A stretch of 64,000 nucleotides of DNA from Massilia sp. CF038 (GTDB lineage: Bacteria > Pseudomonadota > Gammaproteobacteria > Burkholderiales > Burkholderiaceae_D): the NCBI RefSeq assembly GCF_900129765.1, contig NZ_FQWU01000003.1, positions 372,001 through 436,000 on the forward strand. The letters are read 5' to 3'. Both the position numbers and the translations under genes were made by a program. Positions 1-64,000 of the stretch are shown here, piece after piece (the stretch's first letter is position 1; each line of letters begins with the position of its first letter). The notes under the pieces were generated by a model, which was given only the letters and a program-made list of their open reading frames with translations, did not search any database and was not told the DNA's origin.

Positions 1-130
1 GGAAATATGGAAGCCGATCAAGCATCGGTCTTTACAATACTTTACTGACCAGAAATGCTGCGTTGACAGCGGCGCCCTACAGTACAAGCATGCCAGCCCG
101 ATTGAGGCTGGACCCAACGAAAGGCACACC

Positions 131-661
131 ATGAACACAGAGAACACGACCGCCACCACCCCACGCAAGAGCAGCGCGGGCCGCCGCTGGATGCTTGCTG
201 CCGCCACGGTTGCCGCCGTAGGCGCAGCGGGCTTCGCGGGCAGCAGCATGGCTGGCACCGATGGCGCAGGCCATGGTTTCGGCATGCATGGCGGACGCGG
301 TCACCACGGCGCAATGGATCCGGAAAGCATGGCCAAGCACGTCGACAAAATGATTGAACGCATTGCGCCAGATGCGACGGCCCAGCAAAAGGCACGCCTG
401 TCCGAGATCGCCAAGGCCGCATTCACGGACCTCAAGCCAATGCACGCCGAATTCCGCGATGCCCACAAGCGCTTGCACACGCTGCTGATGGCGCCAGCGA
501 TTGACCGCGTGGCGCTGGAAAAAGTGCGCGCAGAACAGATGCAGCGTGCCGACGCCATGAGCAAGCGCGTGCTGACCGCGGTGGAAGATGCGGCCGAGGT
601 CTTGACGCCCGAGCAGCGCCTGCGCTTCCAGAAGCACTTGCAGGGCCGCATGCACCGTTAA
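131..661 (+). CDS. Spy/CpxP-like periplasmic LTXXQ protein
   Basis: Exported protein of 176 residues. A basic N-terminus and a hydrophobic stretch (about residues 19-42) form a signal peptide or anchor. A Gly/His-rich linker follows (HGFGMHGGRGHHG), which could bind metal. The rest is helical and ends in LTPEQRLRF, the LTxxQ signature of the Spy/CpxP family of periplasmic chaperones and stress sensors. The gene lies 56 bp upstream of an OmpR-type regulator and its kinase, the arrangement seen for CpxP with CpxRA, so it may be a target or modulator of that system. The family is clear; the role is inferred from context. Confidence 0.8.
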   Translation: MNTENTTATTPRKSSAGRRWMLAAATVAAVGAAGFAGSSMAGTDGAGHGFGMHGGRGHHGAMDPESMAKHVDKMIERIAPDATAQQKARLSEIAKAAFTDLKPMHAEFRDAHKRLHTLLMAPAIDRVALEKVRAEQMQRADAMSKRVLTAVEDAAEVLTPEQRLRFQKHLQGRMHR

Positions 662-717
662 TTGCGCAAGCCATGTATTCTGGAACCTTCTTGTAACCTG
701 ACACGGGCGGCGCCTGC

Positions 718-1428
718 ATGGCTCAACGCATCCTCATGATTGAAGACGACCATCGCCTGGCGGCAATGGTCGTCACTTACCTGGCCAGCAATGGCTATGA
801 CGTGATTCACGCCGGCACCGCGCAAGCGGGGCTGGCTTTGCTGCGCGCCGAACCGTTCGCGCTGGTGCTGCTGGACTTGATGCTGCCCGATGCCGATGGC
901 CTGGAACTGTGCAAGCGCATCCGCGCCATGGGGGCGCCGCTTGAGTCGATTCCGATCGTCATGCTCACGGCCAAGGGCGATCCTTTTGATCGTGTGGTCG
1001 GGCTGGAACTGGGCGCAGACGATTACCTGCCCAAGCCCTTCGAGCCGCGCGAGTTGCTGGCGCGCATGCGCGCCGTGCTACGGCGGCCCGCGCTGGATAC
1101 GGGCAACCCCAAGTCGGCGGCCCTGCAGTTCGGCCGGCTGGAGATCGATCCCGCCGCGCGCCTGGTGCGCGTGGACGGCAAGGAAAAACCACTGACGGCC
1201 TACCAGTTCGACCTGCTGCTGGCGCTGGCTGAACGGGCCGGCCGTGTACTCTCGCGCGAGCAATTGATCGATGCCGTGAAAGGGGAAGCGCTGGAACCGT
1301 TTGACCGTTCCATCGATGTGCACATCGGACGTTTGCGCGCTGCCATTGAGGATGATCCGCGCCAGCCGCGGCGCATCATCACCGTACGCGGTTCCGGTTA
1401 CGTGTTTGCCAAGGTGCAGGATGCGTAA
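718..1428 (+). CDS. OmpR/CpxR-type response regulator
   Basis: Two-component response regulator of 236 residues. The receiver domain (about 1-120) shows the acidic pair ED-D at 9-11, the phospho-acceptor Asp53 in LLDLMLPD, and the conserved Lys106 in LPKPFEP. A winged-helix DNA-binding domain of the OmpR/PhoB type follows (about 135-232), ending in the typical RGSGYVF hairpin. Its last codons overlap the ATG of the histidine kinase gene by 8 bp, so the two are translationally coupled. With the Spy/CpxP-like gene upstream, an envelope-stress role is likely but not proven. Confidence 0.93.
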   Translation: MAQRILMIEDDHRLAAMVVTYLASNGYDVIHAGTAQAGLALLRAEPFALVLLDLMLPDADGLELCKRIRAMGAPLESIPIVMLTAKGDPFDRVVGLELGADDYLPKPFEPRELLARMRAVLRRPALDTGNPKSAALQFGRLEIDPAARLVRVDGKEKPLTAYQFDLLLALAERAGRVLSREQLIDAVKGEALEPFDRSIDVHIGRLRAAIEDDPRQPRRIITVRGSGYVFAKVQDA

Positions 1429-2704
1429 GGGGATTTCACTGTCGCATCGCCTGTATGTGCGGATTTATCTGGCCTTGCTGGCCAGCCTGGTCGCGCTGGG
1501 TTGCATGTTTGCCGTTGTGCACTGGCTGTACGCCACTGACGAGGCGCGCAACGGCTTTGACACCTTTGCCGAAGTGGCGAGCGAAGTGTTGCCGCCTGCC
1601 TCGGCTAGTCCCCAGGAGCAGCGCCGCGCCCTGATGCGCTGGCGCATGAAGGTGCGTGCCAACATGGCGTTGTACACGCCGGCGGGCGAACTGATTGCGG
1701 GCGTGGGACCCGTGTTGCCCCCCTTGCCGTCGGATCAGACCGGCACCGGCAGGATCGACGGCAGCCGGGGTGCCCAGGCGCTCAAGCTGTCCGACGGGCG
1801 CTGGCTGGTGTGGCAGCGCATGCACGGGCGCCGCTTTCCGGTCAATATTCTGCTGACGCTGGCCGCGGTCGCTTGCGTGGTCGCCATCGGCGCGTTTCCG
1901 GTGGTCCGGCGCCTGACCTCGCGGCTGGAGCGCTTGCAGAGCAGTGTCGACACCTGGGGCAGCGGGCAACTGTCGACCCGGGTCGCGGTTGAGGGCAAAG
2001 ATGAAGTGGCGCTGCTGGCCAGCAGCTTTAATGACGCGGCGCAACGCATAGAAGCGCTGGTGCAGGCGCAAAAAAATCTGCTGGCCAATGCCTCGCACGA
2101 GTTGCGTTCGCCCCTGGCACGGATCCGCATGGCGGTGGAATTGCTGCAGGACCAGGCCAATCCCGCCATCAGTGCCGAGTTACGGCAGAACATCGCCGAA
2201 CTCGATTTGCTGATCGATGAAGTGCTGCTTGCCAGCCGGCTCGATGCCAGTGCCCAAGGCAGCGCCACCCGCAGCGAGGTGGACCTGGCGGCAATTGTGG
2301 CAGAGGAATGTAGTCGCGTGGGTGCTGTCTTCGATGTCAGCAAGTTGACCGTGCAGGGCGACGCGCGTCTGTTGCGGCGCCTGCTGCGCAATCTGCTGGA
2401 AAACGCCAAGCGCTACGGCGACGACACGCCGGTCAAGGTAAACCTGACCGGCAACGCAGACGGCGGCGTGGTGCTCGACGTGTGCGATGGCGGGCCGGGC
2501 GTGCCAGCGGGCGAGCGTGAGCGCATCTTTGAGCCCTTCTACCGCTTGCCGGGTGCCAGCGAGGCAGCCGGGGGCGTGGGGCTGGGCTTGTCGCTGGTGC
2601 GCCAGATTGCTCAGCACCATGGCGGCCAGGTGCAATGTCTGCCAGCTCAGGAACGAGGCTGCTGCTTCCGCGTCAGCTTGCCGGGTGGACGCGAAGACGC
2701 GTAA
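1421..2704 (+). CDS. CpxA/EnvZ-type sensor histidine kinase
   Basis: Inner-membrane sensor kinase of 427 residues. The chosen start is the ATG overlapping the regulator stop; an upstream in-frame start would lie inside the regulator. Membrane segments are at about 13-36 and 142-162, enclosing a periplasmic domain of about 100 residues. HAMP follows, then the H-box NASHELRSPLARIR with phospho-acceptor His226, the N-box LLRNLLENAKRYG, a G1 box DGGPGVP and a GVGLGLSLV G2 box. It is the partner of the preceding regulator. The last 58 bp run into the convergent gene at 2647-2916. Confidence 0.93.
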   Translation: MRKGISLSHRLYVRIYLALLASLVALGCMFAVVHWLYATDEARNGFDTFAEVASEVLPPASASPQEQRRALMRWRMKVRANMALYTPAGELIAGVGPVLPPLPSDQTGTGRIDGSRGAQALKLSDGRWLVWQRMHGRRFPVNILLTLAAVACVVAIGAFPVVRRLTSRLERLQSSVDTWGSGQLSTRVAVEGKDEVALLASSFNDAAQRIEALVQAQKNLLANASHELRSPLARIRMAVELLQDQANPAISAELRQNIAELDLLIDEVLLASRLDASAQGSATRSEVDLAAIVAEECSRVGAVFDVSKLTVQGDARLLRRLLRNLLENAKRYGDDTPVKVNLTGNADGGVVLDVCDGGPGVPAGERERIFEPFYRLPGASEAAGGVGLGLSLVRQIAQHHGGQVQCLPAQERGCCFRVSLPGGREDA

Positions 2705-2916
2705 TCGCTGCCCACATGCTGGCTGATGTAGGTGGCCAGGCCCTGCCCGCTTTGGGCCAGCTGCTTCATCTGCTCGACCCGGGCGCGGCCCGTGCTGGCG
2801 TAAGAATACGTGTAGACAGTGCCGTCAACGAACTGGACGTCGATGCTGTCGTCGCCCACCGCATAGGCAACAACACCGGAGTCGCCGCCCAGCCGGCGGT
2901 AGCGCTTCAGTGCCAT
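2647..2916 (-). CDS. Small KTSC-like domain protein
   Basis: Predicted soluble protein of 89 residues. The pattern IDVQF-DGTVYTY followed by a short helix and ATYISQHVG resembles the KTSC domain, a small fold of unknown function. The start is the ATG at 2916, one base from the stop of the DUF2269 gene, so it is probably the last gene of the SDR-DUF2269 operon. The C-terminus is basic and Ser/Pro-rich. Its 3' end overlaps the convergent histidine kinase gene by 58 bp. Confidence 0.6.
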   Translation of the reverse strand: MALKRYRRLGGDSGVVAYAVGDDSIDVQFVDGTVYTYSYASTGRARVEQMKQLAQSGQGLATYISQHVGSDYASSRPPGKLTRKQQPRS

Positions 2917-2917
2917 G

Positions 2918-3382
2918 CTAGACCGGTTTGGCGACCATGAGCCAGAACACCACCACCAGCGCGAAGAAGGCAGGAATGCCCAGCGCGGTCCAGATGCGCA
3001 GGTAGCGCCAGTAGCGCGGTGGCAGCTCGGTATGGTCGCGCGCGGCCACTTGCGCCATGTCGCGCATTTTGAGCTGAATCCACACCACGGGCAGCCAGCA
3101 TGCGCCCGCCACAAAATACAGCGCGATCGACCACATGATCCAGGCACTTTGCAGCGGATAGCCGGCCAGGTGGATCATGTAGATGCCAGTGACGGGCTGT
3201 ACCACAACAGTGGTGGCGGTGAAGATCCAGTCGGCCAGCACCACGTGGCGGCTGACCACGGCGATGGCCCGTACGTCCCGGCTCAGGCTGGTGAACAGCA
3301 TGTAGAAGGCCGAGCCGATGCCGGTGCCAAACAGAAATGTGGATGACAGAATGTGCAGCCACTTCACGACCAGGTACGACAT
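2918..3382 (-). CDS. DUF2269-type integral membrane protein
   Basis: Membrane protein of 154 residues with four predicted transmembrane helices (about 5-30, 50-72, 80-104, 130-152). The N-terminal pattern VKWLHILSSTFLFGTGIGSAF and the internal DWIFTATTVVVQPVTG agree with the DUF2269 family, whose biochemical role is unknown. It follows the SDR-DoxX gene with no intergenic base and immediately precedes the small KTSC-like gene, so the three form a tight operon. Confidence 0.75.
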   Translation of the reverse strand: MSYLVVKWLHILSSTFLFGTGIGSAFYMLFTSLSRDVRAIAVVSRHVVLADWIFTATTVVVQPVTGIYMIHLAGYPLQSAWIMWSIALYFVAGACWLPVVWIQLKMRDMAQVAARDHTELPPRYWRYLRIWTALGIPAFFALVVVFWLMVAKPV

Positions 3383-4660
3383 TTATTCTTCCTCACATTG
3401 GGCCAGCAGCCAGATGGCGGCGAGCATGGGTAAATTCTTGGTCAGCGGACCGTAGGGGTGGAGCAAAAACTCCGGCAACTTGAACGCAATGACGACAGTA
3501 TAAAAGCCGATCAGCGCGAGCTGCGCGCGCCACAGCCAGCGGCGCCGCTTGAGCAGCAAAATGCCCAGCCCCAGAGCCAGATCGAAAACGCAGGCGCCGT
3601 ACAGCATGAGCGGCCCCAGCTCGGGCGGCACGCCTGTGCGTTCCAGTAATTGCAAGCTCAGTTGCTCAGGATAGAAGAAGGCCGATACCACCGCCGTTGC
3701 AATCCAGACGAAGGCAATGGACCAGCGCAGGGGCGGCAGTAGCCAGCCCAGCTTGGCTTGCAGGCGCTCGGCCGACGGATGCTCGATGAAAGTGGCGGCG
3801 GCACGCGGCGCGTGGCCGAGCAGGCGTTCGGTGGCGGCTGGATCGGCGCTGTTGCCGCGGTCAAGCATGCGCAAGGTGTCGCGGTCGAGCAGGCCGATGC
3901 CGGCACTGGCCAGCAGGCGGCCAGCCAGCGCGGGCAGGCGCAGAATGCGCAGCTTGCCCATGCCCATCGCGGCACGCAGCGTTGCCAGATAGTCGGTGAA
4001 GGACAACGCCGCCGGCCCCACCAGGGCAATGCGGTGCGCCGTAGCGCCATTGGCGGCCACCGGCAAGGGCTGGTGCAGCAAGCCGACGATGGCGGCGACG
4101 ACATCGTCCAGGTGAATCGGCTGCACCAGCTGCGGCGCCTTGCCGAACCTTACGCCAAAGGGCATGCTGGCCAGCACTTTGAAAAGGCGTGCGCTGACGC
4201 CATCTTTGCCATACACCAGCGAGGGCTGCACGATGCAGGCGCGCAGCGGCAGGCTGGCAAGGTAGTCATCTGCTGCTTTCTTGCTCAGATGGTAGGCGGT
4301 GTCGGCGTCCTGATCGGCGCCCAGGGCGGACACCTGGATCACCAGCTGCACGCTGTCGGAGGCGGCGCTGGCGGCAAACAGGGCGCAGGGGGTGTCTGTG
4401 TGCAGGCGTGCAAAAGTTTGCGTGCCGGACTCGCGAAAAATCCCCACCGTGTTGATGACGACATCGATGTCCTTCAAGCGCGCCTGCCAAATCGATTGTT
4501 GGCTATCCTTGCTGAAGTCCGCCTGTACGAAGGTCAGACGCGGATGAGCCTGCTTTGGCGGACTGCGCATGGCGCACAGGACCTGATGGCCCTGCGCCAG
4601 CAAGGCCGCCAGCAGCGGCCGTCCAATCATTCCACTTGCGCCTGTCAGCAAGATACGCAT
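3383..4660 (-). CDS. SDR/NmrA-like oxidoreductase fused to a DoxX-like membrane domain
   Basis: Two-part protein of 425 residues. Residues 1 to about 290 form an extended SDR (NAD(P)-binding) domain with the nucleotide motif TGASGMIG at 7-14, as in NmrA-like and complex I NDUFA9-like epimerases. Residues about 300-425 contain four hydrophobic helices of the DoxX-like type. Such fusions are common in proteobacteria and are usually annotated as NAD(P)H-binding membrane proteins. The substrate is unknown. It leads a three-gene minus-strand operon and is divergent from the gene at 4738. Confidence 0.8.
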   Translation of the reverse strand: MRILLTGASGMIGRPLLAALLAQGHQVLCAMRSPPKQAHPRLTFVQADFSKDSQQSIWQARLKDIDVVINTVGIFRESGTQTFARLHTDTPCALFAASAASDSVQLVIQVSALGADQDADTAYHLSKKAADDYLASLPLRACIVQPSLVYGKDGVSARLFKVLASMPFGVRFGKAPQLVQPIHLDDVVAAIVGLLHQPLPVAANGATAHRIALVGPAALSFTDYLATLRAAMGMGKLRILRLPALAGRLLASAGIGLLDRDTLRMLDRGNSADPAATERLLGHAPRAAATFIEHPSAERLQAKLGWLLPPLRWSIAFVWIATAVVSAFFYPEQLSLQLLERTGVPPELGPLMLYGACVFDLALGLGILLLKRRRWLWRAQLALIGFYTVVIAFKLPEFLLHPYGPLTKNLPMLAAIWLLAQCEEE

Positions 4661-4737
4661 GCTTGTTCCTTACTCGCTTTATCCATAGATACACCGTTTG
4701 CATTTCAGTTCAACGCGCATTAGATCACGAGGACGAT

Positions 4738-5208
4738 ATGGAAAAATGGAAAACCGCAATCGAGCGCGGCCTGGTGTCGGGCAGCACCGCCAGCGCCCTG
4801 TCCACTGTGGCCCTGGCCGCCATGGGCAAACACGAGGCGGGCAGCGGCTTTGCACCCACCAATGCTGTCAGTCACTGGATCTGGGGTGACCAGGCCGCCC
4901 GGCACGATGGCCCTTCGCTGCGCTACACCCTCCCCGGCTACCTGATTCACCATGCCAGCGCCACGTTCTGGGCAGTGCTGTTCGAGCGCTTCATGGGCGA
5001 GCGGCTCGACCGCAGCAGCGTGGTGCGCACGGTGCAGGCAGCGACTGCCACATCGGCGGTGGCCTGCTTCGTCGATTACCAGCTTACCCCACAGCGGCTG
5101 CATCCGGGATACGAAAAGCGCCTGTCGCGCCCTGCTCTGGCGGTGGTATATGGCGCATTCGGGCTGGGCCTGGCGGCGGGTGCATTGCTGTGCCGCCGCG
5201 CTGACTGA
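4738..5208 (+). CDS. Hypothetical membrane-associated protein
   Basis: Protein of 156 residues, not recognised. The start is the ATG preceded by a GAGGA ribosome site (about 4729-4733); a longer upstream frame overlaps the divergent SDR promoter region and is less likely. Hydrophobic stretches occur at about 12-30, 60-82 and 130-150 and contain Gly/Ala-rich small-residue patterns, suggesting a small inner-membrane protein. Two bases separate its stop from the next gene, so the pair is probably co-expressed. Confidence 0.65.
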   Translation: MEKWKTAIERGLVSGSTASALSTVALAAMGKHEAGSGFAPTNAVSHWIWGDQAARHDGPSLRYTLPGYLIHHASATFWAVLFERFMGERLDRSSVVRTVQAATATSAVACFVDYQLTPQRLHPGYEKRLSRPALAVVYGAFGLGLAAGALLCRRAD

Positions 5209-5210
5209 CG

Positions 5211-5717
5211 ATGGAGCCGTTCATCATTGCGCTGCTGGCGCACGGTGTGATCGGTGGCACCGATGTGGTGCTCAATCACGAGCTGATTGCGCGTCTGCCG
5301 TCGCAAGCGTCCGCCCGCACCGAGCAAGTGTTGCACAGCGGGCGGGAACTGGCGTTTGCGCTGTTGTTTACCGCGCTGGCATGGGGCGAGTGGCATGGCG
5401 CTGCAGCACTGCTAATTGGCGCCATCCTGGTGGGGGAAACATTGATTTCCACGGTGGACATGGTGGTTGAGATCAACACGCGCATCTTGCCGGTCAGCGA
5501 GCGTGTGCTGCATGTGCTGCTGTTTACCAATTACGGGATTGTGCTGGCGCTGGTGGGACAAACCTTGCTGGACTGGTGGCAATTGCCGACGGCGCTGGTG
5601 CCAGCCGATCACGGCTGGGCCAGCTGGGTGTTGAGCCTGATGGCGCTGGCGTCGCTGGGCTGGTGCGTGCGCGACGCATTGAGCGTGCGTCGGCTTCAGA
5701 CTACTGCGGCTGCCTGA
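5211..5717 (+). CDS. Hypothetical polytopic membrane protein
   Basis: Integral membrane protein of 168 residues with about five hydrophobic helices (about 3-22, 45-63, 65-90, 95-125, 135-155). A conserved-looking acidic/His pattern (VLNHELIARL and HSGRELAFA) lies between helices 1 and 2. It is not assigned to a family I recognise with certainty. It follows the preceding gene by 2 bp, which suggests that the two small membrane proteins act together. Confidence 0.65.
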   Translation: MEPFIIALLAHGVIGGTDVVLNHELIARLPSQASARTEQVLHSGRELAFALLFTALAWGEWHGAAALLIGAILVGETLISTVDMVVEINTRILPVSERVLHVLLFTNYGIVLALVGQTLLDWWQLPTALVPADHGWASWVLSLMALASLGWCVRDALSVRRLQTTAAA

Positions 5718-5741
5718 GCAGGCAACCGCAGCTTTGTTGCA

Positions 5742-8231
5742 TCAGAATGCGTAGGACGCGCGCGCGTACAGGAAGCGGCCGCCACGGCCGAATGGCGCGT
5801 AGTTGGCGTACGGCGTGTTACCGGTCGTGTTGAGCGTGATGGGGACCGATTCCGGGTACTCATCAAACACGTTGTCGGCGCCGAAGGCCAGGTTCACGTT
5901 CTTGCTGACGGCGTAGCGCAGTTCCATGTCCACCACGGTTTTGGCTGACATGGTGAAGTCCAGCGCCGGCGAGGCATTGGGCGAGAGCACTTCGCCGTAG
6001 CGCGTTGCACGCACGGTGGCGCCCACCGCGCCCAGCTTCCAGGTGACGGCGGCGTTGATCTTGTTCTTCGGCTGGCCTTTTTCGAACGACAGCACATTCA
6101 GGCGCCCAAACAGCGGTGGCGCCGGGTTCAGCGCAGCCAGCTCTTCCGTCACCGGCACACGGGTGACTTCGGTCTTGGTGAAGTTGCCGGCCAGCGTGAA
6201 GTCGAACTTGCCCATGTCGCCAGCGTTGTACGGCCAGCCCAGCACGATGTCGACGCCGGACGTGGTGGTGTCGACCCCGTTGATGAAGAAGCGGCCGCCG
6301 CCAATGCCGGCAAAGCCTTGCTGGGTCAGGTAGGCGCGAACATTGTCCTGGGTCAGGTTGTCGGAAAGAACGATGCGGTTGTCCACCTTGATGCGGTAGG
6401 CGTCGATAGTCAGGCTGGCTGCGCCAAAGCGCATCACCGAACCGAGCGAGACATTGACCGATTTTTCCGCTTCCAGCGGCTTGGCGCCGAAGGCAATGGC
6501 AATCGGATGGTCGGTCTTGAAGGTGGTGATCTCGAACGGCACGCCGTTGATAAAGTTGGTCGAGGTGGTGGTGAAGTTCTGCTGTTGTGGCGACGGGGCG
6601 CGGAAGCCGTTTTGCACCGAACCGCGCAGTGCGAACGATTTGGTGAAATCGTAGCGTCCCGACAGTTTGCCGGCCAGGCTGTTGCCGTAGTCCGAGTAAT
6701 GCTCGCCGCGCACGGCCACCGAGGCCAGCAGCTTCTCGGTCAGGTTTGCTTCCAGATCGGCAAACACGCCAACGGCGGTGCGGCTGGTATCAGATTCATC
6801 GCTGGGGCGGAAGCCGGGGAACACCTGGGCGCCCGGTGCCGCGACCCCGCCACCTGGCAACGTGACCCCGCCCTGACGGTAGGAATCCGCTTCGCCTGCG
6901 TACAGGCGGTAGCCTTCACGGCGCGCTTCCATGCCGACCGCCACGTTCAGCGGCGAAGCCAGGCTGGCCATCGGCACGGCACGCACGCCAGTCAGGTTGA
7001 GCACGGTCTGGTCATAGGAATAGCCGCCCGCTTCGAAGGTGGTCTTGCTGGACGGGCCGATGGAACGGTTGAGCGAGTTTTCCACGCCGAACATCATCTT
7101 GTTCTTGCCGAAGCCAAGCGAGGCATCCAGGTCCCAGTCGCCCATGGTCCAGGTCACGCCGCCGGTGGCGCTCATGTCGTCGACCTTGGGCACAATCAGG
7201 GGCAGGAAGCCGTCCGGATAGATGGAAGCAATGTTGCGCGAATCGTTGGGCTGGCGGAACTGCCCCGCCGAAATTGCGTCCCGCTTCTGGTAACTTGCCC
7301 AGCCATAGAGCTTGACCCCGTCGCCCAGGGTATTGCCGGCATTGACGAACAAGGTCGATTGCTGCATTTCCGGTTCGCCGTACCAGGCGTTGTAGCGGTT
7401 GATGGTCAGCTCGCGCGGGTCGAAGCTGCCGTCCTGCAGTTTCGGGTATTGCTGGCGCATGTCGTAGCCGCTGCGCTCGGTGTGATTCTGGTCCTTGTAT
7501 TCGGCGGCAAGGGTGACGTAGCCGGTCTCGCCCCAGGGCAAGCCTTTCCAGACGCTGACGGTACCGACCTGGCCATCGGTGCGCTTGCGGGAGGTCTGGT
7601 TGGTCCAGGTGCCGCCGGCTGGTGCGGTGGCGGCGTTGAAGTCGTATTCGGTCTTGCGGCCGCCGTAGGTGATGGTGCCTTCGCCGCCACTGCGGTCGGT
7701 CCGCAGGCGCAGGTTGACCACGCCGGAAATCGCGTCCGAGCCGTATTGGGCGGCCGCGCCGTCGCGCAGCACTTCGATGCTTTTGACGATGGCGGTGGGA
7801 ATGGTGTTCAGGTCAACCGAGGACGAACCGCGGCCGATGGTGCCGTTGGTGTTGATCAGGGCCGAGGTGTGGCGGCGTTTCGAGTTGACCAGCACCAGGG
7901 TCTGGTCGGGACCCATGCCGCGCAAGGTGGCGGGACGGATGGTGTCGGTGCCATCGGCCAGGCCGGGACGGGGGAAGTTAAGCGATGGCAGGGCAACGGA
8001 CAGGGCCTGGTTGATTTCGGTGGTACCGGAGGTTTTGAGGGTGTCGGCCGAAATGATGTCCACTGGCGAAGCGGTGTCGAGTGCGGTGCGGTTGGCCACC
8101 CGGGTGCCGGTGACGACCACCACGCCGCCATCGGCAGGCGGCGCAGTCTGGGCCAGCGCGGCCTGGCTGACAAATAGTGAAGCGATCGAGACTGCCAGTA
8201 ACTGTTTTTTCGGCGCGAATGTTCCGGTCAT
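5742..8231 (-). CDS. TonB-dependent outer-membrane receptor
   Basis: Outer-membrane receptor of 829 residues. A Sec signal peptide (about 1-28, cleaved near QAALAQ) is followed by a short linker with VVVVTGTRV and a plug domain (about 40-165) carrying VEVLRDGAAAQYGSDAISGVVNL, a typical plug signature. The rest is a 22-strand barrel ending in an aromatic C-terminal residue (YARASYAF). The start has a GAGGGA ribosome site. The substrate cannot be read from the sequence; no transporter or hydrolase gene is adjacent, and the LysE gene further upstream is unrelated. Confidence 0.92.
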   Translation of the reverse strand: MTGTFAPKKQLLAVSIASLFVSQAALAQTAPPADGGVVVVTGTRVANRTALDTASPVDIISADTLKTSGTTEINQALSVALPSLNFPRPGLADGTDTIRPATLRGMGPDQTLVLVNSKRRHTSALINTNGTIGRGSSSVDLNTIPTAIVKSIEVLRDGAAAQYGSDAISGVVNLRLRTDRSGGEGTITYGGRKTEYDFNAATAPAGGTWTNQTSRKRTDGQVGTVSVWKGLPWGETGYVTLAAEYKDQNHTERSGYDMRQQYPKLQDGSFDPRELTINRYNAWYGEPEMQQSTLFVNAGNTLGDGVKLYGWASYQKRDAISAGQFRQPNDSRNIASIYPDGFLPLIVPKVDDMSATGGVTWTMGDWDLDASLGFGKNKMMFGVENSLNRSIGPSSKTTFEAGGYSYDQTVLNLTGVRAVPMASLASPLNVAVGMEARREGYRLYAGEADSYRQGGVTLPGGGVAAPGAQVFPGFRPSDESDTSRTAVGVFADLEANLTEKLLASVAVRGEHYSDYGNSLAGKLSGRYDFTKSFALRGSVQNGFRAPSPQQQNFTTTSTNFINGVPFEITTFKTDHPIAIAFGAKPLEAEKSVNVSLGSVMRFGAASLTIDAYRIKVDNRIVLSDNLTQDNVRAYLTQQGFAGIGGGRFFINGVDTTTSGVDIVLGWPYNAGDMGKFDFTLAGNFTKTEVTRVPVTEELAALNPAPPLFGRLNVLSFEKGQPKNKINAAVTWKLGAVGATVRATRYGEVLSPNASPALDFTMSAKTVVDMELRYAVSKNVNLAFGADNVFDEYPESVPITLNTTGNTPYANYAPFGRGGRFLYARASYAF

Positions 8232-8240
8232 AGTTCCCTC

Positions 8241-8256
8241 GTCAAAACGTTGTCAA
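8241..8256. promoter_or_regulatory. Candidate LacI-family operator upstream of the TonB receptor gene
   Basis: On the minus strand the bases read TTGACAACGTTTTGAC, an imperfect dyad around a central AACGTT, ending 10 bp before the receptor start codon. The form TGACAACG-TTGTCA is typical of LacI-family repressor sites for sugar receptors in other proteobacteria. Binding here would block the receptor transcript. The match is by eye only. Confidence 0.35.
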
Positions 8257-8407
8257 TAAATACTATCGAAATCTCACAACGATACTGGGACGAAGGGGAG
8301 GCAAAGTCAATTGCGCAGCGGGGGGAGCTGGCAGGATAACAACAGAATGCGGGAGGGGTGTCAGGCTGGTGTAAGGCAGAGAACGTTGGTGGTGCTCGCG
8401 TATATCT

Positions 8408-8524
8408 ACATCGTCCTCGCGGAGGCGGGCTCGCGTGCGAGCCCCCCATGGCACATATGCACCGAGGTGACGGTTATGTGGAATGGGGGGCTCGCACGCG
8501 AGCCCGCCTCCGCGAGGACGATGT
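8408..8524. repeat. REP-like inverted pair, 42-bp perfect arms
   Basis: Arms 8408-8449 and 8483-8524 are exact reverse complements over 42 bp, separated by a 33-bp spacer. Each arm holds the core CCTCGCGGAGGCGGGC shared in variant form by the elements at 16120, 25930, 28461 and 53169. It occupies the 329-bp gap (8232-8560) between the DUF808 gene and the downstream TonB receptor gene, both on the minus strand, so a strong hairpin would form in the DUF808 transcript. Apart from this repeat and the candidate operator, I see no gene in that gap. Confidence 0.9.
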
Positions 8525-8560
8525 GGGGTTTGCAAACGCGTTGGTGCTTGTGGGTGCGGC

Positions 8561-9493
8561 TCAGGCTTTGCGTTTGAAGAGCTTGGTGACGGCGGTGACG
8601 CCCAGCAGTACCAGGCCGCCGGCGATGATGCCGGCCACGGCGTTGATCAGCGACGTCGTCAGCACCGACAGCACGCCGCCCACCACCGCGATCGAACCAG
8701 CCGCTTCGCCAGCGCCTTCGACCAGATGGTGCAGCGCGGGAATGCCGTGCAGCAGAATGCCGCCGCCCACCATGAACATGGCAGCCGTACCGACAATGGT
8801 CAGCATCTTCATCAGCTTGGGCGCAGCAGCTAGTAGCACGCGGCCAATGGCTTGCACCGCGCCGTTGGCTTTCTTGCTCAGGTGCAGACCCAGGTCGTCG
8901 AGCTTGACGATGCCGGCCACCAGGCCGTACACACCCACCGTCATGACGATGGCAATGGCCACCAGCACCATCACGCGCTCAACGAAGGTGGCAGCGGCCA
9001 CGGTGCCGAGCGTGATCACAATGATTTCTGCGGACAGGATGAAGTCGGTGCGGATGGCGCCCTTGATCTTGTCCTTTTCCATGGCGCACAGGTCGACCGC
9101 CGGATCAGCCAGCGCATGGACCAGCTCGTCATGGTGCTTGGCGTCTTCTTCCGGGCTGTGCAGGAACTTGTGTGCGACTTTCTCAAAGCCTTCGAAGCAC
9201 AGGAAGGCGCCGCCGAGCATCAGCAGCGGGGTGATGGCCCAGGGCGCAAGGGCGCTGATGCCCAGAGCGGCCGGGACCAGAATGGCCTTGTTTTTGAGCG
9301 AACCAACTGCCACCGCCCAGACCACCGGCAATTCGCGCTCGGGATTGACGCCCGAGACTTGCTGGGCGTTAAGCGCCAGGTCATCGCCCAGCACGCCGGC
9401 GGTCTTTTGCGCCGCCACTTTGCTCATCAGCGCGACGTCGTCGAGGATCGCCGCAATGTCGTCGATCAATGCCAGCAAACTGCTTGCAGCCAT
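8561..9493 (-). CDS. DUF808 (YedI-type) inner-membrane protein
   Basis: Integral membrane protein of 310 residues matching the DUF808 family (E. coli YedI). Characteristic stretches are the start [20 protein letters not shown], a region around [17 protein letters not shown], and [10 protein letters not shown] before the EDAKHH segment. About six to eight hydrophobic helices follow. The function of the family is unknown. The gene has its own upstream region of 247 bp shared with the divergent BrnA-like gene, and its 3' side carries the 42-bp inverted repeat. Confidence 0.85.
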
Positions 9494-9740
9494 CTGTGTT
9501 GCTCCAATTCATGTGTAAAGCAGCCATCTTACCCGACTCGGGCGGCGCACAGACAGCCCGGGCCACCCCGGATTTTTGCGTTTCAAGCCCCAAATTCTGC
9601 AGCTCGTCGCTTTTTGTCACCGCGGCCATTGTGCATACGTATAGTTCATACACTGCCTGACGCGAAGCCGCCCGGCAGCCAGCCGAATCATTTATGAACT
9701 GCGGGAATACCGATTTCCGCGCTCCCTGCGAGGTAAGACC

Positions 9741-9953
9741 ATGCAAACCGAACTCGACACTCCCGCCGCCGCTGCCAGCACAGCTCGTGCCGTCAAGCGC
9801 AAAACCCGCATCACGATTTACCTCGACGACGAGGTATTGCAGAAGTTCCGTTCGCTGTCCGAGCAGAGCGGCAAAGGCTATCAAACCCTGATCAATGCTG
9901 CGCTGCGGACCCGTCTGGCGCCGCCGCGCATGGAAGGCGCGCTGGCTGAATAA
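9741..9953 (+). CDS. Orphan BrnA-like ribbon-helix-helix protein
   Basis: Small basic protein of 70 residues. The segment RITIYLDDEVLQKFRSLSEQ followed by GKGYQTLINAALR matches the C-terminal ribbon-helix-helix region of BrnA antitoxins, which bind DNA as dimers. A GAGGTAAG ribosome site precedes the ATG. No BrnT-like toxin lies next to it: the upstream neighbour is a divergent DUF808 gene and the downstream one encodes HU. It is therefore either a solitary antitoxin or a stand-alone repressor. Confidence 0.65.
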   Translation: MQTELDTPAAAASTARAVKRKTRITIYLDDEVLQKFRSLSEQSGKGYQTLINAALRTRLAPPRMEGALAE

Positions 9954-10120
9954 ACGGCGCGCGCCGTGGCCGCGCACCCTGCGGCGTCAGCGTTTTGTCA
10001 GACAAACTCCGTCGTGATCCAGTCACAGCGGGGCTTACTTTTATATGCCACCTTCAGAATTTATTACATGTGGCAATAATTCATGCTAATCTTCCCGCTC
10101 TTTTAACTCGGGAGGATTGT

Positions 10121-10405
10121 ATGAAAAAAGGCGAACTGATTGCGGAATTTGCAAAGCGTACCGAAATGTCGGGCGCAGCAGCGAACACGGCGGTTAACAC
10201 GATCATCGAGATCATCACCGAGCGTCTGAAAAAAGGCGACACCGTTGGTATCACTGGTTTCGGTACGTTCTCCGTTGCCAAGCGCGCTGCACGCAAGGGC
10301 CGTAATCCATCGACCGGCGCAGCGATCAAGATCGCCGCATCGAAGTCGCCGAAGTTCTCGGCAGGCGCGACCCTGAAAGCAGCGGTCAATCCTAAGAAGA
10401 AGTAA
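10121..10405 (+). CDS. hup: HU-family DNA-binding protein
   Basis: Nucleoid protein of 94 residues. It has the HU/IHF fold: MKKGELIAEFAKRTEMS at the N-terminus, then the beta-arm signature GDTVGITGFGTFSVAKRAARKGRNPSTG, which carries the DNA-intercalating Pro tip. The ending is Lys-rich (NPKKK). The ATG at 10121 has a strong GGGAGGA site; an earlier in-frame codon would add an unrelated N-terminus. It binds and bends DNA as a dimer. HU is a better match than IHF because of the simple C-terminus and the lack of IHF-specific residues. Confidence 0.92.
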   Translation: MKKGELIAEFAKRTEMSGAAANTAVNTIIEIITERLKKGDTVGITGFGTFSVAKRAARKGRNPSTGAAIKIAASKSPKFSAGATLKAAVNPKKK

Positions 10406-10422
10406 GCCTTACCCTCGCGCGG

Positions 10423-10466
10423 CCCGAAGCGAGGGCGCCGGTCCACACCGGTGTCTTCGCTTCGGG
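10423..10466 (+). terminator. Long hairpin downstream of the HU gene
   Basis: A 10-bp outer stem (10423-10432 with 10457-10466) encloses a second 5-bp stem (10438-10442 with 10447-10451, loop CCAC). It begins 18 bp after the HU stop. It lacks a clear T-run, so it may stabilise the HU mRNA or act as a weak or factor-assisted terminator before lysE. Confidence 0.4.
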
Positions 10467-10501
10467 ACTGCGTGTCTGTTGTTCCCCTTCCCCGAATTCC
10501 C

Positions 10502-11137
10502 ATGCCGCTCTCGACCTGGATTGCCTTTGTTCTCGCCGCGGTCGTGATCGCGATTTCCCCTGGTTCCGGTGCCGTGCTGTCGATGTCGCACGGCTTGTCG
10601 TATGGCGTGCGCAAGGCCAGCGCCACCGTGCTGGGATTGCAAATTGGCTTGCTGCTCGTGTTCACGATTGCCGGTGCCGGCGTCGGTTCACTGCTGCTCG
10701 CGTCCGAGCCAGCCTTCAATGTGGTCAAGTTTGTCGGCGCGCTGTATCTGATTTATCTTGGCGTGAGCCAGTGGCGTGCGCAGCCGGCGCCCGCCGCAGC
10801 AAACGGCGTCCTGGCCGACCATCCTTCCTTCGGACGGCGCGTATTGACAGGCTTTCTGACCAACTCGACCAATCCCAAGGGCATCATTTTCATGGTGGCC
10901 GTGCTGCCCCAGTTCATCGCCCACGATGCCCCGCTGCTGCCGCAACTGCTGGTGCTGGGCGTGACCATGGTGACGATTGACACCTGCGTGATGCATGGCT
11001 ACGCGCTGCTGGCTGCGACCATGCAGCAGTTTTTCCGCAATGCCGCATCGGTGCGCAAACTGAACCGCTTCTTTGGCGCGGTGCTGGTTTTCATGGGCGG
11101 CGCCCTGTTCTTTGTGCGGCGCGGCGCCAGTACCTGA
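10502..11137 (+). CDS. LysE/RhtB-family exporter
   Basis: Inner-membrane amino-acid exporter family, 211 residues. The signature ISPGSGAVLSMSHGLSYGVRKA after the first helix is the LysE/RhtB motif, and six hydrophobic helices follow, with NPKGIIFMVAVLPQF in the middle. The start is the ATG giving MPLSTWIAFVL, the usual N-terminus of the family; the longer frame begins in the hairpin region behind the HU gene. The substrate (lysine, threonine, homoserine or other) cannot be told. Confidence 0.88.
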   Translation: MPLSTWIAFVLAAVVIAISPGSGAVLSMSHGLSYGVRKASATVLGLQIGLLLVFTIAGAGVGSLLLASEPAFNVVKFVGALYLIYLGVSQWRAQPAPAAANGVLADHPSFGRRVLTGFLTNSTNPKGIIFMVAVLPQFIAHDAPLLPQLLVLGVTMVTIDTCVMHGYALLAATMQQFFRNAASVRKLNRFFGAVLVFMGGALFFVRRGAST

Positions 11138-11233
11138 CGTTCATGTGCAACCGTTTGTAACCCCGGTTGTCCATTTTTGACTTCGTGCGTTGTAATCATT
11201 GCACGCGCGTGTGCTGACCCCTCGGAGCTTTTG

Positions 11234-13204
11234 ATGCGTACTCGATTCCTGAAAACTGCAGCGCTGATGATCCTGGCCACGGCGTCCGCCTTTGCGCTGG
11301 CCGACGATCTGCCGACCCGGGTGGGACGCATTTCGCTGGTGCAGGGACAGGTCGGCATCAGCGCCGAACTGGGCGACGAGACCGAAACAGCCCTGGTCAA
11401 CTGGCCCGTTACCTCCAACAACCAGATTAGCACCGGGCGCGATTCGCGCACCGAAGTGCGGATCGGCTCGACCGCGCTGCGCCTGGACGCGGACACCTCG
11501 ATCGACGTCAATCAGCTGGAAGACAATGCCCTGCGCATCACGCTGCACTATGGCAGCCTGAGCATCCGGGTACGCAATGCCGAACTGGCGCAGGCGCTAG
11601 TGCTCGATACGCCCGAAGGCACGGTGCGCATGCAGGAGCCGGGCCGGATCCGGGTTGACGCCGGCCGCACCCAGGACACCACCACCCTGCGCGTGTTTGA
11701 TGGCGTGGCCTCGTTTGACGGCACCGGTTCGCGCCTGATCGTGCGGGCCGGCAAGCGCGCCGACATTGGCCGCGATGACCTGCGCACCGGCGTTGCCCTG
11801 CGCGACAGTTTTGATGAATGGGGCATGCTGCGCGACGCGCGCGATGAACGCTCCGAATCGGTGCGCTACGTGACCAGCGAAATGACCGGTTACGAAGACC
11901 TGGACCAGCATGGTGCCTGGAGCGAAGACCGTGAATATGGTCCAGTCTGGTATCCGCGTTCGGTGGCAGCTGGCTGGGTGCCTTACCGCGACGGCCGCTG
12001 GACCTATCTGCAACCGTGGGGCTGGACCTGGGTCGACAATTCTCCCTGGGGCTACGCGCCTTTCCATTACGGCCGCTGGGTCACCGTGGGCGGGCGCTGG
12101 TGCTGGTCGCCAGGGCGCAACGTGACGCGCGCAGTCTGGTCGCCAGCCCTGGTGGGCTGGGTGGGCGGCAACAACTGGAACGTGAGCTTCAATTCCGGCG
12201 GCAACCGGCGCGCTGCGCCAGCGACCGGCTGGTACCCGTTGACGCCGCGTGACACCTACGTGCCGACTTACCGCGTGAACCACGATAATCTGCGCTACCT
12301 GAACCGCAACGCCGGCGATGTGCGCGACGACATTCGGGGACGCAATCGTCCCAGCAACCGCCAGGTTGGCCTGACCGTGGTGCCGCATGATCAGTTCAGC
12401 CAGCGTGGCACCGTGGTGGTGCCGACTGCGCCGCGCGCCATTGTCTCGACATCGCTGCTGACCAATGTGCCGTCAGCGGTGCCGCCGGCACCGCAATACG
12501 CCGGCCGCCCGCGTGAACGGGGCGAGTGGCGTGGCCGCGACCGCGATGGTGACGGCCGTCCGGACCGCCGTTTCGAACGCGACGAGCGTGGCCAGGCGCC
12601 AGTCGGCTTGCAGACCGGGACGCCGGCGCCGCGGCCGTCCACCATTATTACCTTGCCGAGTCAGCCACAGCAGCCACAAGGCCAGGTCCAGGCGCCGCGG
12701 CGCTGGGGTGACGGACCAGATCCGATGCGCCGTGAAAACACCACGCATATGCCGACGCCAGCGCCTGCGTTGCCACCGCAAATGCAAACGCCGCCAGCGA
12801 GCCTGGGTACGCAACGCACCGAGCGCAACCCGCAGGCCGAGCCAGAGCGCGAGCGTCCCGCGCGCGGCCCCGGGTACTGGCCGCAGCAGCATACCCAGCG
12901 CCAGCCGCAGCAAGGGTTCCAGGTTCAGCAACCGCAGCCGCAAGCGCAGCCACAGCAGCGCGTGTATCAGCAGCCCCAGCCCGCGTTCCAGAGCGCGCCG
13001 CCGCAACGCAGCGCACCGCCATCAATGCCGCCGCCGCAGATGCAACAGCAGCAGGCGCCACAGCAGCAGTCGGCGCCGCGCCAGCAGGCACCTGCGCCCG
13101 TGGGACAGCAGCCTGCCGCCGAAAAACCGGCGCCGAGCTCGATTAACATCGGGATCGACGAAGGCCGCCGCCGTGGCATGCGCGACAGTAACGACCGGCG
13201 CTAG
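11234..13204 (+). CDS. FecR-domain/DUF6600 secreted protein with Pro/Gln-rich tail
   Basis: Exported protein of 656 residues. After a Sec signal peptide (about 1-23, cleaved near FALADD) there is a FecR-like beta region (about 30-180: RVGRISLVQGQVGI, STGRDSRTEVRIGSTALRL). Next comes a Trp/Tyr-rich DUF6600 region (about 225-340) with repeats such as WVPYRDGRWTYLQPWGWTWVD. The last 200 residues are very rich in Gln and Pro. The start ATG was chosen because it gives the signal peptide. Possibly a cell-surface or periplasmic structural protein; no enzyme motif is visible. A terminator follows. Confidence 0.8.
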   Translation: MRTRFLKTAALMILATASAFALADDLPTRVGRISLVQGQVGISAELGDETETALVNWPVTSNNQISTGRDSRTEVRIGSTALRLDADTSIDVNQLEDNALRITLHYGSLSIRVRNAELAQALVLDTPEGTVRMQEPGRIRVDAGRTQDTTTLRVFDGVASFDGTGSRLIVRAGKRADIGRDDLRTGVALRDSFDEWGMLRDARDERSESVRYVTSEMTGYEDLDQHGAWSEDREYGPVWYPRSVAAGWVPYRDGRWTYLQPWGWTWVDNSPWGYAPFHYGRWVTVGGRWCWSPGRNVTRAVWSPALVGWVGGNNWNVSFNSGGNRRAAPATGWYPLTPRDTYVPTYRVNHDNLRYLNRNAGDVRDDIRGRNRPSNRQVGLTVVPHDQFSQRGTVVVPTAPRAIVSTSLLTNVPSAVPPAPQYAGRPRERGEWRGRDRDGDGRPDRRFERDERGQAPVGLQTGTPAPRPSTIITLPSQPQQPQGQVQAPRRWGDGPDPMRRENTTHMPTPAPALPPQMQTPPASLGTQRTERNPQAEPERERPARGPGYWPQQHTQRQPQQGFQVQQPQPQAQPQQRVYQQPQPAFQSAPPQRSAPPSMPPPQMQQQQAPQQQSAPRQQAPAPVGQQPAAEKPAPSSINIGIDEGRRRGMRDSNDRR

Positions 13205-13250
13205 GGCCTGCGCCCCATCCCGCATGCTTCCCTACCCGGGAAGCGTTTTC

Positions 13251-13281
13251 AGGCCAGCCAAAGCGCTGGCCTTCTTTTTTT
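13251..13281 (+). terminator. Rho-independent terminator
   Basis: The stem AGGCCAGC / GCTGGCCT is followed by a run of seven T. It lies 47 bp after the FecR-domain gene and closes that transcript before the ybeD-lipB-lipA operon. Confidence 0.88.
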
Positions 13282-13284
13282 GGC

Positions 13285-13326
13285 TACAATGGGAACCGGC
13301 CGGCGCGCTGCAAGCGCGGTCCGGCC
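13285..13326 (+). promoter_or_regulatory. Candidate -10 element and leader hairpin of ybeD-lipB-lipA
   Basis: TACAAT at 13285-13290 could be a -10 box; no convincing -35 is seen, partly because the terminator occupies that place. A GC-rich hairpin (outer arms 13298-13303 and 13321-13326) would lie at the 5' end of the mRNA, about 30 bp before the ybeD start. Its role is unknown. Confidence 0.35.
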
Positions 13327-13354
13327 ATGTTTTTCATTCTAGAACTGGATTTGT

Positions 13355-13624
13355 ATGACTTCCCCCGCAGACTCTCTCATCGAATACCCGAGCGACTTCC
13401 CGATCAAGGTGATGGGCGCCACGCATGAGGATTTCGCCGCCACCATCGTCGACGTGGTGCTCGAGTTCGACCCGACCTTCCACATCGGACGCATGGAAGT
13501 GCGCCCTTCCGCGCAAGGCAATTACACTGGCCTGACGGTCACGGTGCGAGCCACCAGCCGGGTGCAGCTGGACGATTTGTACCGCGCGCTGTCGGCCCAC
13601 CCGATGGTCAAGATCGTGATGTAA
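13355..13624 (+). CDS. ybeD: YbeD-family (DUF493) protein
   Basis: Small ACT-like regulator-fold protein of 89 residues. Features are IEYPSDFPIKVMGATHEDF near the start and a repeated beta-alpha-beta pattern ending in DLYRALSAHPMVKIVM, as in YbeD. In proteobacteria ybeD is habitually linked to lipB and lipA, and that order is kept here. The biochemical role is unknown. The start is the ATG giving MTSPADSLIEYP; the ribosome site is weak. Confidence 0.9.
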   Translation: MTSPADSLIEYPSDFPIKVMGATHEDFAATIVDVVLEFDPTFHIGRMEVRPSAQGNYTGLTVTVRATSRVQLDDLYRALSAHPMVKIVM

Positions 13625-13642
13625 GACTGGCCGGGACTGTTG

Positions 13643-14329
13643 ATGCAAGTTGCCCTTCCTGCGCTGGTGCGCGAGCTTGGCCGCGCCGATTACGAACCCG
13701 TGTTCGCGGCCATGCGTGCCTTTACCGATGCGCGCAAGGCCGACACGCCTGACGAATTGTGGATAGTCGAGCATCCGCCCGTGTTCACGCTGGGTCTGGG
13801 CGCTGACCGCAGCCACGTGCTGGCCGACCATGCAGTGCCGGTGGTGCAGACCGACCGCGGCGGCGAAGTCACCTTCCACGGCCCGGGCCAGGTGGTGATT
13901 TACCTGCTGATGGACTTGCGCCGCAACAAGCCTGGCGGAAAGTTGTATGCCCGACAATTTGTGGGAAAAATCGAGCAAGCTGTGATCAATACGCTGGCGG
14001 CGTATAATCTCGGTGGCGAGCGCATCGCTGGCGCGCCCGGTATTTATATCGCCGCAGGTCCGCGCAAGGGGGCCAAAATCGCCGCGCTTGGCTTGAAAGT
14101 GCGCGGCAATGGCTGCACTTACCATGGAGTATCGCTGAATGTGGCGATGGACCTGGCGCCGTTTTCCTGGATTAACCCCTGTGGTTATGCGGGGCTGGAA
14201 ACGGTGGACATGCGCACGATGGGCGTGAATGTGACGCTGGCCGAGGTGCAGCACAAGCTGGCCGCCGAGCTGGTGCAGCAACTGGCAACAGCGGGCACGC
14301 CGTCCGCACCGAACAACGAATTGAATTAA
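13643..14329 (+). CDS. lipB: Octanoyl-ACP:protein N-octanoyltransferase LipB
   Basis: Cytoplasmic enzyme of 228 residues. It moves octanoyl from ACP to lipoyl domains of 2-oxoacid dehydrogenases and GcvH, the first step of lipoate assembly. The signature [21 protein letters not shown] is present. The expected catalytic Lys (about 145, in AKIAALG) and Cys (about 180, in INPCGYAG) are both there. The ATG is chosen over a TTG one codon earlier. It lies between ybeD (18 bp) and lipA (25 bp), in one operon. Confidence 0.96.
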
Positions 14330-14354
14330 TCTACCGCCCTCTGGGCATGCAGCC

Positions 14355-15350
14355 ATGACTTCCGAGACCGATACCAGCACCGTCCCTGCCGCTTACAACG
14401 CGACCGACAAGCAAAAAGGCGCCAGCAAGACGTCGCGCATTCCAATCAAGATTGTGCCGCTGGCCCAGGTCGAGCGCCTGAAAAAGCCGGACTGGATCCG
14501 CGTCAAGGCAGCATCGGCCTCGACCCGCTTCTATGAGATCAAGGATATCCTGCGCGCCAATAATCTGGTGACAGTGTGCGAAGAAGCGAGCTGCCCGAAC
14601 ATCGGCGAATGCTTCGGCAAGGGTACGGCGACCTTCATGATCATGGGCGACAAGTGCACCCGCCGCTGCCCGTTCTGCGACGTGGGCCATGGCCGCCCCG
14701 ACCCGCTCGACGTGAACGAGCCGGTCAACCTGTCCAAGACCATTGCCGAACTGCGCCTGTCGTATGTGGTGATCACCTCGGTTGACCGTGACGATTTGCG
14801 CGACGGCGGTGCTGGCCACTTTGTCGAGTGCATCAAGCAGACGCGCGCGCTGTCGCCCAACACCCGCATCGAGGTGCTGGTGCCCGACTTCCGCGGCCGC
14901 CTGGCCAAAGCGCTGGCGATTTTTGCCGACGGCTTGCCAGACGTGATGAACCACAACCTCGAAACCGTGCCGCGCCTGTACAAGGAAGCGCGTCCGGGTT
15001 CCGACTACACCCACTCGCTCGAATTGCTGCGCGACTTCAAGGCGCTGTACCCGAATGCCGTCACCAAATCCGGCATTATGGTTGGCCTGGGTGAAACCGA
15101 CGAAGAAATCCTGCAAGTGATGCGCGATCTGCGCGCCCACAATGTGGACATGCTGACCATCGGCCAATACCTGGCGCCATCGGGCGACCACTTGCCGGTG
15201 CGGCGCTATGTGCACCCGGACGTATTCAAGATGTTCGAAGAAGAAGCGTACAAGATGGGCTTCGTGCACGCGGCCGTGGGCGCGATGGTGCGCAGCTCCT
15301 ACCATGCGGACGAGCAGGCGCATAACGCCGGCGTGGCCATTACCGCCTGA
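14355..15350 (+). CDS. lipA: Lipoyl synthase LipA
   Basis: Radical-SAM enzyme of 331 residues that inserts two sulfurs into protein-bound octanoyl groups. Both iron-sulfur motifs are visible: the auxiliary cluster cysteines C75, C80 and C86 ([12 protein letters not shown]) and the SAM cluster C101-x3-C105-x2-C108 (CTRRCPFC). The C-terminal SSYHADEQ region holding the RSSY-type serine ligand of the auxiliary cluster is also present. It acts directly after LipB, encoded upstream. No clear Shine-Dalgarno precedes the ATG. Confidence 0.97.
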
Positions 15351-15370
15351 TCGACCAGGCGCCTGCCCAG

Positions 15371-16069
15371 GTGACCGCGCTTGTCCTGCTTCCCGGCATG
15401 GACGGCAGCGGTCATTTTTTTCGTGATTTCTGCCATCATCTGGGGCCCGAGATCACGCCCCTAGTCATCGCCTATCCGCCCGATCAAGCACTGGACTATC
15501 AGGGTCTGACTGATTTCGTGCGCGTCAGGCTGCCGACGGACCAGCCCTATTTTTTACTCGGCGAGTCGTTCTCGGGACCGGTGGCCATTGCGCTGGCGGC
15601 CGAACGGCCACCACTGCTGGCGGGACTGATCTTGTCGTGCACCTTTGCGCGCAACCCAGTGCCACCGCTACAGGTCCTGCGCCCACTGGTGCGCTTTGCG
15701 CCATTGTCGAGCCGCTGGTCGGCGCTGGCGGCCCCCTTTCTGCTGGGCTGGAATGCGCCTTTGGGATTGCGGCAAACCTTGCGTTCCGTATTGGCGACGA
15801 CTCCTGCGAGCGTGCTGCGCTTGCGCCTGCGCGAGGTGCTGGCAGTCGATTATTCGCAGCGCGCCGCCGCCATTGCGGTGCCTGTACTGTATCTGCAGGC
15901 CACGCGTGACCGGGTGGTGTTTGCGGCCTCCGGACGGCATCTGGCGGCATTGCTGCCTTCGCTGTTGCTGGCCAGGGTGAGCGGGCCGCATCTGCTGCTG
16001 CAAGTGGCCCCGGCCCGGGCCGCGGAGCATGTGCGGGCGTTCATGGCGGCAGGGCGAACAGCCGAGTAA
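15371..16069 (+). CDS. Alpha/beta-hydrolase
   Basis: Predicted cytoplasmic hydrolase of 232 residues with GTG as start. The N-terminal LVLLPGMDGSGHFF carries the oxyanion-hole region, GESFSG is the nucleophile elbow (G-x-S-x-G), RDRVV supplies a plausible acid residue and GPHLLL the catalytic His. It follows lipA by 20 bp and may be co-transcribed. A carboxylesterase such as BioH is possible in principle, since the bio genes elsewhere in the window lack bioC and bioH, but nothing specific supports that assignment. Confidence 0.75.
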   Translation: MTALVLLPGMDGSGHFFRDFCHHLGPEITPLVIAYPPDQALDYQGLTDFVRVRLPTDQPYFLLGESFSGPVAIALAAERPPLLAGLILSCTFARNPVPPLQVLRPLVRFAPLSSRWSALAAPFLLGWNAPLGLRQTLRSVLATTPASVLRLRLREVLAVDYSQRAAAIAVPVLYLQATRDRVVFAASGRHLAALLPSLLLARVSGPHLLLQVAPARAAEHVRAFMAAGRTAE

Positions 16070-16117
16070 GCTTGCGTGCCGCGACTATGTGGACGGCGGT
16101 GAGGCCCCGCGTGCGTG

Positions 16118-16267
16118 CTATGGGCCCCCGCCTTCGCGAGGGCGATGGGCTGGTGCTTTTTTGTCGACGATGATGACCTTTAATTCAGGTGCCGCCTTGG
16201 TGCTTGTGACGACTTGCTCGGCCACGGGCTTGCGGCTGGGCGGCCGGGGATGCTGAAACCAGAACAT
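16118..16267 (-). CDS. Possible small protein ending inside a REP-like element
   Basis: Open frame of 49 codons starting MFWFQHPRPPSRKP, with a GGAGA ribosome site at correct distance. It lies in the 324-bp gap (16070-16393) between the alpha/beta-hydrolase and DUF4139 genes. The last dozen codons are translated from the REP-like repeat at 16120-16147, giving HRPREGGGP. No domain is recognised. It could be a real small gene whose 3' end was captured by the repeat, or chance. Confidence 0.3.
   Translation of the reverse strand: MFWFQHPRPPSRKPVAEQVVTSTKAAPELKVIIVDKKAPAHRPREGGGP
16120..16147. repeat. Single REP-like element
   Basis: One copy of the repeat core CCGCCTTCGCGAGGGCGATG, identical in its core to the arms at 28461-28550. 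Unlike those, no inverted partner lies close by. It sits 50 bp after the alpha/beta-hydrolase stop. Confidence 0.8.
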
Positions 16268-16393
16268 ATTGTCTCCGTTTGCGTGGGTATGTCCACTCCC
16301 GGGATATGCGTCTGCCTGCGCCATTTTGCAAGGTGCTAACCCCGTTTTGCGTTGAAGCGCGTTTCATGGTGACATCCATTCACGGAGTCTTCC

Positions 16394-18004
16394 ATGCGTT
16401 CCAGCCCCATTTTTGCAGCTTGTTCACTCGTTTTTGCCAGCGCATCCTGCCTGGCCAGTACCGGCGCGCCGGTTACTGCCGTTGTCCTTTATCCGGGCAG
16501 CGCCAGCATTACCCGGACCGCCCAGGTGGTGCCGGGCGCGCACGAGGTGGTGCTGACGGGATTGCCGGCCAATTTCGATGTGCAGACCATGCGCGTGTCG
16601 GCTTCGGGCGGTTTGCGGGTCGGCGCCGTCACCACGCTTGATGCTGCAGGCAGCCAGGTGCTTAATCCTGCCGAGGCGTCGCTGCGCGACCAGATCGAGG
16701 CGCTGAGCGATCAAAAGGCGATGCTGGATGCGCAGGCGGGCGCCGCGCAGATCGTGAAAACGTATCTGGAGCGCCTGAATGCCGGTGGCGAGGGCAGCAA
16801 GCCGGCGCCGGTGGCCGATGGCAAGGCGCTGGCGGGTTTGATCGATACGCTGGGCAAGGGCGCCAGCAATGCACTGGTCAAGATTCAGGCAATCGCAGTC
16901 CAGCAACGGACCATTGATCTGAAGATCGATGTGCTCAAGCGCGATCTGGCGCGCTTGCAATCGGGCACGCGCGATGCGCGGGCCGTGACGATTGCGCTGG
17001 CCGGGGCGCAGGGTGGCACCGTGACGATCAATTACCAGCTCAATAACGCGGGCTGGAAGCCGGGCTACCGCGCCAGCCTGGATTCGGGCGCATCCACCGT
17101 GGAGCTGACCAGGATGGCCACGGTGGCCCAGCACACCGGCGAAGACTGGAGCAATGTGCGCCTGACGCTATCCACGGGCCAGCCGCGCCAGTCGCCGACC
17201 GGGCGCGTGCCGCAGCCTTGGCTGCTGTCCTGGAGTGTGCCGCAGCCGCAGAAACCGATGCTCGCCGGGATGGCGCGCGCGGCTGCGCCTGCACCCACAG
17301 CGCAGCGGGTTGAGATTACCGGCAGCAGCAACAAGCTCGCGCTTGAAGAAGCCATCGATGCCAGTTTCATGACTGAGGTGCAAAGCACGTTTGCGACGGA
17401 GTTCCAGGTGCCCGAGCGGGTCAGCCTGGCGTCGGATGGGCGCGCCGTGACGCTTGCGTTGTCGAGCCAGAATTTGCCTGCCAAGCAGTATGTGCGCGTG
17501 GCGCCGCGACTGGAGCGCTTCGGCATCATCATGGCCGAGACCACCCGGCCGGACGGCGTGTGGCCGGCTGGCCCATTGCAGCTTTTCCGCGACGGGAACT
17601 ATGTCGGGGCGACGCACTGGAATCTGCAAGACGGCAAGCGCACCGAGTTTGCGTTCGGGCGCGATGAATTGCTCAACGTGTCGGTCGACGCGGTGGATGG
17701 CAAGACCGGCAGCAAGGGCGTGTTTGGCACGCGCAATGCCAAAAACACCGCCGATGTGTTCACCCTCACCAGCCGCCACAGCAAACCGCTGAACCTGTTG
17801 GTGCTGGAGTCCTCACCTGTCAGCACCGCCGACGAGATCAAGGTACAGGCCGTGTTTGCGCCCAAGCCGACTGTGACCGCGTGGGAAGACCGGCGCGGCG
17901 TGGTGGCCTGGCAGACTTCGATTGCACCTGCCGCCAGCCTGAGCTTCCAGGTTGAGTACCAGATCGAGTATCCGAAAGACGGCGTGCTGGTCGGCCTGCG
18001 TTAA
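16394..18004 (+). CDS. DUF4139-domain exported protein
   Basis: Exported protein of 536 residues with a signal peptide (about 1-22, cleaved near CLAST). The N-terminal beta segment VTAVVLYPGSASITRT followed by VVPGAHEVVLTGLP is typical of DUF4140. A coiled-coil region (about 95-195) leads into the DUF4139 part (about 200-536: NNAGWKPGYRASLD, HTGEDWSNVRLTLSTGQP), which ends EYPKDGVLVGLR. Family members are often annotated as mucoidy inhibitor MuiA-like, but the activity is unknown. Apparently monocistronic. Confidence 0.82.
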   Translation: MRSSPIFAACSLVFASASCLASTGAPVTAVVLYPGSASITRTAQVVPGAHEVVLTGLPANFDVQTMRVSASGGLRVGAVTTLDAAGSQVLNPAEASLRDQIEALSDQKAMLDAQAGAAQIVKTYLERLNAGGEGSKPAPVADGKALAGLIDTLGKGASNALVKIQAIAVQQRTIDLKIDVLKRDLARLQSGTRDARAVTIALAGAQGGTVTINYQLNNAGWKPGYRASLDSGASTVELTRMATVAQHTGEDWSNVRLTLSTGQPRQSPTGRVPQPWLLSWSVPQPQKPMLAGMARAAAPAPTAQRVEITGSSNKLALEEAIDASFMTEVQSTFATEFQVPERVSLASDGRAVTLALSSQNLPAKQYVRVAPRLERFGIIMAETTRPDGVWPAGPLQLFRDGNYVGATHWNLQDGKRTEFAFGRDELLNVSVDAVDGKTGSKGVFGTRNAKNTADVFTLTSRHSKPLNLLVLESSPVSTADEIKVQAVFAPKPTVTAWEDRRGVVAWQTSIAPAASLSFQVEYQIEYPKDGVLVGLR

Positions 18005-18213
18005 ACGGCCAATGGCGCCAGGTACGCGTGCAGATTCGCGCGCCGCGCGCGAAAACACGTGGCGAAATCGGCGCTTATCGCACTTGCTGCGCGCGAAATC
18101 GTGCCCGTTTCGCGGGCTTGCGCCGACAAATCGTGCGTTTGCCCGGAGTTTTGGCGTTTTTCGGGCGCGCGCCGATTTTTCGCCTCCCAGGTGGAGGCGC
18201 CAGCGGGCCGGTC

Positions 18214-18813
18214 TCAGGGTTGGGCGGCGCGCGGGTTCCAGCGGTAATGGCCGGTCAGCGGGTAGTCGAACAGGACGTTCTCTTCGCGCGTGCCAGCGCC
18301 GATGTTGTGGATGACCATGGGCGCGCCGGTCCAGGCGCGCTGGTCGGACACGATGCCGATGTGTGGCAGATTGCCGGGCAACATCCAGGTAACGACGTCG
18401 CCGGCGCGGTAATCGCGGCCGTCGCGGGTGACTGGCAGGCTGCCGCCCTGGCGCTTGAAGAATGCTTGCAGATTGGGGACGCGGCGATGATCGATATTGC
18501 TGTCGCGTGCCTTCAGCTGCCACAGTTTGGGATAAGCAGCCCAGTCCCGTCCCATGTCCTCGTGCACCAGCGCCTGCAGGTCATGGCCGAGCTTACGATA
18601 GGCGCGGATCACGACGTCGGTGCACACGCCACGCTCCTGCGGCACGTCGCCGTTCGGGTAGGCGATCTTTTCGTAGCGCGGGTTGTAGCTGACGGTGACG
18701 CCGATCTGGGTGCGCGCGGCGGTCACCAGGTTGCTGCTGCCCTGTGCCAGCGCCAGTGCAGGCATGGCGATCAGGGCGAGGATCAGGGAGCGAACGGCAG
18801 TGGCAAGTGTCAT
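18214..18813 (-). CDS. DUF1287 exported protein
   Basis: Exported protein of 199 residues: signal peptide (about 1-23, MPALALAQ), then a DUF1287 domain related to NlpC/P60-like cysteine hydrolases. Likely catalytic positions are Cys in ERGVCTDVVIRAYR and His in LPHIGIVSD, with another His in MVIHNIGAG. Such proteins may cleave cell-wall peptide or amide bonds, which is inference. Convergent with the DUF4139 gene; the 209-bp interval between them (18005-18213) holds only short-repeat-like GC-rich bases and no gene. Confidence 0.8.
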   Translation of the reverse strand: MTLATAVRSLILALIAMPALALAQGSSNLVTAARTQIGVTVSYNPRYEKIAYPNGDVPQERGVCTDVVIRAYRKLGHDLQALVHEDMGRDWAAYPKLWQLKARDSNIDHRRVPNLQAFFKRQGGSLPVTRDGRDYRAGDVVTWMLPGNLPHIGIVSDQRAWTGAPMVIHNIGAGTREENVLFDYPLTGHYRWNPRAAQP

Positions 18814-18885
18814 GCGTATCTAGCAAGCAATTTATAGAAGGGTGATAATGGCATGCTACGCCCAATGCATAAAGGAATCCATCTC

Positions 18886-19311
18886 ATGAGCACGCAAAAA
18901 ACCTATACACCCGAAGCGATGAACCAGTTTGGCGCCACCAGCCTGCCTGGCCACATGGGCATTGAAATCACGCGGGTATCGGAAGGCGAAGTGGCGGCGC
19001 GGATCGAGATCAAGCCGCATTTGCTGGCGCCGAATGGTTTTCTGCACGCCGGCACCGTGATCACGCTGGCCGATACGGCGGCCGGTTACGCCTGCGTGGC
19101 CAATCTGCCGGAAGGCGCCAACAATTTCACCACCATCGAGCTCAAGTCGAACCATCTGGGCACGGCGCGCGAAGGCGCGATTTGCTGCGTCGCCAAAGCG
19201 GCGCATCTGGGCCGCACCACCCAGGTGTGGGACGTGGTGGTGAGCAACGAGGCGAATGGCAAGACCATTGCCCTGTTCCGCTGCACGCAAATGATCCTGT
19301 ATCCGAAATAG
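18886..19311 (+). CDS. PaaI-type hotdog-fold thioesterase
   Basis: Predicted acyl-CoA thioesterase of 141 residues. The hotdog motif region reads NGFLHAGTVITLADTAAGYACVANLPEG, with the usual H-x-G and a conserved Asp in the following helix. The start is the ATG preceded by AAAGGA; earlier in-frame ATGs have no ribosome site. Substrate unknown. It is 14 bp upstream of the truncated hemoglobin gene. Confidence 0.85.
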   Translation: MSTQKTYTPEAMNQFGATSLPGHMGIEITRVSEGEVAARIEIKPHLLAPNGFLHAGTVITLADTAAGYACVANLPEGANNFTTIELKSNHLGTAREGAICCVAKAAHLGRTTQVWDVVVSNEANGKTIALFRCTQMILYPK

Positions 19312-19325
19312 TGTAAATTTGCGGG

Positions 19326-19757
19326 ATGACTACTTCTCTCGCCAAATTGGTCGGTGCCGGCATGCTGGCTATGGCCACTCTCGGGGCGGCGCACGCGGCC
19401 GATGACGCCACCTTTCAGGGGCTGGGCGGCAAGGCCGGCATCAAGAAGATTGTTGCGACATTCATTCCGCTGATACAGGCCGATCCGCGCATCAAGGAAT
19501 CGTTCACCGATATCGACATGAAGAACCTGGCGCTGCGGCTGGAAGAGCAGTTTTGCGTGCTCAGCGGCGGCCCTTGCGAATACAAGGGCAAGGACATGAA
19601 AGAGATCCATGACGGCCTGAACATCACCAATGCCCAGTTCAATGCCCTGGCCGAAGATTTGCAGATCGCCATGGAACAAGTGGGGATCGCGTCGCGCTAC
19701 CAGAACAAGCTGGTGGCCAAGCTGGCTCCCATGCAGCGCGACATCGTGACCAAGTAA
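19326..19757 (+). CDS. Exported group I truncated hemoglobin
   Basis: Small globin of 143 residues with an unusual addition: a Sec signal peptide (about 1-25, cleaved near AAHAAD), which would place it in the periplasm. The globin part is about 110 residues. It has LGGKAGIKKIVATFIPLI (A/B helices), two cysteines in CVLSGGPC that could form a disulfide, and the proximal haem ligand His95 in MKEIHDGLNI. Family members bind O2 or NO. It is convergent with the anti-sigma gene, 9 bp away. Confidence 0.88.
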   Translation: MTTSLAKLVGAGMLAMATLGAAHAADDATFQGLGGKAGIKKIVATFIPLIQADPRIKESFTDIDMKNLALRLEEQFCVLSGGPCEYKGKDMKEIHDGLNITNAQFNALAEDLQIAMEQVGIASRYQNKLVAKLAPMQRDIVTK

Positions 19758-19766
19758 GCGCCGCGC

Positions 19767-20468
19767 TTACAGTCTTACCCAGTTCCCTTTGTAGATGATC
19801 GGGCCGGTCGGTCCGTTTGGATTGGGCGAGCCGCCCTTCGGTTCAAGCGTGACCGCCAGCAGCATCACGTCGCCGCTGAGTGCGGTATCAGGCAGCTTGA
19901 ATTTGCCGCGGTTGCCGGCCAGCACACCCAGCGAACGGGGGTTGCCCGACTTGGGCACCGCCCACAGTTCCAGGCTCTTGTCCGCGGCAATTTGCGCGTT
20001 GGTGATCAGGCGCATGTCGAGCGTATGGTTGCGCGTGTCCGCCGTGACCAGCATGGCGGCCTGGGCCTTGTCATCGTTCAGGGTGGCCACATACGCAATC
20101 TTGCTGTTGTCGTCAGGTGCCTTGTTCATGACCACGACCAGCAACAACGCTGCCAGTCCGCTGGAGGCAATGCCCAGCCCGCGCCAGAAGGCGATATTTT
20201 CCTTGATCCAGTATTCCCAGCCTGTTGCGCGTGCCTTCAGGTTGAGGCGGCGCTCAATGCCGGTCCAGACCGACTTTGGCGGCTGTACGCTGCCGGCAAA
20301 CTCGGCCATGGGGCTGAGCCGCTGCTGCCATTGCGCGGTGATGTTGCGCAAGTCGGCATCCTGGAACATCCAGCCTTCAAAGCGGCGGCGCGCGCCACCG
20401 CGCAGGGTGCCCAGCACGTATTCGGCTGCCAGTTTTTCGCGCAAGGCGACGTTATTTCGGATGTTCAT
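19767..20468 (-). CDS. RskA/ChrR-type anti-sigma factor
   Basis: Membrane anti-sigma factor of 233 residues. The N-terminal cytoplasmic domain (about 1-95) begins with LREKLAAEYVLGTLRGGARRRFE, typical of the RskA class. A single membrane helix follows (about 96-116, GIASSGLAALLLVVVMN), then a periplasmic domain with SLELWAVPKSGNPRSLGVL. No HxxxCxxC zinc motif is seen. It overlaps the upstream sigma gene by 4 bp (ATGA), so the pair is coupled and it should inhibit that sigma factor. Confidence 0.88.
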   Translation of the reverse strand: MNIRNNVALREKLAAEYVLGTLRGGARRRFEGWMFQDADLRNITAQWQQRLSPMAEFAGSVQPPKSVWTGIERRLNLKARATGWEYWIKENIAFWRGLGIASSGLAALLLVVVMNKAPDDNSKIAYVATLNDDKAQAAMLVTADTRNHTLDMRLITNAQIAADKSLELWAVPKSGNPRSLGVLAGNRGKFKLPDTALSGDVMLLAVTLEPKGGSPNPNGPTGPIIYKGNWVRL

Positions 20469-21082
20469 GCTTGCTCCCGTTTCGCCAGGCAGGTGCGCAG
20501 CTTGTCCAGGCTGCGCCGAATCCAGGTTTTGACGGTACCAACTGGTAGCTTCATGTGCTCGGCCACTTCGCTATGCGACAGGTCGTGGTAAAAAGCCAGG
20601 GCCACCACTTGCCGATGCATGCCTTCGAGGGCGGACATGCACCAGGCCAGCGCCTTGGCGTCGCCTGTCATTTGCAGCGCCTCGATGGGCGTTGCCTGCG
20701 GATCCTGTAGAGCATTCATGACTTCGCTATCAAACTGTTCCGCGTCAATTTCAACCGAGACGTCGCTGCGCCGGAGGTGGTCGAAAGCCTTGTTGCGAAC
20801 AATGGTGGCCATCCAGGTCATCGGTGCGGCAAGATGACTTTGGTAGGAGGCTGCATTGTTCCAGACAGCGACGAAACTCTCCTGCAACACTTCCTCGGCG
20901 AGCTCACGCTTATGCAATATACGCAAAGCGAAGCCAAACAGTTTCGGGGAAGTTGCATCGTATAAAGAACGGAAGGCGGCAGCGTCCCGTTTGCCAGCTG
21001 CGTGCAGCCAGGATTTGAGTTGCTGCGGGTCGAGCGGTTTTTGATCGTTGGACACTGCGAGCCTTGGTGTTGGGGTTCTCAA
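20465..21082 (-). CDS. ECF-family RNA polymerase sigma factor
   Basis: Sigma-70 family factor of 205 residues with regions 2 and 4 only. Region 2 (about 38-105) contains AEEVLQESFVAVWNNAASY and APMTWMATIVRNKAFDHLRR. Region 4 (about 140-200) contains GMHRQVVALAFYHDLSHSEVAEHM and PVGTVKTWIRRSLDKLR, the helix-turn-helix that reads the -35 element. It is coupled to the anti-sigma gene downstream. I could not identify an autoregulatory promoter with certainty. Confidence 0.92.
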   Translation of the reverse strand: MRTPTPRLAVSNDQKPLDPQQLKSWLHAAGKRDAAAFRSLYDATSPKLFGFALRILHKRELAEEVLQESFVAVWNNAASYQSHLAAPMTWMATIVRNKAFDHLRRSDVSVEIDAEQFDSEVMNALQDPQATPIEALQMTGDAKALAWCMSALEGMHRQVVALAFYHDLSHSEVAEHMKLPVGTVKTWIRRSLDKLRTCLAKREQA

Positions 21083-21333
21083 TTACCGCGCATCGGCGCG
21101 GTTGCGCAGGTTGAGGTTATCGTAGATACGTACCCAAATACAACATTATTATTTGCGAAAAAATGCAAAATAGTTGAATCCGATTGCCATCGGCCTGCGT
21201 ACACCATGTGGCGATGGGACAAAACGCCCGGATGTTTCGTTTGATTACGAACGCGCGCAGGCAAGCGACCGGATAGCGGTATCCGGCGGCAGCGGGGGCA
21301 ATGGGATGGGGAGCAGGAACCGCAAGCCAGGTA

Positions 21334-21861
21334 TCAGCTTGCCAGTTCCTTTTGCAGGAGAAGGTGCAGCGCTTTGAAGTCGGGCTCGCCGACATAGCGC
21401 TTGATAATCTTGCCGTTCTTGTCGATCAGATAGGTGGTGGGCGTGAGCGTGACGTCGTTGAAGGCTTTGGCGATGTCGCCGCCGCTGTCGAGCGCCACCG
21501 TGAACGGCAGTTTGCGCGTCTCGGTAAAGTTGATCACGTAATTGGGCGGGTCGTACTTCATGGCGACGGCGACAAATTCCAGGCCCTGGCCTTTGAACTT
21601 GTTGTAGGTATCGACCATCTGCGGCATTTCTTTCACGCAGGTGGTGCACGAGGTGGCCCAGAAGTTGACCATCACCACCTTGCCGCGGAGGCTGTCCAGG
21701 CCGATCTTTTGCCCTTGCAAATTAATGAAGGTGACTTGCGGCGCGGCTGGCGCGGGTGCGCGGCCCAGCGACAGGTAGGCACCGACAGTCAGCGCCGCCA
21801 CCACCACGCCGATGACAGCCGGCTTGATCCAGTTTGCGCGTGGGGTGTCTTCTTTTGACAT
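21334..21861 (-). CDS. TlpA-like membrane-anchored thioredoxin
   Basis: Thiol-disulfide oxidoreductase of 175 residues, probably anchored by an N-terminal helix (about 13-31) with the domain in the periplasm. The active site is FWATSCTTCVKEMP, giving Cys72-x-x-Cys75, and the cis-Pro loop is TPTTYLID. It is likely to reduce periplasmic disulfides, for example in cytochrome c or envelope protein maturation. It is the last gene after dolP, 5 bp away, at the end of the diaA-dolP unit. Confidence 0.9.
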   Translation of the reverse strand: MSKEDTPRANWIKPAVIGVVVAALTVGAYLSLGRAPAPAAPQVTFINLQGQKIGLDSLRGKVVMVNFWATSCTTCVKEMPQMVDTYNKFKGQGLEFVAVAMKYDPPNYVINFTETRKLPFTVALDSGGDIAKAFNDVTLTPTTYLIDKNGKIIKRYVGEPDFKALHLLLQKELAS

Positions 21862-21866
21862 GGCGG

Positions 21867-22508
21867 TTACAGCGCGACGCTACCCGTGTTGGGCGAAATG
21901 GCGCGCATTTCTTCCTCGGTAATGTATTCGAACATCTTGACCACTTTGGCCACGCCGGACACGCCGCGCGCCACATCGGAAGCGACCTGGCCTTCGCGTT
22001 CGGTCACACGGCCCATCAGGTAGACCACGCCGCGCTCGGTGACCACCTTGAAGGAGGTGGCGGAAATGGTCTTCATGTCGACCAGGCTGGCTTTGACCTT
22101 GGTGGTGATCAGGGCGTCGTTCGAGCGCGAGGTGTAGCTGGCGGGGCCGGCCACTTCGAGTTCGTTGGCAACCGACAGCACGCCGTCGATGGCTTTGACT
22201 TCGCGCGCCACGCGGGCCTTGGTTTCCTCGTCCTTGACTTCGCCGGTCAGCAAGACCATGCGGTTGAAGCTGTTGGCGTTGACGTGGGCGTCGGGGCCGG
22301 CGATTTTCGGCACGCGCAGGTCGGCCTTGATCGAAATCGATTTGTCGTCGGCTTGCGCGCCCAGCGTGCGGCGGTCGGTGGCGGCGGCGCCAGCGGCAAC
22401 GGCGCCACCGACGACCAGGCCCACGCAACCGCTCAGGCTACCCATCAGGGCCGCCACCAGGATGGCTTGCGCGCCACGGCGCAGAACAGGGTGATCGAAA
22501 TTATTCAT
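21867..22508 (-). CDS. dolP: BON-domain outer-membrane lipoprotein DolP
   Basis: Lipoprotein of 213 residues with signal peptide and lipobox (SLSGC, Cys about 28) and two BON domains (about 45-120 and 125-195), each with the VVYLMGRV-type strand and Gly. It corresponds to E. coli DolP/YraP, which supports outer-membrane integrity. The ATG at 22508 has a GGAGGAG site and overlaps the diaA stop by 8 bp; a slightly longer form is less well supported. Conserved neighbours support the call. Confidence 0.9.
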
Positions 22509-23097
22509 TGGCATCTCCTCCGAACAAGGCGACGTCGATCCCGTCGCAAATGGCATGGATGGTCACCAGGTGGACTTCCTGGATGCGCGCGGTGCGCGTG
22601 TGCGGGACGCAGATGTTCACATCCGCATCGGTCAGCATCTTGGCCAGCGCGCCGCCGTCTTTACCGGTCAACAGGACGATGCGCATTTCGCGCTCGAGCG
22701 CCGCTTCGACTGCCGCCAGCACGTTGGCCGAATTGCCGGAAGTGGAAATGGCCAGCAAGATATCGCCAGCCTGGCCAAAGGCCTGGACCTGCTTGGAGAA
22801 AATCTCTTTGTAGCTGTAATCGTTGCCGACCGCGGTCAGGATCGAGGTATCAGTGGTCAGCGCCATGGCGGGCAGCGGGAAGCGCTCGCGCTCGAAGCGG
22901 CCGACCAGCTCAGCGGCAAAATGCTGGCAGTCGGCAGCCGAGCCGCCATTGCCGCAAGCAAGAATCTTGTTTCCGTTGGACAGGGCGCCGAACATCAGTT
23001 CGATTGCCTCGCCGATCGGGTGGGCCAGAGCAGCCGCCGACTGGATCTTCAGTTCGGCGCTCTCGTGAAAGTGTGCAAGGATGCGTTGAGTATTCAT
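22501..23097 (-). CDS. diaA: SIS-domain protein DiaA (GmhA-like)
   Basis: Sugar-isomerase (SIS) domain protein of 198 residues. [21 protein letters not shown] and [20 protein letters not shown] are the sugar-phosphate loops. Sequence and context (between yraN and dolP) point to DiaA, the DnaA-binding initiation regulator, rather than the heptose isomerase GmhA, which is its close paralogue. The start matches the family N-terminus, and no Shine-Dalgarno is present. A perfect -10 box lies only 7 bp upstream, so the mRNA may be leaderless. Confidence 0.88.
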
Positions 23098-23104
23098 AGT
23101 TGGG

Positions 23105-23110
23105 ATTATA
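23105..23110 (-). promoter_or_regulatory. -10 box of diaA immediately before the start codon
   Basis: Read on the minus strand, TATAAT lies 7 bases before the diaA ATG, with no Shine-Dalgarno between. Transcription starting about 7 bases after the -10 would begin at or within one base of the ATG. The best -35 (TTGCCC) is at a poor 20-bp spacing, so strength is uncertain. Confidence 0.5.
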
Positions 23111-23152
23111 GTGCAACGGCCATGGAGGCCGGGCAAGAGCACTTAAATATGC

Positions 23153-23512
23153 TTACACTTGGACGGCGTCGCGCAGCCAGGCCAGATGGGGGCCGTCAAT
23201 GGCAACCACGTCAATACGGCAGGGCGGCATGCGGGGAAAGCGTTGCAGGTAGCATTCGGCAGCGCGCACCAGGCGGCGGATCTTGGCGGGGGTGATGCTG
23301 GCGGCGGCGCCGCCGTGGCTGGCGCCGGCGCGCTGGCGCACTTCGACAAACACCCAGCAGGGGCCGTCGCGCAGAATGAGGTCGATTTCGCCCAGTTTGC
23401 AGCGAAAATTGGTTTCCACCAGGCGCAAGCCCTGCGCCAGCAGGTAGTCGAGGGCCCGGTTTTCGCCGGCCTGGCCCTGTTGTTGCCTGGCGCTTTGCCT
23501 GGCGGGCGCCAT
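23153..23512 (-). CDS. yraN: YraN-family (UPF0102) nuclease-like protein
   Basis: Protein of 119 residues with a restriction-endonuclease-like fold. GENRALDYLLAQGLRLVETNFRC is followed by GEIDLILRDG and VFVEVRQR, which provide the acidic and Q/E-x-K-like metal-binding positions of the family. It probably acts on DNA or nucleic-acid ends, but the biological role is not established. The ATG lies 1 bp after the lpoA stop. An upstream frame into lpoA was rejected. Confidence 0.9.
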   Translation of the reverse strand: MAPARQSARQQQGQAGENRALDYLLAQGLRLVETNFRCKLGEIDLILRDGPCWVFVEVRQRAGASHGGAAASITPAKIRRLVRAAECYLQRFPRMPPCRIDVVAIDGPHLAWLRDAVQV

Positions 23513-23513
23513 G

Positions 23514-24791
23514 TCAGCGCTTTTTGTCAGCCAGGCGGTAGGCGCCGCCCTGCACCACCACACCGGTTTCGGTGCGGGTGAAGCGGCTGTTGCCCTGGCC
23601 GAAGCTGAAGGTCAGGCGGCCCGTGACCCCGTCCAGCTTGACTGGACCTGTTGGCTTAAGTGCAACTTCGCGGGCGATGCGGAAGGCATCGATGCCCAGC
23701 GCGTAAAGACGGTCCAGGTCGGGCGAATTGCTTTCGGTCAGCGCACGCGGATAGACCATGACAGCGGGATTGTCCGGCTGCACCTTCCAGGGCATGTCCA
23801 GCAGGCGCACGCCGTCCAGTTCGGCCAGCGAGGCACCGAGTTCGTTGCCAGGATTGACCGAGGCGGTGCCGTAGACAGGGATGGTGGCGCCCAGGGCCCC
23901 GCGCACCTGCTTGAGCTGGGCCGGGTCGAGGGCCGCAAAGACAAGGCCGGGCGGTTCGCTCTCGACGCGGGTTTTCAGCTGGCTGAGGCCGGATTCGTGC
24001 AGATATCCGCTGGACACCGGGACTTCCAGGGTTTGGGCGACGTTGCCCAGCTGCTGCCATTTGGCCGAAAACGCCGCGGCAATGCGCCGCTGCCAGGGCG
24101 TGGTGCCGGTCACCACCAGCGCGCTCACCTTGGGGCGCTCGGCCGCAGCCCACTGGGCCACCTGGCGGGCCTGCTCTTCGATGGACAGGCCAATGACCAG
24201 CATATTCGGCGGAATCGGATTGCTGGCCGCGCCACCTTCGGGGTGGTTGAGCGCAATGGTGGGTTTGGACACGCTGCCGCTGGACGCAATGATGGACACG
24301 GCCGGGCGCGCCAGGGGGCCGACGATGAGGTCGTTTTCTTTGACGGCCGCGAGGTAAGCATCCAGCGCGTCTTCGGCGCCGTCGCCTGTTTCGATGAGGT
24401 TGACCACGAAGCCGGCACGGTCGCGCTCGTAGCCGGCCATGAAGCCGTCGCGCAGGGCCTGGGCCGGGGCGCGCAGCGCGTCCGAGCGCAGCGGCAGCAT
24501 GAGCCCGATGCGGATGGCATTGGCGGCCGGGGCAGCTGCCTGGCCGGACTGGTCAGGCTGGTCGATGGGCATGGTCTGGACCGAGGGCACCACTGGCCTG
24601 GCGGCAGGGGCAGCGATGACAGCCGGCGCCGGGCGCACCAGGGCATCGGCGCGCGGATGGGCGGTGGCGGCGCTTGTGTTTGCACCGTCGGGCGCGCACA
24701 ATCGGCCCGGCGCATCGCAGGGCGTACTGCAGGCGTTCAGAAAAGTCAGCGCAGCAGCGGCCAGCACGCCGTTTAACATTTTTATTGGCAT
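23514..24791 (-). CDS. lpoA: Penicillin-binding-protein activator LpoA (short form)
   Basis: Outer-membrane lipoprotein of 425 residues with lipobox FLNAC (Cys21). The bulk matches the LppC/LpoA C-terminal domain of the periplasmic-binding-protein type I fold. In E. coli LpoA (678 residues) this domain activates PBP1A, and the extra N-terminal TPR part is missing here. A GGGGGTG site precedes the ATG. The start codon lies only 11 bp from that of the divergent rsmI, so its promoter must overlap rsmI coding sequence. Confidence 0.88.
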   Translation of the reverse strand: MPIKMLNGVLAAAALTFLNACSTPCDAPGRLCAPDGANTSAATAHPRADALVRPAPAVIAAPAARPVVPSVQTMPIDQPDQSGQAAAPAANAIRIGLMLPLRSDALRAPAQALRDGFMAGYERDRAGFVVNLIETGDGAEDALDAYLAAVKENDLIVGPLARPAVSIIASSGSVSKPTIALNHPEGGAASNPIPPNMLVIGLSIEEQARQVAQWAAAERPKVSALVVTGTTPWQRRIAAAFSAKWQQLGNVAQTLEVPVSSGYLHESGLSQLKTRVESEPPGLVFAALDPAQLKQVRGALGATIPVYGTASVNPGNELGASLAELDGVRLLDMPWKVQPDNPAVMVYPRALTESNSPDLDRLYALGIDAFRIAREVALKPTGPVKLDGVTGRLTFSFGQGNSRFTRTETGVVVQGGAYRLADKKR

Positions 24792-24802
24792 TACACCCCC
24801 AA

Positions 24803-25717
24803 ATGACAGAACAACAGTCCAGTCCGATCGCTCAGCTTCCCGTCATGGGCGAGGCGGCACAGCAGTCCTATCCTACCGCAACCCTGTACATTGTGGCCAC
24901 TCCGATCGGGAATGTGACCGATATCAGCGTGCGCGCCCTGCACGTGCTGGGGATGGTGGATGCGGTGGCGTGCGAAGACACGCGCAATACCGGCAATCTG
25001 CTGACCCGTTTCGGTCTGTCGCGCCCCATGATCGCGGCGCACCAGCATAACGAGCGCGAAGTGGCCGACAAGATCATCACGCGCTTGCTGGCCGGCGAGC
25101 GGATTGCGCTGGTGTCGGATGCGGGCACGCCTGGCGTATCCGATCCTGGTGCGCGCATTGTGGACGCAGTACGGGCGGCCGGCTTGAAGGTGGTACCAGT
25201 GCCTGGCGCCTCGGCGGCGGTGACGGCGCTGTCGGCCAGTGGGCTGGTCAACGACCAGTTCTACTTTGTCGGTTTTTTGCCGGCCAAGGCCAAGCAGCGC
25301 GAAAGCGCCTTGCAGCAGTTGCTGACCGTGAGTGCGACCTTGGTGCTGTATGAAGCGCCGCACCGGATTGTCGATTGCGTGGAAGCGCTGGCAGCGGTGT
25401 TCCCGCTCGAGCGGCAGATTGTGTTTGCGCGCGAACTGACCAAGTTGTTCGAGGAGATCCATCGCTGCCCGCTGGCCGAGGCGCTGGCTTGGGTGAAGGC
25501 CGACGCGCATCGCGAAAAAGGGGAATTTGTGGTGCTGGTCGAAGGCGCGGCGGCTGGCAGCGATGCCGAAGAAGCGGAAGCGGAACGGATTCTGGGGATT
25601 TTGCTGGCCGAGTGCTCGGTCAAGCAGGCGGCCAACCTGACGGCGCAGATCACGGGGCGTAAAAAGAACGCGCTGTATGAGCGCGCGCTCCAGCTCAAGG
25701 GCGCGGCTGACGACTGA
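24803..25717 (+). CDS. rsmI: 16S rRNA 2'-O-methyltransferase RsmI
   Basis: SAM-dependent enzyme of 304 residues that methylates C1402 of 16S rRNA in the decoding centre. LYIVATPIGNVTDISVRALHVL and SDAGTPGVSDPGARIV are family signatures of this tetrapyrrole-methylase fold. The ATG at 24803 has no good ribosome site; an alternative ATG at 24845 gives a start closer to the family norm. It is divergent from lpoA as in the E. coli yraL-yraM pair, and tRNA-Pro follows. Confidence 0.95.
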   Translation: MTEQQSSPIAQLPVMGEAAQQSYPTATLYIVATPIGNVTDISVRALHVLGMVDAVACEDTRNTGNLLTRFGLSRPMIAAHQHNEREVADKIITRLLAGERIALVSDAGTPGVSDPGARIVDAVRAAGLKVVPVPGASAAVTALSASGLVNDQFYFVGFLPAKAKQRESALQQLLTVSATLVLYEAPHRIVDCVEALAAVFPLERQIVFARELTKLFEEIHRCPLAEALAWVKADAHREKGEFVVLVEGAAAGSDAEEAEAERILGILLAECSVKQAANLTAQITGRKKNALYERALQLKGAADD

Positions 25718-25778
25718 CCGAATTTATTTTGGGCGCGCCCTTGACCGGACTCGCGCCAACCGTTATGATTCTGGTCCT

Positions 25779-25855
25779 CGGAGTGTGGCGCAGTCCGGTA
25801 GCGCACCTGGTTTGGGACCAGGGGGTCCAAGGTTCGAATCCTTGTACTCCGACCA
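25779..25855 (+). tRNA. tRNA-Pro (anticodon UGG)
   Basis: A 77-base cloverleaf: acceptor CGGAGTG pairs with TACTCCG (one G-U pair), the anticodon arm is CCTGG-TTTGGGA-CCAGG with anticodon TGG, the T-loop is GGTTCGAATCC, and the CCA end is encoded. It decodes CCA and probably other CCN codons. Confidence 0.97.
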
Positions 25856-25865
25856 GTATTTCATG

Positions 25866-25905
25866 AAACCCGTATGTCCTTTGGATGTGCGGGTTTTTTG
25901 TTTTT
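25866..25905 (+). terminator. Rho-independent terminator of tRNA-Pro
   Basis: The stem AAACCCG / CGGGTTT, extended with mismatches over a 14-base arm, is followed by T-rich bases. It lies 10 bp after the tRNA. Confidence 0.85.
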
Positions 25906-25929
25906 GCGGCGCGCGTGGCGGTTTTGATA

Positions 25930-25968
25930 CATCGTCCTCGCGCAGGTGCCGGCGCGAGGACGACGATG
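25930..25968. repeat. REP-like palindrome abutting the liuE stop codon
   Basis: The arms CATCGTCCTCGCGC and GCGCGAGGAC-GACGATG match apart from a 3-base insertion in the right arm; the centre is AGGTGCCG. It is a compressed form of the same repeat family. It ends exactly next to the last base of the liuE stop (25969), between the tRNA-Pro terminator and liuE, and may form the 3' end of the liu/bio transcript. Confidence 0.8.
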
Positions 25969-26886
25969 TCAGGTGAGTTTTTTGGCGGCCAGGGCGTTGC
26001 CGGCCCGGCTGGCGCCCTTGCGGCCCAGGTGCTGCGAAATGAACTGGCCCGCGTCGACCACCAGGTCCAGATCGACCCCTGTCTCAATACCCAGACCATT
26101 CATCAGATACAGTACATCTTCGGTGGCCACGTTGCCGGTCGCGCCCTTGGCGTACGGGCAGCCGCCCAGGCCTGACACCGAGGAATGGAAGATCGACACG
26201 CCAATCTCCAGACTCGCATAGATATTGGCCAGCGCCTGGCCGTAGGTATCGTGGAAGTGGCCTGAAATGCGGTCAAGGTGGAAGGCACCAGCCGCGCGCA
26301 GCATCACGGCCTGCGTCTTGCGGGCGGTGGACACGCCAATGGTGTCGGCGATATCGAGTTCGTCGCAACCCAGGTCGCGCATGCGCCCTACTACATCGGC
26401 CACGGCGTCGAGAGGCACTTCGCCCTGATACGGGCAGCCGAACGCGCAGCTGATCGAGCCACGCAGGCGCAGGCCATGTTCCTTGGCAGCTTTGGCCACG
26501 CTTTCGAAGCGGGCGATCGATTCGGCGATCGAACAGTTGATGTTCTTTTGCGAGAACGCTTCCGAGGCCGAGCCGAAGATCACCACTTCCTGCGCGCCGG
26601 CCGCCAGTGCCGCCTCGAACCCCTGCATGTTCGGCGTGAGTGCCGAATACAGCGTGCCCGGGCGGCGCGTGATGCCTGCCATGACTTCGGCGCTGGTGGC
26701 CATCTGCGGCACCCACTTGGGCGAGACGAAGGACGCCGCTTCAATGTTCTGGAAACCAGCTTGCGACAGACGGTTCACCAGCTCGATCTTGACGGCGGCA
26801 GGCACGGATTCTTTTTCGTTTTGCAGGCCGTCGCGCGGGCCGACTTCGACGATTTTGACTTTGCGGGGCAGCGTAGCGTCGCTCAT
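25969..26886 (-). CDS. liuE: Hydroxymethylglutaryl-CoA lyase
   Basis: Enzyme of 305 residues that splits HMG-CoA into acetyl-CoA and acetoacetate, the last step of leucine degradation. A TIM-barrel start VEVGPRDGLQNEK binds substrate and metal, and the active-site loop SGLGGCPYAKGATGNVATED contains the catalytic Cys. The ATG at 26886 (AAGGA site) is preferred to an upstream in-frame start. It closes the liu/bio array, 25 bp after a membrane-protein gene. Confidence 0.94.
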   Translation of the reverse strand: MSDATLPRKVKIVEVGPRDGLQNEKESVPAAVKIELVNRLSQAGFQNIEAASFVSPKWVPQMATSAEVMAGITRRPGTLYSALTPNMQGFEAALAAGAQEVVIFGSASEAFSQKNINCSIAESIARFESVAKAAKEHGLRLRGSISCAFGCPYQGEVPLDAVADVVGRMRDLGCDELDIADTIGVSTARKTQAVMLRAAGAFHLDRISGHFHDTYGQALANIYASLEIGVSIFHSSVSGLGGCPYAKGATGNVATEDVLYLMNGLGIETGVDLDLVVDAGQFISQHLGRKGASRAGNALAAKKLT

Positions 26887-26911
26887 GATTTTTCCTTGAT
26901 GGTTAAGCGTA

Positions 26912-27505
26912 TTAGGTGGCAGCGGGAGGCAGGACCAAAGAGGCAACGAAACCCAGCCACAGCAGCATACAGATGACGATCCAGACGTAATTTGCGGCGG
27001 TCAGCCTGGCATTGCCGGCGCCGTGCGGGTCGCCGCAGGCGCGGTTGATCTGGCCTTGCACTTTGCAGTAATACACCAGCAGCACCAGACCCAGAATAGC
27101 CCACAGGGGCGCGGTATAGCTGGCCGCAATGTCGCGAGACCATAGCCGGTCGACCACTCCCCATGCCACAATCAGTGCGATCATGATGCCGGCATCGGTA
27201 TCGGATTTCCAATTGAGCGGGCGTCCCTGGGCGTCGGCATATTCGTTCGCCTCGCGCAGCAGGTCGTGCAAAAAAAAGATCTGGAAAATCGCGCGCGCGG
27301 GTGGCCATTCCTGCCCGTCCGGATGGTGATTCTTGTAGCAACGCCAGTTCTTGTAGTTCCAATACACCGTGTAGTAGCCGGCCGTGACCAGAAACATGAT
27401 GCACAATTTGAGCGGCGACACCACGTAGAAGGCATCTTGCAGGCGCGGTGGGGCCGGCGGCTTCTCGAAGCTTGCTGCGGGCGGGGCGTAGGGTGCGTCT
27501 TCCAT
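26912..27505 (-). CDS. Hypothetical membrane protein within the liu array
   Basis: Membrane protein of 197 residues, not assigned. It starts with a Pro-rich cytosolic segment, followed by about four hydrophobic helices (about 33-50, 105-120, 135-153, 172-192) and a Cys/Trp/Tyr-rich segment (WNYKNWRCYKNHH). It starts 1 bp after the ghrA stop, so they are coupled. Why it lies between ghrA and liuE is unclear. Confidence 0.65.
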   Translation of the reverse strand: MEDAPYAPPAASFEKPPAPPRLQDAFYVVSPLKLCIMFLVTAGYYTVYWNYKNWRCYKNHHPDGQEWPPARAIFQIFFLHDLLREANEYADAQGRPLNWKSDTDAGIMIALIVAWGVVDRLWSRDIAASYTAPLWAILGLVLLVYYCKVQGQINRACGDPHGAGNARLTAANYVWIVICMLLWLGFVASLVLPPAAT

Positions 27506-27506
27506 G

Positions 27507-28436
27507 TCAATAGCCGCGCTGCCGGTCAACGACATCGGCGATGGGTTCACCGCGTTCGAACGCCAGCAGTTTGGCGCTGATCTGTTCAATGCTTTCGCGG
27601 CGCAGCGTGAGCGCCGAGATGTGCGGGGTAATCGTAATCTTCGGCTCGTCCCAGAACGGGTGCGGCGCCGGCAGCGGCTCGTTGCGGAACACGTCGAGCG
27701 TGGCGCCGGCGATATGACCAGCGCGGATCAACGTGACCAGATCCGGCTCGGCGACCAGGGCGCCGCGCGCCACGTTGATCAGGTACGCGCCTTGGGGCAG
27801 CAGCGACAGGCGGCTGCGGTCGAGCAGGTTGGTGGTCTCGGGCGTGAGCGGCAGCAGGCAGACCAGTACGCGGGTGCCGCGCAAAAAGTCGTCAAGCTGG
27901 GCGCTGCCGGCGAAGCATTCGACGCCCTCAATTTGCTTTGCCGTGCGGCTCCAGCCACGCAGGGGGAAGCCGAACGAGGCCAGCGCATCAAGCACGCGCT
28001 TGCCCAGCACACCGGTGCCCAGGACGCCGACCGTGAAGTCGGCCTTGTCGTGCTGCGGCAGCTGCTTCCAGATGCCGCGCCGGGCCTGCTGGTCGTATTC
28101 GTCCAGGCGGCGGTAATAGCGCAGCACCGCATGCGACACGTATTCGGCCATCTGGATCGCCATGCCGGCGTCGCCCAGGCGAATCACCGGAACCGGGGGC
28201 AGCGCTTCGCTGTATTTCAGGATGCCGTCGGCGCCCGCGCCCGTCAGGAAAATGGCTTTGACGTGCTGCAGTTCGGGCAGCAAGGCGACCGGGGGCGACC
28301 ACAGGACGGCGTAGTCGCATGGCGCGATGGGAACGCCTTCCTGCCAGACGATGATCTGCGCCTGCGGCAGGCAGGCTGCAAAATCAGCGACCCAGGGATC
28401 GGTGATGCCGTCGGCGCGGTGCAAAAGAATGCGCAT
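27507..28436 (-). CDS. ghrA: Glyoxylate/hydroxypyruvate reductase A
   Basis: D-2-hydroxyacid dehydrogenase of 309 residues, GhrA type. The Rossmann motif is GVLGTGVLGKRVLDAL, and the catalytic set is Arg in NVARGALV, Glu in VFRNEPLP and His in ITPHISA. It reduces glyoxylate or hydroxypyruvate with NAD(P)H. The ATG at 28436 has a GGAGA site; upstream in-frame starts run into the REP-like repeat. Its link to leucine degradation is not obvious. Confidence 0.9.
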   Translation of the reverse strand: MRILLHRADGITDPWVADFAACLPQAQIIVWQEGVPIAPCDYAVLWSPPVALLPELQHVKAIFLTGAGADGILKYSEALPPVPVIRLGDAGMAIQMAEYVSHAVLRYYRRLDEYDQQARRGIWKQLPQHDKADFTVGVLGTGVLGKRVLDALASFGFPLRGWSRTAKQIEGVECFAGSAQLDDFLRGTRVLVCLLPLTPETTNLLDRSRLSLLPQGAYLINVARGALVAEPDLVTLIRAGHIAGATLDVFRNEPLPAPHPFWDEPKITITPHISALTLRRESIEQISAKLLAFERGEPIADVVDRQRGY

Positions 28437-28460
28437 CTTGTCTCCAGTGTCGCGTTTCGT

Positions 28461-28550
28461 CATCGCCCTCGCGAAGGCGGGGGCCCATGCCACGCATGCT
28501 GCAACGTTAAATCATGGATGCTACAGGCCCCCGCCTTCGCGAGGGCGATG
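28461..28550. repeat. REP-like inverted pair, 25-bp perfect arms
   Basis: Arms 28461-28485 and 28526-28550 are exact reverse complements, with a 40-bp spacer. It fills most of the 120-bp gap between liuD and ghrA, the only gap larger than 43 bp in the minus-strand array from liuB to liuE. It might stabilise upstream mRNA or reduce read-through. Confidence 0.9.
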
Positions 28551-28556
28551 TACTGG

Positions 28557-30578
28557 TCAGGCGGCTTTGAAGGCCAGCAGCGGCGCGCCGTCTGCGACCT
28601 GATCACCCACCTGGTACAAAATCTCTTCCACCAATCCGTCACCTGGCGCGGCGATGGTATGTTCCATCTTCATCGCTTCCATGATCACGAGCGGGTCGCC
28701 CTTCTTCACTTCCTGCCCTTTGGCCGCCAGTACCGCCACCACCTTGCCTGGCATGGGCGCGGTCAGGCGTCCGCCAGCCGCTTCCACTTCGCCGGCATGC
28801 GCCATCGGGTCATTGAAGGTGAGCGCAAAATGGCGGCCGCCAGTGAACACGTGGAACACGTCGCCGTCGCGGCGCACGGTGCCATGCAACGAGGTTGCGC
28901 CCAGCTTGATGGAAAGGTCAGCCCCATCGCGCGCGGTGACCGACAACTCCACGTCAATCCCGTTGACCGACAAATCCCAGCCATGCGGCCGGTAGGTCAG
29001 GCTGACTGCATAGGTTTTGTGCTCGTCGGCGAAACCGAGCTGGCGCTGGTAGGCGCTGTTCATGCGCCAGCCCAGCGCATTGCCCCATGGGTCGGCTGGA
29101 TTGGCCGATTGTGCCGCGGATGACGCTTTTTCTGCTTCGATCAGCGCCACCGCCGCCAGTGCCAGCGCGCCCACCGGTGCCGATTTCGGCGTCGGGAACA
29201 ATTCGTCGCTGTTACGCTCGATCAGACCTGTGTCCAGATCGGCGCTGGAAAACGCGCTGCCTTCCACCAGACGCTTAAGGAAGGCGATATTGCTGGCCAG
29301 GCCCACCAGCTGGAATTCGGCCAGCGCCTGCGACATGCGCGCGAGGGCCTGGTTGCGGTCCGCGCCCCACACGATCAGCTTGGCGATCATGGGGTCGTAG
29401 AACGGCGAAATGGCGTCGCCTTCGCGCACGCCCGAGTCGATACGCACCGCCGCCGGCGCACCTGGGGTGCCGCCCAGTTCAAAACTGACAGCCTGCGGCG
29501 TGCCCATATGGCGCAGCGTGCCGATCGAGGGCAGGAAGCCCTTCTCCGGATTTTCGGCATACACGCGCGCTTCAATCGCGTGGCCATTGATGGTCAGTTC
29601 CGACTGCATTTTTGGCAGCGGCTGGCCGGCGGCCACGCGCAACTGCCACTCCACCAGGTCGGTCCCGGTAATCATTTCCGTCACCGGGTGCTCCACCTGC
29701 AGACGCGTGTTCATCTCCATGAAGTAGAACGAGCCGTCCTGGTTGGCGATGAATTCCACGGTGCCGGCGCCCACGTAGCCCACCGCGCGCGCGGCGGCCA
29801 CTGCCGCTTCGCCCATGGCGGAGCGGCGTTCCGGCGTCATGCCCGGCGCTGGCGCTTCTTCCAGCACCTTCTGGTGGCGGCGCTGCACCGAGCAGTCGCG
29901 CTCGTGCAGGTAGACGCAGTTGCCACGCGTGTCGGCAAACACTTGAATCTCGATGTGGCGTGGGCGCTGCAGATATTTTTCGGCGAGGACCTTGTCGTCG
30001 CCAAAGGAGCTGATTGCTTCGCGCTTGCAGGAGGCCAGGGCTGCCTTGAAGTCCTCCGAGCGCTCGATCACGCGCATGCCCTTGCCGCCACCGCCAGCGG
30101 AGGCTTTCAGCAGAACCGGGTAGCCGATGCGGTCGCCCTGCTGCTGCAGGAAGTCCGGATCCTGGTTGTCGCCGTGGTAGCCAGGTACCAGCGGCACCTT
30201 GGCAGTTTCCATCAGCGATTTGGCGGCCGATTTGGAGCCCATGGCGCGCATGGCCGACGCTGGCGGGCCAATGAAGACCAGGCCCGCTTCGACGCAGGCG
30301 TCGGCAAATTCGGCATTCTCGGACAGGAAGCCGTAGCCCGGGTGAACCGCCTGGGCACCGGTGGCCAGTGCCACGGCGATGATGCGGTCGCCGCACAGAT
30401 AGCTCTCCTTGGCAGCTGCCGGACCAATGAGCACAGCTTCATCGCACACCGCCACATGTTTTGAATTCGCGTCTGCCTCCGAATACACGGCGACAGTCTT
30501 GATGCCCATGCGGCGCGCAGTGGCGGCCACACGGCAGGCGATTTCGCCACGGTTGGCGATGAGGATTTTTGTAAACAT
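28557..30578 (-). CDS. liuD: Methylcrotonyl-CoA carboxylase biotin-carrying alpha subunit
   Basis: Biotin-dependent subunit of 673 residues. The biotin carboxylase domain (about 1-450) starts FTKILIANRGEIACRV and has an ATP-binding Gly-rich loop (KASAGGGGKGMRV). A middle BT-type linker and a C-terminal biotinyl domain with EAMKMEHTI follow; the Lys is biotinylated. Together with LiuB it carboxylates 3-methylcrotonyl-CoA from leucine. Separated from bioB by 43 bp. A propionyl- or geranyl-CoA carboxylase subunit is an alternative, but the liuB/C/E context favours methylcrotonyl-CoA. Confidence 0.92.
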   Translation of the reverse strand: MFTKILIANRGEIACRVAATARRMGIKTVAVYSEADANSKHVAVCDEAVLIGPAAAKESYLCGDRIIAVALATGAQAVHPGYGFLSENAEFADACVEAGLVFIGPPASAMRAMGSKSAAKSLMETAKVPLVPGYHGDNQDPDFLQQQGDRIGYPVLLKASAGGGGKGMRVIERSEDFKAALASCKREAISSFGDDKVLAEKYLQRPRHIEIQVFADTRGNCVYLHERDCSVQRRHQKVLEEAPAPGMTPERRSAMGEAAVAAARAVGYVGAGTVEFIANQDGSFYFMEMNTRLQVEHPVTEMITGTDLVEWQLRVAAGQPLPKMQSELTINGHAIEARVYAENPEKGFLPSIGTLRHMGTPQAVSFELGGTPGAPAAVRIDSGVREGDAISPFYDPMIAKLIVWGADRNQALARMSQALAEFQLVGLASNIAFLKRLVEGSAFSSADLDTGLIERNSDELFPTPKSAPVGALALAAVALIEAEKASSAAQSANPADPWGNALGWRMNSAYQRQLGFADEHKTYAVSLTYRPHGWDLSVNGIDVELSVTARDGADLSIKLGATSLHGTVRRDGDVFHVFTGGRHFALTFNDPMAHAGEVEAAGGRLTAPMPGKVVAVLAAKGQEVKKGDPLVIMEAMKMEHTIAAPGDGLVEEILYQVGDQVADGAPLLAFKAA

Positions 30579-30621
30579 GGGTCGCTGCCTTATCTCGTTC
30601 TTGGTTTTTTGTAGGTCGTTC

Positions 30622-31662
30622 TCAGCCGCCGCAAGCCGCTTTTGGCGCCGAGTCCAGCGTGGCGGCGCGTGTTACCAGGCCCAGCTTGTTGAGCAGGGCG
30701 CGGTCGTCTTCGGCTTCCGGGTTGTCGGTAGTGAGCAGCTTGTCGCCGTAGAAGATGGAATTTGCGCCGGCCAGGAAGCACATGGCTTGCACGGCTTCGC
30801 CCATCTGGCGCCGTCCTGCCGACAGGCGCACGCGTGCCTGCGGCATGGTGATGCGGGCCACGGCGATGGTGCGCACGAATTCGAACGGGTCAAGCGGATC
30901 GAGGCCGTGCAGCGGCGTGCCTTCGACCTGCACCAGGTGATTGACCGGCACCGATTCCGGATACGGGTTCAGGTTGGCCAGCTGCGCGATCAGGCCGGCG
31001 CGCTGCAGGCGCGATTCGCCCATGCCGACGATGCCGCCACAGCAGACCTTCAGGCCGGCGCTGCGCACGCGGCCCAGGGTGTCGAGGCGGTCCTGGTATT
31101 CGCGGGTGGAGATCACGTTGTTGTAGAACTCGGGCGCGGTGTCCAGATTGTGGTTGTAGAAGTCCAGGCCCGCGTTTTTCAGACGGTCGGCCTGGCCTTC
31201 TTCCAGCATGCCCAGGGTGGCGCAGGTTTCCATGCCCAGCGCTTTGACTTCGCGCACCATCTCTTCGACCTTGTCCATGTCGCGCTCTTTCGGGCTGCGC
31301 CAGGCGGCGCCCATGCAAAAGCGCGTGGCGCCGTTGGCCTTGGCCTGCTTGGCCGCGTCAATCACGGTATCGATGTCGAGAATTTTTTTCGCTTCAACGC
31401 CGGTGTCGTAACGGGCCGCCTGCGGGCAGTAGCCGCAGTCTTCCTCGCAGCCGCCGGTCTTGATGGACAGCAGGGTCGCCAGTTCCACATCGCCGGCCGG
31501 GAAGTGCGCGCGGTGTACCGTTTGCGCCTTGAACATCAGGTCATTGAACGGCAGCTCGAACAGCGCCAGCACATCGGCCAGCGGCCAGGTGGCTGCCTCA
31601 GGCAGTTTGATGGCCGCGGCAGGCGGGTGGAAAGAGACGGCGGTAGTTTGAGACATGGTCAT
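30622..31662 (-). CDS. bioB: Biotin synthase BioB
   Basis: Radical-SAM enzyme of 346 residues that inserts sulfur into dethiobiotin. The SAM cluster motif is seen in [18 protein letters not shown] (C-x3-C-x2-C), and the [2Fe-2S]-related and substrate residues follow in YNHNLDT and RVRLSAGR. It is the last step of the pathway and the last bio gene here, 12 bp after bioD. The product serves the carboxylase subunit encoded next. Confidence 0.97.
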
Positions 31663-31674
31663 TCCTTCTGAGGG

Positions 31675-32460
31675 TCAGTCGCGCTTGGACGGCCAGCCTG
31701 GCAGTCCTGCGAGATCGATAAATTTTGCGGCTTCTGCGGCCGTTGCTTGTTCAAGGTAGGGGATGCGGCCCAGGAGCGGCGCCGGAATCCGTTGTTCGAG
31801 CGCGGCGACGTTTTCGTCGGCGAACTGCATGTCGGGATCGATTTCGTTGACCACCCAGCCGGCCAGCACCAGGTCGCGCGTGATGATCGCCTCGATGGTC
31901 AGCAGCGCGTGGCTGATGCATCCGAGGCGCAGGCCCACCACCAGGATCACCGGCAGATTGAGCTGTTCGGCCAGCTGGGCGCTGTCGAAATCGTCCGAGA
32001 ATGGCACCCGGAAGCCGCCCACGCCTTCGACCACCACCGCGTCGGAGGCGGCCGACACTTCGGCATAAGCTGCAATGATGGGCACCGCTTCAATGGTGAC
32101 ACCCTGGCGTGCGGCGGCAATGTGCGGGGCGCAGGCGTCGCGCAGCATGTAGGGTGTGGTGATATTGGCCGGCAGGTGGACATTGCCAGCGGCGATCAGC
32201 TGGTCGGCGTCTTCGTTGTGCAGTTCGCCGTCGCGCATGGCGGCACCCGCAGCCACCGGCTTCATGCCGCAGGCACGCACGCCGTTTTCCACCAGCGTGT
32301 GCAAAATCGCTGACGACACCAGCGTCTTGCCGATCTCGGTGTCAGTGCCAGTCACAAAGCAGGAGAAACGCATCGGCAGGCCTTCGGCAGCCAGTGCGGG
32401 CAGCGGTTCGACCACGGGCGTGGCGACGGCAAGCGGATCGACAGGATCGTTCAGACTCAT
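31675..32460 (-). CDS. bioD: Dethiobiotin synthetase BioD
   Basis: ATP-dependent ligase of 261 residues that forms the ureido ring of dethiobiotin from 7,8-diaminopelargonate and CO2. The P-loop [10 protein letters not shown] is at about 38-47, with substrate loops GMKPVAAG and [10 protein letters not shown]. It has an N-terminal extension of about 29 residues; an internal ATG (about 32373) would give the usual length. The longer start overlaps the bioF stop by 4 bp (ATGA), so it is likely used. Confidence 0.95.
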
Positions 32461-33641
32461 CGCAATTGCTCCAATTCGTTGATCGCGGCAGCGAGCTGCG
32501 CGACTTCTTCATGCGTGTGCGCAGCCGACAGTGTCACGCGCAGGCGCGCCGTTCCCGCCGGGACGGTGGGTGGGCGGATGGCCGGCACCCACAAGCCCAT
32601 GCCATACAAGCCGGCGCCAATGCGCAGCGCTTCTTCGTTGCTGCCAATGATGATGGGCTGGATCGCGGTGTCGGATTCCATCCGCTGCCAGCGCTTGAGT
32701 TTCAGTTCGTGGCCCAGCTGCGCCACCAGCGATTGCAGGTGGGCGCGGCGCGAAGCACCTTCGTCGCTGCCGATGATATCGATACTGGCCAGCAGGGCGT
32801 GCGCCAGCGCCGGTGGCGCGGCAGTGGTGTAAATGTAGGGGCGGCCGCGCTGGATCATGGTTTCGATCACGCTGGCATGGGCGGCCACAAAGGCACCGCC
32901 TACACCGGCAGCCTTGCCCAGGGTCCCCATGTAGACCAGGTTGGGCGAGCGCAGATTGAAGTGTTCGAGGGCGCCGCGGCCGTGGGCGCCCAGGGTGCCG
33001 AAGCCATGTGCGTCGTCGATCACCAGCCAGGCATTGTGCTGTTCGCACAGCGCCAGCAGCTGCGGCAAGGGCGCCAGGTCACCGTCCATGCTGAATACAC
33101 TGTCAGTCACCACCAGCTTGCTGGTGGCATTGCTGTTGGCCAGCAGCGCGCCCAGCGCTGTCAGATCAGCATGCGGATACACCTTGACGCTGGCGCGGGC
33201 CAGGCGGGCACCATCGATCAGCGAGGCGTGGTTGAGCGACTCGGAAAATATCTCGGCATCGCCATCCTGGCCCAGGGTGGTGAGGATCGCCAGATTGGCC
33301 ATGTAGCCGGTGCAGAACGACAGCGCGCGCGGGGCCACCAGATGGACGCCGACGAATTCGGCAAGGCGGTCTTCCAGCAGCTGGTGGGCCTGGGTGTGGC
33401 CGCTGATCAGGTGCGAGGCGCCGCTGCCGGCGCCATATAACGCGGCACCTTCGCGCAGCGCTTCGACCACGCGCGGATGCGCGGCCAGGCCCAGGTAATC
33501 GTTGCTGCAAAAGGCCAGCATGGGGCGTCCGCCCACCACCACGCGCGGCGCGCACGCCGTTTCCAGCACGCGCCGGTGGCGCGTGAGGCTTTGCTCGTCA
33601 AGTTCGGCCAGCTTGCGGTCGAGGGCGGCAATCATGTCCAT
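32457..33641 (-). CDS. bioF: 8-amino-7-oxononanoate synthase BioF
   Basis: PLP enzyme of 394 residues that condenses pimeloyl-ACP or pimeloyl-CoA with alanine. Features are [12 protein letters not shown] near the N-terminus, [11 protein letters not shown], the acid [10 protein letters not shown], and the PLP lysine in [14 protein letters not shown]. It overlaps bioD by 4 bp and the bioA stop by 1 base, so bioA-F-D are tightly coupled. No bioC or bioH is present in the window for the pimeloyl branch. Confidence 0.96.
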
Positions 33642-34972
33642 CAGGCGTTTCCGATCACCGATTCAAACACCATGCGGGTGCGCTCGGCCAGACCGGCCAT
33701 TTCGTCGTGGGACAGGATGTACGGCGGCATCAGGTAGACCGTGCGGCCAATGGGGCGCAGCAGCAGCTCGTTTTCCAGCGCGGCGCTGAAGAAGCGGCGC
33801 GAGAAGGTCGACGCGCGCGCCGCATCCGGCTCCACCGCGTCAAAGGCCCAGATCATGCCGGCCTGGCGGAAGTGGCGTACCCGTTCGTGCTGCGCCAATG
33901 GCGCCATGGCAGCGGTCAGGCTGGCGGCGCGCTGGCGGTTGTTGGCCAGCACGTTGTCGTCCTTGAATATCTGCAGGGTGGCCAGCGCGGCGCGGCAGGC
34001 CAGCGGATTGCCGGTATAGGAATGCGAATGCAGAAATCCGCGCGTGACATCCGCGCTGTAGAAAGCCTGGTAGACCTCGTCGCGCGTGAGCACCAGCGAA
34101 AGCGGGAGGTAGCCGCCACTGATGCCTTTCGACAGGCACAGGAAGTCGGGCCAGATGCCAGCCTGTTCGCAGGCGAAGAAGGTGCCGGTGCGGCCGCAGC
34201 CAACAGCGATTTCGTCGAGGATCAGATGCACGTCGTGGCGGTCGCACAGTTCGCGCACCAGCGTCAGGTACAGCGGATCGTGCATGGCCATGCCGGTGGC
34301 GCACTGCACCAGCGGCTCGATGATGATGGCGGCGATCTTGTCGGCCCGTTCCAGGAACAGGTTTTCCACATCTTTGGCGGCACGCCGTGCCACGTCCTGG
34401 GCGCTTTCGCCCTCGCCTGCCTGGCGCGCGTCGGGCGACATGACCACACGGGCGGCGCGCAGCAGCGGGCCGTAAGCATCCTTGAACAAGGCCACATCGG
34501 TCACGGCCAGCGCGCCGATGGTTTCGCCATGGTAGCTGCCTTTCAGGCAGACGAATTCCTGCTTGTCGGTGCGGCCCGAATTGCGCCACGCGTGAAAGCT
34601 CATCTTGAGGGCGATTTCCACCGCCGAGGCGCCGTCGGACGCGTAGAACGCGTGGCCGAGGGTGCGCCCGGTCATGTCGGACAGCTGCTCCGACAGGCGA
34701 ATCACCGGTTCGTGGGTGAAGCCGGCCAGCATGGCGTGTTCAAGGCGATCGAGCTGGTCCTTGAGGGCCGCATTGATGCGCGGGTTGGCGTGGCCGAACA
34801 GATTGACCCACCACGAACTGATGGCGTCCAGATAGCGCTTGCCTTCGTGGTCGTACAGCCAGGCGCCGCGGCCGTGGCTGACCGGAATCAGGGGCACGGT
34901 TTCGTGGTGCTGCATCTGCGTGCACGGATGCCATACGCTGCGCAGGCTGCGGTTGACCCAGTCTTGTGGCAT
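33641..34972 (-). CDS. bioA: Adenosylmethionine-8-amino-7-oxononanoate aminotransferase BioA
   Basis: PLP aminotransferase of 443 residues that makes 7,8-diaminopelargonate. [31 protein letters not shown] and the PLP lysine in [15 protein letters not shown] are diagnostic. The ATG at 34972, with an AAGG site, is chosen over an in-frame TTG at 34990. It is 14 bp after liuC, so the bio set follows the leucine genes without a promoter-sized gap. Confidence 0.96.
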
Positions 34973-34986
34973 GTTCGCCTTCAATC

Positions 34987-35772
34987 TCAATGCAGCCAGT
35001 TTGGCTTGCGCTTTTCGAGGAAGGAGGCCACGCCTTCGCGCCCTTCTTCCGACGAACGGATGTCGGCGATGCGCTCGGCCGTGTCGACTACGAGCGCGCT
35101 GTCGACGGTTTTGCCGCTCACGTCGCGCACCAGTACCTTGGCCTGACGTACCGCATTCGGGCTACTGGTGACCAGCGCCTTGACAATGCCAGCCACGGTC
35201 GCGTCAAGGACGTCGAGCGCCACCACTTCGTGCACGAAGCCGATGCGATGCGCTTCCTGGGCCGAAAATTTTTCCGCCGTCAGGAAATAGCGGCGCGCGG
35301 CGTTTTCGCCCATGGCCTTGATGACGTAAGGCGAAATGGTGGCCGGGATCAAGCCAAGCTTCACTTCCGACAGGCAGAAGGCGACGCCGCTGGCGGACAC
35401 CGCGATGTCGCAGGCCGCTACCAGGCCCATGCCGCCGGCGTAGCAATCGCCCTGCACCTTGGCGACCACCGGTTTCGGGCACAGGTAGATGGTGCGCAGC
35501 ATGTCGGCCAGCTTTTCGGCATCGTCGACATTTTCGGCGTAGGTGTAGCCGGCCATCTTCTTCATCCAGTTCAGATCGGCGCCGGCGCAGAAGGCCGGGC
35601 CTTTGGCTGCCAGCACAATGGCGCGCACCTCGGCGTTTTCGCCCAGGTCCTTGAAGGCCAGGCCCAGTTCAGCGATGGTGAATTCGTTAAATGCGTTGCG
35701 CACGTCCGGGCGATTGAGCGTGATGGTGGCCACACGCTCAACGATGTCGACGGTCAGGGTTTCAAATTGCAT
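34987..35772 (-). CDS. liuC: Methylglutaconyl-CoA hydratase (enoyl-CoA hydratase family)
   Basis: Crotonase-fold enzyme of 261 residues. The oxyanion-hole regions are KGPAFCAGADLNWMKKMA and GDCYAGGMGLVAACDIAV, and the hydratase acid pair lies around SEVKLGLIPATISPYV. In the liu pathway it converts 3-methylglutaconyl-CoA to HMG-CoA, between the LiuB/D carboxylase and LiuE. Its start is 9 bp after the liuB stop. Generic enoyl-CoA hydratase is the alternative name. Confidence 0.9.
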   Translation of the reverse strand: MQFETLTVDIVERVATITLNRPDVRNAFNEFTIAELGLAFKDLGENAEVRAIVLAAKGPAFCAGADLNWMKKMAGYTYAENVDDAEKLADMLRTIYLCPKPVVAKVQGDCYAGGMGLVAACDIAVSASGVAFCLSEVKLGLIPATISPYVIKAMGENAARRYFLTAEKFSAQEAHRIGFVHEVVALDVLDATVAGIVKALVTSSPNAVRQAKVLVRDVSGKTVDSALVVDTAERIADIRSSEEGREGVASFLEKRKPNWLH

Positions 35773-35781
35773 CGCAGCTCC

Positions 35782-37389
35782 TTACATGCGGAAGACACCG
35801 AACTTGGTGTCCTCGATTTCGGCGTTCAGCGCGGCCGACAGGCCCAGGCCCAGCACCATGCGGGTGTCGGCCGGATCGATCACGCCATCGTCCCACAGGC
35901 GCGCCGTGGCGTAATAGGGGTGGCCCTGGTGCTCGTATTGTTCCTTGATCGGCTGCTTGAAGGCGGCTTCTTCTTCGGCGCTCCACTGGCCGCCCTTGCC
36001 TTCGATGCCGTCGCGCTTGACGGTGGCCAGCACCGACGCGGCCTGGTCGCCGCCCATGACGGAAATGCGCGCGTTTGGCCACATCCACAAGAAGCGTGGC
36101 GAGAACGCGCGGCCGCACATGCCGTAGTTGCCGGCGCCGAAACTGCCACCGATGATGACCGTGAACTTCGGTACTGCGGCGGTGGCCACAGCGGTGACCA
36201 TCTTGGCGCCGTTGCGGGCGATGCCTTCGTTTTCGTATTTGCGGCCCACCATGAAGCCGGTGATATTTTGCAGGAACACCAGCGGGATCTTGCGCTGGCA
36301 GCACAGCTCGATGAAGTGGGTGCCCTTGAGCGCCGACTCCGAGAACAGAATGCCGTTGTTGGCGATGATGCCGACCTTGACCCCGTAGATGTGGGCAAAG
36401 CCGCAGATCAGGGTGGTGCCGTAACGGGCCTTGAATTCATCGAATTCGCTGCCGTCGACAATGCGGGCGATCACTTCGCGCACATCGAAGGGCTTGCGCG
36501 TGTCCACGGGGATCACGCCATACAGCTCTTGCGGCGCGTATTTCGGTTCGATCGATTCACGCAGGGCCATTTGCTGCGGCTTGGTGCGGTTCAGATTCGA
36601 CACAATGGTGCGCGCCAGCGACAGCGCGTGCAGGTCGTTCTGGGCCAGGTGGTCAACCACGCCCGACAGGCGGGTGTGCACGTCGCCGCCGCCCAGGTCT
36701 TCTGCGGTGACCACTTCGCCGGTGGCCGCTTTCACCAGCGGCGGGCCGCCCAGGAAGATGGTGCCTTGTTCCTTGACGATGATCGATTCGTCGCTCATGG
36801 CCGGCACATAGGCGCCGCCGGCAGTGCAGGAGCCCATGACCACGGCGATTTGCGGAATGCCCTTGGCCGACAAATTAGCCTGGTTGAAGAAGATGCGGCC
36901 GAAATGGTCGCGGTCGGGGAAGACGTCGTCCTGGTTGGGCAGGTTGGCGCCGCCCGAGTCGACCAGGTAGATACATGGCAGATTGTTCTGGTCCGCGATT
37001 TCCTGGGCGCGCAGGTGCTTCTTGACCGTCATCGGATAGTAGGTACCGCCCTTGACGGTTGCGTCGTTACAGACGATCACGCATTCCTGGCCCGAGACAC
37101 GGCCGATGCCGGTGATGATGCCCGCAGCTGGCGCGGCGCCTTCGTACATATCGTAGGCGGCCAGCTGGGAAAACTCGAGGAAAGGCGTGCCGGGATCGAG
37201 CAGCATCTGGACCCGGTCGCGCGGCAGCAGCTTGCCGCGTGCGACATGCTTGGCGCTGGCAGCGGCGCCACCACCGGCGGCCATGGCAGCGACCTTGGCG
37301 TGCAGGTCGTCGACCACGCTTTGCATGGCTGCCACGTTGGCCTTGAAGTCATCGCTGCGCGGATTGAGTTTGCTGTCGATTTGAGGCAT
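35782..37389 (-). CDS. liuB: Methylcrotonyl-CoA carboxylase carboxyltransferase beta subunit
   Basis: Carboxyltransferase of 535 residues, the partner of LiuD. The two crotonase-like halves are visible: [20 protein letters not shown] and [16 protein letters not shown] in the first, and [20 protein letters not shown] and [16 protein letters not shown] in the second, typical of MccB. It transfers CO2 from biotin to methylcrotonyl-CoA. Its start is 8 bp after ychJ, so its own promoter, if any, lies inside ychJ. Confidence 0.95.
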
Positions 37390-37397
37390 TGCGATCC

Positions 37398-37826
37398 TTA
37401 TTTGTCCGGGAAACTGCCGTCCAGGTAAAACCAGCGCGCCACCCCGTCGGCCGGCTCGCGCACGAAGCGGCTGAGCTCGTGCAAGCGATGGGCACGTCCG
37501 TTGATCTTGTAGCGGGCGACGAATTCTACGGTATCGGCGTCTTGATTTTCTGGCAATTCTGCTTTACGTTGACGTAAACGTAAAGCAGATTTTACCTCAA
37601 GTCCGAGCCACTGCAATGCCTCGTTTTCCTGCACGATGGGCTCGTTTGGCAGGGTGCTGGGATGCCAGGTGGCGCGCAGATAGGCTTCATTGCGCTGGGT
37701 ATAGGCGGTATAGCGCGAACGCATCAGCGCTTCGGCGGTTGCGGGCACGGCTTGCCCTGCGAGGTAAGGGCCGCAGCAGGCGGCAAGCGAAGTGCCGCCG
37801 CAGGGGCAGGTGGCTGGTGCTGGCAT
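37398..37826 (-). CDS. ychJ: YchJ-family SEC-C motif protein
   Basis: Protein of 142 residues with an N-terminal SEC-C-type zinc motif ([16 protein letters not shown]), a short [10 protein letters not shown] segment and a C-terminal domain typical of YchJ ([27 protein letters not shown]). Function is unknown; metal-dependent binding is likely. A perfect palindrome within its coding part (37558-37589) forces TTA, CGT and AAA codons that are AT-richer than the surroundings, so that DNA probably has a second role. Confidence 0.85.
37558..37589. promoter_or_regulatory. Perfect 13+6+13 palindrome in ychJ, candidate operator of the liu/bio array
   Basis: Arms 37558-37570 and 37577-37589 are exact reverse complements around a 6-base centre, including TTTACGTTGACGTAAA. 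This resembles, as I remember them, the MerR-family LiuR sites that control leucine-degradation genes. It lies 169 bp before the liuB start. On the minus strand a -35-like TTTACG and -10-like CAGAAT could flank its dyad. It is unusually AT-rich for this region. Confidence 0.5.
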
Positions 37827-37907
37827 GGCGGTCTGGCAAAAAAGGAATCCGGCAATTATCCGCCAAATCCGCCATGCGCGAGGGGAGCGATGCGCTTATC
37901 GCGCCAA

Positions 37908-38315
37908 TCAGATGAAGCGGCGCAGGAAGCTGAGGCCGCCAAGCGCGGCAAGTGCTGCCAGAATCCCGTAGTGGTTCCAGAAACTGCGTTGGGTATTCTT
38001 GAAAGCGTAGGCGGGATCGCCGCGCAGTTTGCTGGCCACGGCAGCTGGCAGGTCCGCGTAGCTGTCCTGGGCGGAAACGGCCACCAGGCTGCAGTTCCAG
38101 GTCCAGATGTCGGCCCAGAACAGGCCAAAGTGATCGCATTTGTAGCCAGCCTTGTAGCTGTTCAAATCACGGTATTCGCTGACCATCTCGGCAGGAAACG
38201 GTGCTACTTCAAACAGTTCGGAGCCGGTATTAAACAGAAGGAAGCCCTTGGCCTGGGCGGGCAGGCAGAACAGCATGGCGAGAATGCTTGCGAAAACGAA
38301 ATTTCTAATTTTCAT
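37908..38315 (-). CDS. Hypothetical exported protein with C-terminal anchor
   Basis: Protein of 135 residues, not assigned. A signal peptide (about 1-22, cleaved near AQAKG) is followed by a small domain with two Cys (GYKCDHFGLFW and WTWNCSLV) and several Trp residues. A C-terminal hydrophobic helix ending in Arg (GGLSFLRRFI) follows. It is separated by 81 bp from ychJ. Confidence 0.6.
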   Translation of the reverse strand: MKIRNFVFASILAMLFCLPAQAKGFLLFNTGSELFEVAPFPAEMVSEYRDLNSYKAGYKCDHFGLFWADIWTWNCSLVAVSAQDSYADLPAAVASKLRGDPAYAFKNTQRSFWNHYGILAALAALGGLSFLRRFI

Positions 38316-38423
38316 GGGAACGATTCGTTGTATTGACGGAAGGCTACTGTAACCGAAATTTCAACGAATATGGTATTTTGACCAACATACAACAATGCAA
38401 CATTTCCTACTGGACAGGGTTGT

Positions 38424-39611
38424 TCAATCATGCATGATGGCTGCCAGCTTTCGCGCCGCGCCGCAGGCAAAAGTAAATCCCAGCGGTCCATGTCCCACGT
38501 TCAGCCACAGGTTGGCATAGCGGCTGGCGCCAATCAGCGGCGCCCCGCTGGGCGTCGATGGCCGCAGCCCGGCCCAGGTGGCAAGCTGGGCATAGTCGGC
38601 CGCTTGCGGCATGGTGGCGCGCACCTGGCGCAGCAAGCCCTGAACCCGCGCCGCGTCAAGCGTCAGATTCTCGCCTACCAGATCGGCCATCGCGGCAACA
38701 CGCAGTCGTTCGCCAATGCGCGCGTACAGGATTTTGCGTTCGAAATCGGTCACGCTGACCTGTGGCGCCAGATCGCCGCTGCGGATCGGTGCGGTCAGAC
38801 TGTAGCCCTTGACCGGATACAGAGGCAGCCGGATATCCGCCGTGGCCGCCAGATCGCGGCTGGCAATACCGGCGGCCAGCACATAATGGTCGGCGACCAG
38901 GCGGCCCGCGGCCGTGGCCACCCCTGTGACCTTGCCGCGCGCCCGCTCAAGCTGGTGCGCAGCGCCCGTGACGCGCGCTTGAAAGCGGGGATGCTGGGCA
39001 ATGCGGCGCATCAATGCTTCGCAAAAGGCATGACAATCGGCCACCGCCTCGCCCGGATTGAAGATGCCGCCGGCCAGTGCCGCTTCCACGTGCGCCAGGG
39101 CTGGCTCGCAGCGCACGCATTGCGCCGGTGACAGGAGCTGACCCGCATCCGGTCTGGCGACGGCCACGTCGAGTGCGGGACGCGAGCGATAGATGATCAG
39201 CTTGCCTGCTTCGCGCCAGCTGAATTCCTCTTGCGGAATGGCCAGTTCCGCCATGGCCTGGCGGCTCGCTTCGCCCAGTTCAAGCAGGTGGGCGGTGGTT
39301 GCACTGTTGGCGGCGGCATTGCAGTGCGCCAGAAAACTGGCCAGCCAGCGCCATTGGCGCAAGTCCAGTTCGGGCCGAAAACGCAGCGGCGCATCCTGCT
39401 GGAACATCCAGTGCAGGGCCTTGAGCGGCACGCCAGCGTCGGCCAGGGGCGACACGTAGCGGTAGCTGAGCTGGCCGCCGTTGGCGTAGCTGGCGCCGTT
39501 GCCGACCTGGACTTCGCGTTCCAGCAGAGTGACGCCAAATCCCGCCTCAAGCAGCCACCAGGCCGAGGTCAGGCCAATCACGCCACCGCCAATGACAAGT
39601 ACGTGCTGCAT
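38424..39611 (-). CDS. dadA: D-amino-acid dehydrogenase (DadA family)
   Basis: FAD-dependent oxidoreductase of 395 residues. The dinucleotide motif VIGGGVIGLTSAWWLLEAG is at the N-terminus, and SYANGGQLSYRYVSPLADAG after it is the DadA substrate-pocket signature. The enzyme oxidises D-amino acids such as D-alanine and passes electrons to the respiratory chain. It is divergent from the GntR regulator gene. Since D-alanine is released by the wall-salvage genes across the shared promoter region, a functional link is plausible. Confidence 0.88.
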   Translation of the reverse strand: MQHVLVIGGGVIGLTSAWWLLEAGFGVTLLEREVQVGNGASYANGGQLSYRYVSPLADAGVPLKALHWMFQQDAPLRFRPELDLRQWRWLASFLAHCNAAANSATTAHLLELGEASRQAMAELAIPQEEFSWREAGKLIIYRSRPALDVAVARPDAGQLLSPAQCVRCEPALAHVEAALAGGIFNPGEAVADCHAFCEALMRRIAQHPRFQARVTGAAHQLERARGKVTGVATAAGRLVADHYVLAAGIASRDLAATADIRLPLYPVKGYSLTAPIRSGDLAPQVSVTDFERKILYARIGERLRVAAMADLVGENLTLDAARVQGLLRQVRATMPQAADYAQLATWAGLRPSTPSGAPLIGASRYANLWLNVGHGPLGFTFACGAARKLAAIMHD

Positions 39612-39797
39612 TCAAATCCTTTCACGGAATCGATTTTGCCGGGCACGGCTGAGCGCATTCTCACTTTTTTTCGAGCGGGCGCAGTAGAATGCGACAACGG
39701 TTGCTGTAACTTTTACGGGTCCGAGGCGTTATCAGATTACACCGAAGTGCGTTTTTCGGATGCCCCCGTGCAGCACAATGAACCAAAGCGGAATGCA

Positions 39798-40538
39798 ATG
39801 AGCGATACCAGCACCGAATTCAAAGCCGATGCGAATGACAATTCACCGCTGTACATGCAGGTGGCGCGCAAGCTCATCGCCGATGTACGGGACGGCCGTT
39901 ATCAGGTCGATCAGGCGCTGCCGTCCGAACGGCTGCTGTCCGAACAGCTCGATGTGTCGCGCGTCACGGCGCGCAAGGCCATTGACCAGCTGGTCGAACA
40001 GGGTCTGGTGGTGCGGCGCCGTGGTTCCGGCAATTATGTGGCGCCGCGCATCGAGCAGCCGCTGTCGAACCTGTCCAGTTTTTCCGAGCAATTGCAGCAG
40101 CGTGGCTACCGGCCCGGTTCGCAGTGGCTGAGCCGTGCCGTGGTGGCCGCGTCCGCCGACGAGCAGCTCAGCCTGGGCCTGTCGCCCAATGCGCGGGTGG
40201 CGCGCCTGGAACGCTTGCGCATGGCCGACGATATCGTCATGGCCTACGAGGTCAGCATCATTCCCGCCAGCGTGCTGCCGCAGCCTGATGCGGTGGGCAA
40301 TTCCCTGTACGAACACCTGGCCGCCAGCGGCCATATGCCCATGCGTGCACTGCAGCATATTCGCGCCATGAATGCGTCCGCCACACTGGCCGGGCAGCTG
40401 GGCGTGCCTGAAAATCAGGCAGTGCTGTTCATTACCCGCGTGGGTTACCTGGAATCGGGCCAGGCGGTCGAGCTTACCCATTCTTATTGCCGCAGCGATC
40501 ACTACGATTTTGTCGCCGAAATGCGGCGCGTGGCCTGA
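39798..40538 (+). CDS. nagR: GntR/HutC-type regulator (NagR-like)
   Basis: Transcription factor of 246 residues. The N-terminal winged helix (about 15-80) has PSERLLSEQLDVSRVTARKAIDQLVEQGLV, and a UTRA effector domain follows (about 95-240). UTRA-type GntR proteins next to N-acetyl sugar genes commonly sense GlcNAc-6-P or GlcN-6-P, as NagR and DasR do. It heads the murQ-ddpX cluster and is divergent from dadA. I cannot identify its operator with confidence. Confidence 0.85.
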   Translation: MSDTSTEFKADANDNSPLYMQVARKLIADVRDGRYQVDQALPSERLLSEQLDVSRVTARKAIDQLVEQGLVVRRRGSGNYVAPRIEQPLSNLSSFSEQLQQRGYRPGSQWLSRAVVAASADEQLSLGLSPNARVARLERLRMADDIVMAYEVSIIPASVLPQPDAVGNSLYEHLAASGHMPMRALQHIRAMNASATLAGQLGVPENQAVLFITRVGYLESGQAVELTHSYCRSDHYDFVAEMRRVA

Positions 40539-40564
40539 TTGCGGGTCTGACCAAAGGCGGATCG

Positions 40565-41446
40565 ATGCTCAACACTGAAACTCCCGACCCCAGGCATGCC
40601 GATCTCGACCACTATTCCACTGAACAACTTGTCACCGTCCTGGTGGACGACCAGCTCAACGCCGTGCACGCCGTGCGCGCAGCGGCCGGGGCACTGACGC
40701 GCGCGGTGGACGCGGCCCTGCCGCGGATCGAGGCGGGCGGGCGCCTGATCTACGTGGGCGCCGGCACGTCCGGCCGCCTGGGCGTGCTCGACAGCGTCGA
40801 ACTATACCCAACTTTTTCGTGGCCGCATGAACGGGCCGTGGCCCTGCTGGCGGGCGGCATTGACGCGATGTTCATTGCCGTCGAGGGTGCCGAAGATGAC
40901 CTGGCCAAAGGCGGCGCCGACATGCGCGAAGTCCACCCTGGCCCGAACGATGTGGTGTTGCTGCTGGCCGCTTCCGGCGCCACGCCGTATGTGCTGGGCG
41001 CGTTGCGCGCGGCGCGCGAGGCCGGCGCACTGGCGCTGGGCTTTGCCAATAATCCCGGCGCGCCCGTGGCGGCCGAAGCGGACATCGGTATCACCCTGGA
41101 CACGGGCGCGGAAGTTATTTCCGGCAGCACGCGCCTGAAAGCCGGCACTGCCCAGAAAATTGCTTTGAACACGTTTTCAAGTGCTTTGATGGTGCGTTTG
41201 AACAAGGTTTATGGCAACCTGATGGTAGACTTGAAAGCAACCAATGCCAAGCTGGTGCTGCGCGCAGTGCGCCTGACCATGTTTGCCACCGGCGCCGACG
41301 AAGCGGCGGCGCGCGCGGTGCTGGAAGAGTGCGATTTCCATGTCAAGGTCGCCATTGTCGCCTTGATGAAAAAAACCAGTATCGACCAGGCCAGGGTGCT
41401 GCTCGAGGCGACCCGCGGCAGCGTGCGCCAGGCGCTTGCAGCCTGA
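40565..41446 (+). CDS. murQ: N-acetylmuramic acid 6-phosphate etherase MurQ
   Basis: Cytoplasmic enzyme of 293 residues that cleaves the lactyl ether of MurNAc-6-P, giving GlcNAc-6-P. The SIS motif YVGAGTSGRLGVLDSVE includes Glu79, and AVEGAEDD includes Glu110, which agree in spacing with the catalytic Glu83 and Glu114 of E. coli MurQ. The ribosome site is AAAGGCGG. It follows the regulator by 26 bp and is key to muramic acid salvage. Confidence 0.93.
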   Translation: MLNTETPDPRHADLDHYSTEQLVTVLVDDQLNAVHAVRAAAGALTRAVDAALPRIEAGGRLIYVGAGTSGRLGVLDSVELYPTFSWPHERAVALLAGGIDAMFIAVEGAEDDLAKGGADMREVHPGPNDVVLLLAASGATPYVLGALRAAREAGALALGFANNPGAPVAAEADIGITLDTGAEVISGSTRLKAGTAQKIALNTFSSALMVRLNKVYGNLMVDLKATNAKLVLRAVRLTMFATGADEAAARAVLEECDFHVKVAIVALMKKTSIDQARVLLEATRGSVRQALAA

Positions 41447-41464
41447 CCTGGCCACGAAAGAACC

Positions 41465-42739
41465 ATGCAAAAATCGTTCGCGAACAATCCCTGGAGCTGG
41501 ATCCCCTCGCTGTATTTTGTCCAAGCCATTCCGTATGTGGTGGTGATGTCGCTGTCGGTCATCATCTACAAGGATTTTGGCATCAGCAATACCGACATCG
41601 CGTTTTACACCAGCTGGCTGTACCTGCCGTGGGTGATCAAGCCGCTCTGGTCCCCTTTCATTGACATGTTCCGCACCAAGCGCTGGTGGACGGTGAGCAT
41701 GCAGTTTGTGGTTGGCGCGGCGCTGGCCTCGGTGGCGCTGACCACCCATCTGCCCGCCTTCTTCCAGATCAGCCTGGCCATTCTGTGGCTGATGGCGTTC
41801 AGCTCGGCCACCCACGACATTGCCGCCGACGGTCTGTACATGCTGGCGCTGCCGCAGGACAAGCAAGCGGCCTTTGTCGGCGTGCGCAGCACCTTCTACC
41901 GCCTGGCCAATATTGCCGGCCAGGGCTTGCTGGTGTATCTGGCGGGCCAGATCACTGAGCGCACGGGCGACGTGGGCTATGCCTGGTCGGTTGTGCTCTA
42001 CATTTTGGCGGGCATGTTCCTGGCGTTGTGCGTGTACCACCTGACCGTGCTGCCGCGCCCGGCCAGCGATCAGCCGGTGGTGCAGACCGATAATTATTTC
42101 AAGGAATTCTTCACCACTTTCGTGCTGTTCTTCAAGCGCAAGGACATTCTGCTGGTGCTGGGCTTTATCCTCACCTTCCGGCTCGGTGAATCGCAGTTGA
42201 TCAAGCTGGTGGTGCCTTTCCTGAAAGACCCGGTTGCCAAGGGCGGCCTCGGACTGTCCACTTCGGATGTGGGCTGGGTCTACGGGACCGTGGGCGTGCT
42301 GTTCCTTACCTTGGGCGGATTGCTGGGCGGTTACCTGATCTCGAAAATCGGCCTCAAGCGCGCCCTGTGGCTGATGGTGTTTGCCGTGCACACGCCGGAC
42401 CTGGCGTTCGTGTATCTGGCGACCGCCTTGCCGCAGGACTTGCTGACCATCTCGGTTTGCATTGCACTTGAGCAGTTTGGTTACGGCTTCGGCTTTGCCG
42501 CCCTGCTGATGTATATGATCATGGTGGCCGATGGCGCCCACAAGACGGCCCATTACGCCATCTGCACCGGCTTGATGGCGGCCGGCATGATGCTGCCAGG
42601 CTTTTACAGCGGCCAGATCCAGGAATGGCTCGGTTATCCCCACTTCTTCATGTATGTCTGCCTGATGACACTCCCCGCCTTTTTGATGGCCGCGCTGGTC
42701 AAGATCGACCCGGAATTCGGCAAGGCGCCGGCCAAATGA
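41465..42739 (+). CDS. AmpG-like MFS permease
   Basis: Inner-membrane transporter of 424 residues with about 12 helices. The first helices (PSLYFVQAIPYVVVMSLSVIIYKDFG) and GVRSTFYRLANIAGQGLLVYLAG resemble AmpG, which imports GlcNAc-anhydroMurNAc muropeptides. MurQ upstream, NagX and the amidase downstream favour wall sugar uptake. The exact substrate (anhydromuropeptide, GlcNAc or MurNAc) is inferred. The stop overlaps nagX. Confidence 0.8.
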   Translation: MQKSFANNPWSWIPSLYFVQAIPYVVVMSLSVIIYKDFGISNTDIAFYTSWLYLPWVIKPLWSPFIDMFRTKRWWTVSMQFVVGAALASVALTTHLPAFFQISLAILWLMAFSSATHDIAADGLYMLALPQDKQAAFVGVRSTFYRLANIAGQGLLVYLAGQITERTGDVGYAWSVVLYILAGMFLALCVYHLTVLPRPASDQPVVQTDNYFKEFFTTFVLFFKRKDILLVLGFILTFRLGESQLIKLVVPFLKDPVAKGGLGLSTSDVGWVYGTVGVLFLTLGGLLGGYLISKIGLKRALWLMVFAVHTPDLAFVYLATALPQDLLTISVCIALEQFGYGFGFAALLMYMIMVADGAHKTAHYAICTGLMAAGMMLPGFYSGQIQEWLGYPHFFMYVCLMTLPAFLMAALVKIDPEFGKAPAK

Positions 42740-43839
42740 GCGCGGCCAAACGACTGACCTCACTCGATGCCTTCCGTGGATTCACCATTGCCGCCATGGT
42801 GCTGGTGAATAATCCGGGCGACTGGTCGCACCTGTATTCGCAACTGGCGCACGCGCACTGGCACGGCTGGACCTTCACCGACTGGATCTTTCCCTTCTTC
42901 CTGTTCATTGGTGGGGTCTCGATGTCCTTGTCGCTGGGACGCCTGGCTGCGGCCGGCGCCGACAAGCCGGCGCTGCTGACCAAGCTGGCCACGCGCGCCG
43001 TGATGATTTTTTTGATCGGGCTGACGCTCAACCTGTTCCCCGATTTTAATTTCTCCAATGTGCGCATTCCCGGCGTTTTGCAGCGCATCGCCTTGTGCAC
43101 TTTGCTGGCAGCGCCGCTGGTGGTGTACTGCGGCTGGCGCGCGCAGCTCGCTGCCATTGGCGTGTTGCTGGCGTTGTACAGTGTGTTGATGCTGCTGGTG
43201 CCGGTACCGGGCATCGGCGCCGGCGTGCTGGAACCGGGACGCGACATGGGCGCCTATCTGGACCGCATGCTGCTGGGCGGCCACCTGTGGAAGCAATCGG
43301 TGATCTGGGATCCGGAAGGGCTGCTCAGCACCATGCCTGCGCTGTGCACCCAGCTGATTGGTGTATTGACGGGGCGCTGGCTGTCATCGTCACGCCCGCG
43401 GGTGGAACAAACCGTGTGGCTGCTTTTGTCCGGGCTGGCATTGCTGTGGGCAGGGGCCATGCTTGACGTGGTGCTCATGCCGATCAACAAAGCGCTGTGG
43501 ACCCCGTCATTCGTGCTGTTTACCGGTGGCTGGGCGCTCCTCTTGTTCGGGGTGTTTTACTGGCTGCTGGACGCCAATCCGCACCGCCGCTGGCGCGCCA
43601 TTGCCACCCACTGGAGCACGCCGCTGCTGATCTACGGGATGAACGCCCTTTTCATCTTTGCGTTCTCTTCGCTGATTGCCAAGATGCTGATGCCATACGG
43701 GCCGGTCGTGAGTGCCATGCTGGCCACACTGGACGTGGCACCCGAATTGCGCTCTTTGCTTTATGCTCTGCTGTTTGATGCTGCCATGTTCATGGTCGCC
43801 TGGGTCATGTGGCGCAAGAAGTGGTTCGTAAAAGTCTAG
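42736..43839 (+). CDS. nagX: NagX-type acyltransferase-like membrane protein
   Basis: Membrane protein of 367 residues with about ten helices. TSLDAFRGFTIAAMVLVNNPG and WTFTDWIFPFFLFIGGVSMSLSLG are signatures of the NagX family, related to heparan-alpha-glucosaminide N-acetyltransferase. It sits in GlcNAc-utilisation clusters in many bacteria and may act on amino sugars at the membrane, which is inference. It overlaps the permease stop by 4 bp (ATGA). Confidence 0.85.
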   Translation: MSAAKRLTSLDAFRGFTIAAMVLVNNPGDWSHLYSQLAHAHWHGWTFTDWIFPFFLFIGGVSMSLSLGRLAAAGADKPALLTKLATRAVMIFLIGLTLNLFPDFNFSNVRIPGVLQRIALCTLLAAPLVVYCGWRAQLAAIGVLLALYSVLMLLVPVPGIGAGVLEPGRDMGAYLDRMLLGGHLWKQSVIWDPEGLLSTMPALCTQLIGVLTGRWLSSSRPRVEQTVWLLLSGLALLWAGAMLDVVLMPINKALWTPSFVLFTGGWALLLFGVFYWLLDANPHRRWRAIATHWSTPLLIYGMNALFIFAFSSLIAKMLMPYGPVVSAMLATLDVAPELRSLLYALLFDAAMFMVAWVMWRKKWFVKV

Positions 43840-43853
43840 ACGCGAGGATTGGT

Positions 43854-45473
43854 TTGCAGCCTAATTTGAAGAAACGCGCATTTGCGCTCGCAAGCGCGGC
43901 CGGCGTCCTGGCCCTGATCGCCAGCTGTACCAGCGTGCCGCCACCGGTGGCCGACAAGCCTGGCGTGGCGCAGCCACCACGCGCGCCCCAAGGTACCGAG
44001 ACCGAGCCGCCGCCGGCGCCGCGCGAATTCCGTGCGGCCTGGGTGTCGACTGTCGCCAATATCGACTGGCCCAGCAAGGCCAATCTGAGCGCGGCCCAGC
44101 AGCAGGCCGAAGCCATTGCCATCCTGGAGCGCGCCAAATCGCTCAATCTGAACGCCATTGTGCTGCAGGTGCGCCCCAGCGCCGACGCCATTTACGCATC
44201 CAAAATCGAACCCTGGTCGGAATACCTGAGCGGCACCCAGGGCCAGGCGCCACAGCCCTGGTACGACCCGCTCAAATTCTGGATCGCCCAGGCGCACGCG
44301 CGCGGCCTTGAATTGCATGCCTGGTTCAATCCTTACCGGGCACGCCACGCCACGTCCAAGTCGCCCATGTCGGCCGATCACGTGTCGAAGATGATGCCCT
44401 CGGCGGTCAAGAGTTATGGCCGCTTTTTGTGGATGGATCCGGGCGAAGAAGTGGCATCAAAGCAGACGCTGGCCGTGATCCTTGACGTGGTCAAGCGCTA
44501 CGACATCGATGGCGTGCACATTGACGACTATTTTTATCCGTATCCGATTGGCGCGGGCGGGCCTGAAGCAGCGCTCGATGGCGCCGCTGGCGGCAAGGAA
44601 CTCGATTTCCCCGACCAGGCGGCATGGCAGCGCTATCTGCTCACCGGCGGCAAGCTGGAACGGGCCGACTGGCGGCGTCAGAACGTGAACCAGCTGATCG
44701 AGGCGCTGTACAAGGGCATCCACGCCGAAAAAAGCTGGGTGCGCTTTGGCATCAGCCCGTTTGGCGTGGGCCGCCCTGACCGGCGTCCGGCCGGCATCGC
44801 CGGTTTCAGCCAGTACGACAAGCTGTATGCCGATGCCGAATTGTGGCTCGAGAAGGGCTGGGTCGACTATTTTTCGCCCCAGCTGTACTGGCCCATCGCG
44901 CAAGCGCCGCAAGCGTACGATGTGCTGCTCGACTACTGGCTGGCGCAGAACCGGCAAGGCCGGCATATCTGGCCCGGACTGTTCACCAGCCGGATCGGCG
45001 CGCCCACCAAGTCATTCGTACCGCAGGAAATCGTGCAGCAAATTGGTGTGACGCGCAGCCGGCCCAAAGCCGGCGGGCATGTCCATTTCAGCATGGCGCC
45101 CTTGATGGAAAACCGCCAGGGCATCAGCGACCAGCTAAGGGCCGGCGCTTACCCGGGTCCGGCCCTGGTGCCGGCCACGCCATGGCTGGGCAGCGAGACG
45201 CCGGCAGCGCCGGTGGTCAGCGCCCGCCGCAGCGGCGGCGTGGTGCAATTGAAGCTGGCAGCGAAGGACAACACCCACTTTGCGATCTGGTCGCGCCATG
45301 GGTCGGAGTGGCGCTTTGCAGTCGCACCAGCCGCCAGAACGGAATTTACGGTGCCTGACGACGCCAGCGCCGTGGTGGTCAGCGCCATCGACCGGCTGGG
45401 CAACGAGAGCGAGCGGGTCTCGGTGCTGAAGGCCGACGGTGTTCCCCTGGCGCCGGTGGCGGGCGCCAGGTGA
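43854..45473 (+). CDS. digH: DigH-like (GHL10) glycosyl hydrolase lipoprotein
   Basis: Lipoprotein of 539 residues. A TTG start at 43854 (GAGG site) gives a signal peptide with lipobox LIASC; a GTG at 43809 inside nagX lacks such a site. The catalytic GHL10 barrel (about 50-400) has EFRAAWVSTVANIDWPS, a QVRPSADAIY strand and VHIDDYFYPYP. E. coli DigH/YddW of this family cuts denuded glycan strands of peptidoglycan. A C-terminal beta domain (about 440-525) follows. It overlaps the kinase gene by 4 bp. Confidence 0.82.
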   Translation: MQPNLKKRAFALASAAGVLALIASCTSVPPPVADKPGVAQPPRAPQGTETEPPPAPREFRAAWVSTVANIDWPSKANLSAAQQQAEAIAILERAKSLNLNAIVLQVRPSADAIYASKIEPWSEYLSGTQGQAPQPWYDPLKFWIAQAHARGLELHAWFNPYRARHATSKSPMSADHVSKMMPSAVKSYGRFLWMDPGEEVASKQTLAVILDVVKRYDIDGVHIDDYFYPYPIGAGGPEAALDGAAGGKELDFPDQAAWQRYLLTGGKLERADWRRQNVNQLIEALYKGIHAEKSWVRFGISPFGVGRPDRRPAGIAGFSQYDKLYADAELWLEKGWVDYFSPQLYWPIAQAPQAYDVLLDYWLAQNRQGRHIWPGLFTSRIGAPTKSFVPQEIVQQIGVTRSRPKAGGHVHFSMAPLMENRQGISDQLRAGAYPGPALVPATPWLGSETPAAPVVSARRSGGVVQLKLAAKDNTHFAIWSRHGSEWRFAVAPAARTEFTVPDDASAVVVSAIDRLGNESERVSVLKADGVPLAPVAGAR

Positions 45474-46372
45474 GCACTGTCGGCCTCGGCATCGATGCCG
45501 GTGGCAGCCGCACCCGCTGGGCGCTGGCGCGAGGCGAGACCATCATCGCGAACGGCGAAGTTGGCGGCGTCTCCGCGCTGCAGCTGGGCAGCGCGGCGGG
45601 ACGCGCAGCGATTGAGGCCGAGTTGCTGGTCCTGGCCAGGGCCGTGCTGGCACACGCGCAGCCTGCCCACGTTGTGGCCGGCCTGACCGGCTTGGGCGAC
45701 GACAGCGCAGCGTTGCAAGGCTGGCTGGCCGCGCAGCTGCAGATCGCCCCTGCGGCAGTCACCCTGCACAACGACATTCACATCGCCTACCTGGCCCATT
45801 TCGCGCCGGGCCAGGGCTACCTGGTTTACGCCGGGACTGGTTCGATCGGCGCTTTCATCGACAGCGCGCAGCAATTTCATCGCGCCGGCGGCCGCGGCGT
45901 GATCCTTGACGATGGCGGCGGCGGTTACTGGATCGCGCGCGAGGCGTTGCGCCACATCTGGCGCAACGAGGACGAAGAACCAGGCCGCTGGCGCGCCTCG
46001 GCCATGGCGCAGGCGGTGTTTGCCAGGATTGGCGGCGACGACTGGGCGCTGTCGCGCCAGTTCATCTACGGCCAGGAGCGGGGCGCGGTGGGCCAGCTGG
46101 CGCTGGCCGTTGCCGCCAGCGCCGATCAGGACCCCGTTGCCACCGCCATTTTGCGTGCCGCCGGCGAGGAACTGGCGCGCCTTGCCCTGGCGCTGACGGC
46201 GCGTTTTGGCGAGCGGCCCATCGTGCTGTCCGGCCGCGCCGCTGCCCTGCACCCCTTGATCGCGCAAGCGATGCGCGCCAGATTGCCGGATGCGCTAAGC
46301 TTGACACAACATCAGGGCGATGCGCACCATGCCGCAGCACGCATCGCCGCCCGAACCGCTGCCGGAACTTGA
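45470..46372 (+). CDS. BadF/BadG-type N-acetyl-sugar kinase
   Basis: ASKHA-fold kinase of 300 residues, GTG start overlapping the previous stop (GTGA). Phosphate loops are GIDAGGSRTRWAL at the N-terminus and YAGTGSIGAF in the middle; an acid Asp lies in LHNDIHIAYL. The family includes human NAGK and clostridial MurK, which phosphorylate GlcNAc and MurNAc. Next to MurQ, which needs MurNAc-6-P, it is a likely MurNAc/GlcNAc kinase. That specificity is inferred. Confidence 0.8.
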   Translation: MSTVGLGIDAGGSRTRWALARGETIIANGEVGGVSALQLGSAAGRAAIEAELLVLARAVLAHAQPAHVVAGLTGLGDDSAALQGWLAAQLQIAPAAVTLHNDIHIAYLAHFAPGQGYLVYAGTGSIGAFIDSAQQFHRAGGRGVILDDGGGGYWIAREALRHIWRNEDEEPGRWRASAMAQAVFARIGGDDWALSRQFIYGQERGAVGQLALAVAASADQDPVATAILRAAGEELARLALALTARFGERPIVLSGRAAALHPLIAQAMRARLPDALSLTQHQGDAHHAAARIAARTAAGT

Positions 46373-46379
46373 AACGATC

Positions 46380-47312
46380 ATGAAAAAACCGACCCTGATA
46401 GCGTTATGCCTGCTTGCACTGCTGACCGGTTGCGCCAGCGGTCCGCAGATCGATCGCAGCTTCAGCGCCAAGGGGCAGAGCAGCCGCGTCAAGTTCGTGG
46501 TGCTGCATTACACGGTTAGCAATACGCCGGGTTCCTTGCGCACCTTGACCCAGGAAGTGGTCAGCAGCCACTATCTGGTGACGGACGATGCCAAGCCGGT
46601 CGTGTATGGCCTGGTGGACGAAAACCGGCAGTCGAACCATGCCGGGGTATCGAGCTGGAAGAACTACACTCTGCTCAATGGCAGCTCGATCGGGATCGAG
46701 ATCGTCAATCCCGGCTTTACCAAAGGACCCGAGGGCCGGATCTGGCATCCGTTCCCGCAGGCCCAGATCGACCGCGTGATCGCACTGGTGAAAGATATCG
46801 TGGCGCGCCACCAGATCCCGCCCGAAAATATCCTGGGACATGCTGACATAGCGCCCATGCGCAAGCAGGACCCCGGTCCCCTGTTCCCCTGGATTCAGCT
46901 GGCCCAGCAGGGGCTGGTGACTTGGCCCGACGCACTCAAGGTGGCTGCGTTGCGGCCGCAATTTGAACTGGCGCCGCCCGACACGGCATGGTTCCAGAAG
47001 AAGCTGGCCGGCGTTGGCTATACAACGCCGCAGAATGGTGAACTCGATGCAGCGACCCGTGCTTCCATGGTTGCGTTTCAGATGAAATACCGGCCGTCCC
47101 TGTTCGATGGCAGTCCGGATGCCGAGACGGCGGCGCTGCTTGAAACGCTGGTGCCGACACCGCCGCCACCACCGGCGCCGCCTGTGCCCACCATGTCGCC
47201 CGCACTTGCCGTTCCTGTCGCACCAGCTGCAACGGCAGCACCGGCAACACCGCCCGCACCGGCCGTCCCCGCGCCGGTGCCCGATCTGCCCGCGGTACCG
47301 GTCGAACACTGA
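46380..47312 (+). CDS. amiD: AmiD-like N-acetylmuramoyl-L-alanine amidase lipoprotein
   Basis: Outer-membrane lipoprotein of 310 residues: lipobox LLTGC (Cys18), amidase_2 domain (about 35-190) with zinc ligands His43 (VLHYTV), His in LGHADIAP and Asp in KQDPGPLF, and a peptidoglycan-binding three-helix domain (about 205-260). A Pro/Ala-rich tail of about 50 residues at the C-terminus is unusual for the family. It removes peptides from (anhydro)MurNAc. Start ATG at 46380, 7 bp after the kinase. Confidence 0.88.
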   Translation: MKKPTLIALCLLALLTGCASGPQIDRSFSAKGQSSRVKFVVLHYTVSNTPGSLRTLTQEVVSSHYLVTDDAKPVVYGLVDENRQSNHAGVSSWKNYTLLNGSSIGIEIVNPGFTKGPEGRIWHPFPQAQIDRVIALVKDIVARHQIPPENILGHADIAPMRKQDPGPLFPWIQLAQQGLVTWPDALKVAALRPQFELAPPDTAWFQKKLAGVGYTTPQNGELDAATRASMVAFQMKYRPSLFDGSPDAETAALLETLVPTPPPPPAPPVPTMSPALAVPVAPAATAAPATPPAPAVPAPVPDLPAVPVEH

Positions 47313-47322
47313 GGCTGCCGCG

Positions 47323-47916
47323 ATGGAAGATCTCGCTTCCAGCGGCCAGTTCCGTCACCTCTCGACCATCGCCGGCATCGCGGTCGATCTGCGCTATGCC
47401 ACGCCGAATAACTTTGTCGGGCGCGATCTATACTCTCCCCACGACTGCGCATGGCTGCATCGCGACGCCGCGGCGGCACTGGAACAGTCGGTGGCCTGGC
47501 TGGCGACAATGCGGCCCGGCTGGACCGCGCTGATCCTCGACGCGCTGCGCCCGCAGCGGGTGCAGCAGCAATTGTGGGACGCGCTGGCCGGCACCAGCCT
47601 GCAGATGTATCTGGCCGATCCGGTGCGCGGCTCGATTCACTCCTTTGGCATGGCGATCGACATCACCTTGCTTGACGCAGCCGGGCGCGAGGTTGACATG
47701 GGCACCGGCTTTGACGACATGAGCGAGCGGTCGCACCCGGCACTGGAAGCGGCCATGCTGGCCAGCGGCGAACTTACCCCAACCCAGATCGACAACCGCC
47801 AAGTGCTGCGCGACGTGATGGCGCACGGACGCTTCCAGGGCATTGGCAGCGAATGGTGGCATTTCGATTTGGGCGACCGCGATCTGGTACGGCGCACCTA
47901 CCGGCGCGTACTTTAA
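47323..47916 (+). CDS. ddpX: D-alanyl-D-alanine dipeptidase (VanX/DdpX family)
   Basis: Zinc dipeptidase of 197 residues. The motif SIHSFGMAID gives His106 and Asp113, EWWH gives the base Glu177 and zinc ligand His180, and Arg76 (LDALRPQR) fits the substrate Arg of VanX. It splits D-Ala-D-Ala, which in this context recycles stem-peptide ends; vancomycin resistance is not implied because vanH and vanA are absent. It has no signal peptide. It is the last gene of the salvage operon. Confidence 0.9.
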   Translation: MEDLASSGQFRHLSTIAGIAVDLRYATPNNFVGRDLYSPHDCAWLHRDAAAALEQSVAWLATMRPGWTALILDALRPQRVQQQLWDALAGTSLQMYLADPVRGSIHSFGMAIDITLLDAAGREVDMGTGFDDMSERSHPALEAAMLASGELTPTQIDNRQVLRDVMAHGRFQGIGSEWWHFDLGDRDLVRRTYRRVL

Positions 47917-48299
47917 GGCTGGCGCGCGTAGCTTGCGGTGAGCATTTCCCACTGGTGGCCATCGGGCTCGTTCCAGTAGACGATCTTGCCGCCGTGGGCG
48001 GTGTCGACCTGCGAGTCAACCGGGCCGTGCACGGCGCTGCGAAAGGCAACGCCGGCAGCGCGGATGCGCTCAAGGATGGCATCGAATTCGGCATCGCTGA
48101 CGCGGAAGCAGTAGTGGCTCAGCGGGATCGGCTCGGGCCAGGTGTCGAAGTCCAGCGTCAGGCCATCGTTGACAAACACTGGGGCGAACGGGCCGATGCC
48201 GGTGGTCGACCAGGGAACGCCCAGCAGCTCGGCCAGTTGTCGGGCCGCGGCAACCCTGTCGCGCGCGGGCACCAGAATATGATCCAGAAAAATGGCCAT
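47913..48299 (-). CDS. VOC (glyoxalase-fold) protein
   Basis: Protein of 128 residues with the vicinal oxygen chelate fold: FLDHILVPARD at the start, HYCFRVSDAEFDAILERIRA and KIVYWNEPDGHQWEML at the end provide His and Glu positions typical of metal-binding VOC proteins. Substrate unknown. Convergent with ddpX, overlapping it by 4 bp. Confidence 0.82.
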   Translation of the reverse strand: MAIFLDHILVPARDRVAAARQLAELLGVPWSTTGIGPFAPVFVNDGLTLDFDTWPEPIPLSHYCFRVSDAEFDAILERIRAAGVAFRSAVHGPVDSQVDTAHGGKIVYWNEPDGHQWEMLTASYARQP

Positions 48300-48414
48300 G
48301 TTTTCTCCCTCGTGGTGGTCGCATCAATATGACACAGAGCGCGCAAACGCGCACACGCAGACCCACGAAGTTGCCCCGAAAAAATAAGAGTTTACGCCCC
48401 TATACAAGCATTGC

Positions 48415-48464
48415 GGAAGCGTTTCCAATTTGTGTTGACAGCGCTTTCAAGCGGGGCGTATATT
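48415..48464 (+). promoter_or_regulatory. Promoter and two dyad operators of the LacI-family gene
   Basis: A -35 box TTGACA (48435-48440), 18-bp spacer and -10 box TATATT (48459-48464) form a good sigma-70 promoter. Overlapping the -35 is the dyad TTGACAGCGCTTTCAA (48435-48450), and 8 bp upstream is GGAAGCGTTTCC (48415-48426); both look like LacI-type sites, suggesting autoregulation. The start codon is only 7 bases after the -10. Confidence 0.65.
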
Positions 48465-48471
48465 CGCCGTC

Positions 48472-49497
48472 ATGCCCGCCGCCGCCGCCCTCCTGGAACC
48501 GAACGTCACGCTCGAACTGATCGCGCGCGAGGCCGGCGTGTCCCCCAGTACGGTATCGCGCATTCTCAATGGCACGGCCAAGGTCAGCGACGACAAGCGG
48601 CTGGCGGTCGAAGGCACCATTGCCCGCTTCAACTTTGAGCCCAACCTGATGGCGCGCAGCCTGGCAATGGGACAAACCCGCACCATCGGCGTGCTGACCC
48701 AGTTCATCGAGAGCCCGTTTTACGGCGAAGCCTTGCGCGGTGTGGAAGATGCGCTGGCCGATACGCCGTATTCCCCCCTGTTCGTCAGCGGCCACTGGAA
48801 CCTGAAGACCGAGGAAGCGCGCATGCGCCTGTTGCAGGCGCGCCGCGTAGACGGCGTGATCATCCTGACCGGGCGCCTGTCGGACCAGCAGCTGATCAAG
48901 TACGCCGAGCGCATGCCGATTGTGGTCACGGGACGGCAGCTGGCCGCACCGCGTCTGCTCAGCGTCGACGTGGACGACTTTGAAGGCGCACGCAGCGCCA
49001 CGCGGCATCTGCTGGAGCTTGGCCACACGCGCATCGCCTTCATCACCGGGCCGCACGACCATCCGGACGCGATTGAGCGCTTGCGCGGCTATCAACAGGC
49101 CTTGCAGGACGCCGGCGTGGCACCCGCGCCCGAACTGGTGCTGCAGGCGGACTTCATGGAAGGCGGCGGCATGCAGGCGATTGATCAGCTGCTCGCATCG
49201 GGCGCCGACTTCAGCGCCGTGTTTGCCGCCAACGACCAGATGGCGTACGGTGCGCGGCTGGCGCTGTACCGCCGTAACATTCGCGTGCCTGACGATATCT
49301 CGCTGATCGGCTTTGACGATCTGCCCAATTCAACTTATTCCATGCCGCCGCTGACGACGGTGCGCCAGCCGGTGTATGACATCGGCAGGCTGGCAGCGGT
49401 GGCAATTCTCAAATTGATAGCCGGGGAGACCGCCGATATTGCGGCCCCGCCCCTCGAACTTGTCGTCAGGGAGTCCACACGGCGCCTGCGCCGCTAG
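48472..49497 (+). CDS. LacI-family transcriptional regulator
   Basis: Repressor of 341 residues. The N-terminal HTH and hinge (about 13-65) show LIAREAGVSPSTVSRILNG, and a periplasmic-binding-type effector domain follows, ending LVVRESTRRLRR. The ATG has no Shine-Dalgarno and lies 7 bases after the -10 box, so translation from a leaderless mRNA is likely. A residue stretch of about 11 precedes the usual family start. It likely controls the GH64 glucanase gene 153 bp downstream and itself; its sugar is unknown, possibly a glucan fragment. Confidence 0.9.
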   Translation: MPAAAALLEPNVTLELIAREAGVSPSTVSRILNGTAKVSDDKRLAVEGTIARFNFEPNLMARSLAMGQTRTIGVLTQFIESPFYGEALRGVEDALADTPYSPLFVSGHWNLKTEEARMRLLQARRVDGVIILTGRLSDQQLIKYAERMPIVVTGRQLAAPRLLSVDVDDFEGARSATRHLLELGHTRIAFITGPHDHPDAIERLRGYQQALQDAGVAPAPELVLQADFMEGGGMQAIDQLLASGADFSAVFAANDQMAYGARLALYRRNIRVPDDISLIGFDDLPNSTYSMPPLTTVRQPVYDIGRLAAVAILKLIAGETADIAAPPLELVVRESTRRLRR

Positions 49498-49650
49498 CGG
49501 ACCGACGTTCCACGTTCACTTTTTCCGCATGCCCACCGGCAGGCGAGGCCGCGCCTTGGCTGCGTGCCGCTTCAAGAAGGAGGTCACCACACAAAGACAC
49601 GGGTGCAGTCAGGATTCCGATCATAAAACAGTCAATAACGGAGACAACAC

Positions 49651-52600
49651 ATGTTTAGCAATTACACGGATCAATACCGAAGGCTGCTGTTCGCCCTGAT
49701 GGCGATGCTGCTGCTCGCCATCGGCCAGAATGCGCGCGCGGCCGACTACACGGCCGGCGTGGCCAACATCAACGGCAGTGCCACGCTGTGGTTTCAGGGC
49801 GCTTCAGTCACACAGTCAATCGCCCACTACAATGTGGCCGGCGGTGCGCAGCAAAACGTGACGATGGCGTACAACGCCGCGCGCGCGCGGCACGAAGTGA
49901 CCGTGCCTGCGGCTGTCGGCCAGACCGTCAACTTCTCGTTCACGTACACCAAAGCGGGGCTGGCCTATGACTCGCCTTGGGGCGCGGCGGTAGTGCCAGG
50001 CGCGGTCGATCCGAGCAAGGTGGCCAAGCCCAGCTTCTCGCCTGCGCCGGGCAGCTACAGCAGCGCCCAGCAGGTGAGCGCCAGTTCGGCGACTGCTGGC
50101 GCCACGGTGATGTGTTCGATCAATGGTGGCGCCAGTGCGGTGTGCGCCAATCCCATCACGGTCAGCGCCACCAGCACCATCACGGCGTATGCCACCAAGG
50201 CGGGCATGACCAACTCCGATAGTGCCAGCGCCAGTTACACCATCGGCAGCACCGATGCCGGCTTCACGCATGGCGTCACGGACAACGGCAGCTCGCTGAC
50301 CATCTGGTTTGCACGTACCCCAAAGTCGGATTGGGTTGACATCCATTATTCACTCAACGGCGGCGCCCAGCAGAATCTGGCCATGGCGTACAACGGCACG
50401 CGTCACGAAATCAATGTACCGGTGACGTCCGGCGCAGCGGTGGCGCTGGCCTACAGCTTTACCTACATGACCAGCACCGGTGCGCGCGATGCCAATGGCC
50501 TGAGCTGGAGCCGTGGCACGGCCACCGTCGCCACGCCAGTGATCTCGCCCGCAGGAGGGACGTTTACCAGCACCCAGAGCGTGACACTCAGCAGCGCCAC
50601 CAGCGGTGCGGCGATTCGCTATACGCTGGACGGCAGCACGCCAAGCGCCAGCTCGGCCTTGTATGCGGGCGCCTTCAGCGTTGCTGCGCCAGGCAAAACG
50701 GTGAAGGCAATCGCGCTCAAGAGCGGGATGAACAATTCTGGCGTGGCCACGGCGGTGTTCACGATCAACCAGGTCAGTGCGGTGGCCAATCCATCGTTTG
50801 CACCTGCTGGCGGCACCTATACCAGCGCGCAGAGCGTGCGTCTGTCGACGCCGACGGCAGGCGCGGCAATCTGGTACGCGGTGAACGGCGGCGCCCAGCA
50901 GCTGTATTCGGATGCCGCGCCCATTCAGGTGAGTGCATCGTCGACGCTGACGGCGGTCGCAAAAAAGAGCGGCATGAGTGACTCGGCAGCTGTCTCGGCC
51001 AGCTATACCATTAACACCAACAACGGCAGCACCTTCACCCACGGCGTGGCCGAGGATGGCGCCACGGCCCGCATCTGGTTCGCGCCAGGATGGACCACGA
51101 CCACCAATATCGTGCACAGCTACGTGACGGGCAAGGACGGCGTGAAGGGCGCGCAGCGCGACGAGAACATGGTCTATGACGCAGCTCTCAAGCGCTGGCA
51201 GGCGCCGGCCATCGGTCCGGTGGCCACGGGATCGAAGATCTCGTACATGTTCACCTACTCGGCGCAAACTGGCGGCAATCTTGATTCAGCCTGGTTCACG
51301 TACACGATCTGCGGCGATGACGCGGCCGATTCTGCCGCTTGCCCAAGTCCGGTGGCAAAACCCGTGTTCTCACCGGCCGGCGGCCTGTATCCAACCCAGC
51401 AGAACGTGAGTTTGACGCTGCCTGCTGGCTCGGTGGCGGGAACAAAAATCTACTACACCATCGACGGCAGTGCACCGAACACGACCTCGGCGCAGTATGT
51501 GGCCGGCTCGCCGCTGCTGGTCAAGAGTGCGACCACCATCAATGCGATTGCAGTGCGGCCCGATGCGCAGCAGTCGCGCCGTGCCAGCGCGACCTACGAC
51601 ATTGAAGCGGCCTGCACGCAAACACCAGGTGGCTGCACGGTTGCTGCACCGGTGCTGTCGCATGCCGCCGGCAATTACGCGACCAGGATCGGCATCAACA
51701 TGCTGACCGCGACGCCGGGTGCGACCATTCACTTCACACGCGACGGTTCCAATCCAACCCGCAGCTCGGAGCAGTTCAACGGTGCGGTATGGCTGGAAAA
51801 ATCGGTGCAGAAGGGCGACACCTTCACGCTCAAGGCGCTGGCCACCAAGGACGGCAAGGATTCGCCGGTCGTCTCGCGCACCTACACCATCACCAACAAT
51901 GCGGAGTCGGCCTGGAACGGCAACACCACCTTTAATGTGGTCAATGGCACGGGTGGCAAATACGCTGACAGCCAGGTTTACTGGGTCATCATCGGCAAAG
52001 ACTGGGCCACAGGCCAGTACGTGCGCGCCAACGCCAGCGGCCAATTGGTGCCGGTGAGCGAGGCGGACAACACGATCATGGTGCCATCGCGTGAAAAGGG
52101 TTACGCCAACTATGGCGTCAGTCTGGCGACAGCGAAGTCGGTGACGATTCCGCCAATCGAATCGGCACGGATCTACATGAGCGTTGGCAAACCGGTGCTG
52201 CTGCAGATTAACCGCGACATCAACGGCAAGACGGGATATGCAGGTCCGGACCTGGAGAACAGCACCGATCCGAACTTGAACACGACGTTTGATTTCGGTG
52301 AATTCAATATCAACCGCCAGCGTCCGACCAGCAGCAACCCTGGCATCTACGTTAACACCAGCCGGGTCGACATTTTCGGCCTGCCGCTCAAACTGCGCGT
52401 GACCGGGCTCGATGGTTACGACGCGACGGTTGGCGAAACGCTGCTGGAAACGCGCGACGAACTGTTTGCCCGCTTTGTGCTGGAGACACCGGCGCCATTC
52501 CAGGGTCTGGCCAAGGCGCCGTACGCACCGGCGCGCATCATGGCGCCGGGCCATGCCACCTTCAATGATGGCTTGAATGTCACCACCGGCGCGCAGGACA

Positions 52601-53112
52601 AGCCGCGTGGTGAAAACGCCGCTTACCTGGATGGCTACATCAGCGAGGTGTGGAACAAGTATCGGGGCGAAGATCTGGTGATGAAAGTGGGCGACTGGCC
52701 GACCTTCCGTGGCCGTGTTGGTGCGGACGATGTGATGACGTTCACGGATGGTGTGGACACGTACAAGATCTATGGCAAGCCAACCACCACCGAGGTCATG
52801 CTGGGTAACGGCGTGCTCGATGACGCGACCGGCACGTCGCCGAATACGCCGAAGCACGACAAGCAGCTGCAACTGCAGGCGCAGATCTGTGCGGCGTTGA
52901 ATCGGCATGTGGCTGACCTGCCGAATGATCGCTGGTATAACGCTGAGTATTTCTACCCGGCTGGTAAGCCTGCCAACTTCTTTACCAAGTTCTGGCACCA
53001 GCACAGCATTAACGGGCTGGCGTACGGGTTCTCGTATGATGATGTGGGTGGGCATAGCCCGTCGATTTATTCGCCGTCGCCGATATCGGTGACGTATACG
53101 ATCGGCAGGTAG
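49651..53112 (+). CDS. GH64 beta-1,3-glucanase with CBM56-like and CHB_HEX_C modules
   Basis: Secreted enzyme of 1153 residues. After a signal peptide (about 1-31, NARAAD) there are three CBM56-like glucan-binding modules (about 32-112, 203-290, 460-553). Five chitobiase-type beta-sandwich modules with the YTIDGS-P or YTLDGSTP signature lie at about 124-197, 293-372, 378-453, 567-649 and 664-746. The C-terminal GH64 catalytic domain (about 757-1150) ends in GLAYGFSYDDVGGHS. GH64 enzymes release laminaripentaose from fungal or algal beta-1,3-glucan. The ribosome site is GGAGA. A LacI regulator lies upstream. Confidence 0.9.
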   Translation: MFSNYTDQYRRLLFALMAMLLLAIGQNARAADYTAGVANINGSATLWFQGASVTQSIAHYNVAGGAQQNVTMAYNAARARHEVTVPAAVGQTVNFSFTYTKAGLAYDSPWGAAVVPGAVDPSKVAKPSFSPAPGSYSSAQQVSASSATAGATVMCSINGGASAVCANPITVSATSTITAYATKAGMTNSDSASASYTIGSTDAGFTHGVTDNGSSLTIWFARTPKSDWVDIHYSLNGGAQQNLAMAYNGTRHEINVPVTSGAAVALAYSFTYMTSTGARDANGLSWSRGTATVATPVISPAGGTFTSTQSVTLSSATSGAAIRYTLDGSTPSASSALYAGAFSVAAPGKTVKAIALKSGMNNSGVATAVFTINQVSAVANPSFAPAGGTYTSAQSVRLSTPTAGAAIWYAVNGGAQQLYSDAAPIQVSASSTLTAVAKKSGMSDSAAVSASYTINTNNGSTFTHGVAEDGATARIWFAPGWTTTTNIVHSYVTGKDGVKGAQRDENMVYDAALKRWQAPAIGPVATGSKISYMFTYSAQTGGNLDSAWFTYTICGDDAADSAACPSPVAKPVFSPAGGLYPTQQNVSLTLPAGSVAGTKIYYTIDGSAPNTTSAQYVAGSPLLVKSATTINAIAVRPDAQQSRRASATYDIEAACTQTPGGCTVAAPVLSHAAGNYATRIGINMLTATPGATIHFTRDGSNPTRSSEQFNGAVWLEKSVQKGDTFTLKALATKDGKDSPVVSRTYTITNNAESAWNGNTTFNVVNGTGGKYADSQVYWVIIGKDWATGQYVRANASGQLVPVSEADNTIMVPSREKGYANYGVSLATAKSVTIPPIESARIYMSVGKPVLLQINRDINGKTGYAGPDLENSTDPNLNTTFDFGEFNINRQRPTSSNPGIYVNTSRVDIFGLPLKLRVTGLDGYDATVGETLLETRDELFARFVLETPAPFQGLAKAPYAPARIMAPGHATFNDGLNVTTGAQDKPRGENAAYLDGYISEVWNKYRGEDLVMKVGDWPTFRGRVGADDVMTFTDGVDTYKIYGKPTTTEVMLGNGVLDDATGTSPNTPKHDKQLQLQAQICAALNRHVADLPNDRWYNAEYFYPAGKPANFFTKFWHQHSINGLAYGFSYDDVGGHSPSIYSPSPISVTYTIGR

Positions 53113-53168
53113 GAATGGAAATGGCGCCGGTGGGTCGGCGCCATTTTTCTTTGCGACGCGTAGGTGGA

Positions 53169-53233
53169 ATGGGTCCCCGCCTGCGCGAGGACGATGTACT
53201 GGCTACATCGTCCTCGCGCAGGCGGGGACCCAT
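53169..53233. repeat. REP-like inverted pair, 30-bp perfect arms with 5-base loop
   Basis: Arms 53169-53198 and 53204-53233 are exact reverse complements around CTGGC. It lies 56 bp after the glucanase stop and 22 bp from the convergent dacB stop, so it could act as a bidirectional transcription barrier. Its arms point in the opposite order to those at 8408 and 28461. Confidence 0.92.
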
Positions 53234-53255
53234 ACCATCTATGCTCAGTCGAACA

Positions 53256-54698
53256 TCACTGCACCCTCGCCACCCAATCCACCAGCACATCCAGCGCCGC
53301 CCTGCCCGCACCTGCATTCTCGCCATTAATCATCGCCACCACCACACACGGCTGCCCATTCGCATCCGGCGCATACCCCGCGATCGCAATCACATTGCGT
53401 ACCGTCCCGGTCTTGAGGCGCGCGCGTTCTGCCGCCGGGCTGTCGCGCAAGCGGCGTCGCATGGTCCCATCCATGCCCGCAATCGGCAAACTGGCCTGGA
53501 ACTCCGGCGCCCACTTGCTGCGTAAACCTGCCTGCAGCAAGCGTCCCATCTGCTGCGCACTGATGCGCTCCGTGCGTGACAAACCTGAGCCGTTGTCGAG
53601 CACCATGCCGCTATCATCGATGCCCTGACGCCGCATCCAGCTGCGCACCGCCAAATCGGCTCGCGCCACGGTGGTCATGCCACCGTTGCCGGGCAGCGGC
53701 TTGCTGCCTGCAATCGCGTCGCCTTCCAGACTGCCCAGGCTCAGAAACAGGGTGCGCGCCAGCGCATTGTCGGACAGCTTGTTGGTATCGCGCACAATTT
53801 CCGGCAGCGCGCGCGACACATGCTGCGCGTAAATGCGCGCTTCCAGCGGCCCGACGCCGTCGATGGTGTCGCCGGCAATTTCGCCGCCCAGGCGCTCCCA
53901 GACTTCGCGGAACACGCGGTCCACGTAATCCTGGCGGTCCAGCACATTGATGCTGTTCGAACTCCAGCAGTTTTTTGGATAGGTGCCGCGCAGGATGATA
54001 CGGATCTTGCCGCTGGCCTCGCGCACGATCTCGGGCGCCTTCCAGCCTTCTTCCCAGCGTCCGCATTCTGCGTTGATCAGGGTCATGCCCGATTCGATGG
54101 TCACGCGGTCCAGCTGCGGCTGCATGATGAGCTGCAATTGCTGCTCGTCCGAACGCATATCGAGCAGCAGCATGTTCTTGTTCAGCAGCAGCGCATCGGG
54201 GATCACGTTGTAGTACGCATCAGGGGACTCGTCGAAGGGTGGCAAGCCCTGGTCGATACGCGCCGGGTTGAACAGGCTGCGGTCCAGTACCAGGCGCCCT
54301 TCGATGCGCCGAATACCCTGGTTGCGCACGGCTTGCAGCATGTTTTGCAGCGATTCGTTGTTCAGGTCGGCATCGGCGCCGCCACGCAGGACCAGATCGC
54401 CCATCAGCGTGTCGCCCACGCGAGCGGCATTGCTGCGCAGCTCGGTGCGGCCGCGGAATACCGGCGTCAATTGTTCCAGCGCCACCAGGGTGGTGACCAC
54501 CTTGATGGTCGAGGCCGGCTGCATCTGGCGGTCGGCCTGGTGCGACAGCACGGCCTTGTCACCGCGCAGCACCAGCACGCTGACGGATTGTTCGGATATC
54601 TTGGCAGCCGCCAGTGCGCGGCTGAAGGCCGGCGGCAACTGCGCCTGGGCGGCTGGCAGCCACGCCAGCAACACAGCAAAGGCAAGTGGACGAATCAT
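53256..54698 (-). CDS. dacB: D-Ala-D-Ala carboxypeptidase/endopeptidase PBP4
   Basis: Periplasmic class-C penicillin-binding protein of 480 residues. The signal peptide ends near AAQAQ. Active-site motifs are STIK (Ser63, Lys66), SDN in KLSDNALART and KTG in LKTGTV. It trims D-Ala and cuts cross-links of peptidoglycan. The ATG at 54698 has a GAGG site; an ATG at 54710 overlapping the upstream stop would add MRPA. It follows the SpmA/B-like gene. Confidence 0.92.
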   Translation of the reverse strand: MIRPLAFAVLLAWLPAAQAQLPPAFSRALAAAKISEQSVSVLVLRGDKAVLSHQADRQMQPASTIKVVTTLVALEQLTPVFRGRTELRSNAARVGDTLMGDLVLRGGADADLNNESLQNMLQAVRNQGIRRIEGRLVLDRSLFNPARIDQGLPPFDESPDAYYNVIPDALLLNKNMLLLDMRSDEQQLQLIMQPQLDRVTIESGMTLINAECGRWEEGWKAPEIVREASGKIRIILRGTYPKNCWSSNSINVLDRQDYVDRVFREVWERLGGEIAGDTIDGVGPLEARIYAQHVSRALPEIVRDTNKLSDNALARTLFLSLGSLEGDAIAGSKPLPGNGGMTTVARADLAVRSWMRRQGIDDSGMVLDNGSGLSRTERISAQQMGRLLQAGLRSKWAPEFQASLPIAGMDGTMRRRLRDSPAAERARLKTGTVRNVIAIAGYAPDANGQPCVVVAMINGENAGAGRAALDVLVDWVARVQ

Positions 54699-54706
54699 CG
54701 CGGGCC

Positions 54707-55945
54707 TCATCCGAAGAACAGGTAAGCAACCGCGATGGCGGCGCAAATGCCGGCGAAGTCGGCGATCAGGCCGGCCGAGATGGCGTAGCGCGTTTTGCGG
54801 ATACCGACTGAACCGAAGTACAGGGCCACGATGTAGAACGTGGTGTCGGCCGAGCCCTGGAAGATGCATGCCAGGCGCCCGACAAAGGAGTCGACCCCGT
54901 ATGTGGTCATGGCATCGATCATCATGGCTTTGGAGCCGCTGCCGGAGAGCGGCTTCATCAGCGCCGTCGGCAAGGCCGGGGTGAATTCGGTGTTCATGCC
55001 CAGGCCGACGAAGATCCATTCCAGGCCTTTGACGACAAAGCCGAGCACGCCGGAATTGCGAATCACGCTGATAGCCACCAGCATGCCGACCAGATAGGGA
55101 ATGATGGTCAGCGAGGTCTGAATACCGCCTTTGGCGCCCTCGATGAAGGCGTCATACACGTTCTCGCCCTTGCGCATGGCGCCGGCAATAAACACGATGA
55201 TGATCGAGAACAGGATCAGATTGCTGGCCACGCGCGAAACCAGTTCAATTTCCGGCTTGGTCAGGTATTGAGTAAAGTAGAAGATCAGCGCGCAGATGGC
55301 GGCCGTCATGCCGCCCAGCCAGCCCAGCACCACGCGGTTGAGCAGATTGATGCGCTGCTTGATCGATACCACCACGATCCCGGTCACGGTCGCCACATAG
55401 GTGGCGATCATGCAGGGAATAAAAATATCGGAAGGATCCTTGGCGCCCAGAATCGCGCGCTGCGCCATGATGGCCAGGGGGATCAGGGTCAGGCCCGAGG
55501 TGTGCAGCACCAGGAACATGATCTGTGCGTTGCTGGCGGTATCTTTGGTGGGATTGAGCGTTTGCAGGCTTTCCATTGCTTTCAGGCCGAACGGGGTAGC
55601 TGCATTGTCCAGGCCCAGCAGGTTGGCGGAGAAGTTCATTACCATGTGGCCGGTGGCGGGATGGTCCTTTGGCACTTCCGGGAAAATGCGCGAGAAGAAG
55701 GGGGATATCACCCGTGCCAGCCAGCCCACCGCGCCGGCTTTTTCGCCAATGTTCATGATGCCCAGCCAGAGTGTCATGACCCCGGCCAGCGGCAAGGCAA
55801 TATCCATCACACCCATCTTGGCCGATTCAAAGGTGCCATCGATGATCTTTTTGAAGATCTCGGTGTCGCCAAGAAACAGCCACTGGAGCAGGGCGGCCAG
55901 AAAGCCGACCAAAAAGAAGCCAGACCAGATGTAATTAAGTGCCAT
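54707..55945 (-). CDS. SpmA/SpmB-like nucleoside-recognition membrane protein
   Basis: Integral membrane protein of 412 residues that appears to join SpmA-like and SpmB-like halves. Each half carries a Gate (nucleoside recognition) region: GVMDIALPLAGVMTLWLGIMNIGEKAG in the first, EGAKGGIQTSLTIIPYLVGMLVA in the second, and ten or so helices. The SpmAB name comes from Bacillus spores; in non-sporulating proteobacteria the role is unknown. It is upstream of and coupled to dacB, as spmAB is to dacB in Bacillus. Confidence 0.85.
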   Translation of the reverse strand: MALNYIWSGFFLVGFLAALLQWLFLGDTEIFKKIIDGTFESAKMGVMDIALPLAGVMTLWLGIMNIGEKAGAVGWLARVISPFFSRIFPEVPKDHPATGHMVMNFSANLLGLDNAATPFGLKAMESLQTLNPTKDTASNAQIMFLVLHTSGLTLIPLAIMAQRAILGAKDPSDIFIPCMIATYVATVTGIVVVSIKQRINLLNRVVLGWLGGMTAAICALIFYFTQYLTKPEIELVSRVASNLILFSIIIVFIAGAMRKGENVYDAFIEGAKGGIQTSLTIIPYLVGMLVAISVIRNSGVLGFVVKGLEWIFVGLGMNTEFTPALPTALMKPLSGSGSKAMMIDAMTTYGVDSFVGRLACIFQGSADTTFYIVALYFGSVGIRKTRYAISAGLIADFAGICAAIAVAYLFFG

Positions 55946-56074
55946 GTCGTATTTTCTATTTGCGTGAAGACCGATGTTGCAGCGAGAGTATAGGCTCAGC
56001 TTGCCCGTAAAGTAAAAAAGCTGCGTCCTGCCGTCGCGGCCCCTTATCATGGCGGGGCAACCACGAGAGATTCC

Positions 56075-57781
56075 ATGATCCCTGGCCGTATCGTTTTCGC
56101 ACTCCTGCTTGGCGTTGCTGCCATGGCCCTGCCCGCGCAAGCGGCCGACAAGGTACTGCATACCTATCTGAGCACCAGCGAAACGGGGCTGGACCCAGCA
56201 GTTGCGTCGGACATTGCCACGCTGAGCCTGCTGGAAAACCTGTTTGACCCGCTGTTGCGCTACAACTACCTGGCGCGTCCGCTTGCACTCGAAGGCAATA
56301 CCGCCGCCGCCTTGCCCGAGGTGGATGCCAGCGGCTTGCGTTACACCTTCCACATTCGTCCCGGCATTTATTTCACGCCCGATCCCGCCTTTGGGGGCAA
56401 GCCGCGCGAACTGACCGCCGCCGACTATGTTTACAGCCTCAAGCGCCTGTACGACCCCGCGCTGCGATCCCCCTGGCTGGCCCTGTTCGACGGAAAAATT
56501 GCCGGCGACGCCGGCCTCAAGGCCGCGTTCAGCTACGACACGCCGATCCCTGGCCTGCAGGCGCCCGCGCGCTACACGCTGCAAATTACCCTGACGGCGC
56601 CGGACCCCAATTTTCTGTTCTATCTGGCCACACCCGCCTCCGCCGTGCTGGCGCGCGAGGTCGTCGACGCTTACCCTGGCCAGGTGGGCAACCATCCTGT
56701 GGGCACCGGTTCGTTCCGCATCGGTAGCTGGAAGCGTAGCGACAAGATTGTGCTGCTGGCCAATCGCGGCGCGCCCACGCCGCCCTTGATCGACCAGGTC
56801 GAGGTGCGCATCGCCGAAGAGTTCCAGGGCCGGGTACTGGGTTTTCTGCGGGGCGAATTCGACTATCTGGAGCAAGTGCCCGAGGCGATGACGGCGATGG
56901 TCATTGCCGGCGGCAAGCTCAAACCCGAGCTGGCCGCACGCGGCCTGGTGCTGACGCGCTTTCCCGTGTTGCAGACCTACTACATGTGGATGAATATGGA
57001 CGATGCGCTGCTGGGCGGCTATAGCAAGCCCAAGGCAGCGCTGCGGCGCGCCATTGCCCTGAGCTACAACAGCGAGGAAGACATCGGCCTGCTGAAGAAA
57101 GGTTTCGCATTGCGCGCTGAATCACCGCTGCCGCCGAACGTGCTGGGCTATGACCCGGCCTACCGCAGCCCGGTGCGTTACAACCCGGCCATGGCGCGCG
57201 CCTTGCTGGACCGCTACGGCTACCGCCAGCGTGACGCCGATGGTTTCCGCCGCCTGCCCGACGGCAAACCGTTGACCTTGACCATGCATAGCGAAGCGAC
57301 GGTGGGCGGGCGCCTGCGCGATGAACTGTGGCGCAAAAACCTCAACGCCATCGGCTTGCGCGTGGTGTTTCGCAGCGATAAGAAGACGGAAATTATCAAG
57401 GCTTCCCGCCTGGGGAAGGTACAAATGTTTGAAAGTAACTGGATTGCCGATTTCCCCGACGGCGACAATTTTTACCAATTGCTGTACGGGCCCAACAGCG
57501 GCCGCGCCAATTACGCGCGCTTCAATCTGCCTGCCTACAATGTGCGCTATGCGCAGGCACGCGCCCTGCCCGATTCGCCTGCGCGCACCCAGCTCTACCG
57601 CGAAATGAACGACTTGCTGCACGCTTACAATCCCTGGGTCCCACTGACGCATCCGGTATCGGCCGATATCCGCCAACCGTGGCTGAAACACTACACCCGC
57701 CACCCGGTCGCCCTGACCACCTGGCGCTACATTGATCTGGATCTTGAGCTGCGCGAGCGCAGTGTGAGAGCGTCCCGGTAG
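56075..57781 (+). CDS. ABC transporter peptide-binding protein (SBP_bac_5)
   Basis: Periplasmic binding protein of 568 residues. The signal peptide (about 1-23) ends at AQAAD. The start of the mature part, TYLSTSETGLDPAVASDIATLSLLENLFDPL, and the strand-rich remainder match the dipeptide/oligopeptide-binding SBP_bac_5 family. No permease or ATPase genes are adjacent, so it must use distant components. It is 76 bp upstream of a TonB receptor gene in the same direction, which suggests a shared peptide-like ligand. Confidence 0.88.
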   Translation: MIPGRIVFALLLGVAAMALPAQAADKVLHTYLSTSETGLDPAVASDIATLSLLENLFDPLLRYNYLARPLALEGNTAAALPEVDASGLRYTFHIRPGIYFTPDPAFGGKPRELTAADYVYSLKRLYDPALRSPWLALFDGKIAGDAGLKAAFSYDTPIPGLQAPARYTLQITLTAPDPNFLFYLATPASAVLAREVVDAYPGQVGNHPVGTGSFRIGSWKRSDKIVLLANRGAPTPPLIDQVEVRIAEEFQGRVLGFLRGEFDYLEQVPEAMTAMVIAGGKLKPELAARGLVLTRFPVLQTYYMWMNMDDALLGGYSKPKAALRRAIALSYNSEEDIGLLKKGFALRAESPLPPNVLGYDPAYRSPVRYNPAMARALLDRYGYRQRDADGFRRLPDGKPLTLTMHSEATVGGRLRDELWRKNLNAIGLRVVFRSDKKTEIIKASRLGKVQMFESNWIADFPDGDNFYQLLYGPNSGRANYARFNLPAYNVRYAQARALPDSPARTQLYREMNDLLHAYNPWVPLTHPVSADIRQPWLKHYTRHPVALTTWRYIDLDLELRERSVRASR

Positions 57782-57857
57782 CATTCGCCCGCGCCACATT
57801 TCTTGCAATTTTGGTAGCCTGCGACAGCAGACTCTTCCCCCACTTGAAGGAGCTTCC

Positions 57858-60701
57858 ATGGATTGGAAACATGGCGCGCACTGGATTGCGCTGGCCGGCA
57901 CGGCCGCAGCTGCCGTCCCCGCCTTTGCGCAGAGCGAATCCCCGGCGCCCATGGCGCGTGTTGAAATTACGGGCAGCAGCATCAAGCGCATTGCCCGCGA
58001 AGGGGCGCTGCCGCTGGATGTGATTACCAGGAAGCAACTCGATGAGCAAGGCATCGTCAATGCCGAGCAATTGATCTCGACCCTCAACGTGAACGGCAAT
58101 GGTTCCGACAATCTGGCCAGCAATGCGGATGTGGCCACGGGCGCGCAGCGCGGCAACAATGGCGCCAGCTCGGCCAATCTGCGCGGTCAGGGGGCCGACA
58201 GCACGCTGGTGCTGCTCAACGGGCGCCGCATTGCCACCCATGGCATGAAAGGATCAGCGGTCGATTTGAACTCAATCCCGTTTGCTGCGGTCGAACGGGT
58301 GGAAGTGCTGAAAGACGGCGCCTCCGCCATTTACGGGACCGACGCCATTGGCGGCGTCATCAACTTTATTCTGCGCCAGAACTACAAAGGTCTGGAAGCG
58401 CAGGCGTTTACCGACATCACCGAGGCAGGCGGCGCCCGCATCGACCGCTTCCAGGTCACGGGCGGCTTTGGCGACCTGGAGCAGCAAGGTTACAACGTGC
58501 TGGTGGCTGGCTCGGTCGGCAAAAACCAGGCGCTGCGGGGCGACCAGCGCAGCTTCGTCAACACCTTCCAGCCCGAGCGCGGCTTGTCGGTCGATACCCG
58601 CGGCGCGCCGTTTGCCAATGTGTTTGCCACCACGGTGGGCGATTCAATTTTCAGCCGCAGCAGCAATACCGGGCCTACCTTGCCCGGCGGTGGCCAGGCT
58701 TATAGCGGAGTCAGCCTGCTGGATTTGCCAGGCGGGGCCGGTTGCGCCGCGTTTGACGGCATGGGGCCTTACGATGCGGTGCTGTGGGATACGCCCTCGG
58801 CCGCCTACGGCTGCGCCTGGGATACAGGCCGCGCTGCCGTGCTGCAGCAGCCTGTGAAGAACTGGAACCTGGTCTCGCGCGCCACCTTCCGCCTGGGCGG
58901 CGGGCACCAGTTGTTTGCCGAACTGGTGGGCTCCAGGACCGAGGTCGCCAAGAGCTTCTCGCCCAACCAGATTTCACCCGGCACCACCACCTTTCCCGCC
59001 AGCTCGTTCTACCCAGCCACTGGTGCGGCCTACAACCAGGTCTTCAACACCCTGGCTGCCGTGTTTCCCTCGATTGAGGCAAACCGGGGCTTGCCGATTG
59101 CCTACCGCTGGCGCTGCATGGAATGCGGCAACCGTGAAATTGCCACCGAAACCGAAGCCGGTCGCATCCAGCTGGGCGCGGATGGCCAGATCGGCAAGGC
59201 TGACTATAAAATCGGACTGGGCCGCGCCTACAGCGAATCGCAATCCACCTTGGGCACGGGCTTCAATTACACGGCCGCACTGGCGAACGCCCTGGGCACC
59301 GGCATCATCAATCCCTTCCTGATGCCCGGGGAAAAGCAGTCCCAGGCCGCGCTGGATTTGATTCGCAGTACCTCGGCCGAAGGCGTGGTCTTGTATGGCG
59401 GCCGCACCACGCTCACCTCGTTCGACGCGGCATTGTCAGGCGAGATAGCACGTCTGCCTGCCGGCGCCGTGATGGCGGCCATCGGCACCGATCTGCGGCG
59501 CGAAGAGTACCGCTTCAATGGCGACTTGCGCGAACTGACCAGCCGTCCAGCCATTCTGAACGCGCCGTTTGACGATGTGAATGCCTTGCCCCAGGTCAGC
59601 CGCAGCGTGCGCGCGCTGTATGCCGAAGTCATTGTGCCGGTGACGGCCGCGCTGGAGCTGACCGGCGCCGTGCGGCGCGACCATTATTCCGGCTTTGGCA
59701 CCACCGTCAACCCCAAAGTGGCGTTCCGCTACCAGCCGCAGGCGCAGTGGCTGTTTCGCGGTTCCTACAACGAGGGTTTCCGTGCCCCGGCCTTCAACCA
59801 GCTGTTCAATGGGGTGACCGAGTCCACCTACGTGGGCAAGGACCTGGCTGATCCCACCCGCTGCCCCAGTGGGAAAGTTGACACCACGCAGCCCGGGTGC
59901 GAATCGATCAATCCGATTATCTTGACGGGCGGCAAAGCGACACTGGGTCCGGAGACCGCCAAGCAAGCGACGGTCGGCTTCGTGTTCGAGCCCTCGGCGC
60001 GCTTTTCCATGAATCTGGACCTGTGGGAAATCCGGCGTGCCGATACCATCAAGAGCGTGCCGCTGTCGACCATGCTGGCCAATGCCGGTTTGTTTGCCGA
60101 CCAGTTTTTGCGCGATGCCAATGGCCAGCTGGTGGCCATTGACCAGCGCTGGGTCAATGCGGGCGCGGGCGTGACACGCGGCGTGGAAGTGGGCGCACGC
60201 ACCAGCGCCAAGGCCATGGGCGCCAGCTGGGGTGCCGGCATTGATGGTTCCTGGCTGCTCAAGAAAAAGAACCGGCCCTTGCCGGATGCACCGTTCGGTG
60301 ACAGCGAAGTGGGCCGCTATGTCACCACGGGTGATCTGGGCTTGCGGTGGAAGCATACGGCTTACCTGAGCGCGCGCCGCGGCGACTGGAGCGGCTTGTT
60401 GCAGAACGTGTATCGCAGCGGCTATTCCGACCAGGTTTTGCCAGGCGTGGCAAGCGGACGGGTGGTGCCGTCCCAGTACGATCCGAAAGTCGATGCGTAT
60501 TCGATCTTCCACCTGAGCGCGACCTACACCGGCATTCCCCAGCTGGCGCTGACGGTCGGCATCAAGAACCTGTTCGACAAGGATCCGCCTTTTGCCATTA
60601 CCTACGACAGCAACACCGGTGCCGGCAGCTCGTGGGAGCCGCGCGTGGCCGACCCGCGCGGCCGCTCGCTGACCCTGATGGCCAACTACACGTTTTTGTG
60701 A
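57858..60701 (+). CDS. TonB-dependent outer-membrane receptor
   Basis: Outer-membrane receptor of 947 residues: signal peptide (about 1-25), RVEITGSSIKRIAREGALP, plug domain (about 45-180) with NLRGQGADSTLVLLNGRRIATHG and VEVLKDGASAIYGTDAIGGVINFI, and a long barrel ending in an aromatic residue (YTFL). The plug form with ITGSSIKR is of the type frequent in carbohydrate and peptide receptors of this lineage. Its neighbours are a peptide-binding protein and an LD-carboxypeptidase homologue. Confidence 0.93.
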   Translation: MDWKHGAHWIALAGTAAAAVPAFAQSESPAPMARVEITGSSIKRIAREGALPLDVITRKQLDEQGIVNAEQLISTLNVNGNGSDNLASNADVATGAQRGNNGASSANLRGQGADSTLVLLNGRRIATHGMKGSAVDLNSIPFAAVERVEVLKDGASAIYGTDAIGGVINFILRQNYKGLEAQAFTDITEAGGARIDRFQVTGGFGDLEQQGYNVLVAGSVGKNQALRGDQRSFVNTFQPERGLSVDTRGAPFANVFATTVGDSIFSRSSNTGPTLPGGGQAYSGVSLLDLPGGAGCAAFDGMGPYDAVLWDTPSAAYGCAWDTGRAAVLQQPVKNWNLVSRATFRLGGGHQLFAELVGSRTEVAKSFSPNQISPGTTTFPASSFYPATGAAYNQVFNTLAAVFPSIEANRGLPIAYRWRCMECGNREIATETEAGRIQLGADGQIGKADYKIGLGRAYSESQSTLGTGFNYTAALANALGTGIINPFLMPGEKQSQAALDLIRSTSAEGVVLYGGRTTLTSFDAALSGEIARLPAGAVMAAIGTDLRREEYRFNGDLRELTSRPAILNAPFDDVNALPQVSRSVRALYAEVIVPVTAALELTGAVRRDHYSGFGTTVNPKVAFRYQPQAQWLFRGSYNEGFRAPAFNQLFNGVTESTYVGKDLADPTRCPSGKVDTTQPGCESINPIILTGGKATLGPETAKQATVGFVFEPSARFSMNLDLWEIRRADTIKSVPLSTMLANAGLFADQFLRDANGQLVAIDQRWVNAGAGVTRGVEVGARTSAKAMGASWGAGIDGSWLLKKKNRPLPDAPFGDSEVGRYVTTGDLGLRWKHTAYLSARRGDWSGLLQNVYRSGYSDQVLPGVASGRVVPSQYDPKVDAYSIFHLSATYTGIPQLALTVGIKNLFDKDPPFAITYDSNTGAGSSWEPRVADPRGRSLTLMANYTFL

Positions 60702-60740
60702 ATGCTATAGTTGGATAAATCCACGAGGGAATATTCGGCG

Positions 60741-61796
60741 ATGGCAGGCAGCAACAAGATCAACCGACGCGCGTTTGGCGCGCTGGCAGCGGCAGCGCTG
60801 GCGGCGCCAACGCTTGCCGTGGGCGCCAGTCCGGCCCCGCGCATGCCGCTCATCAAGCCCCCGCGTCTGCGTCTGGGCGATACGATTGCCCTGGTGGCGC
60901 CGGGCGGACATACCGATGAAGCAGGCATCGCGTTGGCCTCGGCCCGCATTGAACGGCTGGGCTTCAAAGTGCGCCACAGCCCGAATCTGCGCGCCGTGTT
61001 CGGTTTGTATGGGGGCTCGGTTCAGCAACGCGTCAGCGATCTGCATGCGATGTTTGCCGACCCACAAGTGAAGGCCATCTGGTGCATTCGCGGTGGCTCG
61101 GGCTGCATTTCGATCCTGAATGCGCTTGATTACGCATTGATCCGCCAGAATCCCACTATCCTGATCGGCTTTTCCGACATCACGGCCTTGCAACTGGCGA
61201 TCTATCGGCAGGCTGGGCTGGTCACCTTTCATGGACCGGTGGCCACGTCCAGCGATTCGCCGTATTCCAACCAGCATTTGTTGTCGGTGCTGATGGATCC
61301 GCAGCCGCGCTACGTGATTGCCATGGCTGAAGAAAACCGCGCACGCGCCTTGCAGGAGCCGCAGTTTGGCGTGCGCACTTTGACGCAGGGAACGGCGGAG
61401 GGGCGTTTGCTCGGTGGCAACCTGAGCCTGGTCAGCGCCTTGATGGGCACGCCTTATGCGGCGGATTTTCGGGATGCCATTCTGTTCATCGAAGAAGCCA
61501 ACGAAGCGCCTTACCGGATTGACCGCTGGATGACACAGCTTGATCTGGCGGTGGGCTTCGCGCAAGCGGCGGCGGTGATGCTGGGCGTGTGCCAGAAGTG
61601 CGTGCCCGCCGACGATGAGCCATCGCTGAGTACCGACCAGACGCTGGACCTGCATCTGAAACCGCTGCGCATTCCTGCCGTGAGCGGCTATTCCTTCGGC
61701 CATATCCGCGACCAGTTTACGCTGCCGCTTGGCCTCCCCGCGCGCCTCGATACCGCATCACAAACGCTGACCTTGCTCGAACCCGCCGTCAGCTAA
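60741..61796 (+). CDS. Exported LD-carboxypeptidase homologue (S66 family)
   Basis: Protein of 351 residues of the muramoyl-tetrapeptide LD-carboxypeptidase family. A twin-arginine-like export signal (INRRAF, hydrophobic 11-29) precedes the domain, whereas LdcA is normally cytoplasmic. Family motifs are LRLGDTIALVAPGG, the RGG-x-G segment at 117-121, GFSDITALQLA (about 143-153) and FIEEANEAPYRIDR. At the place where I expect the catalytic Ser after RGG-x-G there is Cys122. ATG at 60741 is chosen over an upstream TTG. Confidence 0.85.
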   Translation: MAGSNKINRRAFGALAAAALAAPTLAVGASPAPRMPLIKPPRLRLGDTIALVAPGGHTDEAGIALASARIERLGFKVRHSPNLRAVFGLYGGSVQQRVSDLHAMFADPQVKAIWCIRGGSGCISILNALDYALIRQNPTILIGFSDITALQLAIYRQAGLVTFHGPVATSSDSPYSNQHLLSVLMDPQPRYVIAMAEENRARALQEPQFGVRTLTQGTAEGRLLGGNLSLVSALMGTPYAADFRDAILFIEEANEAPYRIDRWMTQLDLAVGFAQAAAVMLGVCQKCVPADDEPSLSTDQTLDLHLKPLRIPAVSGYSFGHIRDQFTLPLGLPARLDTASQTLTLLEPAVS

Positions 61797-61803
61797 CAGC
61801 GCC

Positions 61804-62463
61804 CTAGTGCGAGACGATCTGCGACAGGATTGCGTAAGCAGGACCGGTCTGCGGCTGCTCGAGCAGCACGGTCAGCTCGGTAAAGGTGCACATCATGGTC
61901 ACCACGCTGATTTTGTTCCAGGCCAGTTTTTTCAGCACGCTGTGATAGATGCCAGGCGTTTTCAGCGCTTCGGGATTCAGACGCAGCGTCAGCGCCGTCA
62001 GGTTTTCCACGCGCGCCACGTGGCGCTCGCTGACAAACGCCGATTCCACCACGTGCACCAGCGGCCGGCTGCACACCACCAGCATTTCGTGCACGCCCCG
62101 CGTGACCGAGACAAAACTGCCGTGATGGCGTTCTGCCAGGGCCAGCAGCTTGCGCTGGCATTCATTGCTGTTGTCCGACAGCCGATAGGTGATCAGCGTC
62201 AGTTCGGTGCGGGTGGTCAGTTCGCCCATGCGCGGCGCCAGCATGATGGGTTTCACATCGCTGGGCTGGGGCATGCGCTCGGACAGGCGGCGCAGCGCCA
62301 TCACCACGGCCGCCTGGCCAACCGGCTTCCATAAATCCGATTCAAGTTGCGGGCGCAGCTGGCGCGCCAGTTCCGACAGGTTGATGAGTCCGAGCGACAT
62401 TCCCTCAGTCAAAAATGCCGATTCTGAGACGATTTGCTCGACTTTAGTGGCGATCGAAAGCAT
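61804..62463 (-). CDS. Hypothetical protein with probable C-terminal ACT domain
   Basis: Protein of 219 residues. The N-terminal half is helical (about 1-70). The last 70 residues (LTLRLNPEALKTPGIYHSVLKKLAWNKISVVTMMCTFTELTVLLEQ, read in parts) fit the ACT fold: a strand, a helix after PGIYHSVLKKLA, and two strands. ACT domains sense small ligands such as amino acids. No catalytic domain is visible. Convergent with the LD-carboxypeptidase gene, 7 bp apart. Confidence 0.55.
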   Translation of the reverse strand: MLSIATKVEQIVSESAFLTEGMSLGLINLSELARQLRPQLESDLWKPVGQAAVVMALRRLSERMPQPSDVKPIMLAPRMGELTTRTELTLITYRLSDNSNECQRKLLALAERHHGSFVSVTRGVHEMLVVCSRPLVHVVESAFVSERHVARVENLTALTLRLNPEALKTPGIYHSVLKKLAWNKISVVTMMCTFTELTVLLEQPQTGPAYAILSQIVSH

Positions 62464-63036
62464 GTCTATCAGGTCCTCAATGCAGAGCTGACGGCCGCGG
62501 ACGGTGCGAGGGGCTGTTCACGAGCCCGCCGCCGTCGAGTGGACGCGCGTGGTTACCGTGGTGCGTTGATGCAGTGTGCGGCGCGCTTGCTGCTGCGCGC
62601 CAGCAGGTCTGGTCCCGTCAATCCGTGCCGGGGCGGCGCTGTCGCAGAGAGAAACGTGGAGGTGAAAAGAGGTCCGATGCCAGATGCAATGGTGACGTCA
62701 TGATGTTCCCGTTTAATCGTGGTGCGCTGTGTTTGGAGAAACTTCCCTGCGCTTTTATCAATGTTGCCTGGGTCATAAACCTGACAACTTGGATTGAGTG
62801 TAGACCCGTTCAACCAAAAAACGCAATCGAAATGCATACCGAAAACTATCGAATTGTTTCATTTCCGCACGGACCCAGAAACATGCGGGTTGCGTAAACC
62901 GCACAAAAATGAGGCAAAACTTTACCGTGACCAACAATATATTCTTTAGAAAATCGTCAAAGTGACCACGCAGTTGCCCGGTAAAAATGTTCATAACTGA
63001 ACAAACGGCAGCCCGTTGACTAAATTGGCAAGTTTA
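62464..63036. other. Interval without a recognisable gene
   Basis: About 570 bp, GC-rich at the left and AT-rich from about 62700 rightwards. Short open frames exist on both strands but none has a convincing ribosome site, codon bias or known domain. A small hairpin (about 62883-62902, TGCGGGTT / AAACCGCA) and a TGACGTCA octamer near 62694 are the only structures I see. It may be the long regulatory region of the protease gene. Confidence 0.4.
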
Positions 63037-63065
63037 TTGACTCGGCGCTAGCGCCAGGATTAATG
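63037..63065 (+). promoter_or_regulatory. Candidate promoter of the M4 protease gene with a palindrome in the spacer
   Basis: TTGACT (63037-63042), 17-bp spacer and TTAATG (63060-63065) form a plausible promoter. The spacer holds the perfect palindrome GGCGCTAGCGCC (63044-63055), a possible operator. The resulting leader would be about 100 bases. Confidence 0.45.
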
Positions 63066-63175
63066 TCCCTCCACTCGCGTATTCCGGCCCACAAGTCTGG
63101 CTTGCACGGGGAGCTGCCACGGTCCCGTGGCCACGAAAAATCACATTACAACAATGATTGAATACTGGAGAAATA

Positions 63176-64000
63176 ATGAATTTCCCTAAAACATTGCTAG
63201 CCGCATCGATTGCAGTCATGCCCATATTCGCCGCCACCGAAGCGCTTGCTTCCGGCCCGATCATGGGTGCACCGGTTGTCCAATCGAAGCAGCAAGCATC
63301 GACCCTCGTTGCCAAACTCGACGCTACCCGCGGCTCGCACGGCCTCGACACCAATCACAGCTTCGCCATCATGTCGCAGCATCCAGGCGTGACCGGCACC
63401 AAGATCACGCGTGCTGCGCACACCTATAAAGGCGTGCCGATCTTCCAGTCGGAATCGGTGATCGTGACCGATGACCGCGGCAGCATCATCAGCGAATCGG
63501 TGTCGGACCGTCGTGCCGGCCTTGGCGCCACCAGCGGCGCGCAAATCGTCGGCGCCAAAGTCGCCAGTCTCGATGTGAAGCCAAGCGTGACGTCAAGCGC
63601 GGCCATCGACAGCGTGGTGCGCAAAGTCGGCGCAGGCGCTACCCACCATGCGCCGCCTAGCGCGCAGCTGGTGGTCTTCCCCATCATGAAAACCGTGCGT
63701 GTGCCAGGCGCTGAAGCGAAGGCCGAAGCCGAACTCAATGCCATGGACCTGACCGAACAGGTAGCCGGCTACGAGCTTGCCTACGTCGTCAAGACCCGCA
63801 TGATCAACGGGAACAAGGCGATCTATCACGACACCATCGTCAGCGCCAAAACCGGCCAGGTCCTGCAGCAGTGGCAATCGCTGCAAACCGTGGTTGGCGT
63901 GGGCAACAGCCAGTACAACGGCCAGGTGCCAATCGAGACCACGCTGTCGGGCTCGAACTACACGATGAAGGATTCGACCCGCGGTACGGGCGGCACCTTC
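63176..64000 (+). CDS. M4 (thermolysin-like) metallopeptidase, 3' end outside the window
   Basis: The gene is open at the right edge; 275 codons are visible. The signal peptide (about 1-26, EALAS) is followed by an FTP-type propeptide region (about 40-90: TKITRAAHTYKGVPIFQSES) and a PepSY-like region ending near KTGQVLQQW. Then comes the start of the mature chain (GVGNSQYNGQVPIETTL), which is typical of M4 peptidases. The catalytic HExxH lies beyond the edge. Secreted protease with autoprocessing is expected. ATG at 63176 has a GGAG site. Confidence 0.88.
   Translation, partial: MNFPKTLLAASIAVMPIFAATEALASGPIMGAPVVQSKQQASTLVAKLDATRGSHGLDTNHSFAIMSQHPGVTGTKITRAAHTYKGVPIFQSESVIVTDDRGSIISESVSDRRAGLGATSGAQIVGAKVASLDVKPSVTSSAAIDSVVRKVGAGATHHAPPSAQLVVFPIMKTVRVPGAEAKAEAELNAMDLTEQVAGYELAYVVKTRMINGNKAIYHDTIVSAKTGQVLQQWQSLQTVVGVGNSQYNGQVPIETTLSGSNYTMKDSTRGTGGTF

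Follow-up and report, generated by a model that had tools for sequence, protein, structure and literature searches.

An exact palindrome inside the ychJ gene of Massilia sp. CF038 is probably an operator of the MerR-family protein LiuR, which regulates branched-chain amino acid catabolism. The operator would be accompanied by an internal promoter that faces liuBC-bioAFDB-liuD and be maintained by selection on the DNA itself. The components of this reading, which is built on sequence comparison, differ in strength. We hold with great confidence that a LiuR-type operator lies within ychJ under DNA-level selection, and it is very likely that this box controls the genes from liuB onward. A first-pass annotation of the 64,000-nucleotide stretch of DNA analysed here (the window) had read the palindrome as a candidate control site for liuB onward, a suggestion that our computational analysis supports. 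The features discussed are collected in Table 1.

Table 1. Features of the ychJ-liuB region and exact LiuR-type sites in the genome (window positions unless a locus is named)
Feature	Position	Strand	Basis or remark
ychJ, 142 aa	37398..37826	-	Pfam YchJ_M-like; box = codons 82-88 plus last base of codon 81
Palindrome, 13-bp arms around 6 bases	37558..37589	.	outer arms vary among relatives
LiuR box, 22 bp	37563..37584	-	sense TTTACGTTTACGTCAACGTAAA; exact pattern matches, in-frame conservation
Candidate -10 element TAAAAT	37589..37594	-	4 bp 5' of box, liuB strand
Exact-site place 1, ychJ/liuB	37563-37584	-	exact genome scan
Exact-site place 2, between liuA and neighbouring MerR-type liuR	L007		exact genome scan
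Exact-site place 3, upstream of liuR	L007		exact genome scan
Exact-site place 4, upstream of icmF	L008		NCBIfam IsobCoAmut_IcmF above cut-off
Exact-site place 5, upstream of short-chain dehydrogenase	L009		SDR domains
liuB, carboxyltransferase subunit, first after ychJ	35782..37389	-	Carboxyl_trans domain
liuC, enoyl-CoA hydratase family	34987..35772	-	domain scan, relatives
bioA, presumed same transcription unit as liuB	33641..34990	-	putative name from sequence
bioF, presumed same transcription unit as liuB	32457..33641	-	putative name from sequence
bioD, presumed same transcription unit as liuB	31675..32460	-	putative name from sequence
bioB, presumed same transcription unit as liuB	30622..31662	-	putative name from sequence
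liuD, biotin-carboxylase/biotin-carrier subunit	28557..30578	-	BT_MCC_alpha and biotin carboxylase domains

The palindrome and the LiuR motif

On the + strand, positions 37558-37589 read TCTGCTTTACGTT-GACGTA-AACGTAAAGCAGA, an exact inverted repeat with 13-bp arms and 6 bases between them, as the first-pass annotation had described; a mismatch-tolerant search extends the repeat to 37555-37592. The distances given there also hold: the palindrome, which sits within the minus-strand gene ychJ, stops 169 bp short of the liuB start at 37389, and a gap of 8 bp separates the two genes. The conserved unit, rather than the full arms, is the 22-bp LiuR box, in which two 16-bp LiuR-type sites, each a copy of TTNACGTNNACGTNAA, overlap with a shift of 6 bp. 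Its core on the sense strand is TTTACG TTTACG TCAACG TAAA, which coincides with the ychJ codons TTA CGT TTA CGT CAA CGT AAA.

The pattern TTNACGTNNACGTNAA combines the assumed general form of a LiuR site with the sites seen in this genome, and we base its link with LiuR on co-occurrence across the family and not on the assumed consensus. In the 5.66-Mb genome it has six exact sites in five places (two of the sites overlap at ychJ), against one site for the reversed pattern. This excess, an RNA fold z of -6.5 and the presence of the 22-bp core in seven genera place the palindrome beyond chance. Support from a genome-wide motif scan, which the first-pass annotation had looked for, is provided by the exact matches at liuA, liuR, icmF and the short-chain dehydrogenase gene, but not by matches with one mismatch, which stand at background (22 versus 21 for the reversed control in this genome). 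As these are no more frequent than in the control, only exact sites were used. The one-mismatch matches fall in 16 places, three of which overlap exact sites; of the other 13, the six examined (L002, L004, L016, L017, L019, L022) all lie within long reading frames and none is ahead of a recognised branched-chain gene. The particular 16-mer named in the annotation occurs exactly once in the genome.

The regulator gene that the annotation had anticipated is present: a MerR-family gene (L007, 9516-9932, minus strand; MerR_1, E 9.5e-17) adjoins liuA. We call it liuR, a putative name, from its context, its protein having matched no LiuR-specific model. The liuA product has acyl-CoA dehydrogenase domains and is, by context, presumably the isovaleryl-CoA enzyme; the short-chain dehydrogenase at L009 is putatively a 3-hydroxyacyl-CoA enzyme. 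In L007 (5131-8146), as in many related clusters, a putative aceK-like gene lies between liuA and a thiolase gene.

Across 59 genomes of the family, the exact pattern is present in all 43 that have a LiuR orthologue (E below 1e-20) and in one of the 16 that lack one, so that, with this single exception, the site is restricted to regulator-bearing genomes (Fisher P = 4e-13, uncorrected for the relatedness of the genomes). The 43 genomes hold 213 sites against 30 for the control, and the 16 hold the one site (control 9). The annotation's guess that this is a LiuR site is thus borne out to the extent that motif and LiuR orthologue go together across the family, and the exact sites at liuA and liuR agree with that guess.

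Conservation of the box within ychJ

A ychJ match was found in 233 of 244 family genomes, 110 of which were read, mostly from the top of the list; the remaining 123 ychJ-positive genomes, outside the sample, include members of box-bearing genera. We examined 134 stretches (133 loci and the window, with L105 and L118 added from a genus search), 132 of which yielded ychJ, start codons being chosen nearest to the homologous start. No ychJ match was found at L036 and L037. L118, from a genome 48% complete and at the same place as L119, was dropped, as its ychJ frame, box included, continues into liuB. At L053 the box follows the ychJ stop and is not intragenic. Two genomes, G005 and G094, were left uncounted because they have no real ychJ match and a partial liuB (residues 126-535, at the contig's first bases, and residues 54-535, respectively), which we read as assembly gaps.

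Of the 132 ychJ genes, 88 carry the box within the coding sequence, always in the same reading frame and across seven genera; these loci, which may include repeats of the same species, represent 85 distinct genes. They come from genera g1, g2, g4, g6, g10, g16 and g37, from 11 named loci (Massilia, Janthinobacterium, Duganella, Rugamonas and Pseudoduganella) and from the window. No ychJ read from the seven genera is without the box, many of their genomes being outside the sample. The 42 genes without it comprise 35 from other genera of the family and seven named loci, which include two from Herbaspirillum and one from Herminiimonas. In 22 of these 42, liuB is likewise no more than 84 bp away, so the box is a feature of the clade and not simply tied to adjacency of ychJ and liuB. 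Conservation in related ychJ-liuB loci, on which the first-pass annotation had staked its reading, therefore holds within the clade but not at those 22.

Within the clade, the codons of the box are nearly fixed. Both Leu positions are TTA in 85 of 85 genes, when TTA makes up 2.3% of the Leu codons elsewhere in the same genes, and the three Arg positions are CGT in 85, 85 and 84 (one CGC), compared with 11.4% of Arg codons elsewhere. Codon 5 of the box is CAA (72 genes) or AAA (13), and codon 7 is AAA (76), CAA (8) or AAT (1). Lys and Gln trade places between lineages (LRLRQRK/LRLRKRQ), such that the half-sites move and the peptide changes while the DNA pattern stays. The conserved letters thus appear to be kept by selection on the DNA, with rare codons forced on YchJ, and the earlier suspicion to this effect, raised from the rare codons of one gene, is upheld by their invariance in 85. 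Unusual synonymous conservation is also seen in ychJ codons 75-81 (GGA CTT GAG GTA AAA TCT GCT; window 37584-37604, minus strand), reaching about 20 bp 5' of the box and past the -10-like hexamer.

At the protein level, the residues of the box are an insertion that is absent from the 42 aligned YchJ sequences without the box; in all 35 of those from other family genera, the columns of residues 83-87 are gaps. In a structure model of the window's YchJ (mean pLDDT 84.8), residues 84-92 lie between the two strands of a beta hairpin and are the sole segment of at least three residues with pLDDT below 50. Upstream of ychJ, a reading frame of 135 aa (window 37908-38315, minus strand) matched neither Pfam nor NCBIfam at E 0.001.

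Candidate promoter and alternative readings

Control of liuB onward through an internal promoter in ychJ is, in our judgement, fairly likely. In the 85 box-bearing genes, the hexamer 4 bp before the box is TAAAAT in 69, TTAAAT in 7, TAAAAA in 6 and TAGAAT in 3, and TAAAAT is retained whether the codon concerned is GTA (Val) or ATA (Ile); the 35 box-less relatives within the family mostly have GTG or ATC at that Val/Ile codon. A similar layout is found in front of liuR itself: of 17 upstream regions from the family, counted by eye and with one place listed twice, 11 have TACAAT or TAAAAT exactly 4 bp before the box, three have TACAAT at 2-3 bp, one has CACAAT and two have neither. It is absent from five liuR upstream regions from outside the family. 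The spacing between the -10 element and the box can vary, as the ychJ of genome G062 (L250/L251, G062:C11), which is not among the 88, has an extra Leu-Arg pair that places the box 6 bp further from TAAAAT.

No conserved -35 element was found. The most frequent top-scoring hexamers 15-19 bp ahead of TAAAAT agree with a -35 at 2-4 of 6 positions and are not shared across the genes, and a consensus scan of the liuB strand over 37300-38450 returned no sigma-70 promoter. At liuA, by eye, the box overlaps the -35 element, a half-site serving as the -35, with a TATGAT-like hexamer 17 bp further on in 9 of 14 rows; the same layout was tried on ychJ and rejected, as by eye it is not conserved there. 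Because TAAAAT is kept through the codon change and the layout matches that of the liuR promoter, we prefer to see here a -10 element followed by an operator that covers the transcription start.

A serious alternative for the mechanism, if an unlikely one, is that ychJ contains a LiuR operator with no promoter, and that bound LiuR acts as a roadblock to RNA polymerase arriving from upstream, making read-through to liuB dependent on LiuR. This would agree with the lack of a -35 element at ychJ and with the g10 cluster, which is contiguous and in which read-through from liuA could be the target. However, it does not explain why a TAAAAT at the distance typical of family liuR promoters should persist through Val/Ile changes, and in the split clusters neither liuA nor an exact LiuR box is seen upstream of ychJ in the stretch read.

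It is very improbable that the selected feature is an RNA hairpin (an attenuator, a processing site or a terminator for the antisense strand) rather than a protein-binding site. The window's sense strand does fold well (-23.1 kcal/mol, z -6.5), and on the + strand the repeat is followed by TTTT and has a terminator-like score, the three such matches in the region being within the range of the shuffles (1.8, sd 1.4). Nevertheless, all 13 arm pairs are intact in only 34 of the 85 distinct genes, the outer pairs being broken in the remainder, and this failure to keep the outer pairs led us to reject a hairpin or terminator. Additionally, the main form with swapped half-sites (seven genes) has a mean fold of -11.2 kcal/mol, compared with -18.9 for the common form, yet retains the LiuR pattern; the motif also tracks liuR and is intergenic at other liu genes.

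There is a slighter chance still that the box is an inert intragenic match. Most intragenic PhoB sites in E. coli are reported to be inert and little conserved, with three conserved in about half of the species examined (PMC10294691). The ychJ box resembles these in being a transcription factor site within a gene, but differs from them, as they are described there, in its strict conservation in the clade, which extends to synonymous positions in seven genera, and the next gene downstream of it is liuB itself or, in g10, a CoA-ligase-like gene with liuB behind it. Least probable of all is selection on the YchJ peptide with the DNA pattern as a by-product: LRLRQRK is nearly invariant in the clade, but we reject this reading on the invariance of the rare codons in 85 genes despite abundant synonymous choices, to which can be added the exchange of Q and K along with the half-sites, the absence of the peptide from 42 box-less YchJ sequences, its location in a low-confidence loop and the identical DNA pattern in non-coding DNA at other liu genes.

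Proposed history of the cluster and the place of biotin synthesis

The names liuB and liuC are assigned from context, and those of bioA, bioF, bioD and bioB are putative, assigned from sequence. These four bio genes lie between liuC and liuD (window 30622-34990, minus strand), and some or all of them are likewise within the cluster in most relatives read at length. Biotin synthesis therefore sits in a leucine-degradation cluster whose carboxylase needs biotin.

Gene order was read in 20 long loci and two Herbaspirillum loci, leaving out matches below 40% coverage or 38% identity. Ten ychJ-liuB clusters that lack the ychJ box were followed over long stretches. In eight of them a LiuR box ahead of liuA stands before the cluster as a whole, which has the contiguous order liuR-box-liuA-(aceK)-thiolase-ychJ-liuB and no box in ychJ (eight loci, from g23, g29, g20, g3, g30 and Herbaspirillum L033, the last assigned as contiguous as far as its matches show). 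The other two (g17, g35) have neither liuR nor any box, and an eleventh (L034) ends before liuA. In g25 and g12, a putative AMP-binding, CoA-ligase-like gene separates ychJ from liuB, and a box is present ahead of liuR but not in ychJ; at one g27 locus no liuR, liuB or box was found. The three g10 loci combine a contiguous cluster and a box in ychJ with the CoA-ligase-like gene between ychJ and liuB. In g1, g2, g16, g37 and the window, ychJ with its box adjoins liuB, with no liuA within the stretch read; in the genome of Massilia sp. CF038, about 31 kb lies between the thiolase gene and ychJ, which share a strand. The cluster is split in this lineage, where the site close to liuB is the one in ychJ.

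LiuR control of liuB seems to be placed in more than one way. At a g20 locus (L234), ychJ and liuB are about 2 kb from each other, with a LiuR box (12229-12244) directly before liuB. Among 80 liuB loci, the box is outside ychJ in seven, starting 53-101 bp before liuB, and inside ychJ in 11; the other 62 have no box within 1 kb before liuB, some of these stretches being shorter upstream. In a LiuB tree, the 19 box-bearing loci fall in three groups (three changes), and a single clade for them is not rejected (p-AU 0.275). The simplest order of events would have ychJ acquire the box first and the cluster split afterwards.

In the sequence of steps that we infer, the box would have arisen as, or together with, a short insertion in the YchJ loop, probably while the liu cluster was contiguous, and in Massilia, Janthinobacterium and Duganella a later split of the cluster would have left it as the LiuR site of ychJ-liuB-liuC-bioAFDB-liuD. 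An internal promoter in ychJ, with TAAAAT 4 bp 5' of the box, would start transcription toward liuB, and LiuR on the box would, in the manner proposed for the promoter of liuR itself, keep it blocked for as long as no catabolic intermediate is available. The order of events, LiuR binding, the transcription start, promoter activity, repression and the ligand are all predicted here from comparison of genomes.

The original paper on the LiuR regulon is reportedly that of Kazakov in 2009. In common with the known LiuR system, the ychJ box has the pattern found at liuA and liuR of this genome, a MerR-family liuR gene is present and the targets are branched-chain catabolic genes; the difference is that the site is not in an intergenic promoter but inside the coding sequence that precedes liuB, in an in-frame insertion. 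Among the literature matches listed, titles and the beginnings of abstracts report no LiuR site in ychJ. In Shewanella, one study describes LiuR as a MerR-family repressor of Ile/Leu/Val use (PMC3223726). A parallel in position is offered by the conserved intragenic sigma-54 promoters of E. coli, for example that in nagB for nagE (PMC4591121), which are also regulatory DNA in a gene, facing a downstream gene and conserved across species. Unlike those promoters as described there, the ychJ site is a predicted operator, is conserved at synonymous positions and comes with extra residues in its host protein.

We give an even chance to the full historical proposition, in which the operator came into ychJ by way of an in-frame insertion that predates the break-up of the operon, determines seven residues in a YchJ loop and brings the bio genes under LiuR. 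If this is true, the separation of ychJ-liuB-bio-liuD from liuR-liuA would have left LiuR control intact, because the box was already in ychJ. Many sites that mapped factors have within genes look inert. The ychJ box gives a clear example from bacteria of operator-like DNA that appears to take precedence over codon usage and coincides with added residues in an unrelated protein, and it offers a natural comparison of lineages in which the box was gained and the cluster split. The genes for biotin synthesis would, on this proposition, come under the regulator of leucine catabolism, and we predict that they follow leucine catabolism in these bacteria, whose carboxylase LiuBD needs biotin.
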